Positions 1 through 64,000 of a DNA stretch of 64,000 nucleotides are shown here, piece by piece. Each line of letters starts with the position of its first letter. Position 1 is the stretch's first letter. A program made the position numbers and the translations under genes. The notes under the pieces are model-generated. The model did no database searches and was not told where the DNA came from. It saw only the letters and a list, made by a program, of their open reading frames with translations. The DNA comes from an uncultured Persicobacter sp. (GTDB lineage: Bacteria > Bacteroidota > Bacteroidia > Cytophagales > Cyclobacteriaceae). The stretch spans positions 124,001 through 188,000 of the forward strand of contig CANMKE010000005.1 of NCBI GenBank assembly GCA_947498325.1, given 5' to 3'.

Positions 1-1
1 C

Positions 2-598
2 GACTTTCTGCAAGGCGGAGCTTTAGCCGTGCCGAATGCAAATGAGATATTGCCTGTGTTACAAAAATTGTTCCCAAAGTTTAACTTGATCTTCGCTTCT
101 CAAGATTTTCACCCTGCTGATCATCGCAGTTTTGCCGCTCAGCACCAAGGGAAACAAATCGGTGAGGTCATCAATCTCGATGGTTTACCCCAAGTACTTT
201 GGCCTGACCACTGCGTACAGGGTACCGCAGGGGTGGGATTGCATAGCGATTTGCCTACTGACAAGTTTACGGCAGTTGTTCAAAAAGGACAAGACGTAAA
301 GGTGGATTCTTACAGTGCATTTTTTGATAACGATCATCGGCAACCCACGGGGCTGGATCAGGAATTAAAGGAAAATGGGGTAACAAAGCTGTTTGTGGCG
401 GGTCTGGCCACCGATTATTGTGTTAAGTTCTCTGTGCTTGATGCCCTAAAATTAGGGTATGAGGTCGTTTTGATAGCCGATGCCGTAAGGGCAGTAAATT
501 TAGATGCAAAGGATGGCGAGCGTTCTATTGAGGAAATGAAAAGTAAAGGGGCATCAATAATCCTTTCTGAACTATTGATAAATGAGAAAATGCTTTAA
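2..598 (+). CDS. pncA: Nicotinamidase (5' end outside window)
   Basis: Isochorismatase-fold amidase that hydrolyses nicotinamide to nicotinate and ammonia in cytoplasmic NAD salvage. The reading frame is open to the left edge, and the first visible residues, DFLQGGALAVPNANE, carry the catalytic Asp region, so only the first few residues are missing. The metal-binding block DFHPADHRSFA, the block LWPDHCVQGTAG, the catalytic Lys in VVQKGQD and the nucleophilic Cys in ATDYCVKFSVLDA are all present, so the enzyme should be active. A GTG at 29 is not the true start because it lies inside conserved sequence. The family call is secure; the N-terminus is not visible. Confidence 0.95.
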   Translation, partial: DFLQGGALAVPNANEILPVLQKLFPKFNLIFASQDFHPADHRSFAAQHQGKQIGEVINLDGLPQVLWPDHCVQGTAGVGLHSDLPTDKFTAVVQKGQDVKVDSYSAFFDNDHRQPTGLDQELKENGVTKLFVAGLATDYCVKFSVLDALKLGYEVVLIADAVRAVNLDAKDGERSIEEMKSKGASIILSELLINEKML

Positions 599-648
599 AT
601 CGTTTATTTTTTAGTGTATTCTTGCACATTATTTGATTAACGATTAGA

Positions 649-1293
649 ATGAAGTATGTAGTTGGGCTACTTTTGGTAGCATGTTTATTTTTTCCACTTC
701 AAGGGAGAGGGCAAAATAGTGAGGATGGTTTTAAGCCTGTATCGGAAAGCACGAAAATAGGCGATTGGAGCATGAATACGCTGGTATATCATGCTTTCCC
801 CAAGTTTAATGCAGATGGCAATTATCGCCTTTGGTTGCAACAGAATTATAAATTAAGGAACAGCCCGCTGAACCTTCGGATGGAGGAGTCTTTTGGGTTA
901 AAAAATGCTTTGGTCGGTTATATCGATTATTATTTGCCACTGACGTCGCACTTCCTTTTTGCGGGATCTATTGGGTCAGGGTATAATTTTACCACGGCCA
1001 CAAAAGTTTCTGAAGAAACGGGAGAAGTTTTGCAGCGGGGTGCGATGGTTTCTCAGCTCGGCTGGGCGTGTGTGTTTATTGCTCCACTGAATATTAACCG
1101 TTTGACGGTCGTATTGGCATCGGAGCCAGAATATCAGTGGGTTCGTGAAGTGTGGGACTGGACCAACTATATTGCCATTGTTTCCTGGAAGGTCAGTGAC
1201 CATACTGCTGTTCAGGCACGGATTATTGGTGATTATACCCATGGCTATTTATACCAAGCGGGGGCAGGAGTGAGTATTGACTTGGCTCGATAA
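649..1293 (+). CDS. Secreted protein of unknown function, probable outer-membrane beta-barrel
   Basis: This 214-residue protein begins with a Sec signal peptide (MKYVVGLLLVACLFFPLQGRGQ) and has no transmembrane helix afterwards. The mature part alternates aromatic and polar residues (for example LWLQQNYKLR, YIDYYLPLTSHF, YIAIVSWKV) and ends near an amphipathic strand, which fits a small beta-barrel or a surface-associated beta protein. I recognise no family. It stands alone, 50 bp after pncA, and is followed by a hairpin with a T tract. The start ATG directly precedes the signal peptide. Confidence 0.7.
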   Translation: MKYVVGLLLVACLFFPLQGRGQNSEDGFKPVSESTKIGDWSMNTLVYHAFPKFNADGNYRLWLQQNYKLRNSPLNLRMEESFGLKNALVGYIDYYLPLTSHFLFAGSIGSGYNFTTATKVSEETGEVLQRGAMVSQLGWACVFIAPLNINRLTVVLASEPEYQWVREVWDWTNYIAIVSWKVSDHTAVQARIIGDYTHGYLYQAGAGVSIDLAR

Positions 1294-1313
1294 AGGGCTA
1301 TTTGTAAAAAGTA

Positions 1314-1387
1314 AGCTGGCTGATGAATGATGCTGCGCCATGAATTTTTATTCAGTTGCAGTCCACCACTCATCAACTGGCTTTTTT
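1314..1387 (+). terminator. Probable rho-independent terminator with long loop
   Basis: Arms at 1314-1329 and 1367-1382 pair over 16 positions with two mismatches and some G-U pairs; a run of T (1382-1387) follows. The loop is long, so this is weaker than the other terminators here. It lies between convergent genes. Confidence 0.5.
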
Positions 1388-1411
1388 GCTTTTAATCAAT
1401 CTGATTCCCAT

Positions 1412-1771
1412 TTATTTTTCAGCATTTATGGACATTGCCACCTGCAAATAAATTTCTAAATTCGACGATGCGATTTCTTCTACAGATTGAAGGAGTATTG
1501 ACCTCACTTGTTTTCTGCCTTGCTGTTCAAGTAGCGGAAATTCGGTCTGATCCATCAAGTAGCCTTTCATAAAACTGACGGCAATTCCCCCTTCAGCATC
1601 GGGCTTTAGATAGCACAATGGCCCATTGAAATAAAAAAAAGGAATGGACCAGCTGATTTTTTCAGAAATATCGGACGATTGACTTTTAATCAAATACCGA
1701 AGCTCTTCAAACATTTGCCGCTGTGGTGCAGGCCTTTGTGCAATCCAGTGATCTACGTGAACACTTCCCAT
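1412..1771 (-). CDS. DUF1801 (YdhG-like) domain protein
   Basis: A 119-residue cytoplasmic protein of the DUF1801/YdhG fold. The family pattern is visible: an early helix with RQMFEELRYLIKS, then SWSIPFFYFNGPLCYLKPDAEGGIAVSFM, which matches the usual 'W..P.f.....v.y......I.v.F..G' core. The biochemical role of these proteins is unsettled; some are called iron chaperone-like by homology. Its ATG overlaps the stop codon of the upstream ChaN-like gene by one base (TAATG), so the two are translationally coupled. Confidence 0.8.
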   Translation of the reverse strand: MGSVHVDHWIAQRPAPQRQMFEELRYLIKSQSSDISEKISWSIPFFYFNGPLCYLKPDAEGGIAVSFMKGYLMDQTEFPLLEQQGRKQVRSILLQSVEEIASSNLEIYLQVAMSINAEK

Positions 1772-2658
1772 TATTGGTGGGTATTAGTCATGTCATCAGC
1801 TACCACCAATACATAATCTGCTTGGTTTAAGTGCTCCTCTGACAATTTTTTTAATTCCCCCTGTTTGACTGTCGCAATTGTAATAATTTTTGATTCAGGA
1901 GAAAGTGCTTTCAGGTAGGTGGTTATGCCTTCGTGAAAATCAGAATGATAACTTCCGTGGAAGTGGATGAATTTCGTGTTTTTGTCAAGCTGTTGCGCTA
2001 TAAAATAGGCCATTGTCGCATCTTTTACCGCCTGCGCATAAACGATGTTATACCCACCATGCTGCCCCATCATCTGTTTCATTTTTCGATACTGAAGCTG
2101 TGTTGTATCAACATTGATCGGTAGAGGCGCCAGGAGTGTTTTCGCCTCCGAAGACAGGCTTTCCAGTCCTTCCAAACCCTTTCGATAGACCAACGAAGCA
2201 TATCTCCTTGGAATGTTGGTGGCAATAAGTTCGATTTTATTTTCTCGGGCCCAACGCATTAAGGGCTGATAATCTGTGGGCTGATTAGGCCACAAGCGTG
2301 CCTGATCAGTAAAGTTTTTTTCTGAAATAAGTTGTTGCTGATATTCCGAAACGATCAACTGCTGATCGCGCTCCAACATTTCAAATCCCAATTTTAACTT
2401 ATAGTCAGGGCTTTGCAGGGCGTGTGCCACCCTGTTTTGTTGCCAATGAGCAATAGGGTCATTATGGAGTTCACCGAAAAGCACAACATCGGCCGACTGA
2501 AGGGACTTGATCAATTTTTTATAGCTTGTTTTTTTCCCCTGCGCAGTGAACCACTGAAATGCGTCATTGTCTTTTTGTGCAAATAAAGATTGGTTTGTAC
2601 AGAGTAGGAAGATCAAGGCGAGTGAAATGCCTTTGGTGAAAAAAAATATTTTCCTCAT
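1771..2658 (-). CDS. ChaN/Tiki-superfamily haem-binding-uptake-like protein
   Basis: A 295-residue exported protein with a hydrophobic N-terminal signal (about residues 1-27, ending LFAQ). The core resembles ChaN/EreA-like proteins: VVLFGELHNDPIAHWQQN near residue 57 holds the conserved G-E-x-H, followed by LGFEMLERDQQ, RWARENKIELIATNIPRRYA and HFHGSYHSDFHEGI with conserved His residues. Characterised ChaN binds haem as a lipoprotein. This one has no obvious lipobox, so a periplasmic location is likely. It is the first gene of a two-gene operon with the DUF1801 protein and is divergent from the DprA-like gene. Confidence 0.8.
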   Translation of the reverse strand: MRKIFFFTKGISLALIFLLCTNQSLFAQKDNDAFQWFTAQGKKTSYKKLIKSLQSADVVLFGELHNDPIAHWQQNRVAHALQSPDYKLKLGFEMLERDQQLIVSEYQQQLISEKNFTDQARLWPNQPTDYQPLMRWARENKIELIATNIPRRYASLVYRKGLEGLESLSSEAKTLLAPLPINVDTTQLQYRKMKQMMGQHGGYNIVYAQAVKDATMAYFIAQQLDKNTKFIHFHGSYHSDFHEGITTYLKALSPESKIITIATVKQGELKKLSEEHLNQADYVLVVADDMTNTHQ

Positions 2659-2742
2659 GTGGGTTTCAGGTTATTTTTTTGATTATAATTGGTCTAATAT
2701 AACTATTCTTTACAGTACTTGACCTGAAAAGCGACTCAAATT

Positions 2743-3702
2743 ATGGATTTTGATTATCATCTTTTTGTGCTATCCCTTTGTGCTAATGTAGGCTACGTGA
2801 CCATGACGGCAGCAAAAAAATACCTTGCAGAAAATGATGTGGATTTCCCTAATGAACGTGCATATGTAGAGGTGGTGTCCAACTTGAAACGCCAAAATAG
2901 TCGGCTTAGAAATATCAGTGTTAAAGATGTACAACAGGCCCTGGATGTGTCTGATCAGATCTTGGATCGCTCTGAGGCTGCAGGAATCACCATATTGGAT
3001 CATCATCACCCTTATTTTCCACCATTATTACGACATGTGGACGGTGCCCCATTTTTTTTGTATGCCAAGGGTGAGTTAAGCTGCCTCAATGAGTTGGGAG
3101 TAGGCGTGATTGGTTCGCGCAGCCCTTCGGATTTTGGTAAGCGAATAGGGGAGCAGTTAATTGGTCGATATTTGATTGAGGAGTTTGATTACACCATAAT
3201 TTCAGGTTTGGCTTTGGGCTGCGATGCCATAGCGCACCGTTTGGCAATTGAACATCAGCGTCCGACGATAGCGGTTTTACCTTCCGATGTTCAGAATATT
3301 TACCCTAATGAACATGCAGGTTTGGCAATGAAGATCGCCAAAGAAGGAGGCTGTCTTTTATCCATGTACCCGGTGGGCAGTAAGGTTCAGAAGTCGAATT
3401 TTCGGGAACGTGATCGGTTGATGGCGGCCATCAGTGCGGGGATGGTGGTGATCGAAAGTGAATTGGCATCGGGTACCATGCATACTGCCACTTATGCCGA
3501 TGAGTTTTTGAAACCCAAGGCGGCCATTTATGCCCACAGTCATCCGAATTATGCTTCGAAAGGCTATGCACAATCCCCCACATTTCAGGGCAATGTGGAA
3601 TTGGTGGAAAACCGCGGATGGTTGCCATTGCGAAACGGGGAAGATATTGTTCGGTTTGACCGTCAGATTAAGCGGCGGTTCGCGCAATTAAGCCGAATTT
3701 AG
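2743..3702 (+). CDS. DprA/Smf-like DNA-processing protein, short form
   Basis: A 319-residue DprA-type Rossmann protein. Canonical DprA loads RecA on incoming single-stranded DNA during transformation. Visible signatures are GVIGSRSPSDFG, IISGLALGCDAIAHRLA, TIAVLPSDVQNIYPNEH and SGTMHTATYADE. Two points differ from the housekeeping form: the usual FPxRNR loop reads FRERDR (Asn to Asp), and the protein ends about 25 residues after the Rossmann core, so the C-terminal winged-helix domain is absent. It may be a paralogue with another nucleic-acid role. It is convergent with dinB, with 16 bp between the stop codons. Confidence 0.8.
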   Translation: MDFDYHLFVLSLCANVGYVTMTAAKKYLAENDVDFPNERAYVEVVSNLKRQNSRLRNISVKDVQQALDVSDQILDRSEAAGITILDHHHPYFPPLLRHVDGAPFFLYAKGELSCLNELGVGVIGSRSPSDFGKRIGEQLIGRYLIEEFDYTIISGLALGCDAIAHRLAIEHQRPTIAVLPSDVQNIYPNEHAGLAMKIAKEGGCLLSMYPVGSKVQKSNFRERDRLMAAISAGMVVIESELASGTMHTATYADEFLKPKAAIYAHSHPNYASKGYAQSPTFQGNVELVENRGWLPLRNGEDIVRFDRQIKRRFAQLSRI

Positions 3703-3718
3703 CAAGCTTGGCAGATTG

Positions 3719-4807
3719 CTATTTGTGATGAAACCGATGCTTGAAAGGGATTTGAAGTTGCTTGTTAAACCGCTCATCAGGAATGTTGAGGTTGGAGATA
3801 CTGACCCCCATCAGCCTGATTGGTTCATAATCTTCTTCAGCACCGAAAAAGAGTTTCAGTACCTGCTCTCGCAATTCCTTTTCAGATTTTACATAATGAT
3901 CCAGGGACTTACTTCTGCTGATTTGTTTAAAATCATGAAATTTAACTTTCAGGGTAATGGTTTTTCCAGAAGCATTACTGTGGAGCGCCCTTTTCCAAAC
4001 AGTTTCACATATTTTGTAGAGCTGATCCAGGAGTTCATCATGGTGTGATATATCGCTGTTAAAGGTGTTTTCTGCACCAATGGATTTACGAACGCGATCT
4101 GGAATTACAGGGCGTTGATCATCACCGCGAACAATACGATAGAAGTGCGCCCCTGCACGCCCAAATTTTCTGACCAACTGTTTTTGGGTATAATTTTTCA
4201 GGTCAAATCCTGTAGAAATGCCCATCTCTTTCATTTTTTCTGCGGTAACCTTACCAATGCCATGGAATTTTTTGATGGGTAATCGCTCAAGAAAGGAGAC
4301 CGCCGCATCGGGTTGAATGATGTACATTCCGTTGGGTTTGTTAATGTCTGAAGCAACTTTAGCCAAGAATTTGCAATAGGAAATTCCCGCCGATGCAGTT
4401 AGACCTGTAACTTCGAAAATTTCATTCCTGATCATTTCCGCAATAAGTGTGGCAGAGGGAGGGCCTATTAACGGCTCGGTAACATCGAGGTAAGCTTCAT
4501 CCAATGAAAGCGGTTCCACCAGTGGCGTGTACTTATGAAAAATTTTACGGATTTGTTTCGAAACAGCCTGATAGACCTCAAACCGTGGTCTTACAAAAAT
4601 AAGATCGGGGCACCTTCGGGAAGCAATAACTGAAGGCATGGCACTGAAAACCCCAAACTTTCGCGCTTCATAACTTGCTGCCGCCACAACCCCACGTTCT
4701 CGGGAACCTCCCACAGCAAGCGGTTTTCCCTTGTATTCTGGGTGGTCACGTTGTTCGATGGAAGCGTAAAAGGCGTCTAAATCAATATGTATGATCTTTC
4801 TTGAAAT
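3719..4807 (-). CDS. dinB: DNA polymerase IV (Y family), apparent ATT start codon
   Basis: Error-prone translesion polymerase. The fold is complete: HIDLDAFYASIEQRDHPEYKG carries the first metal-binding Asp, SLDEAYLDVT the catalytic Asp-Glu, and a little-finger domain follows (IRLMGVSISNL near the C-terminus). The first canonical start is a GTG at 4714, but that would remove the catalytic Asp. In-frame codons upstream to a TAA at 4838-4840 include no ATG, GTG or TTG. Starting at ATT 4805-4807 gives (M)SRKIIHIDLDAF, exactly where homologues begin, and a protein of 362 residues, normal for the family. I infer initiation at AUU; a sequencing error in an ATG is the alternative. Confidence 0.9.
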   Translation of the reverse strand: MSRKIIHIDLDAFYASIEQRDHPEYKGKPLAVGGSRERGVVAAASYEARKFGVFSAMPSVIASRRCPDLIFVRPRFEVYQAVSKQIRKIFHKYTPLVEPLSLDEAYLDVTEPLIGPPSATLIAEMIRNEIFEVTGLTASAGISYCKFLAKVASDINKPNGMYIIQPDAAVSFLERLPIKKFHGIGKVTAEKMKEMGISTGFDLKNYTQKQLVRKFGRAGAHFYRIVRGDDQRPVIPDRVRKSIGAENTFNSDISHHDELLDQLYKICETVWKRALHSNASGKTITLKVKFHDFKQISRSKSLDHYVKSEKELREQVLKLFFGAEEDYEPIRLMGVSISNLNIPDERFNKQLQIPFKHRFHHK

Positions 4808-4864
4808 GGTGGTATTTGCTAATTTTGAAGGGGGAAATTACGTCAAATTTTAGCCTTTCACAAA

Positions 4865-5749
4865 TCACCATTTTTTCTTTTTTGCTTTCCCAAGTCCAAA
4901 ATCTCTGGAGATATTGAAGCCAAGGTGAATGTCTCCTTCCCAGAAATTCCCACGTGTATCAGTAATAAACCCCTGTGGGATCACCTGCTGCGCGTTGGTC
5001 AGGTGAATTTGGAATACATGGCCGCCTGTTTCAATATCTACCCCTATGGCAAGTGCATCATATTTATTGGGGTTTTCGCGATTATTGACATTCAGGAAAT
5101 ATTCTGCCACAAGGGCGGTTCTTTTGTTAAGTTTGTACCTGCCCCCAAAACCTATCGAGAAAGTATCATTACTATTGTCTGCGGCACTGATTCGGTTTTC
5201 ATGCACCCAAGTAGGACTGAGCTGAAAAGAAAATTTTGAATTCCATTTGTGAGCGATCAGGAGCTGATGGGCAAAAGCACTTCGCTGCAAAACCGAAAGA
5301 TTTTCTTCACTTGAAGGCTGAAAAGTCTTGATGCCCATGTTGGTAAAAAGCGTCATTGAGAGGGGAAATCGATCTGATTGTTTTTTCAGAGCGAATTTTA
5401 AATTGCCATCGACGATTTTATTGAAGGAACTGCGCCCAATCCCCATGGTGAGTCGGTCGGTAATCGCGTAAGAAAGTCCGAGCCGTATTTGTGCTTGATC
5501 GAGTCCGAAAAACTCAGTAGCCCCACTGTTCAGGGTTCCAAAACGATGCTCAATCAAAAATTCAAGGTTGCCAGCCTTGCGCGTTTCCACCGATTGCCCA
5601 TTAATAATTTTTGTCCCTTTAAAGGTGCTGAACACGGGCGCTGGTGCCGTATCTTGGCTGTTTTCCAGTTCTGCAAGTAAGTCCGCCTGAGCAAACGAGT
5701 TGAGGGTGAGGCTGATTATAAGTAAAAAAACAGTGCTGATGGTTTTCAT
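4865..5749 (-). CDS. DUF5777-family outer-membrane beta-barrel
   Basis: A 294-residue exported protein: signal peptide MKTISTVFLLIISLTLNSFA, then a mature chain with FKGTKIINGQSVET, LEFLIEHRFG, LSYAITDRLTMGIGRS and GGRYKLNKRTALVAEYF, a pattern I associate with DUF5777. The many amphipathic strands suggest an outer-membrane barrel. It is the last gene of a three-gene operon (haem lipoprotein, YceI-like, DUF5777). Its ATG overlaps the YceI-like gene by 4 bases. A role in the envelope alongside an electron carrier is inferred only from this neighbourhood. Confidence 0.75.
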   Translation of the reverse strand: MKTISTVFLLIISLTLNSFAQADLLAELENSQDTAPAPVFSTFKGTKIINGQSVETRKAGNLEFLIEHRFGTLNSGATEFFGLDQAQIRLGLSYAITDRLTMGIGRSSFNKIVDGNLKFALKKQSDRFPLSMTLFTNMGIKTFQPSSEENLSVLQRSAFAHQLLIAHKWNSKFSFQLSPTWVHENRISAADNSNDTFSIGFGGRYKLNKRTALVAEYFLNVNNRENPNKYDALAIGVDIETGGHVFQIHLTNAQQVIPQGFITDTRGNFWEGDIHLGFNISRDFGLGKAKKKKW

Positions 5750-6300
5750 TGGAGCGGGTAGGTGGCTTGTAGGTCGATGGAAATGGTTTCAGCGATTTTC
5801 TGAAACATTAATTTTGGAACTTCAATGTCATAATCTTCGAGCTTTACAGAAAATTGGCATATTAAGTTCCACTCCGAGCCTCTACGTTCCATGGTTCCTT
5901 TTGCTTCAATAGACTGACTTTGGCCATGGATGGTCAGGACTCCTTTCGTATTGACCTTTTGCACGCCTTTTTTTTCAGGATCAAAATGAATTAAATCGCC
6001 TGCATATGTTGCTTTGGGGTATTGGTCAGATTCAAGATAATTTTCATTGAAATGTTCCTGCATCAGCCCATTTTTAAACTCAAAACCGATAATAGGGACA
6101 ACGAAAGCAATTTTTGATGTTGCCATGTCAATGGCCGAGACACCTTGATTGTTTGTCGCATCGATGTCCTCCAATGGCGCTTTCGAATAAAAGGAAATCA
6201 CCATTTGAGTGGTACGTATTTTTTGAGCGCAGGCGTGCTGCTGCATCGAGAATATCGCCCAACAGACGATTATCGCAATTTTCCATTTTGTATCCAGCAT
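5746..6300 (-). CDS. YceI-family periplasmic protein
   Basis: A 184-residue exported protein with a signal peptide (about residues 1-25, ending in HACAQ) and a YceI lipocalin-like beta-barrel. Characteristic strings are SKIAFVVPIIGFEF, NENYLESDQYPKATYAG and VLTIHGQSQSIEAKG. YceI proteins bind long isoprenoid or amide lipids in the periplasm. Conserved order of the family is seen except that the usual 'H..v.F.' opening reads TTQMVISFYSKAP. The gene overlaps the upstream cytochrome-like gene by 31 bases and the downstream barrel gene by 4, a tight operon. Confidence 0.85.
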   Translation of the reverse strand: MLDTKWKIAIIVCWAIFSMQQHACAQKIRTTQMVISFYSKAPLEDIDATNNQGVSAIDMATSKIAFVVPIIGFEFKNGLMQEHFNENYLESDQYPKATYAGDLIHFDPEKKGVQKVNTKGVLTIHGQSQSIEAKGTMERRGSEWNLICQFSVKLEDYDIEVPKLMFQKIAETISIDLQATYPLQ

Positions 6301-6608
6301 GAAATAGAATCTATGGTCGCTTGATGTAATTTTCCTGATGGTGGCATGATGGCCCCTTCTCCGTTAATTCGTTTTTCAATATTACTGGTATGCGAAGTAA
6401 CTTCATCGTATCCTTTTAAAGATGGAGGAACGGCCCCAGGCACATGGCAGCCTGGCACGGCACAGTTGGTATTAATGATTTGATCAACCCCACCACTAAA
6501 GGTAATGGCCTCAGGGCAATCTTTCTCAGGAAAGGTTTCTTCTTTTTCAGATAGGCAGGCGGCAAAAATCAATGCAGTGGAAAAAATAAAAATAAGACTG
6601 TATTTCAT
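6270..6608 (-). CDS. Lipoprotein with c-type haem motif (CX4CH)
   Basis: A 112-residue SPII lipoprotein (MKYSLIFIFSTALIFAAC, lipobox FAAC) with one haem-binding-like motif, CAVPGCH, which is CX4CH rather than CXXCH. After it come VPPSLKGYD, GAIMPPSGKL with a probable axial Met, and ISCWIQNGKLR, a pattern typical of small Bacteroidota cytochrome c-like domains. I infer a membrane-tethered periplasmic electron carrier. It heads the operon with the YceI-like and DUF5777 proteins. Whether haem is attached through a CX4CH motif cannot be told from sequence. Confidence 0.75.
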   Translation of the reverse strand: MKYSLIFIFSTALIFAACLSEKEETFPEKDCPEAITFSGGVDQIINTNCAVPGCHVPGAVPPSLKGYDEVTSHTSNIEKRINGEGAIMPPSGKLHQATIDSISCWIQNGKLR

Positions 6609-6698
6609 AAGGTCGAGATTAAGGTGACATTCTACAGTCTTAAGTTAGGATGAAATTTTTGATACGGAAAACGATCAGTCCAAAAATTGATGTGCTTT

Positions 6699-7046
6699 TT
6701 ACTCGATAATTTGATTTGCTGGAATTTCAATATCGAAGGAAGTGTCACAGCCTAAGGCGTCTTCAACCACCAATTGGTACTGACCTGCTGAAACTTGCTG
6801 CAAGTTCAAAATTTTTCTGATTTGACTGCTGTCGTTTTGGGCAAACATAGCTAATTGGTAGGGCGGTTGTCCATTTTCAATATTGGTAACAATAATGGCC
6901 CCATCTTCACTATTGGTCGTCGTACTTGCTTTGATATTATAGGTCAATTCAATATTCGATCTACAGGTCGGCACAACATTGGGCTCGTCAGTACAAGCGG
7001 AGAAAATAAAACTGAACAGGAAGATAAATGAGCAATATTTCAACAT
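6699..7046 (-). CDS. Lipoprotein with one SprB-like repeat
   Basis: A 115-residue lipoprotein: MLKYCSFIFLFSFIFSAC is an SPII signal with lipobox FSAC. The mature region matches the SprB repeat pattern: DGAIIVTNIENGQPPYQLAM, then LQQVSAGQYQLVVEDALGCDTSFDIEIP. In this phylum such repeats occur in large gliding adhesins; here only a single repeat is attached to a lipid anchor. A longer frame beginning at 7112 was rejected because it would start next to the enolase terminator and hide the lipobox. Function unknown. Confidence 0.75.
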   Translation of the reverse strand: MLKYCSFIFLFSFIFSACTDEPNVVPTCRSNIELTYNIKASTTTNSEDGAIIVTNIENGQPPYQLAMFAQNDSSQIRKILNLQQVSAGQYQLVVEDALGCDTSFDIEIPANQIIE

Positions 7047-7115
7047 ATGTTTTATAGAAATAAGTTGAAATACCCATGTAAGGTTTAGGTGTTTGAAGTG
7101 ATTTTGGAGCAAATA

Positions 7116-7146
7116 AAAAGAGCCTATTTCAATAGGCTCTTTTTGT
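7116..7146 (-). terminator. Rho-independent terminator of eno
   Basis: Perfect arms AGAGCCTATT (7119-7128) and AATAGGCTCT (7131-7140) with A-rich and T-rich flanks on both sides. It lies downstream of enolase on the minus strand and could act on both strands. Confidence 0.9.
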
Positions 7147-7168
7147 GATATAATGAACTTATCCTTTC

Positions 7169-8512
<1,344 letters not shown>

Positions 8513-8566
8513 TCAGCAAGTTATTAAAGGAAGCCGTTCGAGCTTCAAATTAATATCTTATGTAAT

Positions 8567-8594
8567 AAAAAAAGCCGATCTTATTGATCGGCTT
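8567..8594 (-). terminator. Rho-independent terminator
   Basis: Perfect arms at 8572-8580 and 8586-8594 (AAGCCGATC / GATCGGCTT) with a 5-base loop, followed on the minus strand by a run of T. It ends the lipoprotein gene at 8620-9165 and isolates it from eno. Confidence 0.88.
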
Positions 8595-8619
8595 CCGCAA
8601 TTATTAAATAGTGTTTTTT

Positions 8620-9165
8620 TTAGAAAGTTACCTTGACGTTAAGCACGACTCTAATGGGTGCCTTTGGTTCTTTTCCTTCTTCAATTTCTTCACCAGCGGT
8701 CAGTTGACCCTGGAAGTAAAAAGGAATCGCCTTCACCTTATTGTTATTCATCGTATTTGCCAGTTTTTCCAGATCTTCTTCACTAACATTAAGGCTATGA
8801 GATTTCTTTTCAGCAAAGAAGTCGGTGTCAATCGTGGCCAATTCGGTTTGTTCAAACCCTGAGGAGAATACCAATTTCCCTCCTTCAAAAGTTGAAGCTG
8901 CAAGGGTGTCGCCTAACCAAGCTGCTGAAATTTCAGTCACTTCAAAGCTTTTGTAATATCCACGGTTTGAAGAATACCATGAAGAATCATTGTTGACCAC
9001 AATGATGGAGTTGAAGTCTGGCGTATCACCATTAATGGTAATAGAATCGGACTCAAAAGGTGTCGGAGCTTGTGAATACCCGCCATTTTCTCCCGAAAGG
9101 CAAGAGGTAAGTCCACTGATGATAATCGCTACGAATAAAAATGGGTAAAAAATCTGTTTGAACAT
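8620..9165 (-). CDS. Lipoprotein of unknown function
   Basis: A 181-residue SPII lipoprotein (signal to about residue 21, lipobox LTSC). The mature part is acidic and beta-rich, with SITINGDTPDFNSIIVVNN and a final strand IRVVLNVKVTF that could be part of an Ig-like sandwich. I recognise no family. It is monocistronic: a hairpin terminator follows at 8567-8594, and 281 bp separate its start from the next divergent gene. Confidence 0.75.
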   Translation of the reverse strand: MFKQIFYPFLFVAIIISGLTSCLSGENGGYSQAPTPFESDSITINGDTPDFNSIIVVNNDSSWYSSNRGYYKSFEVTEISAAWLGDTLAASTFEGGKLVFSSGFEQTELATIDTDFFAEKKSHSLNVSEEDLEKLANTMNNNKVKAIPFYFQGQLTAGEEIEEGKEPKAPIRVVLNVKVTF

Positions 9166-9446
9166 AATGAATTTATTTATGGGATTGCTAATATAAAATT
9201 AAAGGCAGTGTGCATTTCCCATCAAAAAGTAGATGTTACAAAAGTATAAGTTTTTAGGAATTTATGGAAATCTACTATCGGTTTTTATCAAATATAGCCA
9301 ACCTCCTACTTCATTAAATAGCGAAAAGCATTCCAAAAATAGTGAAAAACATCACTTTGGTCATTTATTTTTTTTAATGGGCGGTTAGAGTGGTGTTTAA
9401 GCACACAGCGGTAATCCCCAAGGGGTAAAAAAGACTTTAATTAGGT

Positions 9447-10754
9447 ATGAAAAAAGTCTCCTTATTATTCTTCGTGATTTTGTTTATTCTTTGGTCGCCG
9501 ATCCGCGGTTTGGCGCAATGGCATCAAACGGGATTCCTGCTGGATCCATCGCGTTCTGCTTATGGGTTGCAATTCAATCCAGCTTGGCAGCCAGCAGAAA
9601 AAGTGATGATTGGGGTTCCTGCTTTGAATCGGATTAGCATTGGTTACGATGCTACCGTGAACGCCAACGATCTTTTTATTTTTGACGGGACCTCAGTAAC
9701 CTTTGAACTGGAACATCTAATAGAATCTGGTATGGAAGATTACCGCGGTCAGGTGAATGCACGGGCTGGCCTGATGAATGTAGGCTTTAAGACAGGAAAG
9801 CATTTTATCAATTTTGGTGTAGCGGCCCGAGCTTTCGGATATTTTTCCATGGATGGTGATTTATTGCTGGCTTTGGCGGAAAGTTTAGAATTGGATGATG
9901 GGGTTTATGAGTTTGATGATGTTCAGTTTCGAGGGTTAAGTTATGTGGAAGTTGCTTTGGGCGATGCCATTAAGATTAATGACCGATGGCAAGTAGGTTT
10001 CCGAGCTAAATATTTACAGGGAATAGGGCAGATTGAATCTGATAATTTTTCAGGTGTTGCAACGGTTGATCGAAGTGTCAATCGGGCAAGTATTCAATTT
10101 AATCAGGCGGGAGTGCGCTCTGCAGGCTATGATTTTTCCGAAGGATCACAGGATCGTTTTGATATTTCTGATAATAGGGGCTTTGGGGCTGATATTGCGG
10201 TGCAGTATAATGTGAGCGATGATCTTCAGGTGGGGACATCGTTTGTGGACCTGGGTAGAATTCATTGGAAAAGTAACGGGCTTAATTTTACTATTTCTGA
10301 CAATGTCTATGAAACTCCGGGGACGGTATTGGAGGCTGTAACCTATTACAAAACTCTCGAAGATGGAATTCGCGATGTCGTTGTTTCGGATACGACCAAA
10401 GCCAAAGCTTATTGGGAAAATATGCCAGCGATGAATTATACCTATGCTATTTATAATTTAACAGAAAGGCATCAGGTTTCTGCTTTGTTGGTCAATACAC
10501 TTTTTCAAACAGATTGGGATATTGCAGGGACGATCGGTTATAATTATTATGTGGGGAAAGGATTGACAGTGCATGCCAATGTAACGAGCAGCAATGAAAA
10601 ATTGGCGCAGTTGGGAGTTGGATTTAGGGTACAGGCGGGACCTGTGCAATTGGTTGCTACTGTGGATGATCTGCCTGGCATATTTCATTACAAAACTGCA
10701 AAGCAACAGGCGGTTGGATTTGGGTTGAATCTGCTTTTTGGCAAAGATGAATAA
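9447..10754 (+). CDS. DUF5723-like outer-membrane beta-barrel
   Basis: A 435-residue exported protein (signal peptide ending RGLAQ). Early PSRSAYGLQFNPAWQPAEKVMIGVPALNRIS, the repeated aromatic strands, and the late block GYNYYVGKGLTVHANVTSSNEK with GFGLNLLFGK resemble the DUF5723 group of Bacteroidota barrels, some of which are treated as PorP/SprF-like. No substrate can be deduced. It is followed after 57 bp by greB, which has its own promoter. The start ATG sits at the signal peptide. Confidence 0.7.
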   Translation: MKKVSLLFFVILFILWSPIRGLAQWHQTGFLLDPSRSAYGLQFNPAWQPAEKVMIGVPALNRISIGYDATVNANDLFIFDGTSVTFELEHLIESGMEDYRGQVNARAGLMNVGFKTGKHFINFGVAARAFGYFSMDGDLLLALAESLELDDGVYEFDDVQFRGLSYVEVALGDAIKINDRWQVGFRAKYLQGIGQIESDNFSGVATVDRSVNRASIQFNQAGVRSAGYDFSEGSQDRFDISDNRGFGADIAVQYNVSDDLQVGTSFVDLGRIHWKSNGLNFTISDNVYETPGTVLEAVTYYKTLEDGIRDVVVSDTTKAKAYWENMPAMNYTYAIYNLTERHQVSALLVNTLFQTDWDIAGTIGYNYYVGKGLTVHANVTSSNEKLAQLGVGFRVQAGPVQLVATVDDLPGIFHYKTAKQQAVGFGLNLLFGKDE

Positions 10755-10760
10755 CTTCCC

Positions 10761-10790
10761 TTGATCTTTTAGACTTAAACTGTAATTTTG
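10761..10790 (+). promoter_or_regulatory. Bacteroidota-type promoter of greB
   Basis: TTG (10761-10763), 19-base spacer, TAATTTTG (10783-10790) matches the phylum's primary sigma consensus TTG/TTTG-N18-20-TAnnTTTG. Transcription should begin near 10797, about 15 bases before the greB ATG. Confidence 0.6.
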
Positions 10791-10811
10791 TGGGTTAAAT
10801 GAGTTGATAAA

Positions 10812-11300
10812 ATGGAAGCCTATAAAAGTTATATTACAGAAGCTGGTTTTGAGGTTCTGAAAAGTGAATTGGATCAATTGTGGAAAATTGATCGCCCCGC
10901 AGTTGTACAGGCTGTGGCCGAGGCAGCGGCGATGGGAGACCGATCGGAGAATGCCGAGTATATTTATGGAAGAAAGCGAATGCGAGAAATCGATATCAGA
11001 ATTGCTTTTTTGCGTAAGCGATTGCGGTCCGTAGAGGTGCGTCCCGTTATTGCACCTGCGGAAGAGGGTAAGGTGGTCTTTGGGGCTTATCTGAAACTCG
11101 GTTTACCGAATGGAACGAGTATGGTTTATCAGTTGGTGGGGTCAGATGAAACAGACCTTAAAAATGGTAAAATCAGTGTCGCCTCACCCATTGGAGATGC
11201 TCTGATGTATAAAAAGTTAGGGGATAAGGTGGAAGTCAATACGCCAGGAGGATTACGGGTTTTCCATATTCAGGCAGTACAATACAAGCCATATCATTAA
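10812..11300 (+). CDS. greB: Transcript cleavage factor GreB
   Basis: RNA polymerase secondary-channel factor that stimulates cleavage of backtracked transcripts. The 162-residue length and an N-terminal coiled-coil hairpin with the acidic tip GDRSENAEYIYGRKRMREID are diagnostic of GreB rather than GreA (the tyrosine-rich ENAEYIYG continuation). The C-terminal FKBP-like domain ends in VNTPGGLRVFHIQAVQY. Monocistronic, with its own promoter upstream and a shared terminator with gltA downstream. Confidence 0.93.
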   Translation: MEAYKSYITEAGFEVLKSELDQLWKIDRPAVVQAVAEAAAMGDRSENAEYIYGRKRMREIDIRIAFLRKRLRSVEVRPVIAPAEEGKVVFGAYLKLGLPNGTSMVYQLVGSDETDLKNGKISVASPIGDALMYKKLGDKVEVNTPGGLRVFHIQAVQYKPYH

Positions 11301-11336
11301 AAAAAGGGTTATCGAGAAGAACGATAACCCTTTTTT
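11301..11336 (+). terminator. Bidirectional terminator between greB and gltA
   Basis: Arms GGGTTATCG (11306-11314) and CGATAACCC (11322-11330), extended by A and T runs on either side, so it works for both convergent genes. Confidence 0.93.
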
Positions 11337-11345
11337 GTGATTTTT

Positions 11346-12635
11346 TTATGATCTCATTTCAATAGGCTTGTACTCTAAATCAGTATTACCAGTGTAAATC
11401 TGACGAGGACGACCGATTGGTTCTTTGTTCTCTCTCATTTCTTTCCATTGTGCAATCCAACCTGGAAGACGACCCATTGCAAACATTACTGGGAACATCA
11501 AAGTAGGAATACCAATCGCTTTAAGGATAATTCCAGAATAGAAATCGACATTTGGGAATAATTTACGCTCGATGAAGTAGCTGTCCTGAAGTGCCGTTTC
11601 TTCAAGTTTCTTAGCGATATCCAAAATCGGATCGCTTACCCCTAATTTAGCCAATACAGCATCAGCATCTTTCTTGATGATTTTCGCACGAGGGTCAAAG
11701 TTTTTATATACGCGGTGACCAAAGCCCATCAAGCGGAAAGGATCATCTTTATCCTTGGCTTTATTGATGTATTTCTCAACATTTCCACCATCAGCCTGAA
11801 TTTCATCCAACATCTGAATAACCCCCTGGTTGGCTCCACCATGAAGTGGTCCCCAAAGTGCATTAATACCTGCAGCAACCGAGGCATAAATACTTGCATT
11901 TGAAGAACCAACAATACGTACCGTTGAAGCGGAACAGTTTTGCTCGTGATCTGCATGCAAAATCAGTAGCTTTTCTAAAGCACGAACAATCACAGGATCG
12001 ATCTCATACTCCTTCAACTTTGTAGAGAACATCATGTGCAAGAAATTCTCCACATAACCCAAACCACTTTTTGGATAATTGTGCGCAATACCTTTAGCAT
12101 GTGTATAAGCCCAGGCAGTAAATGTTGGCAATTTACCCATCAATTTTTGAATTGAAAGATCAACCTGCTCATTCGGACGGTGTGGATCCAATGCTTCTGG
12201 GTGAAAGGCATTTAAAGTAGTAGCCAATGCAGATAAAATACCCATCGGGTGCGTATGAGAAGGGAATCCTTCCAAAATTTTCCGATAGTTTTCATGCACT
12301 AACTGGTAACCTTTAATGCTCTCGGTAAAAGAGGCCAAATGCGCTTTATTTGGCAGGTTGCCGTAAATCAATAGGTTCGCAACTTCTAAGAAGGTTGATT
12401 TTTCGCAAAGCTCTTCAATGGAATAGCCGCGGTGTTTTAAAATTCCTTTTTCTCCATCCAGAAAAGTAACAGCACTTTGTGTGGATCCTGTGTTTTTGAA
12501 CCCATAGTCTAACGTGATGTAACCGGTTTTGGAACGAAGGGTACTAATGTCTATACCTTTTTCGTTTTGTGTTCCTTCTACCACCGGAAACTCATAAGAT
12601 TGTCCATCAAGGATTAATTCAGCAAACGTTGACAT
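11346..12635 (-). CDS. gltA: Citrate synthase
   Basis: Condenses acetyl-CoA and oxaloacetate to citrate in the TCA cycle. The 429-residue type II enzyme shows the active-site blocks: ILHADHEQNCSASTVRIVG, GPLHGGANQGVI, GFGHRVYKNFDPRA and PNVDFYSGI with the catalytic Asp. A beta-rich N-terminal domain of about 45 residues precedes the core, as in hexameric Gram-negative enzymes that are NADH-sensitive. The start MSTFAELILDGQ was chosen over a frame from 12695 because the extra 20 residues are non-homologous. About 260 AT-rich bases lie upstream. Confidence 0.96.
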   Translation of the reverse strand: MSTFAELILDGQSYEFPVVEGTQNEKGIDISTLRSKTGYITLDYGFKNTGSTQSAVTFLDGEKGILKHRGYSIEELCEKSTFLEVANLLIYGNLPNKAHLASFTESIKGYQLVHENYRKILEGFPSHTHPMGILSALATTLNAFHPEALDPHRPNEQVDLSIQKLMGKLPTFTAWAYTHAKGIAHNYPKSGLGYVENFLHMMFSTKLKEYEIDPVIVRALEKLLILHADHEQNCSASTVRIVGSSNASIYASVAAGINALWGPLHGGANQGVIQMLDEIQADGGNVEKYINKAKDKDDPFRLMGFGHRVYKNFDPRAKIIKKDADAVLAKLGVSDPILDIAKKLEETALQDSYFIERKLFPNVDFYSGIILKAIGIPTLMFPVMFAMGRLPGWIAQWKEMRENKEPIGRPRQIYTGNTDLEYKPIEMRS

Positions 12636-12897
12636 AGGTGATCTTAATTTAAAAGTTAAAGTTATCAATGAATACAAAAGCGAAATCAGAATCACAGTTA
12701 TGGCTGTAATAATAATATCCTCCTTTATATTAGGGTTATCATTTGTCCTACCTAATTTAGTAAGAGATTTGAAAAATAGAATGAAAAACCCCTTATATTT
12801 TTTAAAAAATCAGCATTTTTTCTTAAAAAAAGTCATATTATCGAACTATTTAACAGCGATGCTTTAATATTTTATTTTTTTCGCATTTTTATTACTT

Positions 12898-13281
12898 ATG
12901 AAATTCGTAGTCGAAGGAATAAGTTTTGGGGTTGAATCTTTTTTTTTCCTTATTGGAACGGATAATTATTTTTCACTAAGCCCCCAAGAAATTATGGAAA
13001 CCCTCTGTCGTCATCGGATCAATATTTCGGAATTAAAGCAAACACTGAGTACACATCCAAGAATTAATCAGGTAGAGGTTTTAAGCAGGGGGGAAATGCT
13101 TGAAGTGGTCTATCATTTTCAGGGAGAATTTATCGACTGGGATATGTATTCAGAGGTCAGGCAGTTGGTGCAGGCGGCAGTTGGATCAGCCAATTTAAAT
13201 GCCATCGATAGTATTAAGGGGCTGCCAAGTGCCCGATACAATTTACACCTGATGGAGAACTTGATGGGTGAGGAATTGTAA
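12898..13281 (+). CDS. Hypothetical protein
   Basis: A 127-residue protein with no recognised domain. The first 30 residues are hydrophobic but lack a clear positively charged signal-peptide start (KFVVEGISFGVESFFFLIG); translation could instead begin at the internal ATG corresponding to METLCRHRINIS. The rest is mixed alpha/beta, for example RINQVEVLSRGEMLEVVYHFQGEF. It lies between divergent gltA and a perfect bidirectional terminator. Confidence 0.55.
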   Translation: MKFVVEGISFGVESFFFLIGTDNYFSLSPQEIMETLCRHRINISELKQTLSTHPRINQVEVLSRGEMLEVVYHFQGEFIDWDMYSEVRQLVQAAVGSANLNAIDSIKGLPSARYNLHLMENLMGEEL

Positions 13282-13302
13282 AAATCAGCCTGAAAGCGAA
13301 AA

Positions 13303-13338
13303 AATCCCTACGTTAGTAATGTAACGTAGGGATTTTTT
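13303..13338 (+). terminator. Bidirectional rho-independent terminator
   Basis: Perfect 13-bp arms (13303-13315 and 13322-13334) around a 6-base loop, with a T run on the plus strand and an A run upstream, between two convergent genes. Confidence 0.93.
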
Positions 13339-13550
13339 TATGTGAATAGATCAAACATCGAACTGAGCATGCTGGTACTTCCTTTGAAAAATTCGGTGTA
13401 TCCGCAGCGTTTACAGGTAACATGGGTAAACTTTTTGTTTTGAACGTCAAAAATCTTACTCCAAAACCCTCCTGTAGTTCTGATTTCGCCAACGTCATAG
13501 GTGCGATTTTTACACTTAGGGCATTCATAATTTATCGCAGGTTTGCTCAT
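13338..13550 (-). CDS. Zinc-ribbon nucleic-acid-binding protein (COG3478-like)
   Basis: A 70-residue protein with two zinc knuckles: YECPKCKNRTYDVG near residue 9 and VTCKRCGYTEFFKG near residue 45. This matches the small predicted nucleic-acid-binding Zn-ribbon group COG3478. Its ligand is unknown. The gene ends inside a shared terminator and lies 11 bp upstream of the MoeB-rhodanese stop region, in the same orientation, so the two are probably co-transcribed. Confidence 0.8.
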   Translation of the reverse strand: MSKPAINYECPKCKNRTYDVGEIRTTGGFWSKIFDVQNKKFTHVTCKRCGYTEFFKGSTSMLSSMFDLFT

Positions 13551-13561
13551 AATTTTTGTTT

Positions 13562-14635
13562 TTAGTTTTGATATTTATCTATGCCACCTGCTAATTCGCT
13601 GACCGTCAGGCTTGGGTAGTTTTCCTTTATCCACAAACAAGCTGTTTTGCTTTTTATGCCATTTTGGCAAAAAACTAACATGGGCGATTTAGTCTGATTA
13701 TTTTTGAAATAATCCGGCAAAGTGCTGAGTGGAACATGATGGGATCCTTCCACAGGAAATTCCTCTTGTTCATAATCCTCTCTAATGTCTAATAAGATTC
13801 CTTCAGGGTACTTTGTTTTCCAGTTTGCTGGGGAGTCCTCAAATTGATCCCCCTCTGACGGTATGACGCACCTTTCTTCTTTGGGAAAAGGCAAAGATTC
13901 CACAATCCTGTTTTCGGGATTGAGTTTAAACTGAATAAGTTGTTGATGATGGTGTAAAAGGTCAATCAGCAAAAGCTTACCACTGAGTACCTCTCCAATA
14001 CCACAGATGACTTTTACCACCTCCATGGCCTGAAGCGACCCTATTACACCTGCCGTGGCGCCCATAATTCCAGCTTCAGCACAATTTGGGGCGGATTGCG
14101 CTTCGGGTTGCTGAGGGAAAATACAACGGTAGGTGGGGCCTTGCTGATAATTAAACACCGATACCTGACCATGGAACTGATGAATGGCGCCAGAGACCAG
14201 TACCTTATCGGCCAAAATACAGGCGTCGTTCAACAGGTAGCGGGTATCAAAATTATCCGATCCATCCACGACGATATCGTATGGCATGATGAGCTCAATG
14301 ACATTATCGCGATTTATATACAGGTCGTGGAATTCCCAGTTTACAAGCGGATTTTGTTCGGTCAGGATTTTTTTTGCGGCATCCACCTTTTTCTTACCCT
14401 TATCCGCAGCCCTATAAATAAACTGTCGGTTGAGGTTGGTCTCATCGATCAGATCGAATTCCACTACGCCAATATGTCCAATGCCCATTGCTGCCAGATA
14501 GGTCAAAACGGGACTGCCCAGACCTCCTGCGCCAATCACTAACACTTTTGCGGCCATTAATTGCAGTTGCCCCTCTTTTTTTATTTGCGGAAGAATAGTT
14601 TGGCGGCTATATCGGGTAGGGATTGTTTCTTTCAT
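13562..14635 (-). CDS. MoeB/ThiF-type adenylyltransferase with C-terminal rhodanese
   Basis: E1-like enzyme that adenylates the C-terminal Gly-Gly of a sulfur-carrier protein (MoaD or ThiS type), with a rhodanese domain that can supply sulfur. The nucleotide-binding GAGGLGSP, NLNRQFIYR and the catalytic Asp in VDGSDNFDTRYLLND are present; the rhodanese (about residues 255-357) has its Cys loop FCQNGIKS. The zinc-binding CXXC pairs found in many MoeB proteins are degraded: TYRCIFP keeps only one Cys and the second pair is missing near FKLNPENRIV. The start MKETIPTRYSRQ was chosen because homologues begin there. No molybdopterin or thiamine genes are nearby. Confidence 0.88.
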   Translation of the reverse strand: MKETIPTRYSRQTILPQIKKEGQLQLMAAKVLVIGAGGLGSPVLTYLAAMGIGHIGVVEFDLIDETNLNRQFIYRAADKGKKKVDAAKKILTEQNPLVNWEFHDLYINRDNVIELIMPYDIVVDGSDNFDTRYLLNDACILADKVLVSGAIHQFHGQVSVFNYQQGPTYRCIFPQQPEAQSAPNCAEAGIMGATAGVIGSLQAMEVVKVICGIGEVLSGKLLLIDLLHHHQQLIQFKLNPENRIVESLPFPKEERCVIPSEGDQFEDSPANWKTKYPEGILLDIREDYEQEEFPVEGSHHVPLSTLPDYFKNNQTKSPMLVFCQNGIKSKTACLWIKENYPSLTVSELAGGIDKYQN

Positions 14636-14970
14636 GGAGAATAGGTGCTTTTGCTTTGGATTTATCAACCCGATATTCGTCAAAAAATTATTAATTATCA
14701 ATGAATTTATGTTTGATCATTACCAATTACTGCTTTGATTTCAATCAATTGATTGGCTGAGGTCAGGAACAGGCGCATTATTTTTAATCAGGTTTTAGAT
14801 CGTTGTCAATTTTAGAGAAGTGGGTAAAGGTTTGAATATTAGTGGTTAGGGTTGTTTTTTGAACTTAAAAATAGATATGATAATTATAAAAAGCCAAATT
14901 TTAAGGGTTTTCAATAGGGTTTTCATTTGCCTTTTTCCCTATTACAGGTGAATGTAAAACAATATCAACA
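14636..14970. other. Divergent intergenic region with a 14-bp palindrome
   Basis: Separates the minus-strand MoeB-like gene from the plus-strand DUF4136 cassette. CAATCAATTGATTG (14742-14755) is perfectly self-complementary and could be an operator. I see no gene, and no promoter matching the phylum consensus exactly. Confidence 0.35.
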
Positions 14971-15753
14971 ATGAAAACCAATTATAAGAATCCCCTGTCG
15001 CGTATCGCTTCCATGATGGTGGTGATCGCAATGAGTTTTTCGATGATGTCGTGTAATCATCAAGGACCAACGTATGTTGATGAGCAAGACGTTACGCTCA
15101 CCTATTATGATGCTGAATTTTACAGCAATGAAAACACCTATCAAACCTTCAAAATTAAATCCGTCGGTATTCTCAGCGATAAAGATGATGATCAGCTTTC
15201 TAAATCTGATTCTGTCAAAATCAGTTCCCGCCTGATTACAGGCTTTGAGGAATTGGGTTACAACTATGCTGCTGAGGGGCAAGAGGCCGATTTTTACCTG
15301 ATTGCTGCTTTGCAGGAAAACACCAATACCGTAGTAGGTGGTGGCGCATGGTGGTGGGGTTACCCAGGATATTGGGGGGGCTGGGGCTTCCCTTATCCGC
15401 CGATGTGGGGCGGCTGGTATCCGTGGTGGAGTGGGGCTTATAGCTACCAATACACTGTCGGGAGTATGATGATCGACAAGGTGGATGCCCACAGCCATGA
15501 TTTGTTTGAAGAGGAATTCAAAAAACGTCTCGCTGCCTTTGAGGAGGAAAATGGCACTGCGACCAACAAAGACAAAATGGAGATTGCAGGCAAGATGGCC
15601 GAGGATGGTCATGAGGTAGATTTCAGATGGCAGGGTATCATTCAGGGCGTACTCTCACGCAATAGCGAATACAATGAGGAACGACTTGCCCGAGGAATGA
15701 ACGAAGCCTTTGAGATGAGTCCATATATGGATATTAATAAAACCGACCGTTAA
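14971..15753 (+). CDS. DUF4136 lipoprotein, cassette copy 1
   Basis: A 260-residue lipoprotein (signal to about residue 28, lipobox MMSC). DUF4136 hallmarks are the start of the mature chain, CNHQGPTYVDEQDVTLTYYD, and the final FRWQGIIQGVLS region. Inserted around residues 115-155 is a Trp/Gly/Tyr/Pro-rich stretch containing GYPGYWGG, probably an exposed or membrane-interacting loop. It precedes a barrel gene by 20 bp, and a homologous pair lies at 46199-47634. Periplasmic face of the outer membrane is the likely location. Function unknown. Confidence 0.85.
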   Translation: MKTNYKNPLSRIASMMVVIAMSFSMMSCNHQGPTYVDEQDVTLTYYDAEFYSNENTYQTFKIKSVGILSDKDDDQLSKSDSVKISSRLITGFEELGYNYAAEGQEADFYLIAALQENTNTVVGGGAWWWGYPGYWGGWGFPYPPMWGGWYPWWSGAYSYQYTVGSMMIDKVDAHSHDLFEEEFKKRLAAFEEENGTATNKDKMEIAGKMAEDGHEVDFRWQGIIQGVLSRNSEYNEERLARGMNEAFEMSPYMDINKTDR

Positions 15754-15773
15754 TCCACTTCAACAATATCACG

Positions 15774-16400
15774 ATGAAAAATATTAAAGTTTTCTTTTCA
15801 GCACTGATGATATGTCTTTTGGGGAGCCAAATCGGACATGCACAATTCTATGATAATGGCTTCTTTACCCTTGGCTATAACATGGGGATGCCTGCTGGTG
15901 GTACCAGTAATTTTGTGGACGATGGCAGCTATCGTAACTTCTCCGTAGAAGGGGCGGGCTTTGTTTACAAAGGCCTTGCCATTGGGGGGCGTTTGTCTTA
16001 CGACAATTTCTTCCAGGATTATGGCCGAGGAATTTACGATAATGGGCAGGGAAGTGACATCTATGCCAATAAATACAATTACCTGAACATGATGAACCTT
16101 CAGGTGACGGCAAGTTATTACTTCAACCGCGATGGTCTGATTCAGCCCTATGTCGGTTTGGCCATGGGGGGATCTTATGTCGAACAAAGAACCGATTACG
16201 GGATGTTGTCCACAGGAGATCAGTACAATGGCTGGGCATTCAGTGTTGCGCCTGAAGTAGGGGTTTACATTCCCTTCGGCGGAACTTCAGATTGGGGCGC
16301 CACGGTACGAATGCAATACAATTTCATTAATCATAAAGCCTATGATTCAAGTGGAATAAATTATTACAACTTCGGTATAGGGATTACCCATCGATTCTAA
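15774..16400 (+). CDS. Small outer-membrane beta-barrel, cassette copy 1
   Basis: A 208-residue exported barrel (signal peptide ending GHAQ) of the OmpW/OmpX-like size class. Alternating strands such as YLNMMNLQVTASYYF, QPYVGLAMGGSYV and FSVAPEVGVYIPFGG end in YNFGIGITHRF, a C-terminal aromatic typical of BAM substrates. It is homologous to the barrel at 46199-46861 (shared PE.G.YIP block and S.R.FSV.G.GF). Both barrels follow a DUF4136 lipoprotein, which argues for a functional pair. A terminator follows at 16419-16451. Confidence 0.82.
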   Translation: MKNIKVFFSALMICLLGSQIGHAQFYDNGFFTLGYNMGMPAGGTSNFVDDGSYRNFSVEGAGFVYKGLAIGGRLSYDNFFQDYGRGIYDNGQGSDIYANKYNYLNMMNLQVTASYYFNRDGLIQPYVGLAMGGSYVEQRTDYGMLSTGDQYNGWAFSVAPEVGVYIPFGGTSDWGATVRMQYNFINHKAYDSSGINYYNFGIGITHRF

Positions 16401-16418
16401 GATTACCAATCTGTTTTT

Positions 16419-16451
16419 GCCCCTTTCAATTTTTTTGATTGGGGCTTTTTT
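16419..16451 (+). terminator. Rho-independent terminator
   Basis: GCCCC (16419-16423) pairs with GGGGC (16441-16445); an inner TCAA/TTGA adds pairs, and six T follow. It ends the DUF4136/barrel cassette. Confidence 0.8.
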
Positions 16452-16485
16452 CTGTACCTGTCCATATTTTTTTTAAATTTGGTAT

Positions 16486-17118
16486 ATGGTAGAGGAAACA
16501 GTGATTAATCAATTTCGAGGAATTTTTGAAAAAGCATTGCTTGAAGAAATTGCGCAGCATGCGACGCTGGTGGCCGTCAATGAGGGAGATATCCTGATGG
16601 ATTATGGGCAGCATATCCGATCGATGCCTATCATTCTTAGCGGTTCAGTGAAGATTGTTCGGGAAGATGAGGACGGCAAAGAGGTCTTTCTATATTATGT
16701 GAATGCCAAGGAAACTTGTGCGATGTCCCTAACCTGTTGCATGGGTAATGCGCAAAGTCGCATACGTGCCACTATGGAGGATCAGGGAGAAATATTAATG
16801 TTGCCCGTTATTTATATGGATGAATGGATGCGCCGTTTTTCCTCCTGGAGGCAATTCGTAATTCAGGCTTATCAGAATCGGTTTGAAGAACTGTTAGGAG
16901 CGGTTGATCTATTGGCCTTTAAAAAAATGGATGAACGCATTGCGTCCTACCTACATGAAAAAGCCAAAATAAAAGAGGCGCAAACCCTCAGAATTACCCA
17001 TGGTGAAATAGCACAGGATCTCGGAACCTCAAGAGAGGTCGTCAGCCGAATCCTTAAAGCCTTAGAAAAAGAAGGACAAATAGCCCTCGGTCGCAACAAA
17101 GTAACCTTACTCGGCTGA
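16486..17118 (+). CDS. Crp/Fnr-family transcriptional regulator
   Basis: A 210-residue regulator with an N-terminal cyclic-nucleotide-binding fold (about residues 20-120; GDILMDYGQHIRSMPIILSGSVKI) and a C-terminal winged helix whose recognition segment is HGEIAQDLGTSREVVSRILKALEKEG. The sensor contains a Cys-rich stretch, ETCAMSLTCCMGNAQSR, in place of the usual phosphate-binding cassette, so it may sense something other than cAMP; I infer redox, metal or sulfur. A TAAATTTG -7-like element at 16474-16481 stands only 5 bases before the ATG, suggesting a leaderless or nearly leaderless mRNA. No obvious target gene is adjacent. Confidence 0.9.
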   Translation: MVEETVINQFRGIFEKALLEEIAQHATLVAVNEGDILMDYGQHIRSMPIILSGSVKIVREDEDGKEVFLYYVNAKETCAMSLTCCMGNAQSRIRATMEDQGEILMLPVIYMDEWMRRFSSWRQFVIQAYQNRFEELLGAVDLLAFKKMDERIASYLHEKAKIKEAQTLRITHGEIAQDLGTSREVVSRILKALEKEGQIALGRNKVTLLG

Positions 17119-17280
17119 TCGTTTGGGATTATTTCACGATTCAGTTAGTCAATGTATTTGATTGTTTAGCCCTTTTTCCTTAATAATGAAATGGGCAGGT
17201 GCTTTTTGTAGCAAATATTGAACTATTGGGAAGTGGCAGCGGTTAGTTTTTTAGTGTTTTACTAATTTAAACTAATCAAA

Positions 17281-17688
17281 ATGAGTAAGAAAATCACCCA
17301 AATTGAAGGAATTGGACCTGCCTATGCAAAGAAACTCGAAGCGGCAGGAATTACTACCGTGGAAAAATTGTTAGAGGAAGGCTCTTCAAGAAGCGGTCGG
17401 AAAAGAATAGCAAAAACGACTGGCGTTGAAGAGAAAAAGATTCTCGCATGGGTGAATATGGCAGACCTTTTCAGAATTAAAGGGATCGCTGGCCAATTCG
17501 CGGAATTACTGAAAGCTTCTGGTGTTGATACGGTGAAAGAATTGCGTAACCGTAACGCCAATAATTTGCACGGTAAACTGACCGAGGTTAATGAAGAGAA
17601 GAAGTTAACCAGAGCCATCCCTTCCTTGTCATCGGTAGAAGGTTTCATCGATCAGGCCAAAGGTCTTGATGCGGTGGTTACTCATTAA
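17281..17688 (+). CDS. DUF4332 helix-hairpin-helix protein
   Basis: A 135-residue protein matching DUF4332, a domain related to helix-hairpin-helix DNA-binding modules. ITQIEGIGPAYAKKLEAAGITTVEKLLEEG is the first HhH-like unit and LFRIKGIAGQFAELLKASGVDTVKELRNRN the second. Non-sequence-specific DNA contact is the known behaviour of the fold, but the role of DUF4332 proteins is unknown. It is 19 bp upstream of the next small gene, so probably co-transcribed. Confidence 0.85.
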   Translation: MSKKITQIEGIGPAYAKKLEAAGITTVEKLLEEGSSRSGRKRIAKTTGVEEKKILAWVNMADLFRIKGIAGQFAELLKASGVDTVKELRNRNANNLHGKLTEVNEEKKLTRAIPSLSSVEGFIDQAKGLDAVVTH

Positions 17689-17707
17689 TCGTCAATCCCA
17701 TTGAATC

Positions 17708-18166
17708 ATGATAGATAAAATAATGAATATGGTCGGAGGGCCACTACAGGATATGCTGAAAACACAGTCTAATCTTGGTCCTTCGGAAGCCAGCGAAGCG
17801 GCAAAATTAAGTGGAGAAAGCCTGATGGAAGGATTGAAAGACAATATTTCGAGTGGTAATACTTCTGAAATGATTTCGATGTTTACGCAGAAGGAGGACG
17901 TCAGCAATTCCCACCCGATGGTTTCGGGGATGATTGCCAATTTAAGTGGCAAGGTGGCCAACCAGCTGGGGGTAAGCACCGGTGTTGCTTCCAATGTTGC
18001 AAATATGGCCATTCCTTTTGTCATCAATCTCATTTCCTCGAAATTCCGAAATTCGGAACATTCTCAGGATGCTTCAGGATTAATGTCTATGATTGCCGGC
18101 GGAAGCGGTGGCGGAGGGATCATCGATCAGGCCAAGGGCTTACTCGGCGGATTGTTCGGGAAATAG
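17708..18166 (+). CDS. DUF937-like small helical protein
   Basis: A 152-residue protein rich in Gly, Ser, Met and Asn. It shows the pattern of YidB/DUF937-type proteins (SGMIANLSGKVANQLGVSTGVASNVANMAIPFVINLISSKF) and a Gly-rich tail GGSGGGGIIDQAKGLLGGLFGK. No signal peptide is visible, so it is probably cytoplasmic. Function unknown; the family call is tentative. Operon partner of the DUF4332 gene, ended by a terminator. Confidence 0.65.
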   Translation: MIDKIMNMVGGPLQDMLKTQSNLGPSEASEAAKLSGESLMEGLKDNISSGNTSEMISMFTQKEDVSNSHPMVSGMIANLSGKVANQLGVSTGVASNVANMAIPFVINLISSKFRNSEHSQDASGLMSMIAGGSGGGGIIDQAKGLLGGLFGK

Positions 18167-18175
18167 GAATTCAAA

Positions 18176-18212
18176 AAAAATGGGTCTTTCAGTGGAGAGG
18201 CCCATTTTTTTT
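18176..18212 (+). terminator. Rho-independent terminator
   Basis: Arms 18181-18190 and 18195-18204 pair over ten positions with G-U pairs; A and T runs flank the stem. It closes the DUF4332/DUF937-like operon. Confidence 0.88.
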
Positions 18213-18303
18213 GTTTGATACTGAAGGAGTGGACAAGGTTTTTATACTGAAATGTACTATTAGGATGATATTTTATTAATTTTGAGGATTAATCTTAGAC
18301 TAC

Positions 18304-19410
18304 ATGAAAGAAAACCTCCGAATTATCCGCAATTGCCTCATTATCTTGACCGTGGTAGTGATTGCGGGTATCCTAACCATGCTTTCCTCTATATTTGTTC
18401 CATTGGTGCTTGCCCTGTTTTTGGCCATCCTGTTTCAGCCCATTATGGATCTTTTTACCAAATGGAAATTCCCCACCGTTGTTTCGGTAACATTGATTGT
18501 CTTAATTTTAACGACCTTTATCGTCTCTTTCGGTGCGGTGGTAATCAAAACAGGCACTCAGTTTGGGAAAGAACGGCAGAAATATTTCAACCAGATCGGT
18601 GCGAAAATGGAGGGGATGGTTGAAACGGTGAATAAGGTTCCTGGTTTGCATGATTTCAACACCTCGGGTATTGTTGCGGAAGTCTCCAAGTTTATTTCTT
18701 TTGAAAAAATATGGAGCAGTGCCCAAGTGCTTGTTAATGCGGTAGGTGATTTTTCCTCCGCCTTTGTCATTATGTTGCTTTATTTATTGGCGTTGTTGGG
18801 AGGATCGCAGAAGTACACCTCCTACTTTAATCAACTCCAACGAAGTGAGAAAGAGCGGGTACATGAGGCAGGTGCTTTCTCCCGACAATTTCTCAAAGTG
18901 CAAAAAGCCATTGTTACCTATATTAAAGTGAAAACCAAGGTAAGCCTGCTGACAGGCGTTTTGGTTTGGCTGGCCTGTGTGATCTTTGGTGTGGACTTCG
19001 CAGTTTTCTGGGGATTTTTGGCCTTTACACTGAATTTTATTCCTTCTATCGGAAGTATCATCGCCACGGTTCCACCCGTGCTATTAGGCTTGGTACAGAT
19101 AGAATCATCCCTGTTTCTCCTGATTTTTTCCGGCTTAATTGTAACCATTCAGTTTTTCTGTGGAAACATTCTTGAACCAAAATTGCAGGGTAAGGAATTA
19201 TCGCTTAACACTGTTACGGTTATTTTCGGACTGGTCTTTTGGGGATATATTTGGGGAATTACAGGAATGTTGCTTTCCGTTCCGTTAATGGTGATTTTGA
19301 AAATGCTGATCTCCATGATTCCAGGCTCTGAGGTATTGATTAAGCTGATGGAAAGCCCCGAGGAGACCGATTGTATTCATTTGCCCAACCCTATCGAAAC
19401 CTTAAACTGA
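18304..19410 (+). CDS. AI-2E-transporter-family (PerM/YdiK-like) membrane protein
   Basis: A 368-residue inner-membrane protein of the AI-2E exporter/PerM family. About eight hydrophobic segments flank a charged periplasmic or cytosolic region near residues 90-150. The family block LAFTLNFIPSIGSIIATVPPVLLGL and the C-terminal WGYIWGITGMLLSVPLMVILKM are clear. Members include AI-2 exporters and Na+/H+ antiporters, so the substrate is unknown. The next gene starts within a few bases, so the pair is probably co-transcribed. Confidence 0.9.
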   Translation: MKENLRIIRNCLIILTVVVIAGILTMLSSIFVPLVLALFLAILFQPIMDLFTKWKFPTVVSVTLIVLILTTFIVSFGAVVIKTGTQFGKERQKYFNQIGAKMEGMVETVNKVPGLHDFNTSGIVAEVSKFISFEKIWSSAQVLVNAVGDFSSAFVIMLLYLLALLGGSQKYTSYFNQLQRSEKERVHEAGAFSRQFLKVQKAIVTYIKVKTKVSLLTGVLVWLACVIFGVDFAVFWGFLAFTLNFIPSIGSIIATVPPVLLGLVQIESSLFLLIFSGLIVTIQFFCGNILEPKLQGKELSLNTVTVIFGLVFWGYIWGITGMLLSVPLMVILKMLISMIPGSEVLIKLMESPEETDCIHLPNPIETLN

Positions 19411-19417
19411 CGTGAGC

Positions 19418-20584
19418 ATGAACCCTGATTTTGACAAAATTGTTGATCGCAAACCTTATAATAATGTGAAATTTGGCTTGAGAAAAGCCTATTTCGGAAC
19501 CGAAGATATCGACCCGCTATGGGTTGCAGATATGGATTTTGAAGTTGCCGAACCCATTAACAATGCGATTGTGAAGCGGGCAGCGCATGCCGTATATGGC
19601 TACCCATTTGCCGATGATGACTTCAAGGCATCGGTATGTGACTGGCAGTGGAAACAAAATCAGTGGAAAGTTGCCCCGGAGTGGGTCAGTGGATTGCCTG
19701 GTGTGGTGCCCGCACTGCTGACGGCTGTACTTTCGTTCAGTGCGCCTTCAGACGAAGTCATTGTGCAGCCTCCCGTTTATTTTCCCTTTTTTGATGTCAT
19801 TGAATCTGTTGGCAGGAACGTGGTCAAAAATCCATTGATACTCAATAATGGCAGGTATGAAATGGATTTTGATCATTTGCAAAAGATGATTACCGATAAA
19901 ACAAAGATGCTCTTGCTTTGTAATCCACACAATCCTTCTGGAAGAATGTGGACCAAATCGGAATTGACAAAGCTGGGAGAAATCTGTGCTCAGCATCAGG
20001 TGTTAATTATTGCTGATGAAATTCATTCCGACCTCACGTTGGGTGGAAGAAAACATCAGCCCATTGCGAAAATCAGTCCGCAAATTTCCGAGATTACCGT
20101 AACATGTTCATCGGCGAGCAAAACCTTTAATTTGGCAGGTTTAACCTGTGCCTACACCATCATTTCATCGGACACTCTTCGTCGAAAGTTTGATAAAATG
20201 TTGTCCATGACGCACCTTTTCATCAGTAATGTTTTTGGACTGGAGGCCACATCGGCAGCCTATAGGTCAGGGAGCGGGTGGCTCGAAGAATTGAAGCTTT
20301 ATCTGGAGGAAACGATTGCGCAAATGGAGGTGTTTTTTCAGGAAAATTTACCTCAGGTAAAAATGATGAAGCCCGAAGCAGGCTATTTGGTGTGGCTGGA
20401 TTTTTCGGCTTGTGGGGATCCAAAAGCAGTGCGAAAAAAATTGATTGAAGAAGCCAGGGTGGGCTTAAATCATGGGGGCAGCTTTGGGACTGAAGGAGAA
20501 AATTTTCACCGGATAAATATTGCCGTCCGGAGAGCGGAAGTCTTCAGTGCCCTGAGTAGAATTCAGAAAGTATTCAGCAATTAA
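19418..20584 (+). CDS. PatB/MalY-type PLP-dependent C-S lyase (cystathionine beta-lyase-like)
   Basis: Fold-type I aminotransferase-like enzyme of 388 residues. PLP-binding features are CNPHNPSGRMW, ADEIHSDL and the Schiff-base Lys in SSASKTFNLAGL. The DPLWVADMDFEV opening is typical of the PatB/MalY branch, which cleaves C-S bonds of cystathionine or cysteine conjugates. An in-frame GTG at 19412 is an alternative start; ATG at 19418 gives the expected N-terminus. Probably in an operon with the AI-2E family permease. Confidence 0.92.
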   Translation: MNPDFDKIVDRKPYNNVKFGLRKAYFGTEDIDPLWVADMDFEVAEPINNAIVKRAAHAVYGYPFADDDFKASVCDWQWKQNQWKVAPEWVSGLPGVVPALLTAVLSFSAPSDEVIVQPPVYFPFFDVIESVGRNVVKNPLILNNGRYEMDFDHLQKMITDKTKMLLLCNPHNPSGRMWTKSELTKLGEICAQHQVLIIADEIHSDLTLGGRKHQPIAKISPQISEITVTCSSASKTFNLAGLTCAYTIISSDTLRRKFDKMLSMTHLFISNVFGLEATSAAYRSGSGWLEELKLYLEETIAQMEVFFQENLPQVKMMKPEAGYLVWLDFSACGDPKAVRKKLIEEARVGLNHGGSFGTEGENFHRINIAVRRAEVFSALSRIQKVFSN

Positions 20585-20597
20585 TCTGACAGGATGG

Positions 20598-20939
20598 TCA
20601 AGCGGGCTTTTTAACAATCAGGCAAATGGACGGCTTAAAAATGGATTCATTATAGTAATAATCAATCACATCAAAATCCCAATATTTGCCTGTGAGTTTT
20701 ATGCGCTGTAATTCTTTGTTCAATAACCAAGTTGGCCCTTGCACCTCAATAGTATCGATAATCGAAGCAATGTTTCCATTGAAATTGATTTCGATATTTG
20801 CATTATTTTGCCCTTGGCGTTTTAATTTGATGACGCAGGAATTCGACTGATGATATATCTGACCATTAAGATCTGAATATTTTTCAGATAACTTGCTCAG
20901 CATTTGATTAACGACTTTCCTTGATTTTAAATCCAGCAT
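20598..20939 (-). CDS. Hypothetical protein
   Basis: A 113-residue soluble protein without a recognised domain. It begins with a helix (SRKVVNQMLSKLSEKYSD) and continues as beta strands (SNSCVIKLKRQ, ANIEINFNGNIASIIDTIEV, GKYWDFDVIDYYYN). It is convergent with the PatB-like gene (13 bp between stops) and has no terminator hairpin that I can see. Confidence 0.55.
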   Translation of the reverse strand: MLDLKSRKVVNQMLSKLSEKYSDLNGQIYHQSNSCVIKLKRQGQNNANIEINFNGNIASIIDTIEVQGPTWLLNKELQRIKLTGKYWDFDVIDYYYNESIFKPSICLIVKKPA

Positions 20940-21134
20940 CTGTTTCTTTATTACTTCTATGTTAGATATTACGTAGTCAGGACGATCAAGATCAAGTTTT
21001 TGTTGTCTATTTTTTACCTTTATTGCAGGCAGATATTAAAAATGCTTTAAATTAATTCGATCTTCATATCCTTTTAATATCCCATGCGGTTTACTGCTTT
21101 TGTCAGCTAAAAAGTCCATTAGAATTATCGTTTT

Positions 21135-21863
21135 ATGTGTTACCATGTTAATGTCAATACCAACGGAAAACAGATCAGCGATCAGTTTGATTTAAGCATT
21201 CCCCTGGGCTTTCATTTTCCGCCAATTCATCATCAGTCAGGCTTTGATTTCCCGCAATTACCCATCACCACCCATCAGGGTGTTTTGCAATTGGCAAGCT
21301 GGGGATTGGTGCCTGAGTGGGTTAAAAGCCCTGATCAAGCGATGAGCATGAAAAGTGCTACCCTGAATGCACGTGCAGAAAGTATTTTCCAGAAACCCGC
21401 TTTTGCGGAATCGATGGTCAACCGGCGTTGCTTGGTTTTTCTGACAGGATTTTTTGAATGGCAGGCTGTTGGCAAAAATAAATACCCATTTTTTATTCAT
21501 TGTCCCGAGCGGCCAATCATTCCGATGGCAGGAATTTTCAGTCATGATCCACTAAAAATATCAACAAATGAGAAGGATATGACTTTTTCGATAGTCACCG
21601 TTCAGGCTAATGCATTGATGTCTAAAATTCACAATACCAAACAGCGTATGCCCTTAATTCTGAAGGATGATCAATTATCTGCATGGATGGCCCCTGAGAG
21701 CAGTCAGAAAACTCTGAAGTCGTTGATGTTACCTTATGACGGGCCGATGAAAGCGCATTCAGTAAAATTGAGACTACAACAGGGTAGATTTGTAAATGAG
21801 GCCACAGCAACCGATCGGGTAGATTACCCTGCATTAGCATTTAAGCAAGGTCGATTGTTTTAA
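21135..21863 (+). CDS. SRAP-domain protein (YedK/HMCES-like abasic-site sensor)
   Basis: A 242-residue SRAP protein. Family members form a thiazolidine crosslink between Cys2 and abasic sites in single-stranded DNA. The key parts are visible: Met-Cys at the N-terminus (MCYHVN), ARAESIFQKPAF, RCLVFLTGFFEWQ with the conserved Glu, and IHNTKQRMPLIL with the conserved His-x-Arg-Met-Pro block. It lies immediately upstream of the condensin operon in the same orientation; the operon's -33 element begins 4 bases after this stop codon. Confidence 0.93.
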   Translation: MCYHVNVNTNGKQISDQFDLSIPLGFHFPPIHHQSGFDFPQLPITTHQGVLQLASWGLVPEWVKSPDQAMSMKSATLNARAESIFQKPAFAESMVNRRCLVFLTGFFEWQAVGKNKYPFFIHCPERPIIPMAGIFSHDPLKISTNEKDMTFSIVTVQANALMSKIHNTKQRMPLILKDDQLSAWMAPESSQKTLKSLMLPYDGPMKAHSVKLRLQQGRFVNEATATDRVDYPALAFKQGRLF

Positions 21864-21866
21864 TGC

Positions 21867-21895
21867 TTGCCTTTCATTTTTTTCTTGTATTTTTG
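21867..21895 (+). promoter_or_regulatory. Promoter of the MksFEB-like operon
   Basis: TTG (21867-21869), 18-base spacer, TATTTTTG (21888-21895) fits the Bacteroidota consensus. It predicts a start near 21902 and a leader of about 28 bases before the GTG start at 21930. Confidence 0.55.
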
Positions 21896-21929
21896 AGCGC
21901 AAATTTAATCTTTTACGAAAAAAAGCAAG

Positions 21930-23171
21930 GTGCCTGCATTTCAATCAGCGGAACAACTATTACGTGATATAGGTGGCAAACGGGAGCGTCTGATCATCAA
22001 TTACCTCTTTGTGAATAAGCACGGGCGGTTTGATGTATTGGCCGATTTGCTCGAGGGTGATGAACGATTTCTTCACCGTATGATTGCCAAAAGTATATTG
22101 GTCAAAAGGGACGAATGGCTCTATTTGGATGATCGGATTTTATCCTTTCTCGAGCGATTCCTGGAAGTTAATGAGGATATTCAGAACTATGAGGTCGATG
22201 AAAAAATTGGTGCTATTGCCCTAAACATCCGACTTTTTCAGGAGGAAAATGCCTGGAAACGAAAGGAAGTCTTTTTGCAAAAAGTAAAAAAGGCAATGAG
22301 TTCGCTCGGGCGGGTGGTTAAAAGGAATGTGATTGATCTGGGCAAACAGGTTCAAATGGACTATAAAACCGAGGTGAACCCGAAGGTTAAAGAGATCAAA
22401 ATTTCTGAGCATAATAATAAGGCGGTGAAACTCCGCAAACTGATCGAAGGTATCGAAGACCTGTTGGAGAACCGGGTGTTTTTTCAGGAAGCGAATGATG
22501 AGATGCTCAACAGACTTTCGGTAGAATTGCGCTACGATTATTTACGCGATGCCAAAGTCAATCTTCGGGAACTTTCACAGGAAATCGTAGGGTACCTGAA
22601 TAGAATTCAGGCCATGCAGGCGGTTCATCGGAAATTGCAGGAAGTTAAGCGACTGAAGGATCTTTTTGAGCTCGAAAAGCGGAGTAATGTGGAAGCGCTG
22701 ATTCAGCAACAGCAGGGACTCTTCTTTGCTCCTCGTCTTTTTATTTCGACGCCCCCAAGCCTTGAATTTCTTCGATCGGATCAGGGCCATGCGATTATCA
22801 GCAAGGTAGCGAATAAACTCCGACATCGGGCGCGGCAGAACAGCAGTAAATCTGGGGTAATGGCGAAGAAAGCGTTAGATACCACGGCTGTAAAAGAAGC
22901 GCGGATCAATTACTTTAAGTTGCAGCAGGAGTTTTTTAAGGGTGATAAAGATTTATTTCAATTTTTATTGGCCTTCCCTTTCGAAACGAATGGAAGTTTG
23001 GAAGATCGGGTGAAAATATTCTGTAAAATGGCTTTGATGTATGAGGACAGGATGTTCTTTACGGGTATTACTGAAGTGCATGAATCCTTGCGTTATGGTG
23101 TGATTTTACCTCGTGACCCACGAAAATCTAAATCAGAAAGAATAGAAAATACTAATTGGTTCAAGGCATAA
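21930..23171 (+). CDS. MukF/MksF/JetA-like condensin kleisin subunit
   Basis: A 413-residue, mostly helical protein. An N-terminal winged-helix-like part (LIINYLFVNKHGRFDVLADLLEGDERFLHRMI) is followed by a charged helical middle and a C-terminal globular segment, as expected for a kleisin bridging SMC heads. Identification rests chiefly on gene order: it is followed by a MukE-like and an SMC-like gene. The start is GTG at 21930; no ATG is available upstream before an in-frame TAA. First gene of the operon. Confidence 0.75.
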   Translation: MPAFQSAEQLLRDIGGKRERLIINYLFVNKHGRFDVLADLLEGDERFLHRMIAKSILVKRDEWLYLDDRILSFLERFLEVNEDIQNYEVDEKIGAIALNIRLFQEENAWKRKEVFLQKVKKAMSSLGRVVKRNVIDLGKQVQMDYKTEVNPKVKEIKISEHNNKAVKLRKLIEGIEDLLENRVFFQEANDEMLNRLSVELRYDYLRDAKVNLRELSQEIVGYLNRIQAMQAVHRKLQEVKRLKDLFELEKRSNVEALIQQQQGLFFAPRLFISTPPSLEFLRSDQGHAIISKVANKLRHRARQNSSKSGVMAKKALDTTAVKEARINYFKLQQEFFKGDKDLFQFLLAFPFETNGSLEDRVKIFCKMALMYEDRMFFTGITEVHESLRYGVILPRDPRKSKSERIENTNWFKA

Positions 23172-23174
23172 CTG

Positions 23175-23729
23175 ATGGAAAATATAAAAAAAATAATTGC
23201 TCCTGTATTCGATGTTTTAAGTCGGGGAGGCTTTCTGAGCGCAAATACCAGCCGTTTGGAACACCGAAAACTTTATGGTAAGGTAGAGGAGCATTTTGAG
23301 CAACTTCATGAATATTACCTTGCCTTGGGCTTCCACCTTCAGCATGGGCATAATTATTTCTACTTTACCCGCGAGGAGCAAAAGTATGCTACGGAGGAAA
23401 AGTTGGAGCGATTTTATAAGTATATCGACATATTGGCATTTTTTGCCGATTATTTTCAGGGTTTTGGTGAAGGCTATCGATTTTCAACTTCCGACCTGGA
23501 GCAAAAGTGTAAGGTGGATACCAATTTGAGTGATCAGCTGAAGGTGATCATCCCTGAGGGAAGCACCTATTATGATAAAGCAAGACGAGTGGTTAAGCTG
23601 ATGACCGATCGGGGATTTTTCATCTGTGAAGATGATGAACGCGAAGACTACAAGGTGCTTTCTGCCTATAATTACTTACTGGATTTGATTAAACTCATTG
23701 ATATTGATGAAGACGAGACAACTAAATAA
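23175..23729 (+). CDS. MukE/MksE/JetB-like condensin subunit
   Basis: A 184-residue acidic helical/winged-helix protein, for example FSTSDLEQKCKVD followed by VVKLMTDRGFFICEDDEREDYKVLSAYNYLLDLIKLI, typical of MukE-like subunits that bind kleisin. It starts 3 bp after the kleisin stop and overlaps the start of the SMC gene, consistent with a fixed-stoichiometry complex. Function inferred from the operon context and length. Confidence 0.75.
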   Translation: MENIKKIIAPVFDVLSRGGFLSANTSRLEHRKLYGKVEEHFEQLHEYYLALGFHLQHGHNYFYFTREEQKYATEEKLERFYKYIDILAFFADYFQGFGEGYRFSTSDLEQKCKVDTNLSDQLKVIIPEGSTYYDKARRVVKLMTDRGFFICEDDEREDYKVLSAYNYLLDLIKLIDIDEDETTK

Positions 23730-26700
23730 GCTGATATTTATTAATAGTGCTTCGGTGGCTTACAGCGAAGTTGCCTTGGATGGAAATATTCACTTTGTGG
23801 GCTCGAATGGGTTTGGAAAAACCACCGTTTTACGGGCGATTCTGTTCTTTTACAATCCCAGCGACCGAAAGCGAGATTTGGGGATTCGGGAAGATCAGAA
23901 GGCATTTTCTGAGTATTACTTCGAGCGTTCAGACTCCTATATTATTTATGAGGTCAATCACGAAGCAGGGCCATACTGTTTGGTGCTCTACAAGCGAAAT
24001 GGGCGTTTGCACGTGCGTTTTGTTGAGTCGGCTTATCAGCGTGATTGGTTTATTGCTGATTATCAGGCCAACGATCAGGCGGAAGTTTGGCAGAATATTC
24101 AGTCAGCAGGTATAGCTATCGTTCCTGAGGAAATTACGCGGTTAGGTCATTTGCGTCAGATTCTTTATGGGGCAGGGGCAGAGAAAATCTGGCGTCGTTT
24201 CGCCCTTTTCAAAATGCACTCGGGAATGCAAAAGCGAAAGACCAACAATATCCCTTTGGCGATTTCGAATATTTTCCGCAGCTCTCGTCTGGATTCAAAC
24301 TACATCAAAAAATCAATTATTGATGCCGTGTTTTATGAATCCATCAAGCCTCTCGATTTGTCTGTTATTGAGCGACAACTCGCCCGTTTCCGAAACGACC
24401 TCAAAGATCTTGATAGTTATCAGTCGCAGGAAGATGTGGCTAAAGAGATTATTCGTCAGTTTAATGAGTTGGAAGAATTAAAGCATACGCTCGATACTAC
24501 TGCGACCAATTTAGGGCATAAATTGAAAGAAGTCCGGGCCAAAATTGACCGTATTGATACGGATATGGAAGGTTTTCAGCAGCAGATGACTGAAGAAGAT
24601 GGGAAGCTGAAAGCTTTGCAAACTACCTATGATGAACAGCTTGGTCGCTTGAATGGTGAAATTGCCGTGCTTAAAAATGAACTGACGGAAACGGAGCGAT
24701 TGAAATCCTTCTTTAAGGATAAGGATATTGAGACGTTGGTGAATAAGGTTAAAGGCAAGTCGCTGAAAGAAAAACAATTGATCAAGCTGAAAACTTCTTT
24801 GGAGGAAACAGGCCGAAAAGTTCAGGATGTTGCGGTATACTTTGAGAATAAACTTGCCCGCCTTGAAAATGAAAAATTAGCCTTCGAAAGTCAGTTTTCC
24901 GAAAAAAGGCACCTGGCTCAGGCCACATTATTAGAGGCTAAAACGGCCGAGAATGAGCTTTTTGAGCAGACGAAATTGGAGATTGAGGATCAGTTTTTAC
25001 AACGAATTGTGCCTTATGAGAAGGAAGTTGCGGAAAAACGTGCGCAGTACACCGATCTTCAGAGCAAGCTGCGAGAGGTAGAAAAGCAACCTTTGGTATC
25101 GAAGGAGCATCAGCAATTACTTCAGGAAATTGGGGATCTTGAACAGCAGGGACTCAGCTGGGATCATGAACATAAAATGCTGTTGCAGGAAATCAGCAGC
25201 AAAAAAGAACTTTATGCGCTAAAGGTAAAGCATCTGGAGTCAGATACTCACGCACAGAAAAAGCGCCTGCAGAAATCTTATGTCAGTACCGAGGAGCAAC
25301 TTCACAAAGTTGAAACGCAGCTGAAAGGATATGAGGGGTCGTTGCTTTCTTTTTTACATGAGCAGGTCGATGGCTGGGAATCACATTTGGGCAAAGTACT
25401 GAAAGAAGAAGTTCTGTTTTCGAAAAATCTTTCGCCTGCCTTTGATCCCGATCAGTCGAATAACTTATTTGGATTATCGCTTAATCTGGCAGACTTACCG
25501 AGCACCTCGCATTCTATCGAACAGCTCGAAGCACTAAAAAAAGGTTTTTCCAAACAGTTGAAAAGTATTGAGGTAGAGTTGTCGCAGCTCGAAGCTCACT
25601 TCCTGAAAGAGTCTGAAGAGCTTCAACAGGCGATAGGATTACCGGTGAAGAAGCTACAGAATCGGGTCGATCAGTTGCGCTATGATCAGGAACGCTGTCA
25701 GGTGCAGGTAAAAAACCTGAAGTTGGAAGTTGATGCGCTGTCGCAAAAAGAGCAGGCGGTTCACGCAGAAAATTTGCATCAGATACACCTTCAGCTGGAT
25801 GAGGTTGAGGGAGCGTTGAAAGGAGCGGAACAGCAATTGCAGGCTGTAAAGCAGCAACAGAAGGAGGAGTTGCTGGCGCTTCAGGGGCGTCATCGTACCA
25901 CCTTGGCACAAGCGGAAGAACATTGCTCCAAACAATTGCAGGGAATTGCCCAAGAGGCCAAGGAGCGTTTGAAGCTGTGGAAAGAAGAAAAAGAGGATAT
26001 ACGCAAGGATCGCGATGCCCAAATGGCAGGGAAAGGCATCGATCCTGATCGTGTTCGGATGCTCGAACATCAAATTGAAACGCTGACAGCCGAGTTGGAG
26101 GAAATTGACGATGAGGCCATTGAATTGGTGAATCGATATAAGTTTGCGCAGGAACGTTACCTTGATGTTGAGCTGGATAATGTTAGAAAGTTAGCAGATG
26201 CCGAAGGTAAGGTCAATCAGTTGGCGGAGGATTTCCGACTGAAATCTGCAGGTGGTAAAAGGGCGGTTAAAGAACTTCAAATGCAAATGGGGCAACAGCG
26301 ACAGTTGCGAAAAGAGTTGAACGCCCTGATTGCGCAGGATTTTGAATATTTCAAAACCGGAGCGCATTCAGTTTACCATGTTTATCAGCATTTGATTGAT
26401 CATCCGAAAGGGGAGAACACCCACGGATTGGAACTCAAGGAAAGTATACATTTAATGAACAGCCATTTCAGCAGGCTGACGGTTGAAACGACTCAGTTAC
26501 AGCGTAAATTGAATAAATTTACAGGCTTGTTTTCTTTGAATAACTTCTTGAATTTCCCGAAAAAATTAGAGAAGGATCAGGATTATCTTGATTTTGTACG
26601 CTATCATTTGGAGCCATTCGTGACCAATAATATGGTGGAGCTGGCACGTAAGCAATTGGAGAAATTGCATGCAGATACGATCAACGACATCGCCCGGGAG

Positions 26701-27393
26701 GTGAAGGATTTTTCTACCCACTCTACAGAAATTCATGCGGTAATTGCTCAGATCAATGCTGATTTTGAATCGAGTAATTTTGTGGGCGTAGTTAAAAGTA
26801 TTCAGCTGGACTTTCGGGAGAAAAATGCGGGCGTGATTCAACTGATGCGGAAAATAAAAAAATTGACTGAAGATCATCAGTTTGGGGCGCAAGCGGGCAT
26901 GTTCAATAAAGGGCTGTCCGAAGATATCAGTCAGGAGTCGATTAAATTACTGACACAGTTAAAATCAGCCATTGATGATGCCCCCAAAAAAATCATTTCA
27001 ATCCATGATACTTTTGACCTTTGGTTCAGGGTTGAAGAAAATAATAATGATACCGGTTGGGTGGAAAAATTATCGAATGTGGGCTCCGAAGGAACTGATG
27101 TGATGGTGAAGGCGATGATCTACATTACACTGCTAAATGTATTTAAATTGAATGCTTTCCGAACCGACAGTAACTATTGCATACATTGTATGATTGATGA
27201 GGTGGGGAAATTGTCGGATCGCTACCTTCGTGAACTGATCAATTTCACCAATGATAAAAACATCCGCTTGATTTTTGGTTCTCCGAACGAAAATGATCCA
27301 CTGATCTATCAGCATGTTTATAAGGTGCATCGAGAGGATGACCATATTCAGGTGATTGAGCTTATTGGCGAAGAGCAACAGGAAGCCTCCTGA
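23707..27393 (+). CDS. MukB/MksB/JetC-like SMC ATPase
   Basis: A 1228-residue SMC-like ATPase. Walker A is GSNGFGKTT at residues 32-40; Walker B is in CMIDEVGKLSDRYL close to the C-terminus; between them are two long coiled coils (about residues 220-1000) separated by a central hinge-like region. A C-motif-like GSEGTDVMVKAM precedes Walker B. ATP-driven DNA loop extrusion or compaction is the known activity. ATG at 23707 was preferred over the TTG at 23698; it overlaps the MukE-like gene by 23 bases. No JetD-type nuclease gene follows: the operon ends in a terminator. Confidence 0.88.
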   Translation: MKTRQLNKLIFINSASVAYSEVALDGNIHFVGSNGFGKTTVLRAILFFYNPSDRKRDLGIREDQKAFSEYYFERSDSYIIYEVNHEAGPYCLVLYKRNGRLHVRFVESAYQRDWFIADYQANDQAEVWQNIQSAGIAIVPEEITRLGHLRQILYGAGAEKIWRRFALFKMHSGMQKRKTNNIPLAISNIFRSSRLDSNYIKKSIIDAVFYESIKPLDLSVIERQLARFRNDLKDLDSYQSQEDVAKEIIRQFNELEELKHTLDTTATNLGHKLKEVRAKIDRIDTDMEGFQQQMTEEDGKLKALQTTYDEQLGRLNGEIAVLKNELTETERLKSFFKDKDIETLVNKVKGKSLKEKQLIKLKTSLEETGRKVQDVAVYFENKLARLENEKLAFESQFSEKRHLAQATLLEAKTAENELFEQTKLEIEDQFLQRIVPYEKEVAEKRAQYTDLQSKLREVEKQPLVSKEHQQLLQEIGDLEQQGLSWDHEHKMLLQEISSKKELYALKVKHLESDTHAQKKRLQKSYVSTEEQLHKVETQLKGYEGSLLSFLHEQVDGWESHLGKVLKEEVLFSKNLSPAFDPDQSNNLFGLSLNLADLPSTSHSIEQLEALKKGFSKQLKSIEVELSQLEAHFLKESEELQQAIGLPVKKLQNRVDQLRYDQERCQVQVKNLKLEVDALSQKEQAVHAENLHQIHLQLDEVEGALKGAEQQLQAVKQQQKEELLALQGRHRTTLAQAEEHCSKQLQGIAQEAKERLKLWKEEKEDIRKDRDAQMAGKGIDPDRVRMLEHQIETLTAELEEIDDEAIELVNRYKFAQERYLDVELDNVRKLADAEGKVNQLAEDFRLKSAGGKRAVKELQMQMGQQRQLRKELNALIAQDFEYFKTGAHSVYHVYQHLIDHPKGENTHGLELKESIHLMNSHFSRLTVETTQLQRKLNKFTGLFSLNNFLNFPKKLEKDQDYLDFVRYHLEPFVTNNMVELARKQLEKLHADTINDIAREVKDFSTHSTEIHAVIAQINADFESSNFVGVVKSIQLDFREKNAGVIQLMRKIKKLTEDHQFGAQAGMFNKGLSEDISQESIKLLTQLKSAIDDAPKKIISIHDTFDLWFRVEENNNDTGWVEKLSNVGSEGTDVMVKAMIYITLLNVFKLNAFRTDSNYCIHCMIDEVGKLSDRYLRELINFTNDKNIRLIFGSPNENDPLIYQHVYKVHREDDHIQVIELIGEEQQEAS

Positions 27394-27410
27394 TTGTAGA
27401 TTGAAAACAG

Positions 27411-27444
27411 AAATGGCACTTGCGGAAACAAGTGCCATTTTTTA
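27411..27444 (+). terminator. Bidirectional terminator
   Basis: Perfect 12-bp arms AAATGGCACTTG (27411-27422) and CAAGTGCCATTT (27429-27440), loop CGGAAA, T tract after. It lies between the condensin operon and the convergent LeuA/CimA gene. Confidence 0.95.
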
Positions 27445-28971
27445 TTTATTGTAGGTAAAATCTTCCCGGTGAATTTTGTTGAGCATTTTCATGGTGGCCA
27501 TAATGGCTGACGCCTGCTGGTCAGCATCAAGACCTCGGGTTTTGAACTGCTGTCTGCCATCGTCCCAACTGATGGTCGTTTCTACCAGGGCATCAGTATT
27601 TCCGCCTGGTGGAATATGAATACGATAGTTGGTCAGTTTTGGTAATGGCAACTGAATGTGCTCATCATAAATTTTCTTCAGCGCATTCATGAATGCATCG
27701 TACATACCATCACCTTTGGCATTTTCCTCGTAAACTTCCCCCTCGATTTCAATTTTAAGCATCGCCACAGGGTGCATATTATGTACAAGTGTACAATAAT
27801 AATTGTGGATCTTAACCTTGCCCTCCATCGTGTTCCCCAATACATCAGAAACAATATATGGGAGATCGTCCTGGGTGATCAACGATTTTTTATCGCCCAA
27901 CTCAACGACCCGTTGTGTAACTTCAGCCATTTTTTCCGGGGAAAGAATGATCCCGAGATCTTCGAGGTTTTTCTGAATGGAGGCTTTCCCTGAGGTTTTC
28001 CCCAAAGCATATTCCATGCGTCTGCCAAAACGTTCAGGCAATAAATCATTCTTGTATAAATTACCTTTCACATCCCCGTCCGCATGGACACCACAGGCTT
28101 GCGTGAAGACATTTTTTCCAACGATTGGCTGATTTGATGGTGTTTCAATGCCACTGAAAACAGCGACCATATTTGAAATTTTCGTCAGTTTGCGCTCATC
28201 AACACTACACTCAAGCTGCATATGGTCTTTCAGGCCAATGATACTCGCCAATGGCGTATTTCCCGTTCGTTCCCCAAGTCCATTCACTGTACAATGAATG
28301 CCATTTACTCCTGCCTTGATTGCGGAAAAAGTATTCCCGACAGCCAAATCGTAATCATTATGGCAATGAGAATCAAAGTGTAGCTTTGGATACCTTTCAC
28401 GCATCATCACGATGTACTCTTCAATAAGCACCGGATTCAAAATGCCCAGGGTGTCAGGTAACATAAAGCGGTCAATGGGTTCAAACCTGAGGGCGTCCAT
28501 GAGTTGAAAGACATATTCAGGAGAGTTTTTCATGCCATTTGACCAGTCTTCCAAATATACATTGACCGACAAGCCCGCCTTTACCGCTTCCTGCACTTCT
28601 TTCCTGATATCAGTAATATGCTGCTCGGGGGATTTCTTCAACTGGTACTTCAGGTGATTGAGTGAGCCTTTGCAAAGCAAATTCAACACTTTTGCCCCTG
28701 CCTCCAAAATCCAGTTGCGGGAACGCCCCTTATCTATAAAACCAAGAATTTCAATATTTTCCAGGTGACCATTTTCTTTTGCCCAACGGGTAATTCTGCG
28801 TACCGCCTCTTTTTCTCCTTCACTGATGCGTGCAGACGCCACTTCTATCCGATTCACTTTAACCTCTTCAAGAAGCAATTTGGCGATGGTTAATTTTTCG
28901 GCAGGAGTATAAGCCACCCCTGACGTTTGCTCCCCATCTCGGAGCGTTGTGTCCATTATCTCGATTCTCAT
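27442..28971 (-). CDS. 2-isopropylmalate/citramalate synthase family enzyme
   Basis: DRE-TIM metallolyase that condenses acetyl-CoA with a 2-oxoacid. The signatures are DTTLRDGEQTSGVAYTP, FDSHCHNDYDLAVGNT (metal His) and GLGERTGNTPLAS; a C-terminal regulatory-like domain follows (about residues 380-509). At 509 residues it fits either a LeuA2 enzyme or CimA (citramalate synthase). No leu genes are adjacent, so I leave the substrate open. Monocistronic; it shares a terminator with the condensin operon. Confidence 0.85.
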   Translation of the reverse strand: MRIEIMDTTLRDGEQTSGVAYTPAEKLTIAKLLLEEVKVNRIEVASARISEGEKEAVRRITRWAKENGHLENIEILGFIDKGRSRNWILEAGAKVLNLLCKGSLNHLKYQLKKSPEQHITDIRKEVQEAVKAGLSVNVYLEDWSNGMKNSPEYVFQLMDALRFEPIDRFMLPDTLGILNPVLIEEYIVMMRERYPKLHFDSHCHNDYDLAVGNTFSAIKAGVNGIHCTVNGLGERTGNTPLASIIGLKDHMQLECSVDERKLTKISNMVAVFSGIETPSNQPIVGKNVFTQACGVHADGDVKGNLYKNDLLPERFGRRMEYALGKTSGKASIQKNLEDLGIILSPEKMAEVTQRVVELGDKKSLITQDDLPYIVSDVLGNTMEGKVKIHNYYCTLVHNMHPVAMLKIEIEGEVYEENAKGDGMYDAFMNALKKIYDEHIQLPLPKLTNYRIHIPPGGNTDALVETTISWDDGRQQFKTRGLDADQQASAIMATMKMLNKIHREDFTYNK

Positions 28972-29153
28972 TCGTCCTGCGTTTAAAAGACATTAAAGTA
29001 AATAAAATATCTAATAACTTGAGTGATTATTTTGATATTTATCCATTTAAATGAATTAAATATGGCTTGAATTGCCGCATTGGGAGGAAATGTCCGACTT
29101 TCAGCTAATTTACCTAATATAAATTGGTGCTTGTGTTGCGTTTTGGGATAGCC

Positions 29154-30029
29154 TTACTCGATGTGCTCCGCAATTGGCGATGGCATGATCAGGTGAAACT
29201 GGTCTCTTTCGAACCTATATTTTAGTAACAGCTCCTGACGGTCGTCTGGTAAAGCACCATATTTCACTTTAAACTGAAATTGGTTAATCACTTCGAAGGC
29301 ATCAATCTGTATGCTTTGCTTATAATTGATGGCAATTAAATTACTGACCACCTTGTCGTGAGGCAGATCGAGTAATTGCTGTTCAATATCGTCGATAATA
29401 TGCGCATCATTGTGGATGTAATTTATAAATTGCTCCGCTCTTTCAAGATTTTCCAACAGCACATACCTGTTGATCGAATACACATTATTATATAGGTGGT
29501 CGTATTGGGAGGCGGGCACTTCAAAAGGTCTTTTAAATCTCATTTGTAAAAGACGAGTCCACGGCTGACGTCCCCCTTTGGCATTTTTTCCAATGATTTT
29601 ATCAAACTCATTATCGAATAAAGTAGCCTCTTGCGGATTGAAAGCCGCCAAAGGCGGTAGGAACGTTTGGAGTTCCTCATGAATAGATCGAAGGTTATTG
29701 ATGATGCCGATAATGATTTTTTCGTCCTGCCGTAAAACAGCCTTGAAATTCTTGATTTCCTGAAGATCGTCGATATCAAAAGACCACACCCATCGTTGTT
29801 GTTTGCTTTGTTTGAAAGAGGGATGACGTAGATACAGCTTGGCCATTTCCTGGGCATGGGCTATAATTTCCGCCTTCCGTGATGAAGGAATGCTGTCTAC
29901 AAAAGTATTCGATGAGGTCGCCTGGTAATCTGCATTACTACAAATGGTTCTTTTTCCCCAAACGCCCATACCTATAATAAGCAGGCATGCCAAAGGGAAA
30001 ATAAAAACTGGCGAAATGGACTTCCTCAT
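29154..30029 (-). CDS. Membrane-anchored protein of unknown function
   Basis: A 291-residue protein with an N-terminal signal anchor (SPVFIFPLACLLIIGMGVWG) and a large extracytoplasmic part that is helical and charged. Blocks include QQRWVWSFDIDDLQEIKNFKAV and DALKR-like segments near LLENLERAEQFINYIHND. I recognise no family. It is isolated: an unexplained 1.4-kb gap follows on its 5' side. Confidence 0.6.
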   Translation of the reverse strand: MRKSISPVFIFPLACLLIIGMGVWGKRTICSNADYQATSSNTFVDSIPSSRKAEIIAHAQEMAKLYLRHPSFKQSKQQRWVWSFDIDDLQEIKNFKAVLRQDEKIIIGIINNLRSIHEELQTFLPPLAAFNPQEATLFDNEFDKIIGKNAKGGRQPWTRLLQMRFKRPFEVPASQYDHLYNNVYSINRYVLLENLERAEQFINYIHNDAHIIDDIEQQLLDLPHDKVVSNLIAINYKQSIQIDAFEVINQFQFKVKYGALPDDRQELLLKYRFERDQFHLIMPSPIAEHIE

Positions 30030-31473
30030 GAATAAATATTTGGGCTGACGATATTGAGGTTAAAATTATATAAAAATTAGATAAGTAAAAAGTTCTGATG
30101 GAAAGATTACTATGCATCGGCTGATGGTGTTAATTTTGGTTAAATTCCTTGGGCGTAAAATTTTTAGCTATAAATGTGGCAGGTAGATTATTTTTTATTC
30201 GGTACGGCGCCTTCAATTCAAAACGCTGGATTTGTTTAATGAGTGTGGAGAGTCTATGTTTTATGTTTGATTTCCTAAACCTGCACTACATTTGACCTGA
30301 TAACCAAATGACTTTATTGAAAATCACACTTTTTATCTTTGAATAAGAATAAATTCGGTCTGTTTTTAAATGTTCAGCCAAACTTTCCCTGCTAAGCTAT
30401 TGATTTTAAAATGCTTAAATAATGGCGAGTTTGAATTTCAACATTGATATTTATTAATCATCTTCTCATTCCAACCTCATCAAAACAGTTTTTTTTCAGT
30501 CTAAAAAATGTTTTCCTAAATCTGTAAAATGTTCATTTTAAGGCATAAAACAATCATTTAGGGATATTTTCAGCTGGGCTTTCAGGTAAGTTCTCGACCT
30601 GATGTTACTTTATGAAGATCTTATTGATGGGGTTTAAACAATAAATTCCCATTTATTTTACAACAGGTTTCGCAGGGAATTTTGACTTATTTTCTGAAAA
30701 TGAAGAGTAGTAATAATTAATGATTAATTGTATAACTTTTATGAATGGGGCTATTTTAGGATGTATAATTACCCATTTTGTATTGTTCTTCTAAGAAATT
30801 TGAATATGCCTCATGTGAAAATATTTTGAGGCCAATTGTCTGAGCAATTCATCAGAAAAATACTCAATATTTATATATCGATTTTTAATATTTTAAGGAA
30901 TTAGGGTTGTAGTCATTTTTTTCAGTTTGTTGGATTAATTATTGCAAACTGTGTATTGAAGCTTATCCTTTCAAGTATATTTCTGATGAAATAGTCAAAA
31001 AATCATCAGGTAATATTGAGGTAAAAAGTGTCTGATTAAATTAGAGAATTTATCTCTTTTTTCAGTTTCCATTTGTCCTCTTAGGCAAAGTTTCTAACTT
31101 TGTGTCGTTCCTAAGGTGCTGAAAGATAGAATTTATTGTGTTTTTTTCAGTGTAATATTTTAAATCAATCGTCATAATTATACTAATCGAGAGATAGTAC
31201 TATTTAGTGTGTTGATGGTCATATTAAAGGGTTCGATTGAATCAATTATCTATATTTTTTCTTTAAATAGTGAGAGCTCATTTAGCACTCGAATTATTTA
31301 TTTAAAAAATGAGTATTTGTCAATTTAGAATAACATGATGATTATATATAGTTTCGATTTTTATACGCGATTTCAAAGAGTCATAAATGAGTTAAGATAA
31401 ACGCTTAACACATTTGTGTTTTTTAGAATCTTTTTTTGCTCAGCAAAGCAAAGAAGTTGCAGGCCACATTACC
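30030..31473. other. AT-rich 1.4-kb region without genes, carrying one consensus promoter
   Basis: Between the membrane-anchored protein and the giant surface protein. No reading frame of credible length or family exists on either strand. The one sharp signal is the promoter/inverted repeat at 31072-31102. I find no tRNA, repeat array or transposon end. The last 365 bases would be the transcribed leader of the giant gene. Confidence 0.55.
31072..31102 (+). promoter_or_regulatory. Consensus promoter inside an inverted repeat, for the giant surface protein gene
   Basis: TTTG (31072-31075), 19-base spacer, TAACTTTG (31095-31102) is an exact match to the Bacteroidota sigma consensus. The -7 element lies in a perfect inverted repeat CAAAGTT/AACTTTG (31086-31092 and 31096-31102), a possible operator. 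Transcription would start near 31109, giving a leader of about 365 bases. Confidence 0.65.
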
Positions 31474-34400
31474 ATGAATTTTATGAGTTTTAAAAAATTT
31501 CTTCTAAGTTTTCTGTGTTTCTCTTTATTGTTGGTTTTTCCAGCATTGGCACAAAAAATTAACTTCGCTACACGAACAGAGGGTACCAAACTGCGCGTTA
31601 CCTTGTCTTCGAGTAATAATGTTTATTATACAACGGATGGTTCGGAGCCTGGCAATGGATCTGAAGGAGGTAAAAATACAGTTTCCTTTCTTATTGACCG
31701 TTCCTTGACGGTCAAGGCGAAGAGTGGTTCTTCAAAAACACATCATTATAAAATTACTATGGGTGCTGCGGCTCCTGATAAGCCTGAGGTAACCAAACCG
31801 TTTCCTGTAATGGCCTGGGCGCACAATCTTCCTGATCAATCTTTTCCTTTGAGTGACTATTTTAAAGGCGACGGATTGACCTATACGGTCAAATCTAATT
31901 CCGGGGCTTCAACCACTGCCAAAATCGTTAATGATGCTTTGGTGGTTGGTCTTCCCGTTAATGGCGCCGATAAAGGGACAATCGTTGTTGAAGCAAAAAA
32001 TACAGCAGGTGGTACGGTAACAAATGACTTGGTGTATACTGTTACGGCATCTGATATTTTGTATCGAGTGAATGCAGGAGGAAATCATGTGAGTGATGTT
32101 CCAATGGAATGGAGTCAGGATAGTAAAGCAGCGGCCTCTGCTTATCTACAGAATGGCGGTGCATCCCACACTTCAAATGTGACCATCAGTAAATTTGCTG
32201 ATATGGTGGATGTGAATGACCTGAATACTGATATTTTCAAGACACAACGATACTGTACTTCTGGTGCAATGAGTTATGAATTCCCAATGCGTAATGGGGA
32301 TTATACATTGCGTATTTATATGGCAGATGCTTACCAGGGAACATCCAATATTGGTGACCGTGTGTTTGACATTAATGTGAACGGACAAACCGTAAAGAAA
32401 AATTTTGATATTGTTGCCGCCTTCGGTTTTGAAGTTGGTGGATTTGTTGAGGTTCCTGTTCATGTTACCGCCAACAAAGCGACCTTGTCATTCACAAGGA
32501 TTTCGGGTAAAGACAATCCAGTGGTTGCGGGTGTAGAGCTGCTTAACCATGCCAAGCCAACCTATGGGGTGAGCTTGACTTCGCCAGAAAACAATGCGGA
32601 ATTCAATGTTGGAGCAACCGTTGACTTTCAGGTGAACACTACAGGACATGAAGTAGATTCAGTGGCTTATTTCGGTGGAGATCATTGGCTGACTTCCTCA
32701 AATAATGGTGGAAATAATTTTAAATCCACACATGTGTTTAGAGGTGCAGGCGTGAAAATGATCACCGCCAAATCCTATGATGACGGAAAAGAGGTGGCAA
32801 CTTCTACCGCTCACAAGATTACAGTAAATGAAGTACATGGTGAATTGGCCTGGTACCATCCTGCGGAGGGTAGCCTTCACCTGATGGGAAGTACCGCAGA
32901 TATTCAGGTAGAGCCAAGAGAATTCACCCCGGACAAAGTAGATTTCTATTGTAACGATCAGTTGGTTGGTACCGCTACGAAGGCACCATTTGCTGTAAAA
33001 TATAAATTTGATCAGGCGCAGGCTGTTTTTGTTGCCAAAAGTTATTATAACGATCAACTCGTTGCTGAAACCAATCAGCGAACGTTGGTTGTGGTAGATC
33101 CATCGGTAGTGGTAATGAACATTGCAAACCCTGTGGAAGGTCAAAAAATTGTTATCGGTTCTAAGGTAAAAGTTCAGCTGGAAGGCAATAAGAAGTTTAT
33201 CGACCAGGTGAAATTCTATTTGGATGGTCAGTTGGTAAATACCACTGAGCAACCTTTTGACATGGAGCTTGACCTTGCTCAAACCGCAGACCATACACTG
33301 AAAGCAGAAGGCTATTGGGGAACGCATTTATTGGCTACTTCGGAAATCAAATTTCATGTAGTAAAACCTGATGAAGCGATCCTGACTTTGAATACGCCAG
33401 TTAATGGAAAGAGCTACGACGTGAACGAGCAGATTTCTTTCAGCTCGACATTGGAGCATGCTCAGGCTGATCAGGTGGAGTACCTCCTGAACGGTAAGCC
33501 TTTTGCCTCTGATGATGACGCTGTAAAAAGTATTGATGAAGCGGGTGATTATCAGGTACAGGCGTTGGCGATGAAAGACGGTAAAGAAGTTGCCAAATCG
33601 GCCACCCATACTATACATGTGCTTGAAGAAGCTTCCATTGCGTGGAATAGCCCTGAAAACGGTCACGAAATGGTGAAGGGACATCAATTGAAATTGCAAG
33701 CCACTCCAAATTCTTCGACAATTGATTACGTTGCCTATTATTTTGATGGCACTGAAGTTGGACGTGTGGCAACTGCACCTTATGCATTGAACTATGTGCC
33801 TGAAGCTTCAGGAGAGATTAATATTACTGCAAAATCAATCATTGATGGTAAAACGGTAGCGGTTACGCCTCAGCGAACTATCACGGTAACTGATCCGTCA
33901 ACCATTTCGGTATCGATCAGTAACCCGACAGAGGGACAGGTATTTGAAGTGGGTGATCAAGTTGATATGGGCATTTCAGGAGACTTTAAGCACATCGCTC
34001 GGGTAGATTATTACTTGAATGGAAATAAGGCTGTATCGGCTTCAGTAGTTCCTTTTTCCGCTGTTGCAGCATTGAATCAGGCGGGAGCGTTCATCGTTAC
34101 CGCGAAAATTTACGGTGCCAATGAGCTTCTTTTAGGGGAAGCAACGAATAAGGTGAATATCGAAGTTACGAGCCCAGATAATGCGGTGATGAGTTTTGTT
34201 GCACCAAATGATGGAGACAAATTTGGGGTCAGTAATTCTGTTAAACTTAAAGTCGATATCAAAGGAACGGATCAGGTGGATGAGGTGAAGTATTTTGCAA
34301 ATGGAAGAATGCTTCATTCAGTAAGTGATGGGCCTAATTATGAAGTCATTACTTCTTTCGGTACTCCTGGAAGTCAGAAATTGCAGGCTGTGGCTTATGA

Positions 34401-35802
34401 CAGCGAAGCACGTGAAGTGGTTAAATCTTCAGAAATTACGATTGAGGTAGAAGAATTGGGCACTATTGCATGGTTGACACCTGGTGATCAATCAGAAATG
34501 CTGATCAATAAGACTTATAATTTTGAAGTTATTGCTGATGGGTTTGTGCCGACGAAGGTGGTTTACTTCGATGGTAATCAACAAATAGGGGAGACTGATG
34601 CTTCTCCTTACCAGATTTCCGCAGCCTTTAGTCAGCTTGGAACGCATCAGATTAAGGCGGTGGCTTATCGTGGTACCAGCGTCGTTGACGAAATTGTTAG
34701 ATCGGTCAATGTGGTCGCTCTTCCAGTATTTGCATTATCGCAGCCTTTGGATGGCACCTCTTATAACGAGGGGGAAGCCGTGAACTTTGCTATTGGTACT
34801 AATAACCTGAATTTGGTCAAAAAAGTAGCTTATTTGGTGGATGATGAAGTAGTTGCAGAACGTAGCGAAGCCCCATTTACGGCTTCTGTTAGAATTGCAG
34901 GAACAGGGCTTAAGCAAGCTGTCGCGAGAGTGTATCTTAACAATGAAACACAGGAGACAAAATCAGTCAGCTTTAATATGGTTCCTAAAACGCAGGTTAC
35001 CGTTCGATTGGTTAATCCTACAAATGGGCAAGTTTTTGCACCTCAGGATCGTATGCCACTGGCTGTGGAATTAAGTCAGGGGGATGTTAACCGCGTAGAT
35101 TATTTGATAGATGGCAATGTGGTTGAATCTGTAAATCAACTTCCTTTTGCGTCGGAATATTTGCTTGAAAATGCAGGTGCTCATACGGTTGAGGCAAAAG
35201 CATATTATCAGAATAGCCTGGTGGCGACTTCAGCAGCGGTATCCATTACTGTGGAGCAGGCAGTTGATCAGCATATTGCGATTTTGAACCCGATAGAAGA
35301 CAGTAAACATTTTACGAACGAATCAATTTCAGTTCAAATTGAGGCGGTAGCAAAAAGCGTTTCATCAGTTTTATTGTATGTTGATAATCAAATCGTGGAT
35401 GAACTAAGTGAATTTCCTTTCAACACTTCTGTTTCTTTTGAAGAAGCAGGCACTTACAAACTGCGTGCTGAAATGATCACTGAAGATGGAACAGTTTCAT
35501 CAGAAATTATCAACATTACGGTCATCAATGATAGCGAAACACCAAATAAACCTGTAGATGGTCAAGTTTATCCTACGGCTGTCCAGGACCATCTGAATGT
35601 TGTTTATACAGCCCAAGAAAATGTAAAATATCAGTCAATTACTATTGTTGACATGAGCGGGGTGGCCGTTTATCATAAAGAATTGAATAATGCCACTTCC
35701 ATCAATGAAAAAATTTCTACCAGTAATTTTGGTCAAGGCGTCTTTTTTGTCCGTGTAATCGGAAGTCAAACGGATGAAACGACTAAAATTATGAAGTTCT
35801 AA
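31474..35802 (+). CDS. Giant secreted protein: malectin-like domain, eleven Ig-like repeats, T9SS sorting domain
   Basis: A 1442-residue surface protein. Order: signal peptide (1-27); a CHB_HEX_C/FN3-like domain with YYTTDGSEPGNGS (about 29-97); an Ig/cadherin-like domain (105-195); a malectin-like carbohydrate-binding domain starting ILYRVNAGGNHVSD (200-365); then eleven Ig-like repeats of about 90 residues, each with a 'P..g..f..G' turn and 'V.YY.dG..v' strands (366-1350); finally a type A T9SS C-terminal domain (VYPTAVQDHLNV ... VFFVRVIG). It should be exported and anchored through T9SS. TTG at 31414 was rejected as start because it hides the signal peptide; ATG 31483 is also possible. I infer polysaccharide or cell-surface binding; no catalytic domain is visible. 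Confidence 0.9.
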   Translation: MNFMSFKKFLLSFLCFSLLLVFPALAQKINFATRTEGTKLRVTLSSSNNVYYTTDGSEPGNGSEGGKNTVSFLIDRSLTVKAKSGSSKTHHYKITMGAAAPDKPEVTKPFPVMAWAHNLPDQSFPLSDYFKGDGLTYTVKSNSGASTTAKIVNDALVVGLPVNGADKGTIVVEAKNTAGGTVTNDLVYTVTASDILYRVNAGGNHVSDVPMEWSQDSKAAASAYLQNGGASHTSNVTISKFADMVDVNDLNTDIFKTQRYCTSGAMSYEFPMRNGDYTLRIYMADAYQGTSNIGDRVFDINVNGQTVKKNFDIVAAFGFEVGGFVEVPVHVTANKATLSFTRISGKDNPVVAGVELLNHAKPTYGVSLTSPENNAEFNVGATVDFQVNTTGHEVDSVAYFGGDHWLTSSNNGGNNFKSTHVFRGAGVKMITAKSYDDGKEVATSTAHKITVNEVHGELAWYHPAEGSLHLMGSTADIQVEPREFTPDKVDFYCNDQLVGTATKAPFAVKYKFDQAQAVFVAKSYYNDQLVAETNQRTLVVVDPSVVVMNIANPVEGQKIVIGSKVKVQLEGNKKFIDQVKFYLDGQLVNTTEQPFDMELDLAQTADHTLKAEGYWGTHLLATSEIKFHVVKPDEAILTLNTPVNGKSYDVNEQISFSSTLEHAQADQVEYLLNGKPFASDDDAVKSIDEAGDYQVQALAMKDGKEVAKSATHTIHVLEEASIAWNSPENGHEMVKGHQLKLQATPNSSTIDYVAYYFDGTEVGRVATAPYALNYVPEASGEINITAKSIIDGKTVAVTPQRTITVTDPSTISVSISNPTEGQVFEVGDQVDMGISGDFKHIARVDYYLNGNKAVSASVVPFSAVAALNQAGAFIVTAKIYGANELLLGEATNKVNIEVTSPDNAVMSFVAPNDGDKFGVSNSVKLKVDIKGTDQVDEVKYFANGRMLHSVSDGPNYEVITSFGTPGSQKLQAVAYDSEAREVVKSSEITIEVEELGTIAWLTPGDQSEMLINKTYNFEVIADGFVPTKVVYFDGNQQIGETDASPYQISAAFSQLGTHQIKAVAYRGTSVVDEIVRSVNVVALPVFALSQPLDGTSYNEGEAVNFAIGTNNLNLVKKVAYLVDDEVVAERSEAPFTASVRIAGTGLKQAVARVYLNNETQETKSVSFNMVPKTQVTVRLVNPTNGQVFAPQDRMPLAVELSQGDVNRVDYLIDGNVVESVNQLPFASEYLLENAGAHTVEAKAYYQNSLVATSAAVSITVEQAVDQHIAILNPIEDSKHFTNESISVQIEAVAKSVSSVLLYVDNQIVDELSEFPFNTSVSFEEAGTYKLRAEMITEDGTVSSEIINITVINDSETPNKPVDGQVYPTAVQDHLNVVYTAQENVKYQSITIVDMSGVAVYHKELNNATSINEKISTSNFGQGVFFVRVIGSQTDETTKIMKF

Positions 35803-35818
35803 GAAAAATTTTGATCAA

Positions 35819-35853
35819 TAAAAAAGTCCTGTCAAAACGACAGGACTTTTTTT
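35819..35853 (+). terminator. Rho-independent terminator
   Basis: Arms AAAGTCCTGTC (35823-35833) and GACAGGACTTT (35839-35849), loop of five, T tract after. Ends the giant gene and may also serve the convergent DoxX gene. Confidence 0.93.
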
Positions 35854-35872
35854 GTAAGCTTATTTTTTCTGA

Positions 35873-36271
35873 TCAATGAAATAGTAAAGTGTCTAACGCC
35901 CATTTTCCAGGGCCACTGATCAGTAAAATAACATACATAATCAAATAATGTAAGGCAAACTCATGATCTTCAAATTTCCAACCTTTGTGAATATCGAAAA
36001 CAACAATTAAAAACATTGCTGTTAATCCACTTGCAGCAATAGGGAATAATAAACCTAATGCTAACATCGGTGCGAAAATACATTGACAAATTAATGTTAA
36101 TCGCAAACTGGAAATAGTGCTTAATCCCCAGAAAGTCGGAAAATTTTCCTTTACCTTCTTAAAATTAGCGATTTTATGTATGGACAATCTTAACAATAAA
36201 CCCGCACTAACAATACGGAGTAATAAGAGGGCCAGATCCACTGAGCAAACCTCAGTATAAATTTTAAACAT
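35873..36271 (-). CDS. DoxX-family membrane protein
   Basis: A 132-residue inner-membrane protein with four hydrophobic helices. DLALLLLRIVSAGLLLRLSIHKI at the N-terminus and ALHYLIMYVILLISGPGKWALD near the end are characteristic of DoxX/DoxD-type proteins. Relatives occur as subunits of quinone-linked enzymes or redox-stress complexes, but the activity of this one is unknown. Confidence 0.85.
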   Translation of the reverse strand: MFKIYTEVCSVDLALLLLRIVSAGLLLRLSIHKIANFKKVKENFPTFWGLSTISSLRLTLICQCIFAPMLALGLLFPIAASGLTAMFLIVVFDIHKGWKFEDHEFALHYLIMYVILLISGPGKWALDTLLFH

Positions 36272-36342
36272 GAAGTATCTTTTTTTTGCAAAGATACCAA
36301 ATACACTTTGAAATCGTGTATCATTTTCCCTTTCGGGCTATA

Positions 36343-36531
36343 TTATAATTCAGAAGATAATAATGCCGTATTTTCGACAGTTTCTGATAAGTTATTCATA
36401 ATCTCCTGTTTCAGTTCGATGGCAACTTGCTGCATGTCACTGGCATGTCTTTCTACATACTTACCAAAGGTTAAAACAGCGGCGAAAAATACAATAGCGA
36501 TGATGTTTTCTAAAAATGTGTTTGTGTTCAT
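36343..36531 (-). CDS. Small single-helix membrane protein
   Basis: A possible 62-residue protein with one hydrophobic helix near the N-terminus (NIIAIVFFAAVLTFG) followed by a charged amphipathic helix (QQVAIELKQEIMNNL). It lies in the same orientation as the DoxX gene, 71 bp upstream of it. No family is recognised; it is supported only by composition and by its ATG. Confidence 0.4.
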   Translation of the reverse strand: MNTNTFLENIIAIVFFAAVLTFGKYVERHASDMQQVAIELKQEIMNNLSETVENTALLSSEL

Positions 36532-37308
36532 ATAGGAAGTAAATTGGTACATTATTATAAACGGAAATATGTAAGCTTTTGATACGGTGAAGATTATGTT
36601 TGCGCTAAAATGCGGATGAATCTACTGTGATTGATGATCAAACGGCGATTTTTAACTGAATTCATGCTTTCTACTCCTTTTTTTCCTGGTTAAAGAATTA
36701 CATACATATGTATTGTTATAGGTAATAATCGAATTTTTTGGAATTGGTTTGGTGTAGGAAAAGAGCCGAAGCTGTAAAAAGCTGAATTTCTGTTTTTCGG
36801 GATCAATCAACCTTCAGGCTTATGAAGACGCTAATTCGGTGGTATGGTTTTCGATATTGTCGGCAAACAATGGCGGATAAGTCAGTCGCGTGACTATAGG
36901 AGTGGAAATGTAAGTTTGTTGATGATGTGTGATATTCGATACTGGGTAGCTTTTGAGCTGAAAATGAGGAATGGAAGGGTCTGTCTGGGAGGAGGTGATA
37001 ACCTCGGTTTAAATGAGGTAGATTTGATGAACCGTATTTTTGCGCTCTTATCACCGTGATTTTACAATCCGCAAGTCGGTGCTTGCCTACGGTATAGTAA
37101 TTAATCCATAGTTTGATGGGTTCTATGTAATTCTAATGAATAGAAGGCATCAAAGATGGACCTCCGAAATCATCTAAATGTGTCGTCGATCAAAAAAAGC
37201 ACTGACCATCGTCACGTGCTTATTTAGAAAATCTTTTATATCTCATCTATCTTTGGACAATCGCAAATCATTTGGTTGCCACTCCTGCTACATAGGTCTG
37301 CAACTGCT
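36532..37308. other. Gene-poor region with a composition shift, possible decayed gene
   Basis: The 777 bases between the small membrane protein and the glycosyltransferase include a more GC-rich stretch (about 36800-37150) with short overlapping frames on both strands and no family match. I cannot identify a gene or a repeat; a pseudogene remnant is possible. It borders the polysaccharide locus. Confidence 0.3.
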
Positions 37309-38496
37309 TTATACTTCAAGTGGAATGTCTTTCAGTATTTTGTCATAAAGATCCACATACTTTTGTGCTATGGTAGCGGTGGCAAAGGTGTTGTGGATAC
37401 GTGCCAAGCCAGCGTGGGTAAGCCGTTCGTAAACCTCCTTGTTCATCAGTACGGATTTTATTCCCTCCGCCATTTTTTTTGCATCGTGAACATCTACCAA
37501 TTGTCCAGCGTCCCCATGTGCCAAAACCCACGGCACCGCACCAGCATCCTGCCCTGCAACCACGGGAATGCCAAAAGCCATGCCTTCCAATAAGGTATTT
37601 CCAAAAGACTCCTCAAGGGCAGGGTGGAAAAGCAAGTCATAATTGGGGAGTTCTGCAATCAGTTGATCGTAAGGGGTATATCCGTGAAAGGTTACCTTAT
37701 CGGTTAGCTGATGCGCAAGGGCCCATTCGTATCCAGCCTGACCTTGGTCAAAGCCTGAACCATAAATATGGAATTCAAGATCCTCTACCATTATTTTTTT
37801 CAAATGGGAGAAAGCTTCCAAAGCCTTTTTGGGATTTTTCCTTTTTTGGAAACCCGTCAGGATACTAATGATTTTAATGGTTTTATGTTGTGGAAAAGGG
37901 CGTGCCTTTGGCTGAATACAATGAGGGTTTACGGGGTTGGGAACAATAGGCAACTGTTTTCGAAAGCCTGAAAGTTGTTGCTGTAAATACATGGAGTTTA
38001 CGGAGAAATTTTCTCCTTTTGCCCGTACGCGCCGATCGAGGTTAAATTTCCCGAGTCGATATACATCTTTAAAATATTTCAGGATTTCCCATGAGTCGTC
38101 ACGAAATGTAATCAGGTGTGGGACCTTCGCCTTGATCAGCCCTAAAGCATATTCGTAACTCCAATGGGCATGATAGATGTCGGCAGGAAACTCATGGGTA
38201 AGTTTTGCAATTTGATCGGTTTCAAATTTCCAACCATCCCATAATTTGTAACGAGCCCTGTGGCGCTCTTTTTCTACAATAAAGGTAATTCGTTCTCCTT
38301 TGAAAATGTGCCGTTTTTCGGTCCTGAAATCCAGTGTATATACTATTATCTCATGCCCTAATTCATGCAAACCTTTAATGATATTGGTGACTGCAGTTGC
38401 GGGAGCTCCTAAATGCGCCAGGTCCTTGGGCACTGGGTGGTCAAAGTAGTCATTTAAAGAGGATACATTTACCCAGGAAGCAATTGCGATTTTCAT
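37309..38496 (-). CDS. Glycosyltransferase family 4-type protein
   Basis: A 395-residue GT-B glycosyltransferase that probably adds a sugar to a surface polysaccharide. N-terminal acceptor domain with GAPATAVTNIIKGLHELGHEI and YHAHWSYE; C-terminal donor domain with PNPVNP, KIISILTGFQKRKNPKKALEAF and the EX7E motif in EESFGNTLLEGMAFGIPVVAG. Divergent from the flippase gene; no signal peptide. Donor and acceptor cannot be predicted. Confidence 0.9.
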   Translation of the reverse strand: MKIAIASWVNVSSLNDYFDHPVPKDLAHLGAPATAVTNIIKGLHELGHEIIVYTLDFRTEKRHIFKGERITFIVEKERHRARYKLWDGWKFETDQIAKLTHEFPADIYHAHWSYEYALGLIKAKVPHLITFRDDSWEILKYFKDVYRLGKFNLDRRVRAKGENFSVNSMYLQQQLSGFRKQLPIVPNPVNPHCIQPKARPFPQHKTIKIISILTGFQKRKNPKKALEAFSHLKKIMVEDLEFHIYGSGFDQGQAGYEWALAHQLTDKVTFHGYTPYDQLIAELPNYDLLFHPALEESFGNTLLEGMAFGIPVVAGQDAGAVPWVLAHGDAGQLVDVHDAKKMAEGIKSVLMNKEVYERLTHAGLARIHNTFATATIAQKYVDLYDKILKDIPLEV

Positions 38497-38635
38497 AGGA
38501 GCGAGGATTTTTTAATGTGGTTTACTGGCTACTTAATTACCTCATATTAGGAACAAAAATTCCTTAATCAAGTTTAGATATTCATATAATTTTTAATAAA
38601 AAGTAAACTTTCCCTTACATTCAACCTCCTCATTT

Positions 38636-40195
38636 ATGTCTTCATCCCTTGGGCGAAAAACGATCAATGGACTTAAATGGAGCTATTTAGCCACCATTAT
38701 TAGTGCACTGATTCAGGTAGTCTATACTATGGTCATTAATCGATTATTGAGCCCTGTCGACTTTGGTTTGGTAGCCATGGCCAATGTGGTGCTTCGATTT
38801 GGCAGCTACTTTGCTCAAATGGGGCTGGGAACGGCTATTGTTCAGAAAAAGGACCTGAGCGCTACCGATATCCGAGCGACCTTCACACTTGCATTACTTT
38901 TTTCGGTGGTCATTTACAGCTTGATCTATTTTTTGGCACCTTATCTTATCCATCTTTTTGATGAACCTAATCCCTCTCTTGTTCCCATCATTCAGTTGCT
39001 TGGTGTAACTTTTATTATTAATGGTGTAACAGCCATTTCACAGAATTTGCTTCGCAAGCATATGAAATTCAAAACACTCTCGGTTACTGAGGTGTCCACT
39101 TATTTTATCGGTTATGTATTGGTGGGGATCACCTTGGCATTGATGGGCTATGGGGTATGGAGTGTGGTTTATGCAGCCATCGTGCAATCGGGCCTCAATC
39201 TGATCGCCCTTTATGCACAAGTGAAACACAGCCTGAAGCCGATTTTTGGGTTTCGGTATTTTCGACCGATTTTATCTTATGGCTCTCAGGTATCACTGAT
39301 TAGTTTTATGGAGTTTCTAAAAACAAATTTAGACACCCTGCTGATCGGTAAAACCCTTGGCTTTTATAACCTCGGATTGTACAATCGGGCACTCATTGCT
39401 ATTCGTCTGCCTTTGGTTCAAATTAATACCAGCCTTTCAAGAGTCATTTTCCCTGCATTCAGTACGATTCAGTCGGATTTGAAAAAGCTCTCAGGTTTAT
39501 ATTTACAATCAACCATGTTACTGGCAAGCCTGATCTTATCCCTGACGGGCTTTTGTTTTGGTGCGGCCACAGAAATCATTTTGATTCTTCTTGGAGAAAA
39601 ATACCTCTCCGTTGTGCCTGTTTTTCGGGTACTGACCCTCGGCATAGGTTTCAACTATATTGCGGCGCTTGGCGGCATTGTATGTGATGCAACAGCCTAT
39701 TTGAAGCCGAAAAGCATTTTCACCATTTTGCATTTGAGTGCCGTGGCGGGCTTGATTTATTTATTCAAATCCTATGGTTTAGTGGGTATTGCTTGGGCCA
39801 TGACCATCAGTTACTGGCTAAAAATGGTCGGCTTCGCTATACTTTTAAAACCATTGCTTCCTTTTACCTTTAAAGCTTTAGGCCGACAGTTGATACCTGG
39901 AAGTATGAACGCTACAATATTAGGCGGTTTGGGCTTTGGATTGAGCAACCTGTTACATCAGCAGGAAATCCCATTGATCCTAAGGTTTGCTTTGTGTTGC
40001 CTGGCGGCGCTATTGATATTTATTTTTATCATTCGATTGCCTTACAATAAACCACTCAGGGATTTTATCAGTGATAAAATACTGCCCACTTATGAAAGTA
40101 AAATCAGGGCTGGTGGTGCTGTGGCACAAGTACTTGCCTTTATGAAATTTGACTATCAGCACGCAACATTACAACAAAATGGAAATAACAATTGA
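38636..40195 (+). CDS. Polysaccharide flippase (MOP family, WzxC-like)
   Basis: A 519-residue inner-membrane protein with about 12-14 hydrophobic helices, of the MOP flippase superfamily (MurJ/WzxC branch). SSLGRKTINGLKWSYLATIISALIQ and VINRLLSPVDFGLVAMANVVLRFG are the typical opening. It should move lipid-linked repeat units across the inner membrane. The stop overlaps the next gene's start by 17 bases, linking flippase and polymerase/ligase. Confidence 0.92.
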   Translation: MSSSLGRKTINGLKWSYLATIISALIQVVYTMVINRLLSPVDFGLVAMANVVLRFGSYFAQMGLGTAIVQKKDLSATDIRATFTLALLFSVVIYSLIYFLAPYLIHLFDEPNPSLVPIIQLLGVTFIINGVTAISQNLLRKHMKFKTLSVTEVSTYFIGYVLVGITLALMGYGVWSVVYAAIVQSGLNLIALYAQVKHSLKPIFGFRYFRPILSYGSQVSLISFMEFLKTNLDTLLIGKTLGFYNLGLYNRALIAIRLPLVQINTSLSRVIFPAFSTIQSDLKKLSGLYLQSTMLLASLILSLTGFCFGAATEIILILLGEKYLSVVPVFRVLTLGIGFNYIAALGGIVCDATAYLKPKSIFTILHLSAVAGLIYLFKSYGLVGIAWAMTISYWLKMVGFAILLKPLLPFTFKALGRQLIPGSMNATILGGLGFGLSNLLHQQEIPLILRFALCCLAALLIFIFIIRLPYNKPLRDFISDKILPTYESKIRAGGAVAQVLAFMKFDYQHATLQQNGNNN

Positions 40196-41480
40196 TACAC
40201 TTTTCACTTACGGTCGAAAGGGACTTTTTTTATTCTTGCTATTTACGACCGTATTGCAAATTATTCCCGCGGCTCATGCGGAGGACATCAACTATTTCAC
40301 CTATTGCACTATTCTCGTAACGGGATTTTGGATGTTGGTTTCCGTGTATAAAATCAACAGGGGGGAAGAGGTGGTATTCAATGCCATGACGCTATATTTT
40401 TTTTACAGGCTGATGAATATTTTGTTTGTCAGGGGGTTCCCTGGTGGATTTGCCACAGGTTATATTATCTTGGTTAATACACTTATTGGTGGGTGTTTCT
40501 ATCACCTTTTCTATCATAATGAGAATAAGACAGTATTCCGCTGGTGTATAAATCTATTGGTGGCCTTGGCGGTATTTGAAGCGTGCATAGGGGCGTCACA
40601 GGTTATGTTTGGTGTACCTTATTTCGAGCATTTGGTAGGAGAGGAGTTGCATAGTTTCAGTCGAAATTATTTTGCGTATATTATTCCTGGCGCTTCAAAA
40701 TCCACCGTTTTAGGATCGGGAACTTTCCGGCATTTCAATGATCTCGGTTCATTTTTGGTGATCACCTTTCCTATTCTCTATGCTTATTGGTGGGAATCTG
40801 ATCGTAAATGGGTACTCATTGCTCTATTGATTAATTTTATGGGAATTGTCTTGACCTTCTCCCGTGGCGCGTTGATCGCAACAGTGATTATGAGCTGCAT
40901 TCTATATTTTAATTTTACCAAAGGGCGATGGCTGAAAATGGGCTTGGTATTTGGTTTGGGGCTGATCACCTTTGCAGTAGTGGCGCCACTTTTAACCACC
41001 TATGCAAATGAGACTGGGAATGCGGGTATTCGCTACAATACCTGGGCTTTAATGTGGGAACACGCGCAGACGGATTACCGAATGCTGATATTTGGTTGGG
41101 GAGAAAATTATTTTCGCGATGAAGTCATTTATTGGGGGACTGGTCTATGGATTATGAATAATACACATAACACTTTCCTGCAGGTATTTCTTGAAAATGG
41201 AGTGGTCGGGTTCTTGATTTTTGGCTTGGCAAGTGGTCAGTTTATATTTAAATCAATCCAAAACAAAAATATATGGTCTTTTGCGGGAATTGCGATGATT
41301 GTAGGCTTTGGCTTTACCCAATTTTTTGACCATGCTTTTTATAACTTTAATGGGGCTGTATTTTTTGCCATGTTGGGGGTTTTGCAAATGTCCAAAGAAG
41401 GGCCGTTTTATGCCTTCAGCAAGCCCGACGTCTTGGTAAAAGAAGCTGAAAAAGAAACCAAGGAAGAAGTTACAGTATAA
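40179..41480 (+). CDS. O-antigen polymerase/ligase-like membrane protein
   Basis: A 433-residue polytopic membrane protein with about 11 predicted helices. The large loop HFNDLGSFLVITFPILY, TFSRGALIA and FGWGENYF, WIMNNTHNTFLQVFLENGVVGFLIF match the Wzy_C/O-antigen ligase family, in which the HNTFLQ region is near the active site. It either polymerises repeat units or ligates glycan to a carrier. ATG at 40179 was chosen over 40149 because it directly precedes the first helix; it overlaps the flippase gene. Confidence 0.85.
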   Translation: MEITIDTLFTYGRKGLFLFLLFTTVLQIIPAAHAEDINYFTYCTILVTGFWMLVSVYKINRGEEVVFNAMTLYFFYRLMNILFVRGFPGGFATGYIILVNTLIGGCFYHLFYHNENKTVFRWCINLLVALAVFEACIGASQVMFGVPYFEHLVGEELHSFSRNYFAYIIPGASKSTVLGSGTFRHFNDLGSFLVITFPILYAYWWESDRKWVLIALLINFMGIVLTFSRGALIATVIMSCILYFNFTKGRWLKMGLVFGLGLITFAVVAPLLTTYANETGNAGIRYNTWALMWEHAQTDYRMLIFGWGENYFRDEVIYWGTGLWIMNNTHNTFLQVFLENGVVGFLIFGLASGQFIFKSIQNKNIWSFAGIAMIVGFGFTQFFDHAFYNFNGAVFFAMLGVLQMSKEGPFYAFSKPDVLVKEAEKETKEEVTV

Positions 41481-41482
41481 AA

Positions 41483-41514
41483 AAAGCCAGACGACCTCAT
41501 GGACATCTGGCTTT
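41483..41514 (-). terminator. Terminator, strong on the minus strand
   Basis: Arms AAAGCCAGA (41483-41491) and TCTGGCTTT (41506-41514). On the minus strand a run of seven T follows, so it serves the GH97 gene; on the plus strand the tract is weak. Confidence 0.75.
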
Positions 41515-41557
41515 ATAAGTCGGGTCTAAAAGTGAAACCCTCCTCAGTAATTACTCA

Positions 41558-43582
41558 TTATTGAGGAATAATGGTCATGGCAAAACCACCACTTTCAGCA
41601 CATGGAATGCTTAATTTGGTAGATGCATCAACTTGCATTTTCTCAATTTTGTAGGACGTTGGATTTTTCTCCAGGTCTGTATCTTTATCATCCGCATAAA
41701 TCGTAGCGGTATAATTTTTACCAGGCTCAAGGAAATCAAAACTCAAGGATAAGGTTCGGGCGTTTTCATCCGTGGCACCACCAATATACCAGTTGTTTCC
41801 ATTTCTTCGCGCCGTAATCATATGTTCACCGATGGCGGCATCAAGGATTTTTGTTTCATCCCAATCACAAGGTACATCACTGATGAATTGAAAAGCAGGG
41901 TTGCCCTTGTAATTTTCAATCAGGTCTGAAGCCATTTGCATCGGTGAGTACAAAGTGACAAACAAGGCGAGTTGCTTAGCTAAAGTGGTGTGTATACGTG
42001 CGTTATCCAGCGTTTCCTGAGTGCCATTCCATGGAATTCTATTTTTGTACTTTTCATATTTCAGATCAAAAATACCCGGAGTGTAATCGATAGGTCCGGA
42101 AAGTCCTCTCGTGAAAGGTAATACCAAATGGTGGGCAGGAGGGTTCCCCGCACTCCATCCGTTCCATTCCATTCCTCGGACACCCTCGCGCGTCATCATG
42201 TTTGGCCATGTCCGACGAATACCAGTATCCTTAATAGGTTCGTGTGCATCGAGCATTAGATGATATTTGGCAGCGGTTTCCACCACTTTCCGATAATGTC
42301 TGACCATAAATTGCCCATGATGAAATTGCCCTCTTGGCATAATCCCACCCGCATAACCGGTCTTAACAGCATTTGATCCCAGTTGCTGATATTTTGCATA
42401 AGCCTTTTCAATCAATGCCTCATAAGAAGGGATATCTCCTCCAGTTTCATTGTGCATAATAAGCGATATGCCTTTTTCTTTACAGTATTGTGCTACTTTT
42501 TCAAGATCAAAATCTGCATAGGGAGTGATATGGTCGAATGCATCTTTTTGCCCCCATTTATCCCAACCTGTATTCCAGCCTTCAAACAAGACCGCCTGAA
42601 TGTTATTTTCAGCAGCAAAATTGATATAGTCGATCGCACTCTCAGTAGTTGCCCCATGTCGCTTGCCCATGGTCCAGGTGTTGTGTCCAATATGCATTCC
42701 CCACCAAACACCGACATATTTCATCGGCTTAATCCAACTTTCATCCTGAATTTTTGAAGGCTCATTGAGGTTCAATATCAAGTCAGAGGTAATCAGGTCG
42801 CCAGCTTTAGAGGCAATTTGAATGGTTCGCCATGGGCTTCGAAGATGTCCTTTGGCACGTACAAGCACTTTATCCGGCCAAGGCACCAAGGTGCTGTATA
42901 AGCCAAGTGAATTTTTGTCAGACTTATAAAGGGTCATACCTGCGAAATCAGTTAATGCAGCTTCGTGAATACTCAAGAAAAGCTTTTGATCCTCGGAGGC
43001 CAACGTAATAGGGGTGTTGGCATTTTTTACCTCGGAGAGCTTTGTCTTTTTGTAGAGGTGTTCATAAGAATCGAAGTCTGCTGGAATCGACCAGGCATCC
43101 AAGTTTTGAGAAATGTTGAATTCGGACTGTTCATTCATTAAGAATATACTGTCCTGTGGCGCCTCAGCAGGAATCTCGTATCTGAAGGCTACACCATCAT
43201 CAAATGCTCGGAAAATTAAGTGAATTTCACGTTGCCCTTTGGTCAATGTTACCGTCGATTGATTGTAGTGATTTTGAATGTTTTTACGCTCACCCCATGG
43301 CATTTGCCATGTTTCATCAACATTTGAGTGATCAATATGCTTTACTTCAAATCCGTCTGTGAGCTGTGCGTTCTTTAAGGTCCAGCCCAAAGTGGATGGC
43401 GTAATAACTTGCTTACCTTGGTAATTGACGGAATATTCTGGCTGTCCTGAATCCGTTAAATTGAAACTTAGACTGATTTGGTTTGAGGGAGATTTTAAGT
43501 CGAAATTTTGTGGCGCCTTAGCACACGAGCTTAAAATAATGCTCATTCCTATTGTAATGAGCGATAAAATGTGTTTTAACAT
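41558..43582 (-). CDS. Glycoside hydrolase family 97 lipoprotein (alpha-glucosidase-type)
   Basis: A 674-residue GH97 enzyme exported as a lipoprotein (lipobox LSSC). N-terminal beta-sandwich, then a (beta/alpha)8 catalytic domain (KYVGVWWGMHIGHNTW, LFEGWNTGWDKWG, LDAHEPIKDTGIRRTWPNMMT, REGVRGMEWNGW) and a C-terminal sandwich. In GH97 the retaining enzymes have a catalytic Asp in a VKxD-type strand end; here that position reads VKTGY, so Gly replaces Asp, which points to the inverting, SusB-like subgroup acting on alpha-glucosides. This subgroup call is inference from memory of the family. Confidence 0.9.
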   Translation of the reverse strand: MLKHILSLITIGMSIILSSCAKAPQNFDLKSPSNQISLSFNLTDSGQPEYSVNYQGKQVITPSTLGWTLKNAQLTDGFEVKHIDHSNVDETWQMPWGERKNIQNHYNQSTVTLTKGQREIHLIFRAFDDGVAFRYEIPAEAPQDSIFLMNEQSEFNISQNLDAWSIPADFDSYEHLYKKTKLSEVKNANTPITLASEDQKLFLSIHEAALTDFAGMTLYKSDKNSLGLYSTLVPWPDKVLVRAKGHLRSPWRTIQIASKAGDLITSDLILNLNEPSKIQDESWIKPMKYVGVWWGMHIGHNTWTMGKRHGATTESAIDYINFAAENNIQAVLFEGWNTGWDKWGQKDAFDHITPYADFDLEKVAQYCKEKGISLIMHNETGGDIPSYEALIEKAYAKYQQLGSNAVKTGYAGGIMPRGQFHHGQFMVRHYRKVVETAAKYHLMLDAHEPIKDTGIRRTWPNMMTREGVRGMEWNGWSAGNPPAHHLVLPFTRGLSGPIDYTPGIFDLKYEKYKNRIPWNGTQETLDNARIHTTLAKQLALFVTLYSPMQMASDLIENYKGNPAFQFISDVPCDWDETKILDAAIGEHMITARRNGNNWYIGGATDENARTLSLSFDFLEPGKNYTATIYADDKDTDLEKNPTSYKIEKMQVDASTKLSIPCAESGGFAMTIIPQ

Positions 43583-44095
43583 GGATAAGGGGGATGTTAA
43601 TAAAAAATGTTTACTCCGGAAGTTAATAGGTGTACAAATTAAATAATATGAACTCTGTCATAATAATCCTATTTTACATAATTGATATTATACACTTCGA
43701 GCGATTTGTATATTTGGTGTGCTTATCTACCTGATAAACAGCAATCTAAAAATTAACTATTGTATAAAGGAATAGTACGAATGAAAAATAATTGTAGGAA
43801 AATAGTAATTTATTTTTGGCTACAGATGTATTAATAGATGAATCAGGCCATTTTTTGCCATTTCCCGACCTATTTAGGATAGCATTGGTCACACACTAAG
43901 AAATTCTTGGTCTCCTTTTAAGGCGTCAGTTAATCAACTGATAGAAAATTTTATGCTATAGTGTGAAGCGATACTTCTATGCCTTTAGGTATTTTTACTG
44001 CATAAAAAGACAATCAGGCAATCACATAAGCATTATGTTAAATAGAATTCGCAGGAGAAAAGGCTCATATCGTGAGCCTTAAAAGTCAAAATTTG
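43583..44095. other. Non-coding region upstream of GH97
   Basis: AT-rich sequence between the GH97 start and the tRNA. It should contain the GH97 promoter, but I find no exact consensus match, no gene and no repeat. The hairpin at 44060-44080 terminates the tRNA. Confidence 0.4.
44060..44080 (-). terminator. Terminator of tRNA-Arg
   Basis: Perfect arms AAGGCTCA (44060-44067) and TGAGCCTT (44073-44080); the minus strand continues with T-rich sequence. Confidence 0.8.
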
Positions 44096-44167
44096 TCGCC
44101 CCACCAGGACTCGAACCTGGATCTAAAGTTTAGGAAACTTCTATTCTATCCCTTGAACTATGGGGCG
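44096..44167 (-). tRNA. tRNA-Arg (anticodon CCU)
   Basis: 72-base cloverleaf on the minus strand. The acceptor arms CGCCCCA and TGGGGCG pair perfectly over 7 bp. The T arm is CCAGG-TTCGAGT-CCTGG, and the anticodon arm GAAGT-TTCCTAA-ACTTT gives the loop TTCCTAA with anticodon CCT. The 3' CCA is not encoded. It reads AGG arginine codons. Confidence 0.93.
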
Positions 44168-44201
44168 ATTGAATGCAATTTACGGGTATTTTTAGAAAGA
44201 A

Positions 44202-44233
44202 AAAGCGTCTATTTCCAAAAAAATAGACGCTTT
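44202..44233 (-). terminator. Terminator of rfbF
   Basis: Perfect 13-bp arms (44202-44214 and 44221-44233) around a 6-base loop, with T-rich sequence following on the minus strand. Confidence 0.93.
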
Positions 44234-44281
44234 ATGCTAAGTGATTGACTTATAGGATTAAAAATACTGATAAAATTTTGA

Positions 44282-45064
44282 TTACCAGGATTTCCATGGA
44301 GCTTTATTATTTTGCCACAATTCTTCGAGTACATTTTTATCTCTTAAAGTATCCATGGGATGCCAGAATCCGCGATGGCGAAATGCTGCCAGTTTTTCAT
44401 TCGCTGCAAAATGCTCCAAGGGCTCTTTTTCCCAGACGGTCGAATCGCCTGCAATCTGGTCAATCGCTTCAGGTTCAACAACAAAAAAACCACCATTGAT
44501 CCAAGCCCCACCGGCTCCTTCATTCGTTGGCTTCTCAGTAAAATCATTAATTTTATTTTGCTCATCCCCCAGCTGAAATGCACCAAATCTACCTGGCTGT
44601 TTCACCGCTGTTAAAGTAACGGTGGCATTTTGGTGACGGTGAAATTCAACCAATTTGGTGATATCCACATCACTTACCCCATCGCCATAGGTAAGGCAAA
44701 AAGGCTCATTACCGATATATTCTTTTACCCTGCGAATACGCCCTCCTGTCATCACGTTATCACCGGTATCAATCAAAGTAACTTTCCATGGCTCCGAATC
44801 GCTGTTGTGAATCGCCATGGTATTGTGGGCCAAGTTGAAGGTAACATCGGATTTATGTAACATATAATTAGAGAAAAACTCTTTAATGACATAGCCTTTA
44901 TACCCACAGCAAATAATAAAATCATTAATGCCATGCTGGCTGTACATTTTCAAAATATGCCATAAAATGGGCTGGCCACCAATTTCTACCATCGGTTTTG
45001 GGCGTACGCCACTCTCTTCACTAATACGAGTACCATAACCGCCAGCTAATATTACTGCTTTCAT
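44282..45064 (-). CDS. rfbF: Glucose-1-phosphate cytidylyltransferase
   Basis: Makes CDP-glucose from CTP and glucose-1-phosphate, the first step toward CDP-linked 3,6-dideoxyhexoses. The 260-residue protein shows the nucleotidyltransferase start [29 protein letters not shown] and the subfamily pattern [26 protein letters not shown] and [17 protein letters not shown]. The CDP-glucose 4,6-dehydratase (rfbG) that normally accompanies it is not in this window. Isolated between two terminators, so monocistronic. Confidence 0.95.
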
Positions 45065-45287
45065 AGGAGAATTGAATTTTAGGAGATGTTAAACTTTATG
45101 TTATTAACATAACTTATTCTTCAAAGTTTACCATTCAAGTATTAATTGATCCATGCTATGAAAGCCGATGGTCAAATGAACAAAAACATGACAGCTTTAC
45201 TGATTGATCGTCCTTTTTAACGTATGCCACAATAGTAACCTGCAAGACATTACATCAGTAAAAAAAGCATTAACTTAAAATAAAAAG

Positions 45288-46202
45288 ATGAACCGATTAT
45301 ACTACCTACTACTCCTGTTGATTCTCCCTTTTTCGAATGTCATTGCCCAAGGCTGTTCCGACGCTGGGGTCTGTACACTTGCAAGCCACAACTTTGAGGA
45401 GGACCTCCCCAAAAATACCATCGGCATTGGCTTAGGTTATGGTATAGCTGACAATGATGTTACAGTTATTACACCATTTTTAGAATATGCACGATCAATA
45501 AACAGTCAATGGTCTGTCAGTCTAAAATTAACTGCTCAGGGCGCCAATTCAGATGTTGCCAATACTTTTGGTATGGGAGATCTTTTCGCCACGCTGGATT
45601 ATCGTCTACCGCAGCTGGGAAGTAAATTTACGCACCGATTTGCACTTGGAGGAAAGTTCAATTTATCGTCCCCAGACCTTACCGATAACAACAAAGAGTC
45701 ACTTCCAATGGTTTTTCAGCCTACACTTGGAACCATCGACTTATTGTTGGCTTATCACATTGGTTATAAACATTGGGAAGGAAGTCTTTACCTTCAGCAA
45801 CCAATAAGCGGTGCCAACACGAATGCCTTTCTGGGCAATACCTCAGGCATTGATATGGCTGAAAATTATCCTAATTCAAATATGCTGAACAGAAAAGGAG
45901 ATTTACTCTTGCGTGTGGCTTACAACATCATGAGTGCGGGTGACCGCCTAAAAATTCAGCCCTCTATTCTTCCGATTCTGCATTTAGGAGAGGATGAAAT
46001 TACGAATGACCAAGGAGACATCGTTTCTGTTGAAGGTTCTGACGGACTTACCCTAAACGGTAGTATTATCGTCGAATACCAAATAAAAAATACCCAAGCT
46101 GTTTATATCAACTTGGGCAGTCCTTTTATTAATCGAGAGGTTATTCCAGATGGTTTGAAGCGGGGGTTAGTCGCTATCGCTGGCTATCGTTTTCAGTTTT
46201 AA
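45288..46202 (+). CDS. Outer-membrane beta-barrel-like protein of unknown function
   Basis: A 304-residue exported protein (signal peptide ending NVIAQ) with a short Cys pair near the mature start, GCSDAGVCTL, and many amphipathic strands (for example VSLKLTAQG, HRFALGGKFNLSSPDL, EGSLYLQQPISG, VAIAGYRFQF at the end). I read it as an outer-membrane barrel; the CxxxxxC pattern may form a disulfide in a loop. No family recognised with confidence. It converges with the barrel of cassette copy 2. Confidence 0.65.
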   Translation: MNRLYYLLLLLILPFSNVIAQGCSDAGVCTLASHNFEEDLPKNTIGIGLGYGIADNDVTVITPFLEYARSINSQWSVSLKLTAQGANSDVANTFGMGDLFATLDYRLPQLGSKFTHRFALGGKFNLSSPDLTDNNKESLPMVFQPTLGTIDLLLAYHIGYKHWEGSLYLQQPISGANTNAFLGNTSGIDMAENYPNSNMLNRKGDLLLRVAYNIMSAGDRLKIQPSILPILHLGEDEITNDQGDIVSVEGSDGLTLNGSIIVEYQIKNTQAVYINLGSPFINREVIPDGLKRGLVAIAGYRFQF

Positions 46203-46861
46203 TACAGAAAGCCAACGCCAATGTGGAATCCCCAGTTTTGTAAATTGGAGAAATCCCGCTCCTTGTAAAATACCTGATTGTACCTGACCTTTGCCGTGAA
46301 CCCCCAAGTGGCTCCCAATCCCATCGGGATATAGATCCCTGCTTCGGGGTTTAGGCTGAAGTCCCAGGCGTTATCAGAGACAGAAAGCGAACCAATCTGG
46401 GTTTCTAAATTGGTATATTGCGCACCTAAACCCAAACCTACAAATGGCTCTACGGAGGCATCTGGTAAAAAGAAATAATGCACAGTTGCCAAGACTGGCA
46501 AAGCATATAGGTAATCATAGCGTCGACCAGTAATAGCACCTGCAATACCCTCGAGCTCATAAGTACGGCGCCCATATTCTGCATAACTGCCCGTCCAGCC
46601 AATGCTTCCGCCCACGAGCAATTGATCAGTGATAAATCCTCCGCCTGCTACCGAAAAACCGCGGTAAGAGGGCAATGAAATAAAGCCTGCCTGATCACCA
46701 GTAGGAACAGTTATTACATAATCTGCCGACCAAAATGTCGCTCTGCCTGCATTTGAGGCATTGTGCGAATTTTGAATACCCACATAGGCATCATCTACCT
46801 GAGCATGCGCCATGGCTAAGGGCAACAAAGAAAATAAAATAGAATACAATAAGGTTTTCAT
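46199..46861 (-). CDS. Small outer-membrane beta-barrel, cassette copy 2
   Basis: A 220-residue exported barrel (signal peptide ending AHAQ), homologous to the one at 15774-16400: both share a YRGFSV/YRNFSV start of a strand, the PE.G.YIP block and a closing aromatic strand (GFHIGVGFLY here). It starts 8 bp after the DUF4136 lipoprotein stop, so they are co-translated. Overlaps the neighbouring barrel gene by four bases at the convergent ends. Function unknown. Confidence 0.8.
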   Translation of the reverse strand: MKTLLYSILFSLLPLAMAHAQVDDAYVGIQNSHNASNAGRATFWSADYVITVPTGDQAGFISLPSYRGFSVAGGGFITDQLLVGGSIGWTGSYAEYGRRTYELEGIAGAITGRRYDYLYALPVLATVHYFFLPDASVEPFVGLGLGAQYTNLETQIGSLSVSDNAWDFSLNPEAGIYIPMGLGATWGFTAKVRYNQVFYKERDFSNLQNWGFHIGVGFLY

Positions 46862-46869
46862 AGCGATGA

Positions 46870-47634
46870 TTACTTCCGTTGAAGATAAGGTGATTGGGTG
46901 AATGATTGCTGAATGCCAGTGGTCAATCTGTTGAGGTTGGCTTTATCACTATTGGAGGCAATGCCATCTACCAAAGATTGCCACCTGAATTGCAGTGGCG
47001 GAATATCCGCAGGGTCCGCATTTTCAATCTCCTCCTCGGTTTTATCCTCAAACCATTCACGGTAATCTTTCAAACTTTGCGCATCGACCATCTCGGTCAT
47101 CAGGGTACCCGTTTGATAAGAATAACTATAAGCGTAGCCAGGTGCCCAGGGGTAATAGCCTCCCCAATAGCCCCCGCCCCATCCGGGGCCATACCAACCC
47201 CAGTAGCCAGGGTAACCTGCGCCCCACCACCAACCAGGAGATCCTCCGATCACTTGATTGCTCAGGGCTAAAAATGTGACGTTAACCGCAAAAGATTCTT
47301 GAGGGTTATTCATAACGAAAGCCGAATCTTTAAGCTCATAGCCCAGCTCAGTGAAAGATGTTCTAATTTCACTGATTAATTTTGGAGAGAAATTCTTGAG
47401 GAAATCTTCTTCGGCATCACTGTCGGATTTTCTTCCGATATACTCGACGGTATCAGTAATGTAGAAATATTTATACTGATCGTTCGCCTGACCATCGACG
47501 TAAAATTCATCGTCGTAATAAGTAATGGTCAAGTCAAGATCGTCAATATACTGAGGGCCTCTGTCGGGAAAACAAGCTGAAAGCAACAAGATTCCACCCA
47601 GCAATAAGAGCATGGAATGTACTTTTTTTAACAT
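46870..47634 (-). CDS. DUF4136 lipoprotein, cassette copy 2
   Basis: A 254-residue lipoprotein (lipobox LSAC) and clear paralogue of the protein at 14971-15753. Both start with GP.Y.D..D.T.TYYD, carry the GYPGYWG-type Trp/Gly/Tyr/Pro-rich insertion, and end in a FRWQ..v.G..S.n block. Between them the central domain differs considerably, so the duplication is old. Co-transcribed with the barrel downstream. Confidence 0.83.
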   Translation of the reverse strand: MLKKVHSMLLLLGGILLLSACFPDRGPQYIDDLDLTITYYDDEFYVDGQANDQYKYFYITDTVEYIGRKSDSDAEEDFLKNFSPKLISEIRTSFTELGYELKDSAFVMNNPQESFAVNVTFLALSNQVIGGSPGWWWGAGYPGYWGWYGPGWGGGYWGGYYPWAPGYAYSYSYQTGTLMTEMVDAQSLKDYREWFEDKTEEEIENADPADIPPLQFRWQSLVDGIASNSDKANLNRLTTGIQQSFTQSPYLQRK

Positions 47635-47658
47635 AGGATTAGTGGTTTTAATTCTCCA

Positions 47659-47910
47659 CTAATTTAAATTAAAAACGAAACAAATCAACCCTTTAGACGT
47701 GTAAAAACCGCTTTGCTGAAACTTGGTGATGACTTCACTGTTATGGCAATCCATTTGCTGATAAAAATACAGTGCTGCTTCATGATGCTCCAAAAGCACC
47801 CGCACATCAACTGCCTCGGGGAGCTTGATGTCCACCACATTTCCTTTTCCCAAATGTGGCATTATTTTTACCTCTGCTTTGAACCCTTCTAATGTAACTT
47901 CTTTTTTCAT
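47659..47910 (-). CDS. Small hypothetical protein
   Basis: An 83-residue protein without signal peptide: MKKEVTLEGFKAEVKIMPHLGKGNVVDIKLP, then a helix and a strand ending GLICFVFNLN. It looks like a compact alpha/beta domain. It lies just upstream of the DUF4136 gene in the same direction (24 bp apart). No family recognised. Confidence 0.55.
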   Translation of the reverse strand: MKKEVTLEGFKAEVKIMPHLGKGNVVDIKLPEAVDVRVLLEHHEAALYFYQQMDCHNSEVITKFQQSGFYTSKGLICFVFNLN

Positions 47911-48041
47911 TTTGCGCTTTTATTTTCCCATTAATATAATAATGAAAAAAAGCCGCGAATGTTGCACAATTTTCGCACAATCCATCGCTAAAATGGCATG
48001 AAGTATAAAAATAGTTCAATTTCAATGACTTAGCGATAAAA

Positions 48042-48076
48042 AAAAGTGCTACCTCTACAGATAGCACTTTTCTTTT
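48042..48076 (-). terminator. Rho-independent terminator
   Basis: Arms AAAAGTGCTA (48042-48051) and TAGCACTTTT (48062-48071) with a T run following on the minus strand. It is the first clear hairpin after the small genes that follow argH. Confidence 0.85.
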
Positions 48077-48107
48077 TTGATCAATTACAAGGTGTTGCGA
48101 TTGATTT

Positions 48108-48380
48108 TTATTTCATCATGTCCACCAATTTGGTATAATTGGCGTCGATTTTTTCTACGAATGAAGTTCTTACTTGCTTGAAATGCTTGTTTGCAGAACC
48201 TTCATAACCTTTATTGTTAATCTGATCGATAGCTTCTTCTTCAGCATTAATAGTTGCTTCTACCAAACCTTCGATTTCGCTATCATTTTTGTCTTCAATC
48301 ATCAAATACAATAATGCATCAGCGATGAACTCATTAGACAAATAATGTACGACTTTTTTTAGATCTCTTCTGCTTGCCAT
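48108..48380 (-). CDS. Small helical hypothetical protein
   Basis: A 90-residue all-helical protein: RRDLKKVVHYLSNEFIADALLYLM, DSEIEGLVEATINAEEEAIDQIN and VRTSFVEKIDANYTKLVDMMK. Charged and soluble; no family recognised. It lies downstream of argH and the next small gene in the same orientation, ahead of a terminator, so it may be on the distal end of the arginine transcript. Confidence 0.6.
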   Translation of the reverse strand: MASRRDLKKVVHYLSNEFIADALLYLMIEDKNDSEIEGLVEATINAEEEAIDQINNKGYEGSANKHFKQVRTSFVEKIDANYTKLVDMMK

Positions 48381-48445
48381 AATATTATATATTTACCCTT
48401 CAAATATCCATTAAAAATCGTGCAATCCCTAACAAAAAAATCAAT

Positions 48446-48715
48446 TTACCTGAAATGATTTTTCAACCAAGCATTTTGTCGGTCCAAAAGCGACATTTCC
48501 CTTTTGATATCCTCATTAAACTCCTCAATCTCTATCTTGGCCTTCAACCGTGTCAGGTCTTTTTGAAGTGAATAGTACCTTCGGTGTAAATCTACCAACT
48601 GATCCATGATTTCTTCAGAAATACCCGAACGCTCCAATTGATCGACCAGCAATTCATGGGCAATTTTCAATTTCGCAGAAACTTCCTGCAATTCTTTTAG
48701 ACGACTTAAATCCAT
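48446..48715 (-). CDS. Small coiled-coil hypothetical protein
   Basis: An 89-residue protein predicted to be nearly all helix with heptad-like spacing (SRLKELQEVSAKLKIAHELL, LHRRYYSLQKDLTRLKAKIEI). No signal peptide and no known domain. Same strand as argH, 81 bp downstream of its stop, with no terminator seen between. Confidence 0.55.
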   Translation of the reverse strand: MDLSRLKELQEVSAKLKIAHELLVDQLERSGISEEIMDQLVDLHRRYYSLQKDLTRLKAKIEIEEFNEDIKREMSLLDRQNAWLKNHFR

Positions 48716-48796
48716 ACCCTTTTTTAATAAGAACCGCTGAATACTGCCAATGTTTGGAAATTGGCCCTCAGAAAAGGGATGGACAGCCTTTATGGC

Positions 48797-50131
48797 CTAT
48801 TGCAGCAAATGGCTAAATGCCTGATGCCAGGTGTCGAAATTAAAGGATTTACGCACTTTAAAAAGTTTCACTTCGATCTCCCGATTACACAGATTTCCGA
48901 TACTTCCCTGATGCGAATGATTGATCTCCGTCTGGGGAACATACTCCCCTTTTTCAATCGTTTGCCCTACTTTGATGTAGGCATCACGGAACGTTAAACC
49001 ATTCATCACTTCGGCATTAACCGACTCGACAGAATACATGTATTCGTACTTTTTATCTTCAATTGCCGCCTTATTTACCTGTACATTTTCCATCATATAT
49101 TTTGCTATAGACAGGCTGTCTTTCAATTGGAAAATGGCAGGTAGAAGCACTTCTTTCAGTAACTGAAACTCTCTATGATAGCCACTTGGCAAATTGGTGG
49201 TCAGCATCATCAACTGTTGCGGCAAATTCTGCAACTGGTTCATTTTCCCACGCATAATTTCGAACACATCAGGGTTCTTCTTATGTGGCATAATCGAGGA
49301 GCCTGTCGTCAAGTGATCAGGGAAAGACAGGAAGCCGAAATTCTGACTGTTATAGAGGCAAATATCCATCGCCCAACGACCTAAAGTTTGACCAATAGAT
49401 GCCATCCCGAAAGCTAAAGACTGCTCCGATTTACCTCTTGACATTTGCGCCGCTACCACATTATAATGCAGGTGGGCAAAGCCCAGAAGTCGGCTCGTTA
49501 GTTCTCTGTCAATAGGAAAGGAAGAACCATAACCTGCCGCAGACCCAAGTGGGTTTTGATTAATGACATCATAGGCACCTTGAAGCATTCTTAGATCATC
49601 TATCAAACTTTCTGCGAAAGCGGAAAACCACAAACCAAAAGAAGAAGGCATCGCTACCTGAAGGTGGGTATATCCAGGAATAATAACATCCTTATGCTGA
49701 TCCGATAATTGTAATAATTTGGTAATCAGCTCTGTAGAAAGATTCACAATCTCTTCCACTTCAGCACGGAGGTACATTTTCATGTCCACCAAAACCTGAT
49801 CGTTTCTTGAACGGGCAGCATGTACCTTCTTCCCAAGATCGCCGAGCGCTTCTGTCAGCAAAAATTCTACCTGAGAGTGTACATCTTCCACACTATCCTC
49901 AATTTCAAACTGTCCATCCAAAACCGACTGATGAATTTTTTGCAGTTCAACGACAATCTGTGCCGCTTCTTCCGCAGGAATCAAGCCGACTTCGGAAAGC
50001 ATTTTAACATGGGCAATAGAGCCAAGCACATCGTATGGTGCCAGATGAATATCCAAATCACGGTCCTGCCCCACAGTATAGGCATCAATAATATTTTCTA
50101 CGGCGACCCCGCCTTTATCCCAAAGTTTCAT
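48797..50131 (-). CDS. argH: Argininosuccinate lyase
   Basis: Last step of arginine synthesis: argininosuccinate to arginine plus fumarate. 444 residues; the signature GSSIMPHKKNPD is intact, as are HAARSRNDQV and the MKLWDKGGVAVE start seen in homologues. A frame from 50227 would overlap argE and adds 32 non-homologous residues. Distal gene of the arginine operon; argE ends 26 bp upstream. Confidence 0.96.
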   Translation of the reverse strand: MKLWDKGGVAVENIIDAYTVGQDRDLDIHLAPYDVLGSIAHVKMLSEVGLIPAEEAAQIVVELQKIHQSVLDGQFEIEDSVEDVHSQVEFLLTEALGDLGKKVHAARSRNDQVLVDMKMYLRAEVEEIVNLSTELITKLLQLSDQHKDVIIPGYTHLQVAMPSSFGLWFSAFAESLIDDLRMLQGAYDVINQNPLGSAAGYGSSFPIDRELTSRLLGFAHLHYNVVAAQMSRGKSEQSLAFGMASIGQTLGRWAMDICLYNSQNFGFLSFPDHLTTGSSIMPHKKNPDVFEIMRGKMNQLQNLPQQLMMLTTNLPSGYHREFQLLKEVLLPAIFQLKDSLSIAKYMMENVQVNKAAIEDKKYEYMYSVESVNAEVMNGLTFRDAYIKVGQTIEKGEYVPQTEINHSHQGSIGNLCNREIEVKLFKVRKSFNFDTWHQAFSHLLQ

Positions 50132-50156
50132 AGTGTTGATAGATGTTAAGGTTGTT

Positions 50157-51242
50157 TTAGTCCTGATGCCAATGTGGAATTTCAAGACCAGATAATAGTT
50201 TGATATATAATGGAATGGCGGCTTCAATTTCTGAGAGCATAATAAACTCGTCAGGGGTGTGTGAACGCGCCGACATTCCTGGGCCCATTTTCAGAGAAGG
50301 GCATGAAAGCATAGCCTGATCCGACATCGTAGGACTGCCATAATAAGGCCTTTCCAGCTGAATTCCCCGCTGTATTAGCGGATGATTTAACGCAATTTTA
50401 GAACTGTTCAAGTGCGTGGATCGAGGCTGAACATCGGCATTTACATGCGTTCGGATGGTTTCAAGCACCTGCGCATTCGAGTAATATTCATTGGTTCTGA
50501 CATCAACAACAAATTTACACTCATCGGGCACCACATTGTGCTGATAACCCGCTTGAATTTGTGTAACGGACATTTTTACGGGTCCGAGAAAATCAGAAGC
50601 GTGTTCGAATTGATAGTTTCGGAACCACTGAATGTCATCCATTGCAAGATATAGCGCATTAACGCCTTCCTCCCGCGCTGCGTGTCCCGCTTTGCCCTTG
50701 GTAGTAACATCAAGAACCAGCAAGCCTTTTTCAGCAATGGCCAATTCCATCGCTGTGGGTTCACCCACAATGGCACAATCAATTTTCCCTAAAACAGGGA
50801 GAATAGAGCGGATACCATTAACCCCACTGTTTTCTTCCTCGGCAGTGATGGCCAATACCAACTGTACAGGCATGGATTCCTGCTTGGCAAGGTAACAAAA
50901 AGTAGCGATCAGGCTCACCGCAGATGCTCCTGCATCATTACTTCCCAGTCCAAAAAGTTGATCGCCTTCGACCGTTGGCGCAAAGGGATCTCTGACCCAG
51001 CCTTTGTTCGGCTTGACCGTATCGTGATGCGAATTGAGCAACAATACAGGTGCCCCTTCGACTGCATTGGTGGCCTTCACCCAAACATTATGCTGTTGTC
51101 GTTGAACATGAAAGCCCTTGTCAGCTAAATATTGTGCAATCAGATCCGCCGTTTTATCTTCTGATTTCGACAGCGACGGAGTGGCGATCAAACGCTTCAG
51201 CAAATCAATCGCCTCGGCGGTCAGGTTTGTTACACTTGGCAT
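50157..51242 (-). CDS. argE: M20-family N-acylcitrulline/N-acylornithine deacylase
   Basis: A 361-residue di-zinc M20 hydrolase. Metal and catalytic blocks: LLLNSHHDTVKP, GLGSNDAGASAVS, TAEEENSG and GEPTAME, closing with GPGMSARSHTPDEFI. In an operon with an acylornithine transcarbamylase (argF') it is expected to deacylate N-acylcitrulline rather than N-acylornithine, as in Xanthomonas; this is inference from context. Overlaps argB by 13 bases. Confidence 0.9.
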   Translation of the reverse strand: MPSVTNLTAEAIDLLKRLIATPSLSKSEDKTADLIAQYLADKGFHVQRQQHNVWVKATNAVEGAPVLLLNSHHDTVKPNKGWVRDPFAPTVEGDQLFGLGSNDAGASAVSLIATFCYLAKQESMPVQLVLAITAEEENSGVNGIRSILPVLGKIDCAIVGEPTAMELAIAEKGLLVLDVTTKGKAGHAAREEGVNALYLAMDDIQWFRNYQFEHASDFLGPVKMSVTQIQAGYQHNVVPDECKFVVDVRTNEYYSNAQVLETIRTHVNADVQPRSTHLNSSKIALNHPLIQRGIQLERPYYGSPTMSDQAMLSCPSLKMGPGMSARSHTPDEFIMLSEIEAAIPLYIKLLSGLEIPHWHQD

Positions 51243-52027
51243 AATACCGTCCCTTTTTCTCCTAAAGACAACAGCTGTTCAGCATGGGTAATATGCACCT
51301 TACTAACACCTGAATTCAATGCACCAAAAGCATTGTCAAGCTTGGGGATCATGCCTGCAAAAATAACCCCCTGATCTTTAAGATCCTGATACACTTCAGG
51401 TGTGATCTGAGGAATCACAGAACGGTCATCATCGGCATCACGAAGCACCCCACTTTTTTCAAAACAATACACCAAAGCGACCTCAAAATCTGCTGAAAGT
51501 GCCTGCGCCAAACCCGATGCAATAGTGTCGGCATTGGTATTCAGCATACTGCCGTCTTGATCATGAGTAAGCGGTGACATAATCGGTGTAATGCCCTGAT
51601 TAATGAGCGTAGAGAGCTGTTGGGTATTAATTTGCTGTGGATCAAAATCTCCTACAAATCCGAAATCTATCGGCTCAGGTTTCCGCTTTTGTGCAGGGAT
51701 GATATTCATGTCTGCCCCCGTGAGGCCAAGCGCATTACAGCCTAAAGCCTGAAGCTGTGCCACGATACCTTTGTTGATCAGCCCTCCGTAAACCATCGTA
51801 ATCACCCGCAAGGTCTCTGCATCTGTAACCCTTCGGCCGTCGATCATTTGTGGGGTAATTCCCAACGACTGGCTGATGGTGGAAGCGATTTTCCCTCCGC
51901 CATGTACCAGCAGCTTAGCCCCCTTCAGTTGGGCAAAATCTTTTAAAAATCCTGACAGGGTTTCAGCATCGTTAATCACGTTACCCCCTACCTTAATGAT
52001 GTTCAGTTTGGCTTTCTCAGCGGTCAT
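51230..52027 (-). CDS. argB: N-acetylglutamate kinase
   Basis: Phosphorylates N-acetylglutamate (or N-succinylglutamate) in arginine synthesis. 265 residues, amino-acid-kinase fold: NIIKVGGNVIND, LLVHGGGKIASTISQSLG, GRRVTDAETLRVITMVYGG and NTNADTIASGLAQAL. Its start codon overlaps the argF' stop by one base (TAATG), and its 3' end overlaps argE by 13 bases. Acyl preference cannot be read from the sequence. Confidence 0.94.
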   Translation of the reverse strand: MTAEKAKLNIIKVGGNVINDAETLSGFLKDFAQLKGAKLLVHGGGKIASTISQSLGITPQMIDGRRVTDAETLRVITMVYGGLINKGIVAQLQALGCNALGLTGADMNIIPAQKRKPEPIDFGFVGDFDPQQINTQQLSTLINQGITPIMSPLTHDQDGSMLNTNADTIASGLAQALSADFEVALVYCFEKSGVLRDADDDRSVIPQITPEVYQDLKDQGVIFAGMIPKLDNAFGALNSGVSKVHITHAEQLLSLGEKGTVLCQV

Positions 52028-52986
52028 TACTTTTCTATTTGTTCAAGCACTTTTTTGAAAGCTACCGCAGCGGCAAACAATCTGTTTTCGGCCTGTTTGA
52101 TCACAATACTATTGTCAATTACTTCATCGGAAGCCACTACATTTCTTCGAATTGGAAGGCAGTGCATAAATTTGGCGTTATTGGTCAGTGCCATTTTTTC
52201 TGAAGTTACCTGCCAAGCGCTATCGGTGCTCAAAATTTTACCGTATTCTTCGTAGCTCGACCAGTTTTTGGCATAAATAAAGTCTGCATCCGCAAAGGCT
52301 TTATCCTGATCATATTCCACTTTTACCCCTTCGGTAACTTCTTTGGCCAAATCATATCCCTCAGGATTGGTAATCACCAGATCAGCATCAGAAGCTTTCA
52401 CCCATTCCACAAAAGAATTCGCCACCGCCTGAGGCAATGCCCGAGGATGTGGCGCCCAGGTTAAAACCACCTTCGGACGGCGCCCCTCAGCACGTTGTTC
52501 CTCAATCGTAATCATATCCGCAAAAGCCTGCAACGGGTGTCCCGTAGCGCTTTCAAGGCTGATCACCGGCACCTCAGAATACTTAATGAAATCATTCAAA
52601 ATTCGTTCAGAATAATCTTCCTCCCGATTTTTAAGGTCGGCAAACGCCCGAACTGCCAAAAGGTCACAATATTGCGACATCACCTGAATGGCATCTTTAA
52701 TATGTTCCTGTGCTCCCTGATCCATCACAGCGCCGTCACTCATCTCCAGATTCCAACCATCGGAACCAACATTCAATACGATGGTATCCATCCCCAGTAA
52801 CTGTGCGGCACGCTGACTGCTCATTCTCGTTCGAAGGCTTGGGTTAAAAAATACCAAACCGATACATTTTCCTGCACCAACTTTCTTAAAGATGTGCGGA
52901 TTTCTTTTTAAATAGCGCGCCTCTTCGATCCAGGCATTTAAATTGTTGACATCTGTGATGTTGGTGAACTTTGCTGTACTTGACAT
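52027..52986 (-). CDS. argF': N-acylornithine transcarbamylase (ArgF'-type)
   Basis: Transfers carbamoyl to the acylated ornithine, bypassing free ornithine. 319 residues: carbamoyl-phosphate loop FFNPSLRTRMSSQ, ESATGHPLQAFAD, and FMHCLPIRRNVVAS, a motif of the acetyl/succinyl branch rather than of OTCase. At the residue that sets acyl specificity in characterised enzymes (Glu92 for acetyl in Xanthomonas, Pro90 for succinyl in Bacteroides), aligned by MD..xxEHI, this protein has Gln93. Acyl preference is therefore open. Confidence 0.9.
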   Translation of the reverse strand: MSSTAKFTNITDVNNLNAWIEEARYLKRNPHIFKKVGAGKCIGLVFFNPSLRTRMSSQRAAQLLGMDTIVLNVGSDGWNLEMSDGAVMDQGAQEHIKDAIQVMSQYCDLLAVRAFADLKNREEDYSERILNDFIKYSEVPVISLESATGHPLQAFADMITIEEQRAEGRRPKVVLTWAPHPRALPQAVANSFVEWVKASDADLVITNPEGYDLAKEVTEGVKVEYDQDKAFADADFIYAKNWSSYEEYGKILSTDSAWQVTSEKMALTNNAKFMHCLPIRRNVVASDEVIDNSIVIKQAENRLFAAAVAFKKVLEQIEK

Positions 52987-53000
52987 AAAAATTGATTTAA

Positions 53001-54143
53001 TTAAACTAATTCGAGCGATTTAACGGCTTGAGTCAATTGATCTACAAAATGATCCATGGAAGCCTTGCCCAAATTTAAAGTAGGTAATAAGCGTATTTGG
53101 TTGGGATTTGCAGAAACCCCCGTAAGAATATATCGATCAAGCGCCAATTGGCGACGAATATCTTTAATCGGAAAATCGAAGTTAATCCCCAGCATAAAGC
53201 CTTCTCCTTCCACACTCACCACTCCAGGACATTGCGCCAAAGCTGATTTCCATTCGGCACCTGCTGTAGCCACATGTGCCATTAACTCTTCCTCCTCAAT
53301 GACCTCCAAAACCGCCAGGGTCGCCGCACAAGCCAAGTGATTTCCTCCATAGGTGGTACCTAAGAGTCCAAAAGAGGCTTTGATTTTCTGGTCGATCAGA
53401 ATACCTCCCACAGGAAAACCATTCCCCATGCCTTTGGCCATCGTGATAATATCCGCCTTGATATTTTGATGCTGATGCGCAAAGAACTTACCTGAACGTC
53501 CGAAACCTGACTGAATTTCATCGATGATCAACAGTGCCTCATACTTATCAGCAAGGTTCCGCAACGATTGCATGAACCAGGATGAAGGCACATAAATTCC
53601 GCCCACACCACGAATTCCTTCAATGATGATCGCTGCTACATTGCCCGCCTCCAGACGTTCACGTACCGTATCCACCTGTTCCACTTCATGGAAACTCACC
53701 TGGTGGCACTGGTTAAATGGTGCCTGAATTTTTGGGTTGTCGGTAACTGCTACTGCGCCTGACGTCCGGCCATGAAACCCTTTTTTGAAGGCGATCACCT
53801 CAGATTTCCCCGTATGGAAAGAAGCCAATTTCAAAGCATTCTCCACCGCTTCTGCACCTGAGTTACAGAAAAACAACTGGTGCTCATCGTAATTGGACAG
53901 CTTGCCTAATTTATCGGCCACCTGCTGCTGAATTGGGATGCCAACGCTATTGGAATAATAGCCTATTTTTCGCATTTGCTCCTGCAATCTTTGCAGGTAA
54001 TGCGGATGGCTGTGCCCAATGGAAATCACAGCATGCCCTCCGTATAAGTCATAATAAGCATTACCCTGATCATCAAAAACACGGCACATTTCACCGTGTG
54101 TCAATGTAATAGGTAACAGCGGATATACATCAAATAAATTCAT
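53001..54143 (-). CDS. argD: N-acetylornithine aminotransferase (class III)
   Basis: PLP transaminase converting N-acyl-glutamate semialdehyde to N-acylornithine. 380 residues; PLP Lys in TMAKGMGNGFPVGG, and the class III block LLIIDEIQSGFGRSGKFFAHQ is present. Start MNLFDVYPLLPITLTHG was chosen because homologues begin there; a frame from 54203 adds 20 unlikely residues overlapping argC. Ends 14 bases upstream of argF'. Confidence 0.94.
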   Translation of the reverse strand: MNLFDVYPLLPITLTHGEMCRVFDDQGNAYYDLYGGHAVISIGHSHPHYLQRLQEQMRKIGYYSNSVGIPIQQQVADKLGKLSNYDEHQLFFCNSGAEAVENALKLASFHTGKSEVIAFKKGFHGRTSGAVAVTDNPKIQAPFNQCHQVSFHEVEQVDTVRERLEAGNVAAIIIEGIRGVGGIYVPSSWFMQSLRNLADKYEALLIIDEIQSGFGRSGKFFAHQHQNIKADIITMAKGMGNGFPVGGILIDQKIKASFGLLGTTYGGNHLACAATLAVLEVIEEEELMAHVATAGAEWKSALAQCPGVVSVEGEGFMLGINFDFPIKDIRRQLALDRYILTGVSANPNQIRLLPTLNLGKASMDHFVDQLTQAVKSLELV

Positions 54144-54153
54144 ATTGGCAGAA

Positions 54154-55128
54154 CTAAAAAGCGATAGATTTAAGCTGAATTCCAGTATGTTCAGGAAGTC
54201 CAAACATGAGGTTCATATTTTGAACCGCCTGCCCTGAAGCTCCCTTTAAAAGGTTATCGATGCATGAGGTAATCAAAATCTTACCGTCAATTTTCTCGAT
54301 ATTCAGTACACATTTATTGGTGTTGACCACTTCTTTCAAAGACACTTTATGGTCGACTACATGCGTAAAAGCAGCATCTTTATAGAATTTCTGATATTTG
54401 CTTTTCACCTCTTCGGCAGTCAGGTCTGACTTAAAATAGGCCGTAGCAAAAATCCCCCTTGCAAAATCCCCGCGGATGGGCAGAAAATTAATGGTATGGT
54501 CAAAGCCTTTACCTGCCTGCACCATACTCTCACCAATCTCGCCCAAATGCTGATGCTCAAAAGCTTTGTAATGAGAAACGTTGTTGTTTCTCCACGAAAA
54601 ATGCGTTGTGGCAGTAGGATTCTGACCTGCGCCAGTGGCTCCTGTGATGGCGTGTATATGCACATCATCCTGAATAATATCTGCCGCAGGCAATAAAGCC
54701 AACTGAATAGCGGTAGCAAAACAACCTGGATTTGCAATATGATTCGCACCCTTGATTGCGTTTTTATTCAGCTCGGGCAAACCGTAAATAAATACACGAT
54801 GATCCGAGGCAATACTTTTATCTTTCAGTCTAAAGTCGTGGCTCAGGTCAATGACTTTAGTGGTAGAATCTACCAGCGTCTTTTCCATGAATTCCCGCGA
54901 CTTTCCATGTCCCATACAAAGGAAAATGACATCCGCACCTTTAGGCATCTCGGCCACAAATTCCATATTTGTGCTGCCTACCAAATCATGATGGATGCTC
55001 GTTACCGCTTTTCCCGCCTGACTCGTGGATTGCACAAAGCTAATCTGAACTTTCGGGTGATTGACCAGCAATCTTAAAAGTTCTCCTGCGGTATAACCCG
55101 CCCCACCGATGATACCGACCTTAATCAT
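54154..55128 (-). CDS. argC: N-acetyl-gamma-glutamyl-phosphate reductase
   Basis: Reduces N-acyl-glutamyl phosphate with NADPH. 324 residues; Rossmann start IKVGIIGGAGYTAGELLRLL and the catalytic Cys in NPGCFATAIQLAL. The adopted start matches the first conserved strand; it overlaps argG by 8 bases. The gene sits between argG and argD in the operon. Confidence 0.94.
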   Translation of the reverse strand: MIKVGIIGGAGYTAGELLRLLVNHPKVQISFVQSTSQAGKAVTSIHHDLVGSTNMEFVAEMPKGADVIFLCMGHGKSREFMEKTLVDSTTKVIDLSHDFRLKDKSIASDHRVFIYGLPELNKNAIKGANHIANPGCFATAIQLALLPAADIIQDDVHIHAITGATGAGQNPTATTHFSWRNNNVSHYKAFEHQHLGEIGESMVQAGKGFDHTINFLPIRGDFARGIFATAYFKSDLTAEEVKSKYQKFYKDAAFTHVVDHKVSLKEVVNTNKCVLNIEKIDGKILITSCIDNLLKGASGQAVQNMNLMFGLPEHTGIQLKSIAF

Positions 55129-56329
55129 TGTTGTTTTTGTTATGGATTGCATGATAGATTTTCGTTTGATTCGCCAGCATCTTGGTAAATCCTTTAACAT
55201 CTTCACCTGACCAGCTTAAATTTTCTTCCCCGTATTTCCCAAAATCGCCACTCATCAGGTCATTTTCAGACTCAATACCATCTACCTGAAAACGATAAGG
55301 TGCCAGGGTTACAAAAACTTTCCCGCTGACCTTTTCCTGCGTTTCTGTCAAAAATCCTTCAATGTTACGCATCACAGGATCAAGGAATTGCCCTTCATGC
55401 ACCAACATTCCATACCAATTCCCCAACTGCTCTTTCCAGTACTGTTGCCATTTTGTTTGTGTATGTTTCTCGAGTGCGTGATGCGCCTTGATGGTGATTA
55501 AGGGTGCCGCAGCTTCAAAACCGACACGCCCTTTAATACCGATAATGGTATCACCAACATGAATGTCTCTTCCGATTCCATAAGGGGCGGCGATCGCATT
55601 CAGGTACTCAATATTTTTTACCGGAGCATCTTTTTGATCATTAACCTGAACGAGCTCTCCTTCTTTAAAGTGCAGTGTAATCTGTTTTACCGCAGTTTCA
55701 GTTACTTGGGTAGGATAGGCCTCCTCGGGTAAAGCAAGGTTCGAGGTCAGGGTTTCTTCCCCGCCAACACTTGTTCCCCACAGTCCCTGGTTAATAGAAT
55801 ATTTCGCCTGTGCCCACTCTTTTTCCACACCATGTTTGGCCAAATAATCAATCTCCTCCTGACGGCTTAACTTCATGTCCCTAATAGGGGTAATCACTTG
55901 AATATGTGGGCACAAAATATGGAAAATCATATCAAAACGAACCTGGTCATTTCCCGCTCCTGTACTTCCGTGGGCAATGTGTGTTGCACCAACCTCCTGA
56001 GCGTATTCTGCAATTCCAACTGCCTGAAAAACACGCTCCGCACTTACTGAAAGTGGGTAAGTATTGTTTTTCAAAACATTGCCAAAAATAAGGTATTTTA
56101 CACACTGCTGATAAAAGGTTTCCACCTGGCGGATCGTCTTATGCGAAGCAGCACCAAGGCTCATGGCCTTCATTTCCACTTCTTCAAGCTCCTTTTCTGT
56201 GAAACCACCAGTATTGACAATGGCAGTATGTACATCCATCCCTTTTTCATTGGACAAATATTTTACACAATAGGAGGTATCCAAACCACCACTGAACGCT
56301 AAAACTACTTTTTCTTTATTGGTTGACAT
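55121..56329 (-). CDS. argG: Argininosuccinate synthase
   Basis: Joins citrulline and aspartate using ATP. 402 residues; ATP loop VVLAFSGGLDTSYC and blocks ATHIAHGSTGAGNDQVRFD, WGTSVGGEE and YGIGRDIHVGDTIIGIKGR are intact. It is the second gene of the operon, after the GNAT gene, and overlaps argC by 8 bases. Confidence 0.96.
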   Translation of the reverse strand: MSTNKEKVVLAFSGGLDTSYCVKYLSNEKGMDVHTAIVNTGGFTEKELEEVEMKAMSLGAASHKTIRQVETFYQQCVKYLIFGNVLKNNTYPLSVSAERVFQAVGIAEYAQEVGATHIAHGSTGAGNDQVRFDMIFHILCPHIQVITPIRDMKLSRQEEIDYLAKHGVEKEWAQAKYSINQGLWGTSVGGEETLTSNLALPEEAYPTQVTETAVKQITLHFKEGELVQVNDQKDAPVKNIEYLNAIAAPYGIGRDIHVGDTIIGIKGRVGFEAAAPLITIKAHHALEKHTQTKWQQYWKEQLGNWYGMLVHEGQFLDPVMRNIEGFLTETQEKVSGKVFVTLAPYRFQVDGIESENDLMSGDFGKYGEENLSWSGEDVKGFTKMLANQTKIYHAIHNKNNND

Positions 56330-56347
56330 GATAATGGTATATAAAAA

Positions 56348-56950
56348 TTAAACCGCTTTTTTTCTTTGAGTAACCTTGAGTATTTTCTCAATAGCCTTCT
56401 TTACATTGCTCTTACTGACCGTCGAAGGATCATAGAGCATACCTGTGCATAAGCACATTTTCTGCTGATTGCGCTGAAGAATATCATAATTCTTGCAGCT
56501 TTTACAGCCAGCCCAGAACGTCGGGTCATCAGTTAGTTCTGAAAAAGTCACAGGACGGTAGCCCAAGTCAGAATTAATCTTCATCACAGGCATACTGGTT
56601 GTAATGCCGAAAATTTTTGCCTCTGGATATAACTCCTGTGACAACCTAAAGATGGCTGCTTTGATCTTTTTACCAAGTCCATATTTTCTGAATTGTGGCA
56701 ATACGATCAATCCAGAGTTTGCGACAAACTTCTCGTGCCCCCAAACCTCAATATAGCTGAAGCCAGCAAACTCCCCTTCAGAAGTTAAAGCCAATACCGC
56801 TTTACCACTTCGTAATTTCCCCTCAATATATTCTGCTGAACGGGTGGCAATACCAGTACCGCGCTCTTTGGCGGAATTGGCCAATGCTGCGCAAATGGCA
56901 TCGGTATAATGACTATAAGCTTCAGACGCTTGAATAATCTTAATGGACAT
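56348..56950 (-). CDS. GNAT N-acetyltransferase heading the arg operon, candidate N-acylglutamate synthase
   Basis: A 200-residue GNAT acetyltransferase: VLPQFRKYGLGKKIKAAIF contains the acetyl-CoA pyrophosphate loop (FRKYGLGKK). Since the operon has every other step but no ArgA or ArgJ, I infer it makes N-acetylglutamate. Beyond the GNAT core the C-terminal region carries a Cys-rich string (FWAGCKSCKNYDILQ, then MCLCTGMLYDP) that could bind metal. A start at 56950 follows a TATATTTG -7 element at 56999-57006 (minus strand). Confidence 0.8.
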   Translation of the reverse strand: MSIKIIQASEAYSHYTDAICAALANSAKERGTGIATRSAEYIEGKLRSGKAVLALTSEGEFAGFSYIEVWGHEKFVANSGLIVLPQFRKYGLGKKIKAAIFRLSQELYPEAKIFGITTSMPVMKINSDLGYRPVTFSELTDDPTFWAGCKSCKNYDILQRNQQKMCLCTGMLYDPSTVSKSNVKKAIEKILKVTQRKKAV

Positions 56951-56998
56951 GATAAAAAATCATAAAAAGAATAATGAAACAAGGTCGAAAAGTCCAAA

Positions 56999-57006
56999 CA
57001 AATATA
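56999..57006 (-). promoter_or_regulatory. -7 element of the arginine operon promoter
   Basis: TATATTTG on the minus strand (CAAATATA on the plus) matches TAnnTTTG exactly. It lies 49 bases before the GNAT start codon, predicting a leader of about 42 bases. The -33 element is not clear: the only TTG is 14 bases upstream, too close. Confidence 0.45.
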
Positions 57007-57072
57007 AAAAACAAGCAGGTCAATAAATATGACACAGTTCTTACTTTGCGACTTTTCTTTATTTGATATCAC

Positions 57073-57091
57073 ATTTACAGTATATGTAAAT
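57073..57091. promoter_or_regulatory. Operator-like palindrome upstream of the arginine operon
   Basis: ATTTACA (57073-57079), 5-base spacer, TGTAAAT (57085-57091) is a perfect 7-bp inverted repeat about 70-85 bases upstream of the predicted transcription start. It could be the site of an arginine-responsive regulator. No match to a known ARG box is claimed. Confidence 0.4.
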
Positions 57092-57110
57092 AGATAGTAT
57101 AATTGTGCAG

Positions 57111-57245
57111 ATTGATCGAGGCGCGTAGCCTCAATATAAAATTAGCCCCCCAAGGGGCGGCGTCGGGAAACGCGCACACAAATCACCTCTGTCGCCGAGC
57201 GGAGAGCTCGAAGATCGTTTGTTAGGGCGATATTTGTGTCTGTGT
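57111..57245. ncRNA. GC-rich multi-hairpin islet, candidate structured RNA or interspersed repeat
   Basis: In an AT-rich intergenic region, about 130 bases are GC-rich and contain four small perfect hairpins: GAGGC/GCCTC (57118-57132), GCCCC/GGGGC (57145-57158), GCGT/ACGC (57160-57173) and CGAGC/GCTCG (57196-57210). The last is enclosed by imperfect arms ACACAAATC (57176-57184) and GATATTTGTGT (57229-57239). No reading frame and no T tract. It may be an RNA leader or a mobile repeat; its nature is unproven. Confidence 0.3.
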
Positions 57246-57509
57246 AATTCATTATGGTACAAATTAATGTTGAAAAAATTTCAAGTGCAAGGATTACCTT
57301 ATATTTTTTATGATTCTCATAATTTATTGACCAAAATTAAATGAGCATTAAAACTTATTTGGCATTTGTTTGAAATAAGACGAATTACAGGTCAGCGTTA
57401 TATTTCTTTATATAAAAGGAAGTATTTGTCATGTTTCAGACTAACAATTATCCTTCTCGATGAGTGTAATAGGTCGTAAATTATAGTATACCCTATAAAT
57501 CAGAAAGTT

Positions 57510-57887
57510 ATGGAGCTACAAGAAATAAATACCGACCTGATTATTTACAACAGCAGCAAGTTCTCTGACCAAAAAATCATCTGTGAATCGAGAAGCATTT
57601 TACCAACGCTAAAAGAAATTGACCTCGAAAAAGTTAAGCTCAACCCCCATTTTATCGAGCGTATCCTTATTCAGTTACACATCCCTATTTGGCAAATGAT
57701 GAATACGGATAGTGCTTATTATCAGATGTTCAATGAGCACATCGATGAGCTTTCGCCACAAGAATTGATGAAATTATGTTGCGATCACCCGGAGCTTCTG
57801 CAAAGTCCGATCATCATCAGTCATCAGAAAAGTTTTATCCCTAAACATATTACTGAACTGTTTTCACTGGTTTGCCCAATACATTAA
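57510..57887 (+). CDS. ArsC/Spx-like thioredoxin-fold protein without catalytic Cys
   Basis: A 125-residue protein resembling ArsC/Spx-type folds: the C-terminal block LSPQELMKLCCDHPELLQSPIII corresponds to the family's 'L...el...i..nP.LlqRPIv' segment, and the N-terminal strand LIIYNSSKFSDQKIICESR corresponds to the region with the redox Cys. Here Phe replaces the catalytic Cys (SSKFSDQ), and the Arg of RPI is Ser. So it is probably not an arsenate reductase; a regulatory or structural role is possible. Monocistronic as far as seen. Confidence 0.65.
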   Translation: MELQEINTDLIIYNSSKFSDQKIICESRSILPTLKEIDLEKVKLNPHFIERILIQLHIPIWQMMNTDSAYYQMFNEHIDELSPQELMKLCCDHPELLQSPIIISHQKSFIPKHITELFSLVCPIH

Positions 57888-57963
57888 AATAATCCATTTT
57901 CAGCACCTTCGGAGAAAAATTTAGTTTATAACAATAATATAACCTAAAACCACTTCCGAAATA

Positions 57964-58539
57964 ATGAAACATACGACCATCTTAGGCATATTAATATGCC
58001 TGCTCGCCATCATGAGTTGCGAGCAAGTGAAGGAACAGGCTTACAAAATGAGCCCCATGGATACCGTCAAGTATGAAAATGATTTGTTCAGCCTGCAAAT
58101 CACCTACGGTAGACCTTTTAAAAAAGACCGCCTGATTTTTGGAACAAAAGAAGAAGGTGCCTTGGTTCCTTATGGTGAAATTTGGCGCACAGGGGCAAAT
58201 GATGCCACAGAAATAATGGTCACCAAGGATATTACTATTAATGGTCAAGCTGTCCCTAAAGGAAAATACTCGGTATATACCATTCCTGGTGAACGCGACT
58301 GGACAGTGGCGATAAATAAAAAAATCGGGTATTGGGGAAAATCCCCCGTCAGTGAAGTTTTCGAACCCGAGCAGGATTTGCTGCGTGTGCAAGTCCCTTC
58401 GCAACAATTAGCCAAAACAATGGATCAGTTCACCATGACGGTGGTCCCCTCTACCAGTCCCAATAAATTGACATGGGTTATGAGTTGGGACAAAACGCAA
58501 GTCCGCATTCCCATGCAAATCCCTGCAGCAAATAATTAG
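57964..58539 (+). CDS. DUF2911 lipoprotein
   Basis: A 191-residue lipoprotein (MKHTTILGILICLLAIMSC, lipobox IMSC). The DUF2911 signature is clear: LQITYGRPFKKDRLIFG, LVPYGEIWRTGANDATEI and GKYSVYTIPGERDWTVAINK. The domain is beta-rich and common in Bacteroidota; its function is unknown. Closed by a strong terminator. Confidence 0.88.
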   Translation: MKHTTILGILICLLAIMSCEQVKEQAYKMSPMDTVKYENDLFSLQITYGRPFKKDRLIFGTKEEGALVPYGEIWRTGANDATEIMVTKDITINGQAVPKGKYSVYTIPGERDWTVAINKKIGYWGKSPVSEVFEPEQDLLRVQVPSQQLAKTMDQFTMTVVPSTSPNKLTWVMSWDKTQVRIPMQIPAANN

Positions 58540-58542
58540 CAC

Positions 58543-58572
58543 AAAAAAAGCCACTCGAAAGTGGCTTTTTTA
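58543..58572 (+). terminator. Bidirectional terminator
   Basis: Perfect arms AAAAAGCCACT (58545-58555) and AGTGGCTTTTT (58560-58570), tetraloop CGAA, between the convergent DUF2911 and pyrophosphatase genes. Confidence 0.94.
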
Positions 58573-58588
58573 TTCTGTTCAATCTCAA

Positions 58589-60196
58589 TTACATGACTGC
58601 GGCCATCAAATTTGGCACCAGTTGTTTTTTACGCGATACAACGCCTGGCATCCAGGCAGTATTGTTCTCTAATGGAATACTGAAGGCTTCTTCAAACAAA
58701 TCAGTTGCGCGGCCATAGACCATGGCTTGTGAACCGTTGTTAAGAATATCAGTAATGACGAAAAGGAATAAATCATAACCTTTGCCTTTGATCGCCTCTT
58801 CAATCACGGTTTTATATTCTTCCTGCTTCGCTAAAACACCCTGTACATCCACGGTATTTATTTGTGCCAAAGCAGTTTTATAATCACCCATCGCAAATTC
58901 TTTCATATCCATATTGATCAGGTCTTTCGGTTGTTTATCTCCCAAAGAAGCCCCAGCAATCAACATTTCCATTCCATATTCTCGAGGTGAAACCCCAGCA
59001 ATTTCCGACAAGTCCATTGCCGCATCAATATCCTGCTGTGTACAGGTAGGCGATTTAAATAAGAGGGTATCAGAGATAATCGCACTGAGCATCAGGCCTG
59101 CAATTTTTGGTTCAGGCAGACACCCATTGGAACGGTACAAATCCAAAATGATGGTTGATGAACAACCTACCCGTTCGGCACGAATCATCAGTGGTTCAAT
59201 CGTTGAGAAGTTACCAAATTTATGATGATCGACAATCTCCAAAATCTGGGCAGTTTCAATTCCATCAATCGCCTGAGCTTTCTCATTATGATCGACCAAC
59301 ACCACACTTCGGCGATCCACATTCTGTAAATCCTTATTCTTGATGGTGGCAAAAACGTGACCTTCCTCATCTACTACAGGGAAGTTCGTTTGATCAGCTT
59401 CTTTCATCAGCCCTTCTACATATTCAATGGTATCCGTGGTACGGAACATGTAGAATGGTTTTTTCTGAAGAATAGAGGCGACTGTTACCGACTGAGAAAT
59501 CAGTTTAAATACTTTGAAGAACCCGTTATCCACCTTGAGCACAGGAATATCGAAACCTGCGAAATCAATTTCCTGACTGTAATCAATCGGGCACCAAATG
59601 ACCAATCCAGCCTTTGATTCCTTCAGTTTTTCAAGGTTCTCTTTCAGCAACTCCAAAATTACAATATCGCCACCTTCTTGCAAATTAAGGTTGTTCAGAG
59701 ACAATAAATTACCTTTTACAATTCCCTGTGGCAAGGACTTATTCACCATTTCACCAGCAATAGTTTCGGCCACTTTCTGATAAGTAGTTTCAAATTGCTT
59801 GAAGATGGTCAAAGTACTCATTTCCAGATAAGCGTTGGCGATATCTGAAACGTGAAGCATGGTCTCAATCTTTTTGTCGGCACCAACTACGGGCAGGCTT
59901 GAGATATTCTCTCTTGTCAGGATTTCAAGCGCTTGCTTTAAAGTCAGGCGGTCATCGATTACCGCTTTAGTCGCAGACTTAATATCTTTCAGCTGTGGCC
60001 TGATGGAATCCATGAACACCGGGGGCGTCACCTTGAAGTGATCCAAAACAAAGGCAGTCTCTTTGTTCAGGTCACCAAGACGAACAGCCGTGGCAGGGAT
60101 TTCCAATTTATTTTTTAGTGCTGCATAGGCCAATGCAGAACATATAGAATCGGTATCAGGGTTTTTATGCCCTAAAACTAAAATATTTTTTTCCAT
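58589..60196 (-). CDS. ppaC: Family II Mn-dependent inorganic pyrophosphatase with CBS/DRTGG insert
   Basis: Hydrolyses pyrophosphate, using Mn or Co. 535 residues. The DHH domain has GHKNPDTDSICSALAYA, VVLVDHNEKAQAI and IVDHHKFGNF; the DHHA2 domain closes with the substrate loop SRKKQLVPNL. Between the halves sit two CBS domains around a DRTGG-like domain (about residues 70-300), which in characterised enzymes bind adenine nucleotides and diadenosine polyphosphates for regulation. Convergent with the DUF2911 gene across a terminator. Confidence 0.93.
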   Translation of the reverse strand: MEKNILVLGHKNPDTDSICSALAYAALKNKLEIPATAVRLGDLNKETAFVLDHFKVTPPVFMDSIRPQLKDIKSATKAVIDDRLTLKQALEILTRENISSLPVVGADKKIETMLHVSDIANAYLEMSTLTIFKQFETTYQKVAETIAGEMVNKSLPQGIVKGNLLSLNNLNLQEGGDIVILELLKENLEKLKESKAGLVIWCPIDYSQEIDFAGFDIPVLKVDNGFFKVFKLISQSVTVASILQKKPFYMFRTTDTIEYVEGLMKEADQTNFPVVDEEGHVFATIKNKDLQNVDRRSVVLVDHNEKAQAIDGIETAQILEIVDHHKFGNFSTIEPLMIRAERVGCSSTIILDLYRSNGCLPEPKIAGLMLSAIISDTLLFKSPTCTQQDIDAAMDLSEIAGVSPREYGMEMLIAGASLGDKQPKDLINMDMKEFAMGDYKTALAQINTVDVQGVLAKQEEYKTVIEEAIKGKGYDLFLFVITDILNNGSQAMVYGRATDLFEEAFSIPLENNTAWMPGVVSRKKQLVPNLMAAVM

Positions 60197-60355
60197 TTAT
60201 AGTCAATTTATAAAGCTTGATTGGGTGATTAGGTTTACCCCCTTTTTCAGAAAGGTCGCACCGTCAAAAAGGCAATAGGTCAATTGTGGCTCAAAATTAA
60301 GAATATTTTTTTACTCTTTGGTGTTTTGACCTTCAACAGATGAAAATATGTCAAC

Positions 60356-63300
60356 CTAACTGCCATATTTTCCATAAACCGCTACCAATTCCGCCTTTTT
60401 CAATAATAAATTCAATTGCGCCTCCAACAACTGCCTTTCACTTTTATGATACTCCATTTTCGCTTCCAGCAAATCCTTTTTGGTGATCAACTCATTCTCA
60501 AAGGCATCGCCTTTCACTCGAAGCACTTCCTCCCGAAAGAAAACCGCTTTCTTTGCCACAGTAAGTAATTCCTCGGCAAGCTTTAACTGATCTTCTGCGT
60601 TTCCCGCCGAAATGGCCTGCTCTTTCAATTCATTCTGTAAATTCAGAGCGGCTTGTTTCATTTGCAACTTCCTAATTTCGACTTCCTTATTTCTACTCCC
60701 CCAACTTAGGATCGTCCAATTGAAATTAACCCCCACCAACACATTCAACTCAGGCATTACAGGCACTCCACCGACATACAAACCCGTTGCAAACAGGGTT
60801 AAGTCAGGAATAAAATCTTGCTTACTTGCCTGCCAACCTAATTCTGCCTTTTGCATGAGTAGGTCAGCTTTTTTTAAATCCGTATTGGTGGCTTGCAGAT
60901 CACCCAACTGTTGGTACAGCGAATCAATGAGCATTGAAGTAGGAACCTGTAAGCCTGTAATGGAATCAACCGGCCAACTCAGCAACTGCGCAAATTTCCG
61001 CTGATAATCCATATATGTGGTATTAATCTTGCGAATTTCACTCTGTTGCTGCAATGTTTCGGCTTTCAGCCCATATTCGTAAGCCTGTAACAAATGACCA
61101 TTTTCTACCGCATCCGTGGCTTCCTTCAGTTTTTCTTTCGTCAAGGCCAACTGACTGTCCTGCTCACGCAACTTCGCCTTTTCAATCAGCATCCCCAAAT
61201 ACAGCTTTGTTACTCCTACCGTCACTTTCGAAACCGCATTGGAATAAGAAGCCTGCTCCTCTTCGAGTTCCAAGGCAGCCAATTTCACCCCACTGCCAAT
61301 TTTAAACAACTGGCTCACGGGCTGAAAAACGCCTACGGAGCCGTAGCCCGCGAATCGTCCCTGTTCTGGGATTACAAATTCTGTGGTTAAACCTAAGGGA
61401 GGCACACTCCCGATGATCGGTAAATCCACGAGGGAAATTTCAGCATCAGTAACTTTTTTGGTGTTGTACCAATAAAACATCGATCCGTTTGCCCGCACCT
61501 GCGGATAGTAAAGCGATTTCGCCACCTTAATATTCAGAGATTTCTCTTCCAGTTTTAAAGCCGCCGCCTGCAACAGCGGATTTTGTTCATAAGCCATCAG
61601 TAAAGCCTCATCAAGGCTGAGTGATTTTTCCTGATCCTGCCCCCAGCTCATCTGCGAAACGGGCAATAGCAAGAGCAACAACATCAATGTTTTTCCGACC
61701 TTAGCATTTCCCGTTTTATCCTCTTTCAATAATAAATAATATAGCACCGGAACAACGATAAGGGTCATAAACATGGCGAATACCAAACCGAAAGCAATCA
61801 CCGTTGCCAAAGGAGCCCACATTTCGCTGCCCGAAATAATCATCGGAACCACACCTACCGCAGCGGCTAAAGTGGTCAGGAATATTGGACGAATTCGGCG
61901 CTCACCAGCGAGAATCGCCGCCTCCCGAACATCATGCCCTTCCGCGCGAAGGAAATTTGCATAATCTACTAAAATGATGGAGTTCCGAACCGTAACTCCC
62001 GCCAAAGATGCCAAACCGACAAAGGCAGTAAATCCGAAGGGATAGCCTAAAATCGACAAGCCGATCATGGCACCAGGAACACAAAAAGGAATCGCCACCA
62101 GTACCAAAAACACCTCTTTAAGGTCTCGGAACTGAAGCAAAATAATCATAAAGATCAACACCACACTCAGCGCCACAGCAACATACATCTCTGAGAACGT
62201 TTCATTCTGGTCTTCAAATTCGCCACCATATTCAATCATATAACCTGGAGGAAGTGGGATGCTTTCAATATCCGCACGCACGGCGGCCAATTGCTCAGAA
62301 GGAAAATCTGATTCCAAATGGCGACAGAGAACCGTCAGGGTTCGTCGGCCATTGCGGTGCTTGAGGTTGGAGATCTGCCAACTCGGGCTTACGTCAGCGA
62401 CCAGGCTTGAGGGTACTTTCTGGCGACTTAATGGAGAAACAATATAGGTGTTTCCAACGGACTCATAGCGGTCATTTTGACTGGCTGGCTCTTCAATAAT
62501 AATATCGAGTACCTTATTCCCTTCATAAAAATTGGACACCGTAAAACCACTCAGGGCTACTTGCAAATTCTTGGCAATCGAGGCGTTGGTAATTCCCAGA
62601 CGGCTTGCCTCCCATTTTCGCTCCTCAAGATCAAGGGAAAAATAGGGGTTTTTAAAGTCTGATTCCACGCGGTATGCCGTCGGGAGTTTGTTCAAAATGG
62701 CTTCAACTTTTACACCCAAATTTTGGAGCACTTTCAGGTCATCGCCAAAAATACGTATTTCCACAGGCGCATCATGGGTAACCCCCTGCTGCATTTGTTT
62801 GGCTAAAATAATGCCCTCAGGCACCCATACATCAATGGTTTTTTCGAGTTCACTGACCATCTCCTGTGTTGCTGCCACAGAAATTGTATTCACCAATACT
62901 TGTGCATAATTGGCTTTCGGAAATTCTGGAGAAAAATTATAGTAAAACCGCGGAGCCGCCTGCCCAACAAAGGTGGTATAATTCACCATTCGCTCATCCT
63001 TGGCAATACGCCTCTCGACCTCCTTTATTGCTTTATTGGTGGTTTCCAGATTCGTCCCTTCAGGCATAAACAACTCAATGACAAACTGATCTTTTTCCGC
63101 TGCAGGAAATAGTTTTTGATGAATGAATAAAAAGGCGATGCCCCCCACCACTAAGAAGAGCAGGGAAAAAAGGATGGTCAGTTTCGTATAGGCAAAACTT
63201 TTCTCAATCAGGTAATTGTAAAAATCCTGCAGACGGTCAAGCACGCCCTTTTTCTCAGGTTTCTTGTCCTCATTCAGGCCTTTTTTAATGAAGTGATGAC

Positions 63301-64000
63301 AAAGCAAAGGCGTGAGAAACATCGCAACCAAATAGGAGCTACTGATCGCAATAGCAACTGTTATCGGCAGGGAATAAATAAACTCACCAACATACCCTGT
63401 TAAAATAACCAAAGGCAGAAAAGACCCAATGATCGTCAAAGAGGCCGTAAGTACAGGGATTTTCAATTCATTGGCCGCAGACCAGGCAGCCTCAAAAGTG
63501 TTCTTTCCCTCATCCAGCTTTTCCACATAATTATCAGCAATTACAATCGCATCATCGACCAGCATTCCGAGCACCACAATAAGGGCGGCGAGGGACACCT
63601 GCTGCAATTCAATGCCAAAAGCCTGAAGTAATGTAAAAGTCAGGGCAACGGTGACAGGAATAGCCACCGCACTGATGACGGCCACCCGAAAGGGCAACAA
63701 TAAAATGATCACAATAACCACCGCTACAATGGCGATAAAAAACTCCTCAATAAACCGATCGACTGCATCTTCAACATTCTTAGGCTGATTAACGATGAAA
63801 TCAATTTTTATATCTTCGGGCAATAAAGGTTTCACCTGCTGAAGTGCTGCGGCGATAGCATCACCAAAATCAACGATATTATTACCATCCAGCATTTCAA
63901 TGGAAAGCAAAAGCGCCTCTTCGCCATTAACACGGATAAACTTATCCGCCTTTTTGAAGCGTCGTTCCACCGTCCCCACATCACGTACACGAACCGTTGC
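60356..64000 (-). CDS. RND efflux permease fused to a TolC-like outer-membrane factor (N-terminus outside window)
   Basis: At least 1214 residues, open at the right window edge. Residues 1 to about 760 of the visible part are an RND permease lacking only its N-terminal portion: LVDDAIVIADNYVEKLDEG, transmembrane helices, porter domain, and the repeat with FVGLASLAGVTVRNSIILVDYAN. From residue 766 (ATG at 61682-61684) comes MLLLLLLPVSQMSWGQ, a complete signal-peptide-like segment, then TolC-type helices (LSLDEALLMAYEQNPLLQAAALKLEEKS ... LNLLLKKAELVAVYGKYGS). An RND-TolC fusion is known in Bacteroidota, but the internal signal peptide means the two halves might be separated. The drug or metal substrate is uncertain. 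Confidence 0.9.
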   Translation of the reverse strand, partial: ATVRVRDVGTVERRFKKADKFIRVNGEEALLLSIEMLDGNNIVDFGDAIAAALQQVKPLLPEDIKIDFIVNQPKNVEDAVDRFIEEFFIAIVAVVIVIILLLPFRVAVISAVAIPVTVALTFTLLQAFGIELQQVSLAALIVVLGMLVDDAIVIADNYVEKLDEGKNTFEAAWSAANELKIPVLTASLTIIGSFLPLVILTGYVGEFIYSLPITVAIAISSSYLVAMFLTPLLCHHFIKKGLNEDKKPEKKGVLDRLQDFYNYLIEKSFAYTKLTILFSLLFLVVGGIAFLFIHQKLFPAAEKDQFVIELFMPEGTNLETTNKAIKEVERRIAKDERMVNYTTFVGQAAPRFYYNFSPEFPKANYAQVLVNTISVAATQEMVSELEKTIDVWVPEGIILAKQMQQGVTHDAPVEIRIFGDDLKVLQNLGVKVEAILNKLPTAYRVESDFKNPYFSLDLEERKWEASRLGITNASIAKNLQVALSGFTVSNFYEGNKVLDIIIEEPASQNDRYESVGNTYIVSPLSRQKVPSSLVADVSPSWQISNLKHRNGRRTLTVLCRHLESDFPSEQLAAVRADIESIPLPPGYMIEYGGEFEDQNETFSEMYVAVALSVVLIFMIILLQFRDLKEVFLVLVAIPFCVPGAMIGLSILGYPFGFTAFVGLASLAGVTVRNSIILVDYANFLRAEGHDVREAAILAGERRIRPIFLTTLAAAVGVVPMIISGSEMWAPLATVIAFGLVFAMFMTLIVVPVLYYLLLKEDKTGNAKVGKTLMLLLLLLPVSQMSWGQDQEKSLSLDEALLMAYEQNPLLQAAALKLEEKSLNIKVAKSLYYPQVRANGSMFYWYNTKKVTDAEISLVDLPIIGSVPPLGLTTEFVIPEQGRFAGYGSVGVFQPVSQLFKIGSGVKLAALELEEEQASYSNAVSKVTVGVTKLYLGMLIEKAKLREQDSQLALTKEKLKEATDAVENGHLLQAYEYGLKAETLQQQSEIRKINTTYMDYQRKFAQLLSWPVDSITGLQVPTSMLIDSLYQQLGDLQATNTDLKKADLLMQKAELGWQASKQDFIPDLTLFATGLYVGGVPVMPELNVLVGVNFNWTILSWGSRNKEVEIRKLQMKQAALNLQNELKEQAISAGNAEDQLKLAEELLTVAKKAVFFREEVLRVKGDAFENELITKKDLLEAKMEYHKSERQLLEAQLNLLLKKAELVAVYGKYGS

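Follow-up and report, generated by a model that had tools for sequence, protein, structure and literature searches.

A candidate nuclease-free MksBEF condensin operon on a chromid-like replicon of Persicobacter psychrovividus

The window, a stretch of 64,000 nucleotides from contig CANMKE010000005.1, contains a three-gene operon coding for a kleisin-like protein, a KITE subunit and an SMC ATPase. The organism is Persicobacter psychrovividus. The three subunits and the absence of a nuclease gene place the operon, as judged from sequence, among systems of the MksBEF kind. It is not a Wadjet, because the gene of the defining nuclease was looked for in the operon and not found. The operon probably codes for a nuclease-free MksBEF condensin that serves genome maintenance and is kept under purifying selection.

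Organisation of the operon

The mksF-like kleisin gene (positions 21930..23171, + strand) starts with a GTG codon and codes for a protein of 413 aa. It is followed on the same strand by the mksE-like gene of the KITE subunit (23175..23729, 184 aa) and by the mksB-like gene of the SMC ATPase (23707..27393, 1228 aa), whose start overlaps mksE by 23 nt. Pfam searches place the KITE protein in the MksE family PF21980 (E 7e-31; 108 bits, with the cut-off at 27) and assign the SMC protein to DUF3584, PF12128 (E 7e-57, 193 bits). An alignment of MksB with 15 relatives revealed that its Walker A, signature and Walker B motifs are all intact and mostly invariant. The Walker A motif GSNGFGKTT (residues 32-40, 23800..23826, + strand) is near-invariant across the aligned relatives. 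The ABC signature motif LSNVGSEGTD (residues 1122-1131, 27070..27099, + strand) has G1126, S1127, G1129 and T1130 invariant, as are D1164 and E1165 of the Walker B motif CMIDE (residues 1161-1165, 27187..27201, + strand).

The kleisin-like protein gave no significant match in the Pfam search. The best Foldseek matches of its AlphaFold model (mean pLDDT 75) are MukF and E. coli JetA, with a best E of 0.0017. In the structural alignment the MukF rows span 209-269 residues at Z about 12, while unrelated helical bundles reach a similar Z but over about 130 residues. Since long helices match many proteins, the likeness of fold gives moderate support to the third subunit being a MksF/MukF-like kleisin.

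Downstream of mksB an intrinsic terminator (27409..27442) is common to mksB and to a convergent leuA-like gene that ends at 27442. It has a 14-pair stem with a T-run on the + strand and a 13-pair stem on the - strand, and is thus usable both ways. The space between mksB and the leuA-like gene contains no ORF of sufficient length for a further gene of the operon. The arrangement described in the earlier note, a kleisin-like gene, a MukE-like gene and an SMC gene with intact Walker A and B motifs followed by a terminator, is found at these coordinates. That note had named a conserved four-gene order in sister strains as an argument against its reading. In the type strain NBRC 101262 the three genes have the same order, again with no JetD gene as the fourth. 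Its RefSeq annotation places the starts of mksF, mksE, mksB and the upstream SRAP gene exactly as in the window.

When compared to the type strain, mksF and mksB have pN/pS values of 0.054 and 0.050, respectively, and MksE is 100% identical, with no amino-acid change. The operon is therefore under purifying selection.

Replicon and neighbourhood

The closest record to the operon is plasmid pPP3 (NZ_AP025295.1, 379,741 bp, circular) of the P. psychrovividus type strain NBRC 101262. The MksB proteins of the window and pPP3 are 99.2% identical across the full protein, a match that rules out a location of the operon on the main chromosome. Plasmid-type parAB genes (223368-225033) and a replication initiator gene (228955-230406) are found in pPP3 together with genes for enolase, citrate synthase, glutamate synthase and phosphofructokinase and an arginine-biosynthesis cluster. 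It is this combination of plasmid-type replication and partition genes with enolase, citrate synthase and arginine-biosynthesis genes that makes pPP3 look like a chromid. Of the chromosomal MksFEB condensin, one of two readings offered in the earlier note, the MksFEB type without JetD is retained, but its place is a chromid-like replicon of 380 kb.

In Persicobacter sp. JZB09 the operon is carried by an 859-kb replicon, where MksB is 61% identical to that of the window and none of the tested window neighbours was found nearby. In Persicobacter the operon lies off the main chromosome and its neighbourhood has turned over. This includes the SRAP gene (21135..21863, + strand; PF02586, E 3e-44), which is considered here as a neighbour and is not counted in the system.

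A second operon with a JetD-type nuclease

A profile search for JetD_C (PF09983), positive for the C. glutamicum control, gave no match anywhere in the genome of the window. The one JetD-type gene of this genome, a divergent member of DUF7281 on contig C8 (G000:C8), came to light by neighbourhood comparison alone, the PF09983 search having missed it. It belongs to a second mksFEB operon, on the same contig, whose subunits are 27-37% identical to those of the window. The earlier note had named as an argument against its reading a JetD gene elsewhere in the genome that is needed for plasmid exclusion. The divergent JetD is such a gene by location, and its four-gene operon is interrupted in the strain of the window.

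In the type strain the paralogous operon is intact on plasmid pPP6 (157,247 bp), with the 285-aa gene directly after it (L155:18269-24553). An intact four-gene operon of MksFEB and DUF7281 is also present on a 1.58-Mb replicon of JZB09 (L157:8242-14550). The paralogous mksB of the window's strain (mksB2) is split by an insertion of 9,024 bp (about C8:152726-161750; L031/L066) whose junctions share an 11-bp repeat, an interruption that the type strain does not have. The insert has one gene for a tyrosine recombinase and another whose product weakly resembles a phage capsid protein. Genes for AAA-ATPase-like proteins are found on both sides of the pPP6-type operon (L031:6422-8023, L066:11602-15058); the one tested matches PF09820 and PDDEXK_9, and on the downstream side two nearly identical copies stand in tandem.

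The 285-aa protein matches Pfam DUF7281 (PF23947) and the PADLOC JetD1 model (E 9e-5), while its score with JetD_C is 13-16 bits or none, below the cut-off of 22. With about 285 aa it is shorter than the PADLOC JetD models, which have 346-409 positions. The Toprim residues E157, D205 and D207 are invariant in the alignment of the family. The model of a DUF7281 relative (pLDDT 89) has its best match in C. glutamicum MksG (8b7f; Z 13.1, 153 aligned residues, rmsd 3.3). It matches P. aeruginosa JetD (7til) with Z 11.1, 160 aligned residues and rmsd 3.9, and also topoisomerase VI-A and Spo11. The invariant acidic residues and the structural match to MksG and JetD indicate that the DUF7281 protein is a divergent, short JetD-type Toprim nuclease with a predicted topoisomerase VI-A-like fold. 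By fold and motifs, the DUF7281 proteins behind Bacteroidota mksB genes (e.g. L090:7439-8287) are JetD/MksG-like Toprim nucleases, in a family that Pfam still labels as of unknown function. Neither MksB nor the DUF7281 protein gave more than coiled-coil noise when profiles of the two were searched against PDB sequences, and the name DUF7281 was not found in the literature searched.

Clades and distribution

The analysis covered 80 named loci, together with 33 MksE hits that come from 26 genomes of the order. In an unrooted tree of MksB head domains three clades, A, B and C, are each recovered with UFBoot 100. The window MksB is in clade A (UFBoot 100, FastTree 1.0), whose sister is clade B. 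Clade A also includes JZB09, all Flammeovirga genomes (9/9) and three further genera, and in no clade-A locus examined is there a nuclease gene beside mksB. Two profile searches of nine clade-A genomes (G034, G047, G090, G118, G131, G163, G172, G198 and G210), some of them fragmented assemblies, detected neither JetD_C nor DUF7281.

Clade B is the commonest form in Bacteroidota, a four-gene system whose last gene codes for the DUF7281 nuclease. In its sample, which is biased by the search, this gene is found behind mksB in 63 of the 72 loci with room downstream, and in 61 of 64 mksB-DUF7281 pairs it starts within 40 bp. Clade C is mostly without nuclease; its sole nuclease (L144) nests among those of clade B, with weak support. 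Loss of the nuclease from a plasmid-cutting Wadjet is suggested in reviews as the origin of condensins such as MksBEF (PMC10586767). As far as the unrooted MksB tree can indicate direction, a loss in clade A is likely, the alternative being a gain of the nuclease in clades B and C. A motif of JetB, IFDR, is said to contact JetD (PMC10586767) and was considered as a marker of nuclease loss. It was rejected: the corresponding MksE stretch, IFxxLSxG, occurs in clades A, B and C alike, and the arginine is mostly missing even where a nuclease gene is present, so that the motif does not discriminate.

Nine clade-B loci (L079, L081, L086, L094, L095, L104, L112, L113 and L128) are without a DUF7281 gene up to 1.5 kb from mksB and may represent independent losses or systems with other effectors; in L081 mksF is inverted and located downstream. 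In L129 and L149 about 8 kb of extra DNA separate mksFE from mksB and its nuclease. In G018 (L061, L169) mksE is on one contig and mksB and mksF are about 45 kb apart on another, with no nuclease match. The IncC plasmid pVIM-Exn692 (L158) has an MksB-like SMC gene, interrupted by an IS256-family element, next to Tn7-like transposition genes.

Proposed function and alternatives

In the proposed condensin, the MksF kleisin would bridge dimers of the MksB SMC ATPase, with MksE bound to them. The complex would most likely load on DNA and use an ATP-driven cycle to extrude loops. As it has no JetD-type nuclease, it would organise DNA and help its segregation rather than cut it. Like MksBEF in Pseudomonas aeruginosa, it would work next to SMC-ScpAB; the presence of SMC-ScpAB in the window's genome is judged from ScpA (PF02616, E 6e-38, G000:C1:353330). 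The three genes are kept even when they are dispersed. In G047 and G102 mksF, mksE and mksB are on three separate contigs, with mksE (L032:14446-14988 and L033:14163-14705; 55% identical to that of the window) alone behind an aspartokinase-like gene, and in G172 mksF is about 150 kb from mksEB. Such retention of dispersed genes is more in keeping with a housekeeping complex than with a defence cassette. MksE is patchily distributed in the order, where 26 of 291 genomes have it when all clades are counted. This pattern, unlike that of an essential condensin, counts against the condensin reading.

An unrelated nuclease might act in trans, or both complexes might share the pPP6-type JetD. The operon could be viewed as a decayed or effector-swapped Wadjet, which still senses small circular DNA and recruits in trans a nuclease such as the DUF7281 JetD of pPP6. 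A JetD-like protein is indeed coded by another replicon of the same species and, as clade B illustrates, four-gene operons are frequent in Bacteroidota. This reading is nevertheless unlikely. The pPP6 nuclease has an MksFEB of its own that is only 27-37% identical to that of the window, the nine searched clade-A genomes gave no match to either nuclease profile, and clade A persists in every Flammeovirga genome. A clade-B copy or fragment occurs in 4 Flammeovirga genomes, sporadic there whereas clade A is fixed.

The location on pPP3, and on the 859-kb replicon in JZB09, is compatible with a condensin devoted mainly to pPP3 or to other extrachromosomal replicons that a multipartite genome cannot lose. 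The only rrn operons of the family are on plasmids (PMC10645730) and Flammeovirga genomes are likewise multipartite (PMC13342612). In the near-complete Flammeovirga assemblies, however, the clade-A operon is found on the largest, chromosome-sized contig, so that a chromid location is no rule, and pPP3 carries its own ParAB; such a specialised role seems rather improbable. The earlier note had further proposed a functional link to SRAP. The two genes are on the same strand in P. psychrovividus, with a gap of 66 bp between SRAP and mksF, as would suit a unit for repair of abasic or single-stranded DNA damage. This adjacency is confined to that species; neither JZB09 nor any of the 31 further MksE loci examined in the order has an SRAP gene next to the operon. 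A conserved link is largely refuted by these observations and a joint function is very improbable.

The host of the proposed condensin is unusual. According to Anda et al. 2023 (PMC10645730), the only rRNA operons of Persicobacteraceae, including P. psychrovividus with its 13 replicons, are found on plasmids of 13.7 to about 30 kb; their work makes no mention of SMC, condensin or Wadjet. A search for 16S rRNA gave no match in three Persicobacter genomes (G000, G292, G291). The rrn-plasmid organisation is taken from PMC10645730, and the missing 16S may reflect small rrn plasmids that were lost from the assemblies. Plasmids of this size, under the limit of 50-100 kb, are as a rule destroyed by Wadjet (PMC10586767). 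An active Wadjet coded by the pPP6 operon would have to leave the rrn plasmid intact, and this paradox is the most interesting question raised by the analysis. A speculative and quite unlikely reading would be that the nuclease-free MksBEF of the chromid keeps rrn plasmids organised and inherited, and perhaps shields them by competing for circular DNA with the Jet-like nuclease system of the same cell. Nuclease-free and nuclease-bearing paralogues of deep sister clades, on two replicons of one species, make a good system for relating the motors of defence and genome maintenance.

Comparison with known systems

MksBEF and JetABC are ATP-driven SMC complexes, and Wadjet cuts circular DNA below 50-100 kb via JetD, for which a total-extrusion model was proposed (PMC10586767). 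In C. glutamicum the nuclease is bound by MksF (PMC10123090). The window operon shares with Wadjet (JetABCD or MksBEFG, types I-III) the kleisin, KITE and DUF3584 SMC genes in equal order. It differs in having no JetD/MksG, in a genome without JetD_C, and in PADLOC JetC scores that are marginal only.

The Bacteroidota clade-B operons of MksFEB and DUF7281, for which no description was found in the literature searched, have homologous MksF, MksE and MksB and provide the paralogue present in the same species. Their JetD-like Toprim nuclease gene follows mksB in most loci, as counted above, but never in clade A.

E. coli MukBEF has the same types of subunit and probably the same kleisin fold. The SMC protein of the window, with 1228 aa against 1486 aa, is however shorter, gave no match to the MukB family profile (Pfam, up to E 1), and is found in a genome that has ScpA.

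In P. aeruginosa PAO1 MksBEF takes part in organising and segregating the chromosome (PMC7485682). The window operon differs from it in its chromid-like replicon and in having a sister clade with a DUF7281-type nuclease. The likeness lies in three subunits of MukB, MukE and MukF type that have no nuclease partner and exist alongside SMC-ScpAB (PMC7485682).
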